A stretch of DNA of 35,448 nucleotides, from the NCBI GenBank assembly GCA_020726335.1, contig DYSU01000025.1:1-35448 (forward strand). The letters are read 5' to 3'. The stretch is from Thiomargarita sp. Lineage in GTDB: Bacteria > Pseudomonadota > Gammaproteobacteria > Beggiatoales > Beggiatoaceae. The stretch's first letter is position 1. Every line of letters starts with the position of its first letter. A model generated the notes under the pieces. It did not search any database, was not told where the DNA came from, and saw only the letters and a list, made by a program, of their open reading frames with translations. The translations under genes and the position numbers were made by a program. Below, one piece after another: positions 1-35,448 of the stretch.

Positions 1-1
1 T

Positions 2-868
2 CTAACGTATCAGCTTTAATAAATATTGACCGTAGGCATTTTTGAGCAATGGCGCGGCCAATTGGATCAACTGTTGGTTGTCAATATAGCCCAGCCGCCA
101 TGCAATTTCCTCAGGGCAAGCGATTTTCAAACCTTGACGTTTTTCAATGGTTTGAATGAATTGCGATGCTTCAAGCAGGGAATCATGCGTGCCTGTGTCC
201 AACCACGCCATGCCGCGTCCCATGCGTTGCACGGTTAAACCGCCCGCATCCAAATAATGTCGGTTGACATCGGTGATTTCCAGTTCACCCCGTGCCGAGG
301 GGCGAATGGCTTTGGCGATGTCCACCACTTGCTTGTCATAAAAATACAAGCCCGTGACGGCATAATTGGATTTGGGTTGGGCGGGTTTTTCTGCAATGCT
401 CAAGGCTTGGCCTGTGGATGGGTCAAAATCGACCACGCCATAGCGTTCAGGGTCTTGCACTTGATAGGCAAACACGGTCGCACCATCCGTTTTCGCGCTG
501 GCGGTTTTGAGTTTTTTCGGAAAATCTTCGCCATAAAAAATGTTGTCGCCCAACACCAACGCACAAGCTTGATTTTGAATGAAATGTTCGCCGATCAAAA
601 ACGCTTGCGCCAGCCCATCGGGCGAAGGTTGGGCGGCATATTGCACGTTCAGCCCCCATTGCTGGCCATCACCCAACAGGGTTTGAAAGCGGGGCAGGTC
701 TTGGGGGGTGGAAATCAATAGAATATCGACAATGCCCGCCAACATTAACGTGGTCAAAGGATAATAGACCATGGGTTTGTCATAAATGGGCAACAATTGC
801 TTGGATAAACCATGGGTCAGCGGATATAAACGGCTGCCTGAGCCGCCCGCTAAAATAATGCCTTTCAT
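2..868 (-). CDS. rmlA: Glucose-1-phosphate thymidylyltransferase
   Basis: Joins dTTP and glucose-1-phosphate to give dTDP-glucose, the first step of dTDP-L-rhamnose and related deoxysugar synthesis, in the cytoplasm. The 288-residue protein begins [18 protein letters not shown], the nucleotide-binding loop of sugar nucleotidyltransferases (GGxGxRLxPLT), followed by [17 protein letters not shown], typical of the RmlA/RfbA subgroup. VLGDNIFYG near residue 106 carries the metal-binding Asp. Length matches the family (about 290), and the stop codon lies at the window edge, so the gene is complete. It is the last visible gene of the metW-hemB-rmlA run, 13 bases after hemB, with GGAA before the ATG. 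Other rml genes, if clustered, would lie to the left, outside the window. Confidence 0.95.
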
Positions 869-881
869 GGGTAAAAATTCC

Positions 882-1886
<1,005 letters not shown>

Positions 1887-2492
1887 CTAAGCTTTGGTCA
1901 CTTGGTACAACGCAATCTCGCCCAATAAATTCGGCCACCAACGGGTGCGCCAGTTTTGTTGATGGGCATGGTCAACCACTGCGCGTTGTAAAATTTTGAT
2001 GTTGTGCTGGCGACAGAGTTTTTCAAAATCTTTGATGGTGCATAAATGAATGTTGGGGGTGTTATACCATTGATGGCACAATACTCGGGATACGGGCATA
2101 TAGCCACCAAAGCCGATGTTGACCCGCGCCTGCCAATGGCCAAAATTGGGAAAGGTGACAATGCCTTGTTTACCCACGCGCACCATGTCCAGCAGGATTT
2201 TTAATGGGTTTTGCATGGCCTGTAAGGTTTGGGTCATGATGACATAATCAAAGCTGTTGTCAGCAAAATCGGCCAAACCTTGGTCTAAATCGGCTTGAAT
2301 CACATTGACTTTGGCTTGCAAACAAGCGAATAAATTGGCGGCATCAATTTCCAATCCATAGCCTGTCGCTTGACATTGCCGTTGTAAATATGCCAACAAC
2401 GCCCCTTTGCCACAACCCAAATCCAACACATGGGATTGCGGTTTTATCCATTGGCTGATCAATTGTAAATCGGTGCGCAGGGGTTGATTCAT
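1887..2492 (-). CDS. metW: MetW-like SAM-dependent methyltransferase
   Basis: MetW is a small class I SAM-binding protein that in many proteobacteria works with the homoserine acyltransferase MetX. The 201-residue protein has motif I as VLDLGCGKGALLAYL (about 23-37), then DYVIMTQTLQAM and a GIVTFPNFGHWQAR segment characteristic of MetW. In many genomes metX lies directly upstream of metW. Here the upstream side (2493-2849) has no gene on this strand, so metW stands first in an operon with hemB and rmlA. The ATG at 2492 has no strong Shine-Dalgarno sequence close by. Family assignment is firm; its partner cannot be seen from this window. Confidence 0.9.
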   Translation of the reverse strand: MNQPLRTDLQLISQWIKPQSHVLDLGCGKGALLAYLQRQCQATGYGLEIDAANLFACLQAKVNVIQADLDQGLADFADNSFDYVIMTQTLQAMQNPLKILLDMVRVGKQGIVTFPNFGHWQARVNIGFGGYMPVSRVLCHQWYNTPNIHLCTIKDFEKLCRQHNIKILQRAVVDHAHQQNWRTRWWPNLLGEIALYQVTKA

Positions 2493-2704
2493 ATTACATT
2501 ATTTTCCATTTATCAGTGATTACGCAAAATTTTAGGCGCAACGTCGCCACTTTTTGACCTTGGCATAGTAGCTTTTGCGTTTTGAAAAATAAAGGGTTAA
2601 TTTTGGCTTTATGTGGCAATAAGATATCGTAATATTTGGAACAGAGAGAGATTTGCTATACTCCACCGATGTATGCTGGTTTTGGTGCTGAAAAATCATG
2701 GTTT

Positions 2705-2716
2705 TTGGCGTGCCAA
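2705..2716. repeat. Short palindrome TTGGC-GT-GCCAA
   Basis: A perfect 5+2+5 palindrome (TTGGCGTGCCAA) lies just upstream of the larger inverted repeat and the tusA promoter. It could be a regulator half of the same control region. Palindromes this short also occur by chance. Confidence 0.35.
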
Positions 2717-2719
2717 GTC

Positions 2720-2741
2720 AATATAAGTCAAATCTTATATT
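2720..2741. promoter_or_regulatory. Candidate operator: inverted repeat AATATAAG-N6-CTTATATT
   Basis: Perfect 8-base arms, AATATAAG at 2720-2727 and CTTATATT at 2734-2741, are separated by six bases. The right arm overlaps the proposed -35 hexamer TTGTGC (2740-2745) of the tusA promoter, a position where a bound repressor would block RNA polymerase. ArsR-family sulfur-responsive repressors use AT-rich palindromes of comparable size, so a sulfide- or persulfide-sensing regulator is a possible ligand. That identity is inference only. Confidence 0.45.
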
Positions 2742-2768
2742 GTGCAGATAAAAAGAGTGCGCTATCCT
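2740..2768 (+). promoter_or_regulatory. Candidate sigma-70 promoter of tusA-dsrE2
   Basis: TTGTGC (2740-2745), 17 bases, then TATCCT (2763-2768). Each hexamer matches the consensus at four of six positions and the spacing is optimal. It would give an RNA starting near 2775, with a leader of about 75 bases before tusA. The inverted repeat at 2720-2741 overlaps its -35 box. Confidence 0.45.
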
Positions 2769-2849
2769 GTGACTTTTGGTTTTTGCCCGTCATCAGACGG
2801 TCAAAACATCAGTTGAGTGTCCCAACATTAACGAAGAGGTTAGAAAAAT

Positions 2850-3080
2850 ATGGCTGATTTTGACAGCGAATTAGACGCAAGCGGTTTGAATTGCCCTTTA
2901 CCCATTTTAAAAGCGAAAAAAGCATTACAAGGGTTGGCATCGGGTCAAGTATTGAAAATCATCGCAACTGACCCCGGTTCTGTTAAAGATTTTGATTCCT
3001 TTGCTAAACAAACAGGCAATATATTGCTGTCTTCGGGCGAAGAAGGTGGTAAATTTATCTTTTTTATGCGCAAAGCCTAG
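2850..3080 (+). CDS. tusA: TusA-family sulfur carrier protein
   Basis: Small cytoplasmic persulfide carrier of the TusA/SirA/YeeD family. The 76-residue protein shows the family motif GLNCPLPILKAKKAL, with the sulfur-binding Cys at residue 15 in CPLP. It ends with the GKFIFFMRK beta-strand typical of the fold. An AGAGG Shine-Dalgarno (about 2835) supports the ATG at 2850. It is followed after 74 bases by dsrE2. TusA with DsrE proteins is known in sulfur oxidisers, where they pass persulfide sulfur toward the Dsr or sHdr oxidation systems. In other bacteria TusA serves tRNA thiolation or molybdenum cofactor synthesis. The dsrE2 neighbour favours the dissimilatory role here. Confidence 0.92.
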   Translation: MADFDSELDASGLNCPLPILKAKKALQGLASGQVLKIIATDPGSVKDFDSFAKQTGNILLSSGEEGGKFIFFMRKA

Positions 3081-3093
3081 AACTTTGGCAGAT

Positions 3094-3123
3094 AAAACAG
3101 TCAAGGACAACTGGGCTGTTTTT
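3094..3123 (+). terminator. Possible attenuator hairpin between tusA and dsrE2
   Basis: AAAACAG (3094-3100) pairs with CTGTTTT (3116-3122), and the second arm runs into five Ts. The loop is large (15 bases) and the stem AT-rich, so the structure is weak. It might lower the level of dsrE2 relative to tusA rather than stop transcription. Confidence 0.35.
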
Positions 3124-3154
3124 CAGTGATTGTTAATCAATACATGAGGTTATA

Positions 3155-3622
3155 ATGGAAGGAAAAAAACTGGCGATTATTGCCACCAAAGGTACGCTGG
3201 ATTGGGCTTATCCCCCTTTTATTTTAGGGTCTACCGCCGCAGCATTGGGCTATGAAGTACAAATTTTCTTTACTTTCTATGGCTTAGAATTGTTGAAAAA
3301 GAAAATGGACTTAAAAGTCACCTCTTTGGGCAATCCTGCGATGCCCATGCCCATGCCTGTGCCTGTGTTGATGCAAGCCTTGCCCGGTATGCAAAGCATG
3401 ATGACATCAATGATGAAAAAGAAAATGAAAGCCAAAGGCGTGGCCAGCGTGGAAGAACTGCGTGAATTATGTCAAGAAGCCGATGTGGGTATGATTGCTT
3501 GTCAAATGACCGTCGATTTATTTGACTACAGCCCCGATGACATGATTGATGGTGTTGAATACGCAGGGGCGGCGGCATTTTTTGAATTTGCAGGTAATGC
3601 CGATATTTGCATGTACATCTAA
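3155..3622 (+). CDS. dsrE2: DsrE2-like sulfurtransferase (DsrE/DsrF/DsrH-like family)
   Basis: A 155-residue DsrE/F-like protein, probably a persulfide relay partner of the adjacent TusA. The start reads KKLAIIATKGTLDWAYPPFIL with the Rossmann-like TKG/T turn of the family. Residues 37-47 (QIFFTFYGLEL) match the second strand region, and GMIACQMTVDLF places the likely active Cys at 116. C106 and C152 are further cysteines. A Met/Pro/Lys-rich segment (about 61-93, including MPMPMPVPV and MMTSMMKKKMK) separates the two halves and is typical of the DsrE2 branch, though the proline run is long. GAGG six bases before ATG supports the start. A strong terminator follows at 3629. Exact subfamily (DsrE2A or DsrE2B) is not settled. 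Confidence 0.85.
   Translation: MEGKKLAIIATKGTLDWAYPPFILGSTAAALGYEVQIFFTFYGLELLKKKMDLKVTSLGNPAMPMPMPVPVLMQALPGMQSMMTSMMKKKMKAKGVASVEELRELCQEADVGMIACQMTVDLFDYSPDDMIDGVEYAGAAAFFEFAGNADICMYI
3341..3366 (+). repeat. Hexanucleotide repeat within dsrE2
   Basis: ATGCCC ATGCCC ATGCCT GTGCCT, followed by GT, encodes the M-P-M-P-M-P-V-P-V stretch. Six-base units keep the reading frame whatever their number, so length changes here would add or remove Met-Pro pairs without breaking the gene. Confidence 0.6.
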
Positions 3623-3628
3623 TTTCAG

Positions 3629-3660
3629 TACAGAAGTCAGCCACTGGCTTCTGTATTTTC
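3629..3660 (+). terminator. Intrinsic terminator after dsrE2
   Basis: TACAGAAG (3629-3636) pairs with CTTCTGTA (3648-3655). Inner CAG/CTG bases extend the stem, and TATTTTCC follows. It lies seven bases after the dsrE2 stop. It also sits just after the stop of the small minus-strand gene at 3662, so it may act on both strands. Confidence 0.75.
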
Positions 3661-3661
3661 C

Positions 3662-3823
3662 TTATCTCACCTTCTCATACCCACCGTCATTAAAGACTTT
3701 TCCTTTCTCCATAACAAGGCTTCCTTGGGTTTCAAACTGCATCATAACGTTGCTATAATCGGGTTGCGGTGTTGGCTTATCTGGATGTAGAATGGTTTTG
3801 ATGCTATTATGTGTTTTCACCAT
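3662..3823 (-). CDS. Small hypothetical protein (53 aa)
   Basis: Not recognised. A complete 53-codon frame starts at ATG 3823, preceded by AAGGTG five bases upstream, a good Shine-Dalgarno sequence. It begins MVKTHNSIKTILHPDKPTPQ and ends NDGGYEKVR. The composition is protein-like: soluble and charged, with no membrane segment, no cysteine and a Pro/Lys turn near residues 15-22. It is divergent from the nuclease gene, whose likely start is 3871, with only 47 bases between, and it ends against the dsrE2 terminator. Two perfect TATAAT boxes lie on the plus strand, at 3754 inside it and at 3834 in the gap. It could be a partner or antidote of the nuclease, or an unrelated orphan. No homology claim is made. 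Confidence 0.5.
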   Translation of the reverse strand: MVKTHNSIKTILHPDKPTPQPDYSNVMMQFETQGSLVMEKGKVFNDGGYEKVR

Positions 3824-3870
3824 TTAAGCACCTTATAATATTTTTTAGGCTAATTAAAGGGTTATGCTTT

Positions 3871-4860
3871 ATGGCATTGTTGTTTTGTAAAAAATGTGGT
3901 CATTTATATGAAGTAGATAATAAATATCTTGATAAATTAGTTAAATGTCCGCAATGTGCTTTTGTCGTCAGGATCTATGATACTGTTTATTTTTTAAAAA
4001 AAATTATAGACAAATACCGAGAACAACAAAAAATTTTACAACAATTACAAAAAACACCCACAAAACAACCCGCACCATTAACCGATATACAAAAAAGAAT
4101 TGGAAGCAGCCAATTGCACAATACCACCGTTTTAACCCAACAAACACAATACGCCCCTGTTTTGGATTGGTTTAAACAAAAAAATATCAACGTGCAAATC
4201 AATCAAAACGCGCTGGATACCACAGGTTTTTTTGATGAAATCGCGTTGCACTTAGGCAATCAATACAAGTTGCTGGGCGAAATCATTGATAAAATCAAAT
4301 ACGCCCAAAGCAAAAGTTATACAGATGTCAGATTGACATTGGATAAAAAAAGCCAAAAAGAAATCGCAACCATCACACAATTTTGTCGTTTATTATATGA
4401 ATATTCTTTTGTCGCCAAATATTTTTACCAGAATAAAGAAAAAATCATCCGCTTAAAATTGCAAACAGCCGCCAAAATAGTCAAATTTTTTAACGGGGAA
4501 TGGATGGAATGGTTTGTTTTTATTCAATTATTGACTTATTGCCAACAAAAAGGCTTGCCTTATTCTATTTTACGCAATTTAATCGTTCAATTTCCCAATA
4601 AAGATTCACACGAATTGGACATTTTTTGCTTGCTTGACAACCGCATTGCTGTTTGTATTGAATGCAAATCAGGTGAATTTCGACATGACATTAAAAAATA
4701 TTCCAATTTACGCAAGCGATTGGGTTTGGATGAACGAAATTTTTTTCTCTGCGTTCTCGGCCTCAATCAGAAACAAACAGAAGGCATGACCAGCATGTAT
4801 GACTTTATTTTTGTCAATGAACAAAATTTTCTTCTGCCAATCACCCTTTTATTGGGATAA
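3871..4860 (+). CDS. Zinc-ribbon PD-(D/E)XK nuclease-like protein (Card1/DUF1887-type C-terminus)
   Basis: A 329-residue protein of unknown role. An N-terminal zinc ribbon has C6-x2-C9 and C26-x2-C29, of the MJ0042/zinc_ribbon_4 style. A charged, Gln-rich helical linker (about 40-95) follows, then a helical middle. The C-terminal part looks like a restriction-endonuclease fold: E213 in FFNGEWMEWF, D250 in SHELDIFCLL and E264/K266 in VCIECKSGEF give the E...D...ExK pattern seen in Card1/Can2 and DUF1887 proteins. No CARF sensor is present. Start 3871 is preferred over GTG 3811 because the ribbon begins there and AAAGG lies upstream. The gene is AT-rich (14 G+C in the 60 bases from 4381, against 33 in the 60 bases from 5581 in alaS), suggesting acquisition by transfer. 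Substrate (DNA or RNA) is unknown. Confidence 0.7.
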   Translation: MALLFCKKCGHLYEVDNKYLDKLVKCPQCAFVVRIYDTVYFLKKIIDKYREQQKILQQLQKTPTKQPAPLTDIQKRIGSSQLHNTTVLTQQTQYAPVLDWFKQKNINVQINQNALDTTGFFDEIALHLGNQYKLLGEIIDKIKYAQSKSYTDVRLTLDKKSQKEIATITQFCRLLYEYSFVAKYFYQNKEKIIRLKLQTAAKIVKFFNGEWMEWFVFIQLLTYCQQKGLPYSILRNLIVQFPNKDSHELDIFCLLDNRIAVCIECKSGEFRHDIKKYSNLRKRLGLDERNFFLCVLGLNQKQTEGMTSMYDFIFVNEQNFLLPITLLLG

Positions 4861-4885
4861 AATAACCGCATAGGATCAAATTCAT

Positions 4886-5346
4886 ATGATAATGTTGGAC
4901 AAAAAAAGTCATTGGGAAAAAGTCTATCAAGACAAATCACCGTTGGATGTCAGTTGGTTTCAAGCCAAACCTGAATTATCCTTAAACCTGATTCACGAAA
5001 CAGGCTTGCCCTGTGATGCGCCGTTGATTGATGTCGGCGGTGGGGCTTCTACGCTGGTGGATTGCCTGTTGGCCGCGCATTACACCCATTTATCGGTTTT
5101 GGATATTTCTGCCCGCGCATTGGCTTATGCACAAAAAAGATTGCAACAACAAGCAGATAACGTGCAATGGTATGCCCAAGCGGGGCGCAACAATGCAGTG
5201 GTCTGAATGTGGTGCAATATGATGCCGAAAAATTAAGCCACACGCTGGGACATGATTTTGAATGGCTGGCGCAACACGATGAAACCCATTTAACCCCAGC
5301 CAAAAAAACACAAAAATTCAGTTATTTTCGTTTCATGCGAAAGTAA
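4886..5346 (+). pseudogene. SAM-dependent methyltransferase pseudogene with internal deletion
   Basis: The 5' part (4886-about 5176) encodes SHWEKVYQDKSPLDVSWFQ, then the SAM-binding motif LIDVGGGASTLVD (about 47-59) and VLDISARALAYAQ. This frame stops at 5206. The 3' part continues in the +2 frame from about 5173 to the TAA at 5344-5346 and reads CPSGAQQCSGLNVVQYDAEK followed by the expected C-terminus ending FSYFRFMRK. In this family the N- and C-terminal parts are joined by a middle of roughly 50 residues (the DLWHDRAVFHFL region), which is absent. One out-of-frame deletion at about 5171-5180 explains both the missing middle and the frame change. The product would lack the catalytic half, so the gene is probably dead. 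alaS starts 15 bases later. Confidence 0.85.
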
Positions 5347-5361
5347 AAAAGCGAGCAACCC

Positions 5362-7977
5362 ATGACACAGCCAACCCCCAAAACCAGTGCGCAACTGCGC
5401 CAAGCCTTTTTAGATTTTTTTGCCCACCACCAACACGCCGTGGTCAACAGTTCGCCCTTGGTGCCTGACAACGACCCCACTTTATTGTTCACCAACGCAG
5501 GCATGGTGCAATTCAAAGACGTGTTTTTAGGCTTAGACACCCGCGCCTACAGCTGTGCCACCAGTTGTCAACGTTGTGTGCGTGCAGGTGGCAAACACAA
5601 TGATTTAGAAAACGTCGGCTACACGGCGCGCCACCACACTTTTTTTGAAATGCTGGGCAATTTCAGTTTTGGCGATTACTTCAAACGCGAAGCGATTCAA
5701 TTGGCATGGCAGTTTTTAACCGACGTGTTGCGCTTGCCACCTGAAAAACTGTGGATCACGGTTTACGAACAAGACAGCGAAGCGGCCAATATTTGGCTCA
5801 ATGAACTGAAAATCTCACCCCAACGCTTTTCGTATTGCGGCGAAAAAGACAACTTTTGGTCAATGGGCGACACAGGCCCTTGCGGCCCTTGCAGTGAAAT
5901 TTTTTATGACCACGGCGCAGAAGTCGCGGGCGGGCCACCCAACAGCCCCGATGCCGATGGCGACCGTTATGTGGAAATTTGGAATTTAGTCTTCATGCAA
6001 TTTAACCGCGATGCAGCGGGCAAACTCACGCCCTTGCCCAAGCCTTCGGTGGACACAGGCATGGGCTTGGAACGTTTGGCCGCCGTGATGCAAGGGGTAC
6101 ACAGCAACTATGCCATTGATTTATTTCAAGCTTTGATTCAAGCAACGGCCAAAGCCACCGACACCCGTGATTTAAACCATGCGTCGTTGCGCGTGATTGC
6201 CGACCACATTCGCGCCGCCGCGTTTTTGGTGGTCGATGGCGTGATTCCTGCCAACGAAGGGCGCGGTTATGTGTTGCGCCGCATTGTGCGCCGTGCGTTG
6301 CGCCATGGCCACCAATTGGGCGTGAAACAGCCGTTTTTTGCGGATTTGGTCAAGGCCTTGGATGAACAAATGGGGTCGGCTTACCCCGAATTGCGCGACA
6401 ACCAAGCGATGGTCAAACAAGTGTTGTTGCAAGAGGAAAAACGCTTTGCCGAAACCTTGGAACACGGCATGGTGTTGTTGCAACAAGCCATGACCGAATT
6501 GGATGGCTCACAAATTTCAGGCGATGTGCTGTTCAAACTGTACGACACCTACGGCTTTCCTGTCGATTTGACCGCCGACATCGCCCGCGAACAGGGCTTA
6601 AGCGTTGATTTGGCAGGCTTTGACCAAGCCATGCAACAACAGCGCAAACGCGCCCGCGCCGCCAGCCAATTTACCGCCGCTTGGGACAACGGTACACAGG
6701 CGATGGCCTACCGCAGTCAATTCATCGGTTATGACCACTTGAGCGGCGAAACGCAAATTCTCGTGCTGTTTTATCAAGGTCATGCGGTGGCGCAACTCAA
6801 CCAAGGCCAACACGGGCAAATCATTTTAGAGCAAACACCGTTTTATGCCGAATCGGGCGGGCAAATGGGTGACCAAGGTCAAATACAGCAAGGCGACGCG
6901 CTGTTTGTGATTGAAGACACCCAAAAAGCAGGCGATGCGGTGATACACAGTGGCCGAGTGGTGCGCGGTATCATCAATGACAGCGAAGCGGTCATGACCC
7001 AAGTCGATGGCGACAGCCGTCAAGCCACGGCGCGCAACCATTCAGCCACCCATTTACTGCACGCCGCGTTACGCCAGCATTTGGGCAAACACGTCAAACA
7101 AAAAGGTTCACAGGTCAGCGCGCAACGCCTGCGGTTTGATTTCAGCCATTTTGAGCCGATAAAATATGAGCCATTACAAGCGATTGAGCGCGAAATCAAC
7201 CAACAGATTTTGGCTTGCACCGCAGTGAAAACCATCCTCATGCCTTTAGAGCAGGCCAAAGCCAGCGGCGCGATGGCGTTGTTTGGCGAGAAATATGCGC
7301 ACGATGTGCGGGTTTTGACCATGGGCAATGATTCAGTCGAATTGTGCGGCGGCACACATGTGAAAAACATCGGTGAAATCGGTTTGTGTAAAATCATCAG
7401 TGAAACAGGCGTGGCCGCGGGTGTGCGGCGAATTGAAGCGATTACAGGCAAAGCGGCGTTGGCTTGGTTGAACCAAAATGAACAGCAATTGAATAACTTG
7501 GCGGATTTATTCAAAACTGAACGGCAGAATTTAACCAGCAAAGCCGAACAATTGTTGCGCCAAATCCGCGACCACGAAAAAGAACTGCACCGCTTGCAAA
7601 GCAAACTGGCCGCCAGCCAAGGCGATGATTTGGCCATGCAAGCGATTGATATTCAAGGTATTAAAGTGTTGGCCGTTCAATTGGACGGTGCGGACAATAA
7701 ACGTTTGCGCGATACTTTAGACCGCATGAAAAATAAACTAAAATCAGCGGCGATTGTATTGGCCGCCGTTGACGGCGATAAAATCAGCTTGGTGGCGGGC
7801 GTGACTTCAGCGGAAACTGAAAAAATCAAAGCGGGTGCGTTGGTCAATCATGTGGCGCAACAAGTGGGCGGCAAAGGGGGTGGTCGTCCCGACATGGCGC
7901 AAGCGGGCGGCAATCAACCCGCGCATTTGGCTGCCGCTTTAGCCAGCGTTAAAACATGGGTGGCGGCACAGTTTTAA
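5362..7977 (+). CDS. alaS: Alanyl-tRNA synthetase
   Basis: Class II aminoacyl-tRNA synthetase that charges tRNA-Ala and edits Ser/Gly mischarging. The 871-residue length is typical. The N-terminal catalytic domain has [20 protein letters not shown] (motif 1 region), [20 protein letters not shown] and the [11 protein letters not shown] loop. The editing domain has the zinc-binding pairs H560-SAT-H564 ([13 protein letters not shown]) and C662-GGT-H666 (ELCGGTHV). The C-terminal C-Ala domain (about 750-871) holds a glycine-rich [15 protein letters not shown] signature. A weak GCGAG purine stretch precedes the ATG. The 3' end may overlap the following glycosyltransferase frame by 22 bases. A promoter was not identified; it would lie inside the methyltransferase remnant. 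Confidence 0.98.
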
Positions 7978-10055
7978 AACAGGGAATATTTTCATTGGAC
8001 ACACCGCTTAAGCTTCCGAATTTTCAGTTAAATCAACCACCTGTTCAATTAACAGCGAAGATCAGCGTCATTGTGTGCGTGCATAATGCGTTGGCAGATG
8101 TTCAACGGTGTTTGCATTCGCTGGTGCAACACAGTCCTGACGTGGCGTTGATTTTAGTCGATGATGGCAGTGATGCCGCCACCCAACAATTTTTGTTGGC
8201 ACATGCACAACAACATCACTGTGTTTACCTGCGCAATGAACAAGCGCAGGGTTATACTTGCGCCGCCAATCAAGGCTTGAAAGCATCAACAGCGGATTAT
8301 GTGCTGTTGCTCAACAGTGATACCGTGGTCAGCGCGCATGGCTTGCAAGGTTTGTTGGCTTGCGCCCAATCAGATGAAACCATCGGCATGGTGGGGCCGT
8401 TGAGCAACACCGCGTCGTGGCAGTCGATTCCCGAATTTGAACAAAACGGTGATTGGGCGGCCAATCGCTTGCCGCTGGACATGGACATTGATCAAATGGC
8501 ACAGCGGGTGCGCGCCACGGCCAGTTGCATTTATCCGCGTTTGCCGTTTTTAAATGGCTTTTGTTTGTTAATAAAACGCAAGTTAATCAATGACATCGGT
8601 TATTTTGATGCAGAAAATTTTGCCCAAGGCTATGGCGAAGAAAACGATTATTGCCTGCGCGCAAGCAAAGCGGGTTGGGCATTGGTGGTGGCGGATGATG
8701 TCTATGTTTATCATGCCCAATCAAAGAGTTATTCCACTGAACGCCGTTTGCAATTGGCTGGCCGCGCCCATCAAATTTTAGTGGAAAAACACGGGGCAAG
8801 CTTGATTGAACAAGGCGTGGCGGTTTGTCGCAACCAGCCTTTGTTGCAAAGCGTGCGGCATCGCGCCAAACTTTTACTGGAACGCTGGCAGTACATCGCC
8901 CAAGGTCAATACCGCTATCAAGGCAAAAAAGTGCTGTTTGTGTTGCCTGTTGCCCACGCAGGCGGCGGCGCAAATGTGGTCATCAGCGAAGCGCAAGCGT
9001 TGCGGCATATGCAGGTTGATGCACAAATTTTGAATTTCAAACACCATCAGCCCAGTTTTGAGCGGGATTATCCTGATTTGGCTGTGCCTGTATGGTATGC
9101 GGTCAGTGAATCACATATTTTACGCTTGGCACAAGGGTTTGATGCGGTGGTGGCCACGGCCCATTATTCCATTGAGTGGATTGCACCATTGGCCATGCAA
9201 CCCAATCCGCCACGTTTGGGCTATTATGTCCAAGATTTTGAACCGTATTTTTATGTGGAAAAGCCCGCGCATTGGTCAATTTTTTGGTCGTCACCTTGGT
9301 TGCGTCGCCGTTTGGCCGGCTATTATTTTCGTCGCCATCCTGATTTTCGCCGCGCTTGGCTGTCTTATCGCCAAATTCCACAGATTCGTTGTTTCACCAA
9401 AACGCAATGGAATCAACGGGAATTGGCGTTGCAAGTCCAGCAACACTGTGACTTGATTGGGGCTTCGGTGGATGTTGATTTGTTTCAACCGCGTGCATTG
9501 CGCGCACCCGATGGCGAGCGCAGGGTGTGTGCGATGATTCGCCCTTCCAGCAGCCGCCGTGGGGCTTTGCGTACCCTGAGGGTGTTGAAAAAAATTAAAC
9601 AATATTATGCGGATAAAGTGAAAATTTATTTGTTTGGCGTTGTGGCCGATGACCCTGCGTTTTTGGCTCTGCCGCATGATTTTGAGCATCAACATTTGGG
9701 TTTTTTGACCAGTGAACAATTGGCTTTACACTTGAATTATATGGATATTTTCGTCGATTTTTCCAATTTCCAAGCCATGGGGTTGACGGCAATGGAAGCC
9801 ATGGCTTGTCAAACAGCGGTGATTGTGCCACAGCAAGGCGGCGCGAACAGTTTTGCCCGACATGAGCATAATTCTTTAATTATCAATACGTTATGCGATA
9901 AAATTTGTTATCAGGCGTTGGCGACTTTGATTGAAGATGTCGCGCTGTGCCAAAAATTGGCCACCCAAGCCATGCAGGACATCGCGCAGTTTTATCCCGA
10001 AAAAACGGCTTACGCGCTGTTGCAATGTTTGTTTAAGGATAAATCGTTACCTTAG
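7956..10055 (+). CDS. Two-domain glycosyltransferase (GT2 plus GT4-like)
   Basis: Probably a cytoplasmic enzyme of surface polysaccharide synthesis. Residues about 34-290 form a GT-A (GT2) domain: [32 protein letters not shown] and LLLNSDTVV, with the DXD-like S121-D122-T123, then [17 protein letters not shown] (the ED acceptor motif). Residues about 325-690 form a GT-B (GT4-like) domain: [19 protein letters not shown] near 325, [11 protein letters not shown], and a late [20 protein letters not shown] that matches the E-x7-E nucleotide-sugar site. No membrane segment is seen. The ATG at 7956 lies inside alaS without a ribosome site; TTG at 7995 has AGGGA nine bases upstream and may be the true start (686 residues). 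Acceptor and sugar donors are unknown. Confidence 0.88.
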
Positions 10056-10127
10056 TGATAATAATCATGGACATACATTGCGAAAGCCTCATGGATGGAT
10101 TTAACCCGAAGTCATATTTGAAAAATC

Positions 10128-10448
10128 ATGAATAACCGCGAACAATGGAATAAATCAGAAAAAACGTTGCGCACTGTGCAATTGGTGTTCGAGTTCAGTC
10201 AAAAAGTATCCGATCATATTCGGATGCAAGCCAATCAAAACAGCTTGAGTGCGTCCAATCAAATCCGCACCATTTTGGGGCTGGAAATCAAGCAATCGCG
10301 TCGCCCGCGTTTGAGTGTGTCGTTATCGGAACAAGATTATCAACAATTGGCGGTGCGCTATCAATTGGATGTCCATGATAAATGGGCCATTCGTCAAGCG
10401 ATTGCCGATGAATTGATTGAATACACTGACGATGAGCTAAAACAATGA
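10128..10448 (+). CDS. Conserved hypothetical protein with ribbon-helix-helix-like halves
   Basis: A 106-residue protein of unknown function. Two segments each look like a strand followed by two helices: LRTVQLVFEFSQKVSDHIRM...NQIRTILGL (about 15-50) and RPRLSVSLSEQDYQQLAVRY...AIRQAIADELI (about 58-95). Such an arrangement resembles a tandem ribbon-helix-helix fold, but the match is by eye. The RHH call would imply DNA binding. The stop overlaps the next gene by four bases (ATGA at 10445-10448), so the two are likely translationally coupled, and yajL follows in the same way. No clear Shine-Dalgarno precedes its ATG. Confidence 0.75.
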   Translation: MNNREQWNKSEKTLRTVQLVFEFSQKVSDHIRMQANQNSLSASNQIRTILGLEIKQSRRPRLSVSLSEQDYQQLAVRYQLDVHDKWAIRQAIADELIEYTDDELKQ

Positions 10449-10630
10449 AGCGTTTTTTAGGGCAATTGGATTGGAAAAATCCCGTGGTGCTGGCTTTGGC
10501 CGTGTTGGTGCTGTTTGTGTTGTATCAGTTGGTGGGCGGTTTTTTTTGGTTTTTGATTCAAACCGCCTTGTATTTATTGATCTTTTTTGGGTTGTTGGTG
10601 TTGTTGAAAAATAAGGGGTTTTTTAAGTGA
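10445..10630 (+). CDS. Small hydrophobic membrane protein (61 aa)
   Basis: The 61-residue product starts with a short basic/amphipathic part (MKRFLGQLDWKNP) and then has one long or two closely spaced membrane helices (VVLALAVLVLFVLYQLVGG and FFWFLIQTALYLLIFFGLLV), ending KNKGFFK. By the positive-inside rule both ends would be cytoplasmic if there are two passes. It overlaps its upstream neighbour by ATGA and the yajL ATG by one base (TGATG). No family is recognised. Its conserved placement in a coupled trio supports it being a real gene. Confidence 0.75.
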   Translation: MKRFLGQLDWKNPVVLALAVLVLFVLYQLVGGFFWFLIQTALYLLIFFGLLVLLKNKGFFK

Positions 10631-11181
10631 TGGCAAAAGTATTGATTCCGTTAGCACAAGGTTGTGAAGAATTGGAAGCGGTGACCCTCATTGATGTGTT
10701 GCGCCGTGCGGGCATTGAAGTGGTCAGCGCGGGTTTAACCGAGCGCGAAATCATCGCCAGTCGTGGCGTGCGTTTGCTGGCCGATGTGTTGTTGGATGAG
10801 GTTTTAGACCAAGATTTTGATTTGCTGGTCTTGCCCGGCGGTCTGCAAGGGGCGAAAAATTTAGAGGAAGATGCGCGTATCACCACACTGTTGCAACGCC
10901 AACAACAACGCGGCGGTTATAATGCGGCGATTTGTGCCGCACCTGTGGTGTTGGCCAAGGCGGGTATTTTAAGCCAAAAATCGGCCACCAGTTACCCCCA
11001 TTTTTTGGATCAATTGAATTTAACCGATGTGGATTATATTGACAACCAAGCCGTGGTGGTGGATGGCACAATCATCACCTCACGCGGCCCTGCCACTGCG
11101 ATGGCGTTTGCATTGACTTTGGTTGAGCTGTTGACCGACAAAAACAAACGCGCCGAAGTGGCGGCAGGTTTGTTGTATTAA
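10630..11181 (+). CDS. yajL: DJ-1/PfpI family protein, YajL-type
   Basis: Member of the DJ-1/ThiJ/PfpI superfamily, closest in pattern to YajL, described as an oxidative-stress chaperone and protein deglycase. 183 residues from ATG 10630 (a GTG at 10627 would add one). The start region reads VLIPLAQGCEELEAVTLIDVLRRAG, with the conserved Glu in GCEE. The nucleophile is the Cys in NAAICAAPVVLAKAGIL (about residue 102), and the late SRGPATAMAFALTLVE motif is also typical. The start codon shares a base with the preceding stop (TGATG). It converges on the TSP3-protein gene, with a probable shared terminator between them. Confidence 0.92.
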   Translation: MAKVLIPLAQGCEELEAVTLIDVLRRAGIEVVSAGLTEREIIASRGVRLLADVLLDEVLDQDFDLLVLPGGLQGAKNLEEDARITTLLQRQQQRGGYNAAICAAPVVLAKAGILSQKSATSYPHFLDQLNLTDVDYIDNQAVVVDGTIITSRGPATAMAFALTLVELLTDKNKRAEVAAGLLY

Positions 11182-11208
11182 AAACGGGGCAATGCCCTGC
11201 CGGTTTTA
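11181..11208. terminator. Possible bidirectional terminator between yajL and the TSP3 gene
   Basis: AAAAC...GTTTT arms enclose GGGC-AAT-GCCC, giving an imperfect hairpin with T-runs on both strands. It lies exactly between two converging stops and overlaps the stop of the minus-strand gene. Internal mismatches make it only moderately convincing. Confidence 0.4.
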
Positions 11209-13146
11209 AGGTTGTGTGGTTGGATTCAACTTTTCCAGCCACAATGATTCTGCGCCCGAAGCTTCGGCAGTGATGGCCAGCTCTACGCTTTGATAATTGC
11301 CTTTATCCAATTTGACCGCAGGCAAAATCAATTTGCCATTTTTGACGCAAAACGCGGCAGAGCCACAAGGGTTGACGCTGGGTACAGGGGTGGCCACACA
11401 GCCTTTGCTGTCAACTTTTGCATTTTTTGCGCTGTCAGCACATTGGTCCAAATCATCATTCACCCCATCCACATCGCTGTCCACCACCGTACAACCATCC
11501 GTCCCTATGGTCACATCGCGCCCCGTGTTGGGACACCGATCTTTGTCATCGGTGGTGCCGTCGCCATCACCATCGACCGTGCTACAGCCTTGTGCATCCA
11601 CACGGGCATTATCGGCGGTGTTGGGGCATTGGTCTAGGGCATTTTTTACCCCGTCTTTATCGTCGTCGCGGGTATCCTCTGTGGCTTGTTTGGCACAACC
11701 TTTGGTGTCCACCGCTGTACCCAACGGCGTGCTGGGACATTGGTCAACATCGTCGGTCACATTGTCGCCATCGCTGTCAATCGGCAAAGGACAACCCACG
11801 CTGTCAACGGTTGAGCCTGATGCCGTGGTGGGACATTGGTCTTTATCATCCATCACCCCATCGCTGTCGCTGTCTTTGCCTTGCGCCCATGCAGTGAAAA
11901 CGCCTTTGTCTTTAATGGAATAGGTGAAAGACACTTCATCCAATTGAATGCCGCCTGTGTACATGTTGTTCAAATTAAAAAACCCGTACATGAGACAAGA
12001 GCCTGTAATAAAAAACTCAGAATTTTCATCGCGTTTATGCACCACATTGCTGGCTCCTGTCAAAACCTTCCAACCGGCCTGCGCGCCGCCATTGGTAAAA
12101 TCAGAGGACACAGGCACAGGCGGCAAAGTGAAATTATTGCAATCGTGTTCGCCGTAATCATAAAACGACACCGATTGACTGGCGGCCAACGATCTGGCAT
12201 TGATGCCCATGCTGAGTTTACCCATGCCCGCAGGAAAATAAACCGTGAAATACGCGCCTTCACCCCGATTGATGGTCCAGGGAATCGGCTTGGTTTCAGG
12301 CACGGCGGCGATATAATACAAGGCATTGTTATTGGGGTTAATTTTAGCAGGGTCAAACACCCCGCCCGTGCGACCCTGCCAATCGATGCGTTCAGGAATA
12401 TTGACCCCGCCAATCCATTCATGGGTGATGAGACGGCTGGTTTTATTGGCGTTGCCCGTGTTCACAGGAATGTTGGTTGCAACCTGTTTCACAGGGCTTT
12501 CAATGGCACTGCGGGCGGTGTAGATGACCTCCCCTTTGCTTGCCCATTGGCTGAATAAATCTTCATCTTTAACCATGTAAGTCAATGAAACATCGTCTAA
12601 TTTCACCCCTGATTGATTCAAATTGTCCTGATTATAAAAACCAAACAACAAGCAAGAGCCGCCGTTAAAAAAATCAGTGTTCAGCCGTTGATGTGACACA
12701 TTGCTTGCGCCCGTCAACACCTTCCATTCATTGCCGATATTGGCCGCAATTTCAGAAGCTTTCGGGGTTGGTGGCAATTGCGCGGTTTCGCCACAAGTGG
12801 TTTCGCCAAAATCTTTGAACAACACCGATTGGCTGGCGGCCAAAGCCACTGCATTGATGCCCATGTTGACTTGTTGAATGCCCGCAGGAACATAAATGCG
12901 CATATAAGCCGCTTCCCCTCGTAAAATCGTCCATGGAATCGGTTTGGTTTCAGGAATGGCCGCAATATAAAACAAACGCCCGCTGGCCATTAAATTGGGA
13001 TTAAACACCCCGCCGCGCACGCCTGACCACTGCGCTTGTTCAGGAATATCCACCCCGCCAACCCACGCGAAAGCCAATGAACTGAAAAATAAAACAAAAA
13101 CGGCAGCCAATCGCCCAGACAACGGCATCAATTGCTTGATTTTCAT
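11206..13146 (-). CDS. Secreted protein with duplicated module and thrombospondin type 3 repeats
   Basis: A 646-residue exported protein of unknown function. A Sec signal peptide (1-27, basic start, hydrophobic core, ending SLAFA|W) is followed by two copies of a module of about 175-180 residues (28-202 and 244-422). Both copies share W[VI]GGV[DN]IPE, GGVF[ND]P, AA[IV]PETKPIPWTI.RGE, LAASQSV and KVLTGASNV, and each has one Cys pair (C118/C165; C336/C384). Five TSP3 calcium-binding repeats (425-583) follow, each with a D-rich loop, DQCP and a V/D-x-x-GC ending. The C-terminal tail (584-646) has a Pro linker and C594/C600. The OmpA-like peptidoglycan domain that often follows TSP3 repeats is absent. 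ATG 13146 is preferred over TTG 13155. It stands alone as a transcription unit. Confidence 0.88.
   Translation of the reverse strand: MKIKQLMPLSGRLAAVFVLFFSSLAFAWVGGVDIPEQAQWSGVRGGVFNPNLMASGRLFYIAAIPETKPIPWTILRGEAAYMRIYVPAGIQQVNMGINAVALAASQSVLFKDFGETTCGETAQLPPTPKASEIAANIGNEWKVLTGASNVSHQRLNTDFFNGGSCLLFGFYNQDNLNQSGVKLDDVSLTYMVKDEDLFSQWASKGEVIYTARSAIESPVKQVATNIPVNTGNANKTSRLITHEWIGGVNIPERIDWQGRTGGVFDPAKINPNNNALYYIAAVPETKPIPWTINRGEGAYFTVYFPAGMGKLSMGINARSLAASQSVSFYDYGEHDCNNFTLPPVPVSSDFTNGGAQAGWKVLTGASNVVHKRDENSEFFITGSCLMYGFFNLNNMYTGGIQLDEVSFTYSIKDKGVFTAWAQGKDSDSDGVMDDKDQCPTTASGSTVDSVGCPLPIDSDGDNVTDDVDQCPSTPLGTAVDTKGCAKQATEDTRDDDKDGVKNALDQCPNTADNARVDAQGCSTVDGDGDGTTDDKDRCPNTGRDVTIGTDGCTVVDSDVDGVNDDLDQCADSAKNAKVDSKGCVATPVPSVNPCGSAAFCVKNGKLILPAVKLDKGNYQSVELAITAEASGAESLWLEKLNPTTQP
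11398..11874 (-). repeat. Five thrombospondin type 3 repeats (coding)
   Basis: Encodes five units of about 30 residues with cores DSDSDGVMDDKDQCP, DSDGDNVTDDVDQCP, DDDKDGVKNALDQCP, DGDGDGTTDDKDRCP and DSDVDGVNDDLDQCA. Each contains a DxDxDG-type calcium loop. The units differ in sequence, so the duplication is not recent. Confidence 0.85.
11881..12417 (-). repeat. Second copy of the secreted module
   Basis: Encodes residues 244-422 of the TSP3 protein, about half identical by eye to residues 28-202 (12541-13065). It shares the WIGGVNIPE start, PETKPIPWTI, LAASQSV and KVLTGASNV blocks and the two cysteines. Confidence 0.8.
12541..13065 (-). repeat. First copy of the secreted module
   Basis: Encodes residues 28-202 of the TSP3 protein, starting at the mature N-terminus (WVGGVDIPE). 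The tandem partner is at 11881-12417, separated by about 41 residues of linker. Confidence 0.8.
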
Positions 13147-13228
13147 AAACCCCAATGCCCATTAAAATATTGATAAGTAAAAATTATTTGCGCCAGTATA
13201 CGTTAAACAAACCCAGATATAAACCCAT

Positions 13229-14041
13229 TTATCTCATATACCGTGCAAAACTGCCACGCGCATGGCCCGTCAAATCATAACAGGTTTCAATGCTCTGATA
13301 ACCCGCTTGCCGCATTTTGGCTTGCACGGATGCGCTTTGATCAAACCCATGTTCCAACAGCAAAAAACCGCCCTGCTTCAATTGCATTTTTGCCTGTTCA
13401 ATCAAGGTGAACAAATCAGCCAAACCCTGATCAGCGGCCACCAGCGCGGCTTGCGGTTCATAACACAAAGCGGCCAAATGCACATCATCAGCGGCGATAT
13501 ACGGCGGATTGGCGATAATCGCATCCGCTTGCAGATAATTTAAAGCCGTCAACCAATCGCCCGCGACAAACTGCACTTGGTTTAAACCCAACCGTTGCGC
13601 ATTGGCTTTGGCACGTTGCAACGTGGCCAAATGGAGGTCCGTAGCAAAAATCGACCACAACCGACATTCAAAAGCCAACGCCAGCGCAATCGCACCCGAG
13701 CCTGTGCCTAAATCGACAATGGTTTGCACCGTGCGCGGCAACTTGCGCAATGCCAGTTCCACAATACTCTCCGTATCAGGACGGGGAATCAACGTGTGTT
13801 CGTCCACTTGCAACGACAAAGACCAAAATTCTTTACAGCCCGTTAAATACGCCACAGGCTTGCCCGCCTGTCGTTGTTCAAATAAATCAATGAATTGCTG
13901 TTGTTGCAAGGGGGTTAAAAGTTGCTCAGGCCAAGCGTACACATGCGGGCGTGCCACGCGCAGACAATGCCCAAGCAACAGCTCAGCATCCAGTTTATCC
14001 ACCCATTGCGAGGCATAAACCAAGGCTTGGCGCACATTCAC
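13229..14041 (-). CDS. prmC: Peptide chain release factor N5-glutamine methyltransferase
   Basis: Methylates the Gln of the GGQ motif in release factors RF1 and RF2, using SAM. From GTG 14041 the protein has 270 residues, the family length. SAM motif IVDLGTGSGAIALAL lies at about 108-122, and the catalytic NPPYI at 178-182. The N-terminal helical domain includes LDAELLLGHCL. The start is chosen because GTG overlaps the bioD stop as GTGA (14038-14041) with AGGTG upstream. A longer ATG start at 14131 would overlap bioD by 94 bases. It is third in the proA-bioD-prmC run. Confidence 0.93.
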   Translation of the reverse strand: MNVRQALVYASQWVDKLDAELLLGHCLRVARPHVYAWPEQLLTPLQQQQFIDLFEQRQAGKPVAYLTGCKEFWSLSLQVDEHTLIPRPDTESIVELALRKLPRTVQTIVDLGTGSGAIALALAFECRLWSIFATDLHLATLQRAKANAQRLGLNQVQFVAGDWLTALNYLQADAIIANPPYIAADDVHLAALCYEPQAALVAADQGLADLFTLIEQAKMQLKQGGFLLLEHGFDQSASVQAKMRQAGYQSIETCYDLTGHARGSFARYMR

Positions 14042-14712
14042 AGCCAATGCACCTGATGAGCCAAATCCTGTGGCGACAAAGTCAGACAATGGGGCAAACA
14101 GCCCAGATACGGCAGATTGATGTGTTGACACAAATAGGCAAGGCTGTCATCGGCGTTAAACTCGGCCTCCACTTGACTGGCCAGCCAGCCGACAAACCGC
14201 ACATTGGTGCGCAAAATTGCCGCCACGCTCAACAAAGCGTGGTTGATGCAGCCCAGCCGCAAGCCAACCACCAAAATCACGCCCGCATCCAAAGCCAAAG
14301 CCCAATGTTGCAAACTGTGCGGGTCATTGAACGGCACAGCCCAACCGCCCACACCTTCGATGATGACTTGTTCGCATTGCAATTGTATGCGTTGATAACA
14401 TTGAATAATGTGATTTAAATCAATGGTTTGACCCGTTTGTTCCGCAGCAAAATGCGGCGCAATCGCAGGCACAAACGCATAGGGATTGATGTCGGCATAG
14501 CCACAAGCCACACTGCTGTGTTGTTGCAACAACAGCGCGTCGCTGTTGCGCAAACCCGCAGGCGTGGGTAAACAACCGCTGGCCACGGGTTTCATGCCCA
14601 CCACGGTCAGACCGCGCTGTTGCAAATGCGCCATCAAGGCTAAACTTGCCCACGTTTTGCCCGCGCCTGTGTCCGTACCCGTGATGATCAACGGCGGATG
14701 GTGGCGCATCAA
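14038..14712 (-). CDS. bioD: Dethiobiotin synthetase
   Basis: ATP-dependent closure of the ureido ring of dethiobiotin from 7,8-diaminopelargonate and CO2, the penultimate step of biotin synthesis. 224 residues. The P-loop reads [17 protein letters not shown] (Lys19), followed by GMKPVASGC, the usual substrate-binding segment. [15 protein letters not shown] corresponds to the E-G-AGG loop of the family. The start overlaps the proA stop by four bases and the end overlaps prmC by four bases, implying coupled translation. No other bio gene is nearby, so biotin genes are scattered in this genome. Confidence 0.93.
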
Positions 14713-15962
14713 CGAATGTGACCGTTGCCCAAAACGATGAATTTTTGCGAAGTCAAACCTTCCAAACCCACAGGGCCACGCGCATGAATTTTATCCGTGC
14801 TGATGCCGATTTCCGCGCCCAAACCGTATTCAAACCCATCAGCAAAGCGGGTGGACGCATTGACCATCACCGAACTGGAATCGACTTCTGTCAAAAAGCG
14901 TTGCGCCAAACTCCAATCTTCGGTGACAATCGCATCCGTGTGGCGCGAACTGTACTGGTCAATATGAGCCATCGCTTGATCAAAATCATCGACCACCCGA
15001 ATGGCCAAAATCGGGGCTAAATATTCCGTCGCCCAATCTTGTTCCGTGGCGGGCAAAATTTTGGGGTCAAACGCTTGGGTTTTGGCACAGCCGCGCAATT
15101 CCACCCCCGCTTGCTGGTATTTATCCACCAACAGCGGCAAAACGCTGGGCGCAATCGCTTGATGCACCAGCAAAGTTTCCATGGTGTTGCAAGTGCCATA
15201 GCGTTGGGTTTTGGCGTTGTACGCCACGGCCACCGCTTTATCCAAATCGGCTTTGGCATCAATATACACATGGCACAAACCATCCAAGTGTTTGATAACA
15301 GGAATTTTTGCTTCCGCACTGACGCGCTCAATCAAGCCTTTGCCGCCGCGTGGCACGATGACATCAATATACGCTTGCATCCGCAACAGCTCACCGACGG
15401 CGGCGCGGTCGGTGGTTTTCACCACTTGCACCGCTTCGGCAGGCAAACCGCTGTCGGTCAGCCCTGTGTGAATGCAAGCGGCAATCGCCAAATTGGAATG
15501 AATCGCTTCAGAGCCGCCGCGCAAAATCACCGCATTGCCTGATTTCAGCCCCAGCCCTGCGGCATCGGCGGTGACATTGGGGCGCGATTCGTAAATGATG
15601 CCAATCACCCCCAACGGCACGCGCATTTTGCCCACTTGAATGCCTGACGGTTGGTAACGCAGGTGGCTGATTTCGCCCACAGGGTCAGCCAAGTTGGCAA
15701 TTTGGCGCAAGCCTTCGGCCATGGCATGAATACGCTCAGGATTCAAAGCCAAACGGTCCAGCAACGCCGTATTCAAACCGCGTTCACGTCCAGCAGTTAA
15801 ATCTTTTTCGTTTTCTTTCAATAAGTTATCTTGTTGTATTGCCAATAAATCGGCCATGCTGTGCAAGGCTTGGTTTTTTTGCGCGGTGCGGGCTTTGGCC
15901 ATCGCCTTGGCGGCGGCGCGGGCGTTTTTACCCAGTTGTTGCATGGTGTCGTGTAGTGTCAT
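14709..15962 (-). CDS. proA: Gamma-glutamyl phosphate reductase
   Basis: NADPH-dependent reduction of L-glutamyl-5-phosphate to glutamate-5-semialdehyde, second step of proline synthesis. From ATG 15962 the protein has 417 residues, the usual length, and AAGGGG lies six to seven bases upstream. An upstream extension to 16007 lacks these signs. The aldehyde-dehydrogenase-like fold is shown by [17 protein letters not shown]-like sequence (here [18 protein letters not shown]), [12 protein letters not shown], and the catalytic Cys at about residue 258 in [14 protein letters not shown]-terminal [19 protein letters not shown] is characteristic. First gene of the proA-bioD-prmC run. proB is not in the window. 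Confidence 0.96.
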
Positions 15963-16025
15963 TTTGTTTCCCCTTAAAATCTTCAGCCCAAGTATAAAAT
16001 ATCCCACGCGCTTGTGCCAGCCATG

Positions 16026-16054
16026 TTGTTATCTTGGGGGCATCATGCCATAAT
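16026..16054 (+). promoter_or_regulatory. Candidate sigma-70 promoter of class I lysRS
   Basis: TTGTTA (16026-16031), 17 bases, CATAAT (16049-16054). The -10 hexamer matches the consensus at five of six positions and the spacing is optimal. The expected start near 16061 leaves a leader of about 30 bases before the ATG at 16090. Confidence 0.55.
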
Positions 16055-16089
16055 CGCAGAGAAAATCACGATAACTCAGGAAAATCATC

Positions 16090-17880
16090 ATGTTTTGGGC
16101 AGATAAACTTCTCAAAAATTTAGACAAAGACGCAACCCACATTATCAATGATTCAAAAACCCCGTCAGGCCGCGCCCATGTCGGTGCGTTGCGCGGGGTG
16201 TTGATTCATGATGCGATGTTTAAAGTGATGAAAGAAGCGGGTTTTAAGGTGCGCTATTTGTTTGGCGTGGATGATTATGACCCTTTGGATGAACTGCCTT
16301 ATGGCAAAGATGCGCATTTTCGCCACTGTTTAGGCCAACCGCTGTGCAACGTGCCACCGCCTGAAGGTTCTCACGCCCGCGACATGGCTGATTTTTATAT
16401 TTCTGATTTTTTCAGCACTTTCAAAGAGTTGGGTGTTGAAGTTGAAACCTATCACACCCGCGACATTTACCGTTCAGGCGGGTTTGACCCAAGCATTGAC
16501 ACCATCTTGAACCACGCCGCTGTGGTGCGAAAAATTTATAAATCCGTCAGTGGTTCCGAACGCAGTGCATCATGGTATCCGTTTCAAGTGGTATGTGAAC
16601 ACTGCGGCAAAATCGGCACCACTGAAGTCACTGATTATGATGGAAAAGAAGTGACCTATGCTTGTCATCCCGACAAGGTGACATGGGCGCAAGGTTGCGG
16701 TCATCGCGGCAAAATTTCGCCTTTCATGGGCAATGGCAAACTGCCGTGGAAACTGGAATGGGTGGCCAAATGGGCTACCATGGGCATTACGGTGGAAGGC
16801 GCGGGCAAAGACCACACCACCAAAGGCGGTTCACGCGATGTGGCTGACCAGTGTATGCGCCAAATTTTTCATAAAAAACCGCCACTTAACATCTCTTATG
16901 AATTCTTTTTGGTTGAAGGCGCGAAAATGAGTTCCTCCAAAGGCATCGGCGTGGCGGCGCGGCAAATGGCTGATTTTCTGCCGCCCGATATTTTGCGCTT
17001 TTTGATGTTAAAATCCCAACCCAATCGGCCCATTAATTTTTCGCCTGAAGAACACGCGATTATCAAATTATTCAACGAATATGACCAAGCGCGGGAAAAA
17101 CGCTTTGACCACAGCGCGCCCGAAGATTTGCAACGGGTTTGCCATTTATCCGAAGTTGAACCCGAAGGCCCTTATTACGCCCCCAATTTGCAGTTGTTGC
17201 AAGCTTTGGTGCAATTGCCCCACATTGATGTGGTCAGTGAACTGAGTCGGCGCAAAGACGGCGCATTGACCGAATTAGAATTAAATCATCTAAAACAACG
17301 AATTAAATCGGTGAACTATTGGTTGACCCACTACGCCAAAGAAGAAGAGAAAATTCAATTGCAAACGCAATTGCCCAAAAAAGCCAACCAACTCAATGCG
17401 GTACAAAAAGCTTTTTTACGCCAGTTGGGCGAAGCATTGAAAACCGTCGATTGGCAAGGTGACACGATTCAAAGCTGCATTTTCACCGTTGCCCGTACCA
17501 CGCCGTTGGATCAGCCGTTGGCATTTCAGGCGATTTACACCGCCTTGTTTGCCCGCGATGCAGGCCCCAGAGCGGGCGCGTTGTTTGAATTTTTAGACCG
17601 TGATTTTATTGTGCAACGCTTTGCCCAACTGGATTACGATGAAGAGGCCTTTTATTTGCAATCGGCCAGCGATAATCTTGATCCATTGATTAAAAAATCA
17701 AAACAAATTAAGAGCTTGCGTTCTGATTTTCGGTATATCGCAGGCCATGCCATCGCGGACATTGCGTTTATCACCCACGATGGCAAACAGCATTTACACC
17801 GTGTCAGCCACGTTTGCCAGCAAGCCGACCTGCTCCAATGGCAAGACCACCTGCAAACTGAGTTGGCAATATTGTGTTAA
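16090..17880 (+). CDS. lysK: Lysyl-tRNA synthetase, class I
   Basis: Charges tRNA-Lys. This is the class I type, found in most archaea, alphaproteobacteria and spirochaetes, and unrelated to the class II LysS of most gammaproteobacteria. At 596 residues it is somewhat longer than many class I LysRS. The HIGH-type motif is PSGRAHVGAL (26-35) and the KMSKS-type loop is K279-M-S-S-S-K-G. VVCEHCGKIGTTEV and QGCGHRGKIS supply a Cys/His cluster for zinc (about 172-208). AGG nine bases before ATG supports the start, and a candidate promoter sits at 16026. The stop overlaps the converging algC-like gene by four bases. No class II lysS is visible, but the rest of the genome is not. Confidence 0.95.
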   Translation: MFWADKLLKNLDKDATHIINDSKTPSGRAHVGALRGVLIHDAMFKVMKEAGFKVRYLFGVDDYDPLDELPYGKDAHFRHCLGQPLCNVPPPEGSHARDMADFYISDFFSTFKELGVEVETYHTRDIYRSGGFDPSIDTILNHAAVVRKIYKSVSGSERSASWYPFQVVCEHCGKIGTTEVTDYDGKEVTYACHPDKVTWAQGCGHRGKISPFMGNGKLPWKLEWVAKWATMGITVEGAGKDHTTKGGSRDVADQCMRQIFHKKPPLNISYEFFLVEGAKMSSSKGIGVAARQMADFLPPDILRFLMLKSQPNRPINFSPEEHAIIKLFNEYDQAREKRFDHSAPEDLQRVCHLSEVEPEGPYYAPNLQLLQALVQLPHIDVVSELSRRKDGALTELELNHLKQRIKSVNYWLTHYAKEEEKIQLQTQLPKKANQLNAVQKAFLRQLGEALKTVDWQGDTIQSCIFTVARTTPLDQPLAFQAIYTALFARDAGPRAGALFEFLDRDFIVQRFAQLDYDEEAFYLQSASDNLDPLIKKSKQIKSLRSDFRYIAGHAIADIAFITHDGKQHLHRVSHVCQQADLLQWQDHLQTELAILC

Positions 17881-19241
17881 AAATCAAGGGTTAAGCGGGC
17901 ATCCACGGCCAGCAATTGTTGTTTAAACCGGGCTTTGATGGCGGCCAACGCAGGTTCATCATCGGCTTCAAAGCGCAAGACCAAACAAGGCGTGGTGTTG
18001 GACGGGCGCACCAAACCCCAGCCGTTGGCAAAATCCACCCGCAAGCCGTCGATGTCGGTGATGTTGCCTTCGGCAAAATGGGCTTGTTTTATCAACCGTT
18101 GCATGAACTCAAAATTTTTGCCTTCAATTTTCATGTCGATGTGCAATTCTGGTGTGCTGACCGCTTCGGGCAACGCGGCAAACACGCAGGCAGGCGTTTG
18201 GCCGCTTTGGGCAAGGATTTCGAGTAACCGAGCGGCGGTATACAGCGCGTCATCAAAACCATACCAACGTTCTTTGAAAAAAATATGGCCGCTCATTTCG
18301 CCCGCCAACAGCGCGCCGCTGGTTTTGAGTTTGGCTTTCATGAATGAATGCCCCGTTTTCCAGATGATGGGTTCACCGCCGTGACAGCGAATATCTTCGC
18401 CTAAATGGCGGGTGCATTTGATGTCGTACACGATTTTTGCCCCGGCGTTGCGTTGCAGAATGTCGCGGGCATACAACATCATTTGCCGATCTGCCCAGAT
18501 GATTTTGCCATTGCCATCGACCACGCCCAAGCGATCACCATCGCCATCAAAACCCAAACCCAAATCGGCTTGTTCGGCTTTAACCGTGGCGATTAAATCT
18601 TGCACATTTTTTGGTTGGGTGGGGTCGGGGTGGTGGTTGGGAAAGTGGCCATCAACTTCACAAAATAATTCAATCACTTGGCAACCCAAACGGCGCAATA
18701 ATTCAGGCGCGCTGTTGCCTGCTACGCCGTTGCCACAATCGACCACCACTTTAAAAGGTCGCGCCACAGAGACGGTTTCACAAACTTGGGCAAAATACGC
18801 TTCCATCACGTCTTGGCTGAACAACTGTCCCGCGCCGTGGGTCAAATTGCCTTGTTCGATGCGGGTTTTTAACTGTGTGATGTCATCGCCCGCCAAAGTT
18901 TCGCCCGCCAGCATGATTTTTAAGCCGTTGTATTCGGGTGGGTTGTGGCTGCCTGTGACCATCACGCCACTGCCTGTTTGCAATAAGTGGGTGGCAAAAT
19001 ACAGCAACGGGGTTGGCACTTGGCCAACATCGGTGACATCCACGCCGCCCGTGCGCAAACCATGAATCAATGCGGTGCTTAAGCGTTGGCCTGACAAGCG
19101 GCCATCACGACCGACGGCAACATGGGTCATGCCTCGCGCTTGGGCTTCGCTGGCAATGGCTTGACCAATTTTCTCTATCATTTCAATGGTTAAAGTGTCA
19201 TCAACAATGCCTCGAATATCATAGGCGCGAAAAATAGACAT
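17877..19241 (-). CDS. algC: Phosphomannomutase/phosphoglucomutase
   Basis: Interconverts mannose-1/6-phosphate and glucose-1/6-phosphate, feeding nucleotide-sugar and polysaccharide synthesis. 454 residues, an alpha-D-phosphohexomutase. The start reads IFRAYDIRGIVDD, the catalytic phosphoserine is S98 in VTGSHNPPEYNGLKIM, the metal loop is GFDGDGDRLGVV (D232, D234, D236), the sugar-binding loop is GEMSGHIFF (about 317), and the phosphate loop near the C-terminus is VRPSNTTPCLVLRFE. This matches the Pseudomonas AlgC/PMM-PGM type. It pairs functionally with rmlA and the glycosyltransferases in the window. Its 3' end overlaps lysK. algC or manB are both used as names for such genes. Confidence 0.93.
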   Translation of the reverse strand: MSIFRAYDIRGIVDDTLTIEMIEKIGQAIASEAQARGMTHVAVGRDGRLSGQRLSTALIHGLRTGGVDVTDVGQVPTPLLYFATHLLQTGSGVMVTGSHNPPEYNGLKIMLAGETLAGDDITQLKTRIEQGNLTHGAGQLFSQDVMEAYFAQVCETVSVARPFKVVVDCGNGVAGNSAPELLRRLGCQVIELFCEVDGHFPNHHPDPTQPKNVQDLIATVKAEQADLGLGFDGDGDRLGVVDGNGKIIWADRQMMLYARDILQRNAGAKIVYDIKCTRHLGEDIRCHGGEPIIWKTGHSFMKAKLKTSGALLAGEMSGHIFFKERWYGFDDALYTAARLLEILAQSGQTPACVFAALPEAVSTPELHIDMKIEGKNFEFMQRLIKQAHFAEGNITDIDGLRVDFANGWGLVRPSNTTPCLVLRFEADDEPALAAIKARFKQQLLAVDARLTLDF

Positions 19242-19320
19242 GGTGATTCCTCAGGGTTGTTCAGTGGCTGAATGTGTATGGTTTTTGCCTAAGGCCGTTT
19301 TTTCCACAACAATATCACGG

Positions 19321-20121
19321 ATGATGATCATGGGCTTATGGCGGATTAAATGGGCAGCTAAGCAATTGTTTAGTCTTAAAAATTTTAGAAATCAATGTCA
19401 AACCTTAACCCACGCGCGACACTATTATCACGCCTTGTTCAGCAAAATGCCAGCGCAACACAGCAAACCCCTTATTTTGCAATTGCGCACGGGTCAAAAA
19501 GTGCCTGTGGTTGAATTCATGTCGCTGTATATTTACCAAGAAATTTTTGTACAAGCTTGCTATGACATTGAAATTAAAAATAAAAATCCTGTCATCATTG
19601 ACGTGGGGGCTAACACAGGTTTATTCAGTTTGCGCATGAAAGCGTTGTATCCTGACAGTCAAATTTTTTGTTTTGAACCTTATCCGCCCAATTTTCAACA
19701 ATTGCAATACACGATTGAACTCAACCAACTGCAAAACATTCAGCCACAGATGGCGGCTGTTGCGGAAAACGCGGGCAAAATCAAATTGTATATTCACCCG
19801 CGCAACATCGGTGGCCACAGCATTTATCAACAAGAAGCGGGCAATTATTTTGTCGAAGTCAACAGCGTGCCGCTGGCCAGCGTGTTTGACCAACAAAGCA
19901 TCGACCACTGCGATTTGCTCAAATTGGATTGCGAAGGGGCAGAATATGAGATTATTCAATCTATTAGCCCTGAGTTGGCGCAAAAAATTGATACCCTTGT
20001 TTATGAAGCCACACCCAGTTGTTATAATGTTTCTGAATTAAATCAATATCTTACTAATTTAGGTTACTGCGTCAGCAAACGACGGGGTTTGTATTGGGCC
20101 AAACAAACAAGCAAGGAATAA
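19321..20121 (+). CDS. FkbM family SAM-dependent methyltransferase
   Basis: Probably O-methylates a sugar or other polar acceptor. 266 residues from ATG 19321. The SAM motif is VIIDVGANTGLFSLRMKAL, followed by IFCFEPYPPNFQQLQ and the late DLLKLDCEGAEYEII, the three blocks that define the FkbM family. A frame start at 19240 would add 27 residues that do not look like protein and overlap the divergent mutase start. ATG 19330 has GGA eight bases upstream and is an equally good start. The gap to the divergent phosphomutase is about 79 bases. Surface-polysaccharide decoration fits the neighbours, but the substrate is not shown. Confidence 0.87.
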   Translation: MMIMGLWRIKWAAKQLFSLKNFRNQCQTLTHARHYYHALFSKMPAQHSKPLILQLRTGQKVPVVEFMSLYIYQEIFVQACYDIEIKNKNPVIIDVGANTGLFSLRMKALYPDSQIFCFEPYPPNFQQLQYTIELNQLQNIQPQMAAVAENAGKIKLYIHPRNIGGHSIYQQEAGNYFVEVNSVPLASVFDQQSIDHCDLLKLDCEGAEYEIIQSISPELAQKIDTLVYEATPSCYNVSELNQYLTNLGYCVSKRRGLYWAKQTSKE

Positions 20122-20141
20122 AAGCATTTTACGTTTTTCGC

Positions 20142-20170
20142 TTGCCACGGTCGCTGTTTTAAGATAGAAT
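20142..20170 (+). promoter_or_regulatory. Sigma-70 promoter of tRNA-Pro
   Basis: TTGCCA (20142-20147), 17 bases, TAGAAT (20165-20170). Both hexamers are close to consensus at optimal spacing. A GC-rich discriminator (CGCGCCC) follows, as in stable-RNA promoters under stringent control. Transcription would start near 20177, about 43 bases before the mature tRNA. Confidence 0.7.
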
Positions 20171-20219
20171 CGCGCCCTTGATTTAACCGCCGCTTTATTT
20201 GGGGCATTAAATCTAAAGT

Positions 20220-20296
<77 letters not shown>

Positions 20297-20350
20297 TCTT
20301 TTTTCTCCCCACTGATTCCACCGTTGCGTGGAAATTTATCTTAAAAAACA

Positions 20351-21862
20351 TTACGTTGAGTTATGCAAGCCAATGCCGCTGTTTTCTTTGTTGTTGGCCG
20401 CTTGGGCTTCGTCATTGCGTTGGCTTTCAATCTGGTCTAAATAGGCTTGCTTGACATCGCTCGTGACATAATGGCCGTTGAAACACGAGCTGTCAAAGCG
20501 GGTGATGTGCGGATTGCCCAATCTCGCCGCTTGCTCTAAATCGGCTAAATCTTGATACACCAACCAATCGGCACCAATTTCGTCGGCAATTTGCTGGTCA
20601 GTGCGGTTATATGCCAACAGTTCTTTAACGCTGGGCATGTCAATGCCATAGACATTGGGGTAGCGCACGGGCGGGGCGGCTGAGGCAAAATAAACTTTTC
20701 TCGCCCCCGCGTCGCGTGCCATTTGGATGATTTGCCGCGACGTTGTGCCGCGTACAATGGAATCATCGACCAGCATCACATTGCGCCCTTTAAATTCCAA
20801 ATCAATCGCATTGAGTTTTTGGCGCACCGATTTTTTGCGCATCGCTTGCCCCGGCATGATGAAAGTGCGCGGAATGTAACGGTTTTTGATGAAGCCTTCG
20901 CGGTATTTGATGTTGAGTTCATAGGCCACAGACATGGCCGCAGTGCGGCTGGTATCGGGAATCGGGATGATGACATCAATGTCGTGATCTGGCTTAAGCC
21001 GTTGAATTTTATGGGCTAATCGCGTACCCATCCGCAACCGTGCTTTGTGGACAGAAATGCCATCGATGATGGAATCAGGGCGAGCAAAATAGACATATTC
21101 AAAAATACACGGCGAATACTGGGGGTTATCGGCACATTGCTGTTGAAAAAAGCGGCCATCGTGGGTGATAAAAATCGCTTCCCCCGGTTGGATGTCGGCA
21201 ATCAATTCAAACCCCAACGCGCTGATGGCCACGCTTTCAGAAGCCACAATGTATTCAACCCCTTGTTCTGTTTGCCGTTTGCCATAACAGGCAGGACGAA
21301 TGCCACAAGGGTCACGAAACGCAACAATGCCATAACCTGTGATCATCGCCACAGCGGCATACGCGCCGCGACAACGTTTGTGTACCCTTCGCACGGCGGT
21401 GAACACGTCATTGTGGTCAACCTCATATTTTTTTAATTCGTGCAATTCGTGGGCAAAGACGTTGAGCAACACTTCAGAATCGGAATTGGTGTTGATATGG
21501 CGTAAATCTTGGCGAAACAAATCGTGACTGAGTTCGGCGGTGTTGGTTAAATTGCCGTTGTGCGCCAATGTGATGCCGTAAGGGGAATTGACATAAAACG
21601 GCTGGGCTTCAGCGGAAGATGTGAAACTGCCTGCCGTTGGATAGCGAATATGGCCGATACCCATGTTGCCTGGCAAATTAACCATGTGGCGGGTATGAAA
21701 CACATCGCGCACCAGTCCTTTGTCTTTGCGCAGGTATAAGCGTTGATGTTCGCAGGTGACCATGCCAGCGGCATCTTGACCACGGTGTTGTAATACGGTT
21801 AACCCATCATACAAAGCTTGATTGACTGAGCTTTGTCCTACAATTGCAATGATGCCACACAT
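20351..21862 (-). CDS. purF: Amidophosphoribosyltransferase
   Basis: First committed step of purine synthesis: PRPP and glutamine give 5-phosphoribosylamine. 503 residues. Begins MCGIIAIVG, so Cys2 becomes the N-terminal nucleophile after Met removal, without a propeptide. The glutaminase part shows [12 protein letters not shown] and [12 protein letters not shown], and the PRPP site is [17 protein letters not shown]. This is the E. coli-like type. There is no clear Shine-Dalgarno before the ATG, and the gene begins only 13 bases after the T-run of the rplQ terminator. Its own promoter was not found, so it may depend on read-through or on a promoter overlapping the hairpin. Confidence 0.97.
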
Positions 21863-21875
21863 AAGATTTATTCAC

Positions 21876-21924
21876 AAAAAAAAAACTCTGTTATTTCATA
21901 ATAATATGATAGGGAACAGAGTTT
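21876..21924 (-). terminator. Intrinsic terminator after rplQ (end of alpha operon)
   Basis: On the minus strand, AAACTCTGTT (21924-21915) pairs with AACAGAGTTT (21892-21883) around a 22-base AT-rich loop and runs into ten Ts (through 21876). The ten-base stem and long T-run make it a strong terminator. On the plus strand the same hairpin is followed by only five Ts. Confidence 0.85.
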
Positions 21925-21948
21925 TTCGTAAAAGAATAAGCTGAAGGT

Positions 21949-22329
21949 TTATTCGGCTAATTCACCTCCAACGGGGCGGTCAAGCAATTCGACGACGGCC
22001 ATCGGCGCGTTGTCACCTTTGCGAAAACCGCATTTTAATACCCGCAAATAACCACCGGGGCGTTCTTGATAACGGGGGGCCAATTCGTTGAATAATTTGG
22101 TGACCATCGCACGGTTGCGTAAACGGGCAAACACCAAGCGGCGTTTGGCCACGCTGTCTTCTTTGGCCATGGTGATCATGGGTTCGGCATAACGGCGCAA
22201 TTCTTTGGCTTTGGGCAAAGTGGTGGTAATCATTTCATGTTCAAACAAAGAAGCCATCATGTTTTTGAACATGGCTTTTCGATGGGCAGAATCTCGGCCA
22301 AAATGGCGGCCAGCATTGCGATGACGCAT
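21949..22329 (-). CDS. rplQ: 50S ribosomal protein L17
   Basis: Protein of the large subunit near the exit-tunnel surface. 126 residues from ATG 22329, starting [20 protein letters not shown], the invariant L17 N-terminus, with AGGA upstream. An extension to 22410 would run into rpoA and is rejected. The body [20 protein letters not shown] and end [12 protein letters not shown] are typical. Last gene of the alpha operon, 38 bases after rpoA, and followed by a strong terminator. Confidence 0.97.
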
Positions 22330-22367
22330 GGGTTTATCCTCGTGTAAAACAGTATAATCAATGTGGC

Positions 22368-23366
22368 TTATTTGTTGGAATTTTCGTCGTAAAGACCCGC
22401 TGGTGGCCACAACTCTAAACGCATTCCTAAGGAAAGACCACGCGAAGCCAATACATCTTTGATTTCAGTCAATGACTTCTTGCCTAAATTGGGGGTTTTG
22501 AGTAACTCATTTTCAGAACGTTGAATCAAGTCGCCGATGTAATAAATACTTTCTGCTTTCAAGCAGTTAGCTGAACGCACGGTGAGTTCTAATTCATCGA
22601 CAGGGCGCAACAAAATCGGGTCAGTTTCAGGTTCAATGTTTTCAGGCTCGGCTTCAATATCGCCTTTCATGTCAACGATGACGGACAATTGTTGTTGTAA
22701 TAAACCTGCCGCTTGACGCACTGCATATTCAGGGTCAACCGTGCCATTGGTGTGTAATTCAATGATGAGTCTATCCAAGTTGGTGCGTTGCTCTACCCGC
22801 GCACTTTCAACCGTATAGGAAACCCATTGCACAGGCGTGAAAGAAGCATCAAGCTGTAAACTGCCAACGATGTAGTCATCTTCTTCCACTTGGGTGCTTT
22901 GAATCACAGGATGATAACCGCGCCCTTGGCGGATTTTTAACGACATGTTGAGTTCACCCGAGGCATTTAAGTGAGCGATGACATGCGCAGGGTTGATGAT
23001 TTGAACATTGTGATCCAATTGAATATCAGCCGCTGTCACCACACCCGCGCCTTTTTTACTCACATGCAAAGTCACTTCATCACGGCCTTCCATTTTGATG
23101 GCCAAGCCTTTTAAATTGAGCAAAATATCGGTGATGTCTTCTTGCACCCCATCGATGGTGCTGTATTCGTGCTGAATGCCGTCAATTTCGACTTCAACCA
23201 CCGCAGCACCCACCAAGGAAGACAACAACACCCGTCTTAATGCGTTACCCAGCGTATGGCCAAAACCACGATCCAGCGGCTCTAAGGTGATTTTCGCATG
23301 GGTATTGCTGATTTGCTTGACTTCAACAATCCTAGGTTTTAATAATTCCATTACGCCAGATTGCAT
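22368..23366 (-). CDS. rpoA: RNA polymerase alpha subunit
   Basis: Alpha subunit nucleates RNA polymerase assembly and contacts UP-element DNA and activators. 332 residues. The N-terminal domain (about 1-235) includes [19 protein letters not shown], the dimer/assembly motif. After an acidic linker ([13 protein letters not shown]) comes the C-terminal domain with [21 protein letters not shown], whose Arg matches the DNA-contacting Arg265 of E. coli, then [14 protein letters not shown]. Lies 12 bases after rpsD in the alpha operon. Confidence 0.98.
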
Positions 23367-23378
23367 AGATTATCCTCA

Positions 23379-23999
23379 TTACTTGGAGTAAAGCTCAATG
23401 ATTAATAATTCATTAATATCGGCGGGTAAATCCATTCGTTCAGGCAATGATTTAAACAGGCCTGACATTTTTTTGACATCCACCTCTACCCAAGCAGGAA
23501 AACCGTGGCCTTCAGCCGAATCCAAAGCGGATTTAATCCGTAATTGACCGCGACTTTTTTCCCGAATACTGACGACATCATTGGGTTGTACTTGATAAGA
23601 AGGAATATTTAACGTTTTGCCGTTGACTTCAATTGAACGATGACTGACTAATTGCCGTGCTTCTGCACGCGTCACACCATAGCCCATGCGATAGACGACG
23701 TTGTCCAATCGAGATTCTAAAAGTTGCAATAAGTTTTCACCGCTGGAGCCTTTGCGCCGCACCGCTTCTTTATAATAGCCACGGAATTGACGCTCTAAAA
23801 TACCATAAATACGGCGTAATTTTTGTTTTTCGCGCAATTGTAACGCATAATCAGACAAACGCTGACGTTTATCCCCGTGTTGCCCTGGGGTTTTGTCCAT
23901 ATGACATTTGCTGTCTAAAGCCCGTCCGCGTCCTTTTAAGAATAAGTCTGTACCTTCACGGCGGCTCAGTTTACATTTAGGTCCTAAATATCTTGCCAT
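23379..23999 (-). CDS. rpsD: 30S ribosomal protein S4
   Basis: Primary 16S rRNA binder of the 30S body. In E. coli it also represses the alpha operon. 206 residues from ATG 23999, starting [20 protein letters not shown]. The longer frame to 24032 overlaps rpsK and is rejected. The S4 RNA-binding domain holds [20 protein letters not shown] and [12 protein letters not shown]. Only C9 and C32 occur in the N-terminal region, so there is no four-Cys zinc site. Two bases separate it from rpsK. Confidence 0.97.
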
Positions 24000-24001
24000 G
24001 A

Positions 24002-24388
24002 TTAAACCCTGCGTTTTTTCGGTGGACGACAACCGTTGTGAGGAATGGGGGTCACATCGGTGATACTGGTGATTTTAAAGCCATTGGCATTCAATGCCCG
24101 CACGGCGGATTCACGTCCAGGCCCTGGCCCTTTTACCCGTACTTCCATGGTTTTCATTCCAAAGTCTTTGACCACATTGGCCACGCGCTCCGCCGCGACT
24201 TGGGCAGCAAAAGGGGTACTTTTTCTTGAGCCGCGAAAACCACTGCCACCTGATGTTGCCCAAGCCAACGCATTGCCTTGGCGGTCAGTGATCATAATGA
24301 TGGTATTGTTAAAAGAGGCGTGAATATGGGCAACGCCTTCAGCCACATTTTTTTTAACACGTTTCCGTGTATTTGTTGATTTTGCCAT
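24002..24388 (-). CDS. rpsK: 30S ribosomal protein S11
   Basis: Platform protein of the 30S subunit near the mRNA exit. 128 residues. [30 protein letters not shown] is the classic S11 core (given here only in part: [19 protein letters not shown]), and the C-terminus [11 protein letters not shown] is conserved. Second gene of the alpha operon, 19 bases after rpsM. Confidence 0.97.
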
Positions 24389-24407
24389 GTTGATTTAACC
24401 TTGAAGA

Positions 24408-24764
24408 TTATTTACGAATCGGTTTACGAGGGCCTTTGCGGGTGCGTGCATTGGTTCGTGTGCGTTGACCACGCAATGGTAAACCACGACGATGACGGAT
24501 ACCCCGATAACAGCCCAAATCCATCAAACGTTTGATGTTCATCGCAATTTCACGACGCAAATCACCTTCAATGGTGAATTTAGCAACTTCTGTACGAAGC
24601 AAATCAAGTTGTACTTCGTTTAATTCTTTAACGACAGTATTGGGTGCAATCCCAGTTAAGGCACAAATTTCCTGTGCGCGGGTCGGACCTATACCGTAAA
24701 TTGATCGCAATGCAATAACGACGTGCTTATGTACTGGGATATTAATTCCGGCAATACGAGCCAT
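24408..24764 (-). CDS. rpsM: 30S ribosomal protein S13
   Basis: Head protein of the 30S subunit that contacts tRNA and forms bridges to the 50S. 118 residues. Starts [20 protein letters not shown] and ends [18 protein letters not shown], the basic tail. GGAG eight bases before the ATG. It opens the alpha operon: two hairpin terminators separate it from rpmJ, so a promoter must lie in 24765-24840. A TTGCTT/TATAAA pair is visible on the minus strand there, but its spacing of 15 bases is poor. Confidence 0.97.
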
Positions 24765-24832
24765 TGTTTATACTCCATCTCGCCTCTTTTAACAGGCATT
24801 AAAAAAGTGCGACACTTTATAGATTTTTATAT

Positions 24833-24855
24833 AAAAAAGCAAGGATTTCCCTTGC
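24833..24855 (-). terminator. Intrinsic terminator between spc and alpha operons
   Basis: On the minus strand GCAAGG-GAAAT-CCTTGC is followed by six Ts (24838-24833): a perfect six-base stem, a five-base loop and a T-run. It is the second of two hairpins after rpmJ. Confidence 0.8.
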
Positions 24856-24862
24856 GTTACTT

Positions 24863-24890
24863 AAAAGCCAGAAGGGTTTAAACTTCTGGC
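24863..24890 (-). terminator. First hairpin after rpmJ
   Basis: GCCAGAAG (24890-24883 on the minus strand) pairs perfectly with CTTCTGGC (24874-24867) around an eight-base loop and is followed by four Ts. With the hairpin at 24833-24855 it makes a tandem terminator. Confidence 0.65.
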
Positions 24891-24899
24891 TTCCTATTT

Positions 24900-25013
24900 T
24901 TAGCCTTGGCGTTGTTTGTGACGTGCGTCTGTACAAATCACACGAATGCTGCCATGGCGGCGGATGATTTTACAATTTCTGCAAATTTTCTTAACCGATG
25001 CTCTAACTTTCAT
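24900..25013 (-). CDS. rpmJ: 50S ribosomal protein L36
   Basis: Smallest large-subunit protein, 37 residues, starting [19 protein letters not shown] and ending [10 protein letters not shown]11, C14, C27 and H32 form the zinc site, so this is the zinc-binding form. The ATG overlaps the secY stop as ATGA (25010-25013). It ends the spc operon, and two hairpin terminators follow. Confidence 0.95.
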
Positions 25014-26326
25014 TTTTTGTGTCCTTTTAGGTTGGCTTTTTTCATCAAGCCTTCATACTGATGTGACATGAGATGTGATTGCACTTGCGCCATAAAATCC
25101 ATCACCACAACCACGATAATCAACAGTGATGTGCCACCAAAATAAAAAGGCACACTCCATTGTAAAGTTAAAAACTCAGGCAATAAACACACCGCAGTGA
25201 TATAAATCGCACCTGCCAAAGTCAAACGTGACATCACCGCATCAATGTATTGCGCAGTTTGAATACCTGGGCGAATACCTGGAATAAACGCGCCTGATTT
25301 TTTCAAATTATCGGCAGTTTCTTTAGGATTGAATACCAATGCAGTATAAAAAAAGCAAAAGAAAACAATCGCTAACGCATAAAACATCACATACAATGGT
25401 TGACCCGGAGACAAAGTTTGTGAAATGTCTTTCAACCAACCCATGCCTTCTACACTGCCAAACCAGCCGCCCAAAGTGGCAGGAAACAAGATAATGCTGG
25501 AAGCAAAAATGGGTGGAATCACGCCTGCCATGTTGAGTTTCAACGGCAAATGACTGCTTTGGCCTGCATACATTTTACGCCCAACTTGCCGCTTGGCATA
25601 ATTGACCGTGATACGCCGTTGGCCGCGCTCGACAAACACCACAAAAGCGGTGACCAATAACACGATGGCAAACAACAACAGCACGGTGATGACGTTCATT
25701 TGTCCCGTGCGCGTCAGCTCTAAAGTACCGCCGATGGCCGATGGCAAACCTGCCACAATACCCGCAAAGATAATCATGGAAATACCGTTGCCAATGCCGC
25801 GCTCTGTGATTTGTTCGCCCAACCACATCAAAAACATGGTGCCTGTGACCAAAGTCATGGCCGCAGTCACACGAAAACCAATACCCGATTCAACCACCAC
25901 GTTTTGGCTTTCCAACGCAATAGAAATTCCAATAGCTTGAAATGTGGCCAGCACCAAGGTGCCATAGCGGGTGTATTGGGTGATTTTACGCCGTCCTGCT
26001 TCACCTTCTTTTTTGATTTGTTCCAACTGCGGAGTGACCACAGTCAACAATTGCATGATGATGGAAGCGGAAATATAGGGCATGATACCGAGCGCGAATA
26101 CGGAGAAGCGTTGCAATGCGCCACCCGAAAACATGTTGAACATGTCTAAAATGGTGCCTTTTTGTTCGGCAAATAAACGCGCCAGTTGCACGGGGTCTAT
26201 ACCCGGGACAGGAATGAATGTCCCGATACGGTAAACAATCAACGCACCAACCAAAAACAACAGCCGTTGTTTCAGCTCGGTGAGTTTACCCCCAGAAGGT
26301 ATTGGAGAGAGGTTGCCAATGACCAT
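25010..26326 (-). CDS. secY: Preprotein translocase subunit SecY
   Basis: Channel subunit of the SecYEG translocon in the inner membrane. 438 residues with ten predicted membrane segments. Start region [21 protein letters not shown] is the first helix, and IPVPGIDP is typical. [23 protein letters not shown] covers the plug and second helix. The cytoplasmic loop [23 protein letters not shown], which contacts SecA and the ribosome, is intact (cited in part: [19 protein letters not shown]). The start shares one base with the rplO stop (TAATG), and the end overlaps rpmJ. Confidence 0.98.
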
Positions 26327-26760
26327 TAGGCTTCGATTCGACCGCCTGCAGCTTCAATTGCGGCTTTTGCCCCTTGGGTCACGGCCAAACCTTTGATAAC
26401 CACGGCTTGTTCAATTGTGCCTGACGCAATGATTTTTACGGTTTTAATCACATCGCTGATTAGATTGGCTTTTTTCAATGCGTCCAAATCAATCGGGCTG
26501 TCAGTGACTTTGCTCAATTCATTTAACCGAATTTCATCGCGGGTCAGTTGTTTTTTTGAATTAAAACCGACTTTTGGCAAACGACGTTGCAAAGGCATTT
26601 GACCGCCTTCAAAACCCACTTTGTGAAAACCGCCTGCCCGTGAACTTTGGCCTTTATGGCCGCGCCCGCAGGTTTTACCCAAGCCGGAACCAATGCCGCG
26701 CCCGACCCTTTTGGCATTTTTTTTTGCCCCAGCATCAGGGCTTAAACTATTTAAACGCAT
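26326..26760 (-). CDS. rplO: 50S ribosomal protein L15
   Basis: Large-subunit assembly protein with a long N-terminal extension into rRNA. 144 residues from ATG 26760 ([14 protein letters not shown]). A start four codons earlier overlaps rpmD and is rejected. [20 protein letters not shown] and [17 protein letters not shown] are conserved L15 blocks. Between rpmD and secY in the spc operon, sharing a base with the latter. Confidence 0.97.
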
Positions 26761-26761
26761 G

Positions 26762-26938
26762 TTATTCCTCAACTTTAACCATGTAGTACACTTTATTGAT
26801 CATGCCGCGCACTGCTGGGGTGTCTTCTAATTCCACTGTATGACGGATGCGACGTAAGCCTAAACCTACGATACACGCACGGTGTTTGGGCAAACGGCCA
26901 TATACACTTTTGGTTTGTGTGACTTTAATTGTTTTCAT
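26762..26938 (-). CDS. rpmD: 50S ribosomal protein L30
   Basis: 58 residues, below the usual cut-off for frame listing. Starts [20 protein letters not shown], then [14 protein letters not shown], and ends MVKVEE, matching L30 throughout. Three bases after rpsE and one base before the rplO ATG. Confidence 0.95.
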
Positions 26939-26941
26939 GCT

Positions 26942-27457
26942 TTATCCCAAAATTTCTTCAACCGTTTTACCGCGTTTGGCAGCGATACTGGCAGGGTCTG
27001 CCATTGCGCTTAACGCTCTAAAACTGGCTCTGACCACATTGATTGGATTCGATGAACCGATGGTTTTGGCCAAAACGTCATGTACCCCAACCACATCAAA
27101 CACCGCACGCATCGCACCACCTGCGATAATCCCCGTGCCTTCTGAGGCAGGTTGCATATAAACGGTGGTCGCACCGTGGCGGGCTTTGATGGGATGTTGT
27201 AACGTATGACCGTCTTTCAAGTTGATTTTTTGCATGTTTTTGCGGGCGGCTTCCATTGCTTTTTGAATGGCCAACGGGACTTCACGGGCTTTGCCATAAC
27301 CAAAACCCACTTTGCCTTTGCCATCGCCGACCACCGTCAACGCACTGAAACTGAAAATCCGACCGCCTTTGACCACCTTGGCCACACGGTTGACGTTGAC
27401 CAAATGTTCAATTAAATCATCTGTTTTTTGTTGTTGCGCATTGTTGTTCGCTGCCAT
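26942..27457 (-). CDS. rpsE: 30S ribosomal protein S5
   Basis: Accuracy-related protein at the mRNA entry side of the 30S. 171 residues. The N-terminal Gln/Asn-rich lead (NNNAQQQ) is lineage-specific. [20 protein letters not shown] and [20 protein letters not shown] form the dsRNA-binding domain, and [20 protein letters not shown] the C-terminal domain. Lies 15 bases after rplR in the spc operon. Confidence 0.97.
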
Positions 27458-27472
27458 CTCTTTACCTATGCC

Positions 27473-27823
27473 TTAGAAATTTAAGCCATTTTCACGGGCA
27501 GCTTCTGCCAGTGCTTTTAAACGACCATGATATTTGAACCCAGAACGGTCAAAAGCAACTTTTTCAACACCTGCTGCTTTGGCACGTTCGGCCACGGCTT
27601 TGCCGATAATGGCCGCAGCAGCGATATTACCGCCGTAACTGACTTGTTCCCGACATTGTTTGTCCAAACTGGAGGCACTGGCCAATACTTTGCCGTCTAC
27701 GGCCAACACTTGCGCATAGATATGTCTGGGGGTTTTATGCACGGTTAAACGGTCAATGCCCAATGTTTTAATTTTAGCTCTGGCGCGGCGTGAACGACGC
27801 AATCTTGCTGTTTTTTTATTCAT
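27473..27823 (-). CDS. rplR: 50S ribosomal protein L18
   Basis: Binds 5S rRNA in the central protuberance together with L5. 116 residues, with the basic N-terminus [16 protein letters not shown] and C-terminal [20 protein letters not shown], both typical of L18. Lies 13 bases after rplF. Confidence 0.97.
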
Positions 27824-27836
27824 ATCCCAACCTTAA

Positions 27837-28370
27837 CTATTTTTTCTTGGCTTCTTTGAGACTGACTTGCTCATCGACATAACGAATTCCCTTGCCTTTA
27901 TAAGGCTCAGGTGGACGATAGGCGCGAATATTGGCGGCCACTTGTCCAACTTTTTGTTTGTCATGGCCAGAAACAGTGATTTCTGTTTGGCTGGGCGTTT
28001 CAATGCTGATACCATCAGGAATAGCAAACGTAACAGGATGAGAAAAACCCAAAGTTAAATTAAGTGTTTGCCCTTGAAGTGCGGCGCGATAACCCACGCC
28101 GTTGAGTTTCAATTTTTTGGCAAAACCTTGACTGACGCCCAACACCATGTTATTGAGCAACGCACGGGTGGTGCCTGACAGCGCATTGGCTAAAATAGAG
28201 CTGTCTTTAGGGGCAAAAGTCAATACCCCCTCTTCTAATTGCACCGCCACTTTTTGATGAACGGTGTGTGATAATTCACCTTTGCTACCTGTCACGCTGA
28301 TTTGTGCGTGATTAATTTTCACTTCAACCCCAGCAGGTATCACAATGGGGTTTTTTGCAACTCTTGACAT
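27837..28370 (-). CDS. rplF: 50S ribosomal protein L6
   Basis: Located near the factor-binding site of the 50S. 177 residues with the two tandem L6 folds. [17 protein letters not shown] starts the first and [20 protein letters not shown] the second. The conserved end [16 protein letters not shown] is present, followed by KEAKKK. Lies 12 bases after rpsH. Confidence 0.97.
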
Positions 28371-28382
28371 AACCTACTCCGC

Positions 28383-28775
28383 CTACGAAACGTAACACAG
28401 GATTTCGCCACCGTGGCCTGCGGCGCGAGCAGCACGGTCTGTCATCAATCCTTTGGATGTGGAAACCACAGCAATACCCAATCCACCCATGATCGTAGGC
28501 AAATCACTCTTGCTTTTATAAATGCGTAATCCAGGACGACTGACCCGTTTAACCTGAGATATAACGCCTTTACCTTGAAAATATTTTAAGGTAACGTTTA
28601 ATAAAGGTTTAACACCTTCAGTGACTGCATAATCAGCGATATAGCCCTCTTCTTTTAATAATTCAGCAATTGCTTTTTTAACTTTAGAAGCGGGCATTTG
28701 TACACTGACTTTTTCGGCAGATTGGCCGTTACGGATGCGGGTCAACATATCCGCAATAGGGTCACTCATACTCAT
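28383..28775 (-). CDS. rpsH: 30S ribosomal protein S8
   Basis: Primary binder of 16S rRNA helix 21 and, in E. coli, translational repressor of the spc operon. 130 residues; [16 protein letters not shown] begins at residue 3, so the start may be two codons later. C-terminal [20 protein letters not shown] and [10 protein letters not shown] are standard. Lies 13 bases after rpsN. Confidence 0.97.
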
Positions 28776-28788
28776 TCAATTTTTCCTT

Positions 28789-29094
28789 TTACCAACTGGC
28801 CTTGACTAAGCCCGGAACATAACCTTGCATGGCCATCTCACGCAATTTGTTGCGTGATAAACCAAATTTACGATAAAACCCGTGCGGTCTGCCTGTCACT
28901 TGACAACGGTTACGCAAACGGCAAGGGCTGGAATTGCGTGGCAAAGCTTGCAATTTCATTTGTGCATCTTCACGCTCTTCCATGCTTAAGCCCATATTAA
29001 CAATGGCTTTTTTCAGGCTTTCCCGTTTATCCGCATATTTTTTAACCGCTTTTTGACGCTTCAATTCACGATTAATCATTGATTGTTTTGCCAT
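28789..29094 (-). CDS. rpsN: 30S ribosomal protein S14 (zinc-independent type)
   Basis: Head protein of the 30S. At 101 residues it is the long form. The paired CxxC zinc motif of short S14 is missing; instead [20 protein letters not shown] is seen, then [20 protein letters not shown]. Three bases after rplE in the spc operon. Confidence 0.97.
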
Positions 29095-29097
29095 CTG

Positions 29098-29643
29098 TTA
29101 TCCTTTGCTTTTAAGCGGGAAACTAAATGCGGTCAATAAAGCACGACCTTCTTCATCGCTTTTGGCTGAAGTGGTGATGCAAATATCCATGCCGCGCAAA
29201 ACGTCGATTTTATCATAATCGACTTCAGGAAAGATAATTTGTTCTTTGACACCCAAGCTATAATTGCCACGGCCATCAAACGCTTTACCGCTGAAACCAC
29301 GAAAATCACGAATCCGTGGAATCGCAATGCTGATTAAACGGTCTAAAAATTCATACATCCGCTCGCGGCGCAAAGTCACTTTACAACCGATGGGCCATTC
29401 TTCACGCACTTTAAAACCCGCAATGGATTTACGCGCTTTAGTGACCACAGGTTTTTGCCCCGCAATCGCTTGCATATCGTTCACAGCATTGTCGATGATT
29501 TTTTTATCGCCAATGGCTTCACCTAAACCCATGTTTAAAGTGATTTTTTCGATTTTAGGCACTTGCATAATGCTTTTGTAGCCAAATTGCTGCATCAACT
29601 TGGGTACAACGTCATCTTTGTAAAATTGTTGTAATCTCGCCAT
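29098..29643 (-). CDS. rplE: 50S ribosomal protein L5
   Basis: Binds 5S rRNA and contacts the P-site tRNA. 181 residues, about two more than in E. coli. Conserved blocks include [34 protein letters not shown] and the end [19 protein letters not shown]. Lies nine bases after rplX. Confidence 0.97.
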
Positions 29644-29652
29644 TTTTATACC

Positions 29653-29970
29653 TTAAACATCAATCACTTCTTGAGTAGATTTGAAGATACGCACTTTTTG
29701 TCCATCTTCAAGCATTTTAAAGCCAACGCGGTCAGCTTTGCCCGATTCTAAATTGAAGACAGCCACATTAGAAACATGCAAAGGCATTTCTCGGTCTAAA
29801 ATGCCGCCTTCAACACCCCGTTGCGGGTTGGGTCTGACATGTTTTTTGACTAAATTGATATTTTCAACCACAACCCTGTCATTGGCGGCAATTCGAATCA
29901 CTTTACCGCGTTTACCTTTGTCTTTTCCGGTGATGACCATGACTTCATCACCAGTTTTAATCTTGCGCAT
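29653..29970 (-). CDS. rplX: 50S ribosomal protein L24
   Basis: Assembly-initiating protein of the 50S at the tunnel exit. 105 residues. The KOW motif [20 protein letters not shown] is at 7-26, followed by [20 protein letters not shown]. Lies 12 bases after rplN. Confidence 0.97.
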
Positions 29971-29982
29971 GTGCTTTCTGCC

Positions 29983-30351
29983 TTATAATACTTCGGGTGC
30001 CAATGAAATGATTTTCATAAACCGTTCACCGCGCAACTCGCGGGTCACAGGGCCAAAAATCCGTGTACCAATCGGTTGTAATTGGTTGTTCAATAAAACA
30101 GCGGCATTGCCGTCAAAACGAATCACTGAGCCATCGCGCCGTCTCACGCCTTTTGCCGTTCTGACAATCACCGCATTGTAAACGTCGCCTTTTTTCACTT
30201 TACCGCGTGGAATGGCTTCTTTAATGGTCACTTTGATGATGTCACCAATGCCCGCATAACGGCGATGTGAACCACCCAATACTTTGATGCACATCATGCG
30301 ACGCGCACCACTGTTGTCTGCTGCCTCCAGCATACTTTGCATTTGAATCAT
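29983..30351 (-). CDS. rplN: 50S ribosomal protein L14
   Basis: Forms an intersubunit bridge and is the contact for the silencing factor RsfS. 122 residues. [20 protein letters not shown] and [20 protein letters not shown] are characteristic, as is the end [12 protein letters not shown]. First gene of the E. coli-style spc set. The gap to rpsQ is two bases, so no operon break is seen here. Confidence 0.97.
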
Positions 30352-30353
30352 GT

Positions 30354-30611
30354 CTAACCCCTTGCACGCTCTGCAATTTCATGCAATACCCAAGATTTGG
30401 TCTTGGAAATTGGACGTGTTTGCCTAATCACCACGGTGTCGCCTTCATGACATTGATTGTCTTCGTCATGAACATGCAATTTGGTCGAACGTTTGATGTA
30501 TTTGCCATACAACGGATGTTTTTCCGTGCGTTCAATCAAAACGGTAATGGTTTTATCCATTTTATCACTGACCACGCGGCCAGTAAGGGTACGGAACAGA
30601 GCCTCACTCAT
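30354..30611 (-). CDS. rpsQ: 30S ribosomal protein S17
   Basis: Binds 16S rRNA helices in the 30S body. 85 residues with [20 protein letters not shown] and [20 protein letters not shown], the OB-fold pattern of S17. Overlaps rpmC by four bases. Confidence 0.97.
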
Positions 30612-30802
30612 GCTTGTTTACCTTTTTCATGTAATATCGTTTTTACTCGGGCAATATTACGGCGTACCGCTTGCAATTGCGTATGACGATTGAGTTGGTC
30701 AATCCCTTTTTGCATTCTCAGGCTGAATTGCTCTTTCAGCAATTCGTGTAAAGATTCATGCAATTGGGTCGCATTTTTTTCTCTTAATTCACTGGCATTC
30801 AT
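30608..30802 (-). CDS. rpmC: 50S ribosomal protein L29
   Basis: Two-helix protein at the tunnel exit that helps dock SRP and trigger factor. 64 residues, with [20 protein letters not shown] and [17 protein letters not shown]. Its ATG shares one base with the rplP stop (TAATG), and its end overlaps rpsQ by four bases. Confidence 0.96.
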
Positions 30803-31215
30803 TACATCACCGTCCGACTGACAAAAGAGGTTCTAACAGGCAATTTCGCCGCTGCCAATTGAAACGCTTTGCGCGCGATTTCTTCAGAAACCCCTTCAAT
30901 TTCATACAGCATACGGCCGGGTTGAACCAAAGCTACCCAATATTCAACACTGCCTTTACCTTTCCCCATCCGCACTTCCAAAGGTTTTTTGGTGATGGGT
31001 TTGTCTGGAAAAATGCGAATCCACAATTTACCGCTGCGTTTAACTTGACGGCTAATGGTACGCCGAGCGGCTTCAATCTGCCGCGCTGTGACGCGGCCAC
31101 GGTCAGTGGCTTGTAAACCAAAAGTGCCAAAGCTCACTTGGTTGCCGCGCAGAGCCAAACCTCTGTTTTTACCTTTATGCTGTTTTCTAAATTTTGTTCG
31201 TTTTGGTTGGAGCAT
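30802..31215 (-). CDS. rplP: 50S ribosomal protein L16
   Basis: Contacts the A-site tRNA elbow and is needed for late 50S assembly. 137 residues. Starts [20 protein letters not shown], with [20 protein letters not shown] and [20 protein letters not shown] in the core. This second block includes the Arg (in QPGRML) hydroxylated in some gammaproteobacteria. Five bases after rpsC. Confidence 0.97.
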
Positions 31216-31220
31216 AGCGA

Positions 31221-31886
31221 TTACCTTTTATCCGTCACGGCGACCACATCTTCACGACGACCGATGATTTCACCTTTGAAAATCCAAACTTTAACGCCAA
31301 TTACCCCATAAGTGGTATGCGCTTCGGCAAAACCATAATCAATATCGGCCCGCAAGGTGTGCAAAGGCACGCGACCTTCACGATACCATTCAGTGCGGGC
31401 GATTTCTGCCCCATTCAAACGGCCCGCGACATTGATCCGCATCCCTTGCGCGCCCAAACGCATGGCATTGCTGACCGCACGTTTCATTGCGCGACGAAAC
31501 ATGATACGACGCTCTAATTGTTGTGCCACGCTTTCTGCCACCAATTGGGCATCGGTTTCAGGTTTGCGAATTTCTTCCACGCTCAAATGCACAGGAATGC
31601 CCATCATTTTGGCCACTTCTTTGCGCAATTTATCGATGTCATCGCCTTTTTTACCAATCACAATCCCAGGGCGGGCGGTGCGAATGATGATTTTGGCCGT
31701 CTTGGCGGGGCGTTCAATACGGATGCTGCTGACCGACGCATGGGCCAATTTTGCTTTTAAAAATTCGCGTACTTTTAAGTCAGTATTTAAATAATCGGCG
31801 TAATTTTTGGTGTTTGCATACCATTTGGATGACCAATCGTTAATCACACCAAGACGAAAACCGACTGGATGAACTTTTTGTCCCAT
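31221..31886 (-). CDS. rpsC: 30S ribosomal protein S3
   Basis: Lines the mRNA entry channel and has helicase-like activity on mRNA. 221 residues from ATG 31886 ([18 protein letters not shown]). The frame extends 43 codons upstream into rplV, which is rejected. The KH type II loop [16 protein letters not shown] and the C-terminal [19 protein letters not shown] are standard. Eleven bases after rplV. Confidence 0.97.
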
Positions 31887-31897
31887 AATACCCTCTC

Positions 31898-32236
31898 TTA
31901 GTAGGTTTTCTCGGTAACACCGATACAAATGTGGCTGCTGCGTTTTAAAATTCTCGCCCCACGGCCTTTGGCGCGTGCGCGCAAACGCTTCATGGTTGGA
32001 CCTTCGTTGACCCAAGCAGAAGACACATACAATTCATCAATGTCCGCATTTTCATTGTGTTCTGCGTTGGCAATCGCCGAATTTAACACTTTTTTGACCA
32101 GTTCGCCTGATTTTTTGTGGCTAAATTCTAAAATATTCAACGCTTTTTCCACGGGCAGACCACGAATTTGATCCACCACCAAACGGCATTTTTGGGGAGA
32201 CACACGGGCATATTTTAAAGTGGCTTTGACTTCCAT
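31898..32236 (-). CDS. rplV: 50S ribosomal protein L22
   Basis: Its beta-hairpin lines the peptide exit tunnel and is a macrolide-resistance site. 112 residues. [20 protein letters not shown] and the hairpin [20 protein letters not shown] are intact, with no insertion or deletion in the hairpin. Nine bases after rpsS. Confidence 0.97.
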
Positions 32237-32245
32237 TGGCCTCTC

Positions 32246-32521
32246 CTAACGTTTCGCTTTCTTATCAGCGACATGACCGCGATAAGTACGGGTCAATGCA
32301 AATTCACCCAATTTGTGACCCACCATGTTTTCTGAAATGAAAACAGGCACATGCTGTTTACCGTTGTGTACGGCAATGGTCAAGCCGACCATATCAGGCA
32401 AAACCATAGAACGACGTGACCACGTTTTAATCGGGCGTTTGTTGCCCGTTTCGCGTGCTTCGTCAATTTTCTTTAATAAATGTAGGTCAACAAAAGGACC
32501 TTTTTTAATTGAACGTGGCAT
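32246..32521 (-). CDS. rpsS: 30S ribosomal protein S19
   Basis: Head protein that forms a complex with S13. 91 residues; [20 protein letters not shown] and [20 protein letters not shown], then [20 protein letters not shown], are all conserved. Eleven bases after rplB. Confidence 0.97.
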
Positions 32522-32532
32522 AGTTGACCTCT

Positions 32533-33354
32533 TTATTTACGACGGCGAACAATCATTTTATCCGTGCGTTTATTGCGACGGGTTTTAGCACCTTTGGTTG
32601 GGAAACCCCAAGGTGTGACAGGATGACGACCGCCTGATGTACGACCTTCACCACCACCGTGTGGGTGGTCAACAGGGTTCATGGCCACACCGCGCACGGT
32701 TGGACGAATACCGCGCCAGCGCGTTGCCCCTGCTTTGCCTAAAGAGCGTAAGTTGTGTTCAGAATTGCTGACTTCGCCGATGGTGGCGCGACATTCGGCC
32801 AACACTTTACGCATTTCACCTGAGCGCAAACGCAATGTGGCATATTTGCCTTCGCGGGCAACCAATTGGGCAAAACCACCTGCACTGCGTACCATTTGCG
32901 CCCCTTTGGCGGGCTTTAATTCGACACAATGCACGGTGCTACCAACGGGAATATTTTGCAAAGGCAAGCAATTGCCCACTTTAATCGCCACTTGAGAGCC
33001 AGAAACCACTTGCGCCCCTTGACTCAAACCTTTGGGCGCGATGATATAGCGGCGTTCGCCATCATGATAAACCACTAACGCAATATGTGCGCTGCGGTTT
33101 GGGTCGTATTCTAAACGTTCAACTGTACCAACAATCTCATCTTTATCCCGTTTGAAATCAACGATACGATAATGTTGTTTGTGTCCACCACCACGGTGAC
33201 GTACCGTGATATGGCCATTGTTGTTGCGTCCACCTTTTTTATTTTTCTTTTCAATTAAAGGCGCGTGCGGCGCACCTTTATGTAAGTCAGGCGAAACCAC
33301 TTTGATAACAAAGCGGCGACCTGGCGAAGTGGGTTTAGTTTTTACCAGAGCCAT
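32533..33354 (-). CDS. rplB: 50S ribosomal protein L2
   Basis: Large-subunit protein essential for subunit joining and peptidyl transfer. 273 residues. [20 protein letters not shown] begins it, [20 protein letters not shown] is the RNA-binding segment, and [20 protein letters not shown] carries the His equivalent to E. coli His229. Fourteen bases after rplW. Confidence 0.98.
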
Positions 33355-33368
33355 AAAACAATCTTTCC

Positions 33369-33692
33369 TTAATCAACGCCAATTTGAATGTCAAAACCTT
33401 GTTTGAGGCCGACATAGGCTTTTTTCCAATCTGAACGTTTACCAAGGCGGCGACCAAAGGTTTTGGTTTTCCCTTTAACATTCAGGGTTTGTACGGATTC
33501 AACTTCGACTTTAAATAAGGATTCAATCGCTTGTTTAATTTCATGTTTAGTCGCATCTTTAACGACTTTAAACACAAACTGGCGATTTTTTTCCCCTAAA
33601 ATAGTCGATTTTTCCGAAATGTGCGGCGATAACAACACTTGCATTAAGCGCGATTTTTTTGCCGTTTCAGGTTGATATGTTGCAAGTTTCAT
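33369..33692 (-). CDS. rplW: 50S ribosomal protein L23
   Basis: Tunnel-exit protein that docks trigger factor and SRP. 107 residues, a few more than in E. coli, because of an N-terminal lead ([14 protein letters not shown]) before [36 protein letters not shown] is conserved. Its ATG shares one base with the rplD stop (TAATG at 33692), which supports the longer start. Confidence 0.95.
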
Positions 33693-34312
33693 TAACCAAG
33701 ACGCTCCTCAAGTTGTTTTAGTGCCGTTTTGGATACAATCACTTTGTCGGCACTGACCAAATCGACAGGGCTGATGGTTGCAGGGGTTGCTAAATTGACA
33801 TAACGTAAATTGCGAGCAGAACGCGCCAAATTATCATTAATTTCATCAGCAATCAATAAAAAACGGCCTTTAGCAAAAATACTTAATTGTTTGACCAATT
33901 CACGGGTTTTGGGAACGCTGACGTTGATTTCATCTACGGTCACCAAACGATCTTGTCTGACCAATTCAGACAAAATAGAACGCATCGCTGCGCGATACAT
34001 TTTTCTATTCAATTTCTGCTCATAATTGGCAGGGCGGGCGGCAAAAGTCACCCCACCACCCCGCCAAATAGGCCCTGTCGAACAACCTGCACGGGCGCGG
34101 CCTGTGCCTTTTTGCCGCCAAGGTTTGGCACTGCCACCTGCGACATCTGAACGTGATTTTTGCGCCCGTGTCCCTGCACGCGCACCCGCCAAATAAGCGG
34201 TCACGGTTTGATGAATCAAACCCGCTTTATAATCGGCCGAAAAAACAGCTTCTGCAACGGATAAAGTGCCGCTTTGCCCTGTATCGCCTATTGTTTGTAC
34301 ATAAAGTTCCAC
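33692..34312 (-). CDS. rplD: 50S ribosomal protein L4
   Basis: Tunnel-constriction protein and, in E. coli, autogenous regulator of the S10 operon. 206 residues, GTG start at 34312 with GGGG shortly upstream. The extended loop KPWRQKGTGRARAGCSTGPI WRGGGV (written here in two parts) reaches the tunnel and is complete. C-terminal SADKVIVSKTALKQLEERL is typical. Eight bases after rplC. Confidence 0.97.
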   Translation of the reverse strand: MELYVQTIGDTGQSGTLSVAEAVFSADYKAGLIHQTVTAYLAGARAGTRAQKSRSDVAGGSAKPWRQKGTGRARAGCSTGPIWRGGGVTFAARPANYEQKLNRKMYRAAMRSILSELVRQDRLVTVDEINVSVPKTRELVKQLSIFAKGRFLLIADEINDNLARSARNLRYVNLATPATISPVDLVSADKVIVSKTALKQLEERLG

Positions 34313-34320
34313 GTTACCCC

Positions 34321-34965
34321 CTAAGCTGTTGCTTTTACGGCTGGACGAACCAACACATCACCACCTGGCGCACCCGGAATACCGCCTTTTACCAGCAATA
34401 AATGACGCTCAATATCCACGCTGATCACTTCTAAAGTTTGTACTGTGCGCCGTACATTCCCCATATGCCCCGCCATTTTTTTGCCTTTGAACACCCGTCC
34501 AGGTGTTTGGTTTTGGCCGGTTGAGCCATGGGCGCGATGCGACAATGAGTTGCCGTGGCTGGCATCTTGGGTACTGAAATGGTGCCGTTTAACGGGACCT
34601 GCAAAACCTTTACCCTTAGATTTGCCCGTCACATCCACTTTTTGGCCTGCGGCAAAAATGTCCACTTTAATTTCACTGCCCAAAGAGAAACCTACGATTT
34701 CTGCTTCAGTCAAACGAAATTCCCACAAACCTCGTCCGGGAATCACTTCTGCTTTGGCCATGTGACCCGCCAGAGGCTTATTCACCCGATTCGCCTTGCG
34801 TGTACCACAAGTGACTTGAATTGCGTTATAACCTTCTTTTTCCACAGTTTTAATCTGCGATACAAAATTTGGGGTCATTTCAATCACGGTGACAGGGGTT
34901 GAACTGCCATCTTCTTGAAAGATGCGCATCATACCGCGCTTTTTCCCCACCATACCAATTGCCAT
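34321..34965 (-). CDS. rplC: 50S ribosomal protein L3
   Basis: Early assembly protein close to the peptidyl transferase centre. 214 residues. Starts [20 protein letters not shown]. The loop [20 protein letters not shown] includes the Gln that PrmB methylates in E. coli (GQNQTPG). C-terminal [20 protein letters not shown] is standard. Lies 41 bases after rpsJ. Confidence 0.98.
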
Positions 34966-35006
34966 TACTTAATCCTCATAAATAAAACAGCCGTTTTCTA
35001 CGCTGA

Positions 35007-35318
35007 TTAATTCAGTTTAATCTGAACTTCTACACCGGCAGCTAAATCTAGCTTCATTAAAGCATCCACGGTTTTATCTGTTGGATCAAGAATATCTAAC
35101 AAACGTTTATAAGTGCGAATTTCATATTGATCGCGTGCGTCTTTATTGACATGAGGCGAAATCAACACAGTAAACCGTTCTTTTTTGGTGGGCAAAGGAA
35201 TCGGTCCTTTTAATTGCGCCCCTGTGCGGCGCGCTGTTTCCACAATTTCCCGTGCAGATTGATCAATCAAACGATGATCAAATGCTTTAAGACGGATACG
35301 AATTCTTTGGTTAGCCAT
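35007..35318 (-). CDS. rpsJ: 30S ribosomal protein S10
   Basis: Head protein of the 30S and, with NusB, part of antitermination complexes. 103 residues; [40 protein letters not shown] and the end [14 protein letters not shown] match. It opens the S10 operon. The gap to the upstream tuf stop is 78 bases and contains a terminator, leaving a leader of at most about 43 bases. That is too short for an E. coli-style L4-responsive S10 leader. Confidence 0.98.
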
Positions 35319-35361
35319 TCATTTAACCTAAAAAAGTGAGCCTATAGATGTTCGTGTTGCG

Positions 35362-35389
35362 AAAAAAAACACAGCCACGCCGTGTTTTT
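35362..35389 (-). terminator. Intrinsic terminator between tuf and rpsJ
   Basis: On the minus strand AAAAACAC (35389-35382) pairs with GTGTTTTT (35372-35365) around GGCGTGGCT, and the T-run continues to 35362 (eight Ts in all). It lies eight bases after the tuf stop. The lower stem is A-T only, so read-through into rpsJ is likely. Confidence 0.65.
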
Positions 35390-35396
35390 CCATATA

Positions 35397-35448
35397 TTAT
35401 TCGATAATTTTGGCAACCACGCCAGCACCCACGGTGCGACCGCCTTCA
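35397..35448 (-). CDS. tuf: Elongation factor Tu (3' end only)
   Basis: The last 16 codons and stop of a gene cut by the window edge. They read EGGRTVGAGVVAKIIE, the invariant C-terminus of EF-Tu, which brings aminoacyl-tRNA to the ribosome. Placement directly upstream of rpsJ matches the usual rpsL-rpsG-fusA-tuf order. Confidence 0.93.
   Translation of the reverse strand, partial: EGGRTVGAGVVAKIIE

Follow-up and report, generated by a model that had tools for sequence, protein, structure and literature searches.

A predicted single-gene nuclease with a zinc ribbon and a Card1/Can2-type catalytic domain in Thiomargarita sp.

Results and discussion

A gene of Thiomargarita sp. probably encodes a single-gene, metal-dependent PD-(D/E)XK nuclease that carries the catalytic domain of Card1/Can2/Cdn1 and works free of CRISPR and cyclic oligoadenylate, a reading to which we assign a probability of roughly 0.6. 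Research on Card1/Can2 nucleases treats them as outputs of CRISPR cyclic-nucleotide signalling. The gene occupies positions 3871..4860 of the forward strand of the window (the whole stretch of DNA analysed, 35,448 nucleotides), starts with the ATG at 3871, ends with the stop codon closing at 4860 and specifies 329 amino acids. The reading frame, start and residue numbering of the original prediction (C6, C9, C26, C29, E213, D250, E264 and K266) were correct. The signal is far above chance, as seen from the lack of variation at these residues among 76 homologues of several phyla, the Pfam match and the low dN/dS. The order of the domains is as follows:

3871..4860, + strand: whole gene, encoding zinc ribbon, coiled coil, linker and Card1/Can2-type nuclease
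3871..3981, + strand: zinc ribbon, residues 1-37, with C6, C9, C26 and C29 (alignment of 76 homologues and model)
3982..4053, + strand: predicted coiled-coil helix, residues 38-61, heptad core at 42, 45, 49, 52, 56 and 59
4054..4146, + strand: flexible linker, residues 62-92, with conserved N84-T85 (pLDDT below 50 at 62-82)
4147..4857, + strand: Can2/Card1-type C-terminal domain, residues 93-329 (superposition on Cdn1 9u49 and Can2 7bdv)

A Card1/Can2-type nuclease domain with invariant catalytic residues

The C-terminal domain contains a G-F-F-D-E-x-A region and the PD-(D/E)XK core, and its relationship to Card1/Can2, as originally proposed, was borne out by Pfam, PADLOC, a profile search of the PDB and fold superposition. 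Specifically, the Pfam family Card1_endonuc (PF09002) matched residues 204-281 with 27.9 bits (E 2e-6; curated cut-off 26.4), and several relatives fall under this cut-off. The PADLOC model CARF4-CARF_PDDEXK matched residues 123-303 (E 2.9e-12) solely from profile position 164 onward, which is the part of the profile behind CARF. Additionally, a profile of the 76 homologues retrieved Can2 (7bdv, E 3e-6), VC1899 and Card1 from the PDB via the nuclease core.

The AlphaFold2 model of the protein reached a mean pLDDT of 88, and the top 19 Foldseek matches to it were all VC1899, Cdn1, Can2 or Card1. Residues 95-328 aligned with residues 149-399 of Cdn1 (9u49; Z 17.8, 3.6 A over 226 residues), and residues 93-329 with residues 139-365 of Can2 (7bdv; Z 17.4, 3.6 A over 203 residues), well above the Z of about 9 given by unrelated structures in the same alignment. 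The structure check proposed earlier therefore found a conserved PD-(D/E)XK core fold in the model, with Z 12-18 to Can2/Card1/Cdn1/VC1899. The helical middle noted before is present, but it is not an extra domain; it forms the first part of the Can2/Cdn1 C-terminal domain. Plain hhalign of both families aligned the nuclease core alone, and the match of the region ahead of the core is based on structure. Residues 130-208 resemble ribosomal protein S8 (Z 8-9), which was taken as a common arrangement. The viral structure library gave no match at E <= 0.001.

Five catalytic residues, E213, E248, D250, E264 and K266, were invariant across the 76 aligned homologues. Their equivalence to residues of Cdn1 and Can2 was assigned by motif:

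4507..4509, + strand: E213 of the GEWMEW helix, equivalent to Cdn1 E274
4612..4620, + strand: acidic motif E248-L-D250, equivalent to Can2 E276/D278 and Cdn1 E308/D310
4660..4668, + strand: E-x-K motif E264-C-K266, equivalent to Cdn1 E323/K325

The catalytic set is intact, as originally described; every residue on the earlier list held, and the list had omitted the equally invariant E248, the first acid of HELD, whose counterpart is Cdn1 E308 or Can2 E276. In Cdn1, a linker at 151-157 follows CARF and the active-site network consists of E274, E308, D310, E323 and K325 (PMC12825302), while E276 and D278 are the active-site acids of Can2 (PMC7969007). The protein very likely cuts nucleic acid in the manner of Card1/Can2.

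A zinc ribbon and a coiled coil in the place of CARF

The protein has no CARF match, and only about 92 residues precede the shared domain, in agreement with the reported absence of CARF. The place of CARF is taken by a zinc ribbon, again as suggested before, with four invariant cysteines in the 76 homologues. The ribbon was modelled as four strands and gave weak matches to Zn_ribbon_8/FmdB in Pfam; its top Foldseek structure was ZitP, a weak match (E 0.11, Z 2.5) with which the cysteine spacing and the model agree. The coil that follows is short (about 24 residues), and its heptad core positions are 89% hydrophobic, compared with 28% elsewhere, the best of seven registers. Behind it, residues 62-82 are disordered in the model.

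In several Thiotrichaceae genomes, the same ribbon and coil, heptad included, precede a membrane helix, and the ribbon of ZitP binds a protein, the polar scaffold PopZ (PMC5182065). These two observations hint that ribbon and coil may act as a docking and dimerising adaptor rather than as a nucleic-acid sensor. Most of the Thiotrichaceae ZitP-like proteins (L141-L146) end in a conserved YPYR-like sequence.

Other N-terminal arrangements were found on the same nuclease domain. A relative of 516 amino acids carries two zinc ribbons (L025, 679-2226), and a divergent subgroup (L027-L030) has the coil only, suggesting that the ribbon is dispensable in some versions. True CARF-Can2 proteins were also found in some genomes of the bacterial family of the window. 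For CARF-containing Can2 proteins at L112, L114, L116, L118 and L124 (genomes G005, G019, G021, G008 and G013), the genome gave no Cas10 palm match of any strength; either Cas10 was missed there, or these Can2 proteins act outside type III CRISPR.

An AT-rich gene with a patchy distribution

The gene lies where the window is richest in A+T, with a G+C content of 33.2% (33.1% at third positions) compared with 47.2% for the whole window. The foreign base composition claimed originally was upheld, and the counts given for it, 14 of 60 bases at 4381-4440 and 33 of 60 at 5581-5640, were exact. In all 64 of 64 loci, the gene was AT-richer than its own flanks, with a mean difference of 8 points. This AT-richness stems partly from the amino-acid make-up, and the third positions of the window copy are also AT-rich. 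One copy (L060, 4144-5130) has 35% G+C amid surroundings of 60% G+C and is probably a recent arrival. Close orthologue pairs showed dN/dS values of 0.04-0.34 and are under purifying selection.

The scan of species genomes yielded 206 related loci. Of these, 80 were retained; 76 sequences were aligned, and these 76 have the same architecture. The retained hosts include Desulfobulbaceae (with the cable bacteria), Thiotrichaceae, methanotrophs (Methylomonas), Zoogloea and other Betaproteobacteria, Sulfuricurvum, Nodosilinea and KSB3; the architecture is common to many unrelated water bacteria. Matches were found in 33 of 143 relatives, almost exclusively from the family of the window, and some were to the ribbon alone. 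Within the class, 9 of 369 genomes matched (E <= 1e-20), and in one genus bearing the gene 3 of 18 did. The homologues are thus patchily distributed accessory genes and do not form a uniform core set of known function.

In the tree, the window protein stood beside Desulfobulbaceae and Sulfuricurvum, a placement that is not strong (SH-aLRT 87). A clade uniting it with the sequences of its own family was rejected (p-AU 0.007), in a test where the copies of that family may themselves be mixed. The gene has spread horizontally, also between phyla. With its AT-richness extending to third positions and its grouping with Desulfobulbaceae rather than its own family, the window copy was probably acquired. 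At one locus (L148, 3847-6098, - strand), two full-length copies lie in tandem. One or several stop codons interrupt each of four other copies (L042, 3558-4547; L045, 10001-11008; L050, 10001-10990; and L015).

A stand-alone gene in ordinary chromosomal surroundings

In the window, tusA-like and dsrE-like genes lie upstream of the nuclease gene, and a broken methyltransferase frame followed by alaS lies downstream. The SAM-methyltransferase frame at 4886-5310 (+), right behind the nuclease gene, is a broken, shortened gene with a stop at 106 amino acids that continues in another frame. Two transcription signals were seen ahead of the nuclease gene:

3731..3759, + strand: promoter-like site TTCAAA-17-TATAAT with TG before the -10 element (such sites no more numerous in the region than in shuffles)
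3627..3657, + strand: terminator-like hairpin after the dsrE-like gene (number in the region not above shuffles)

The hairpin behind the dsrE-like gene suggests that the nuclease gene is transcribed alone. It looks like a transcription unit of its own, on promoter and terminator matches that are no commoner than in shuffled sequence. SOS control was considered and dropped, as upstream LexA-type boxes were no commoner than in shuffles. An ORF of 53 amino acids at 3665-3823 (-), divergent from the nuclease gene, gave only weak matches elsewhere and may be a piece of some larger gene; it was rejected as a partner gene, as no convincing homologues lie beside other copies.

Across the 80 loci, no neighbour family recurred beyond close genomes, so that no conserved partner was identified; the gene stands alone. 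Its flanks are ordinary chromosomal genes, among them ispG, proA-nadD-rsfS, yjgA/DarP, hda, recQ and ABC transporters (names partly assigned by eye), and synteny is stable inside Zoogloea and Methylomonas. No defence islands were found, and the PADLOC matches in 116 neighbours were mostly cross-matches of the RecQ/DinG type. The neighbourhood survey gave no support to the earlier hint of a defence role. Moreover, no copies were found in phage records, PLSDB or IMG/VR, the IMG/VR scans relying on short peptide patterns.

No cas genes were present among the conserved neighbours, and no Cas10 passed the cut-off in the genome of the window. In the family, the Cas10 palm (E <1e-20) was detected in 5 of 18 genomes with the gene vs 3 of 10 without it; Cas10 is about equally frequent in both.

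Proposed mechanism and biological role

In Can2-type enzymes, a CARF dimer senses cA4 and unites the two nuclease domains. In the proposed nuclease, CARF (about 140-150 residues) is replaced by the zinc ribbon, the short coiled coil and the flexible linker. The coil would keep two subunits permanently paired in a putative dimer, and the flexible linkers would keep the paired nuclease domains separate or idle. Binding of a partner, either protein or nucleic acid, by the zinc ribbon would then bring the pair to its substrate or close it into an active dimer. The ribbon would in this way supply the input that CARF gives in Can2.

The two main alternatives concern the role of the proposed nuclease, not its identity, and the evidence between them is balanced. 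Mobility, patchiness and effector kin lean to defence, whereas ordinary neighbourhoods and synteny within genera lean to a housekeeping or stress function on nucleic acids. A defence-type role has somewhat less than even odds; in that case the single gene would encode an effector against phages or plasmids, acting abortively or directly, with the zinc ribbon as its sensor. The nuclease domain is common to proven immune effectors (PMC7969007), the gene is patchy, AT-rich, horizontally spread and occasionally duplicated in tandem, and relatives differ by exchange of the N-terminal part, which may be CARF, a coil alone, or one or two zinc ribbons. However, no defence-island setting and no copies on mobile elements were found, and positions are conserved within genera, which speaks against such an effector. 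A nuclease that trims or degrades the nucleic acids of its own host, for repair, RNA turnover or quality control, as an accessory of aquatic bacteria, is a tentative possibility as well. It fits the chromosomal neighbours, the stable synteny in Zoogloea and Methylomonas, the strong purifying selection and the lack of copies found in phages, plasmids and IMG/VR, but the gene is missing from most relatives, has been transferred between phyla and occurs in tandem and disrupted copies, all of which is unlike an essential housekeeping gene.

Two further explanations are very improbable. One is that the protein does serve type III CRISPR or cyclic-nucleotide signalling, as an effector reached via a partner CARF protein; the common nuclease domain and the CARF-containing Can2 in some genomes of the family would agree with this, yet the protein itself has no CARF, and neither Cas10 above the cut-off in the genome of the window nor cas genes among the conserved neighbours were detected. 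The other, similarly far-fetched, is that it is decayed or inactive and does no more than bind nucleic acid, as the stop codons in the four disrupted copies might suggest; the catalytic residues, unchanged throughout the 76 intact sequences, and the low dN/dS speak against it.

Returning to the proposed CRISPR-independent nuclease, a wider interpretation, which we consider rather unlikely, is that the Card1/Can2 domain is a portable effector whose N-terminal input can be swapped between CARF, a zinc ribbon with coil, a double zinc ribbon and a coil only. The protein would then be a one-gene immune or surveillance nuclease without second messenger, and its ribbon would dock on a partner or a structure of the cell, one shared with the ZitP-like membrane proteins. 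A large, conserved and apparently CRISPR-independent family with another input module would mark the domain as a general effector. Additionally, the family offers a natural case for how nuclease halves stay off and are switched on without CARF, and the prediction can be tested directly with a single small protein.

Comparison with known systems

A search of the open literature found nothing on Card1 nucleases that lack CARF and carry a zinc ribbon, which does not prove their absence. For the N-terminal part, the nearest, if weak, structural likeness is to ZitP of Caulobacter (PDB 2nb9, of the zinc_ribbon_5 kind), in which an N-terminal four-cysteine ribbon is a targeting module (PMC5182065); ZitP has a membrane segment and DUF3426 and no nuclease, in contrast to the protein described here. 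CoCoNuT type IV restriction systems combine coiled coils and nucleases in a conflict setting, a likeness by description, and zinc ribbons are mentioned for them (PMC11090510). Unlike the single gene here, they are multi-gene systems of the McrBC type.

For the nuclease, the closest systems are Can2/Card1/Cdn1 (DUF1887, PF09002, CARF4-PD-(D/E)XK), which have the C-terminal domain, fold and catalytic residues in common with it. They differ in that the present protein has a ribbon and coil instead of CARF or such a cyclic-oligoadenylate pocket, and no CRISPR association was found for it. Strictly speaking, the protein is no Card1/Can2 effector, since the defining CARF domain and the CRISPR link were both tested for and found missing. 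VC1899 of Vibrio cholerae (PDB 1xmx) shares the nuclease domain (Foldseek E 1.3e-10, Z 15.0) and, unlike the present protein, a CARF domain; it was reported to be inactive in vitro (PMC7969007). Finally, the PADLOC entry PDLC01131 (PD_DExK, 'same family as the one fused to CARF') matched with E 2.5e-4. It is a profile of 205 positions from a catalogue of defence proteins, described without a zinc ribbon, and CARF-less nucleases of the Card1/Can2 family are already catalogued in PADLOC under this entry.
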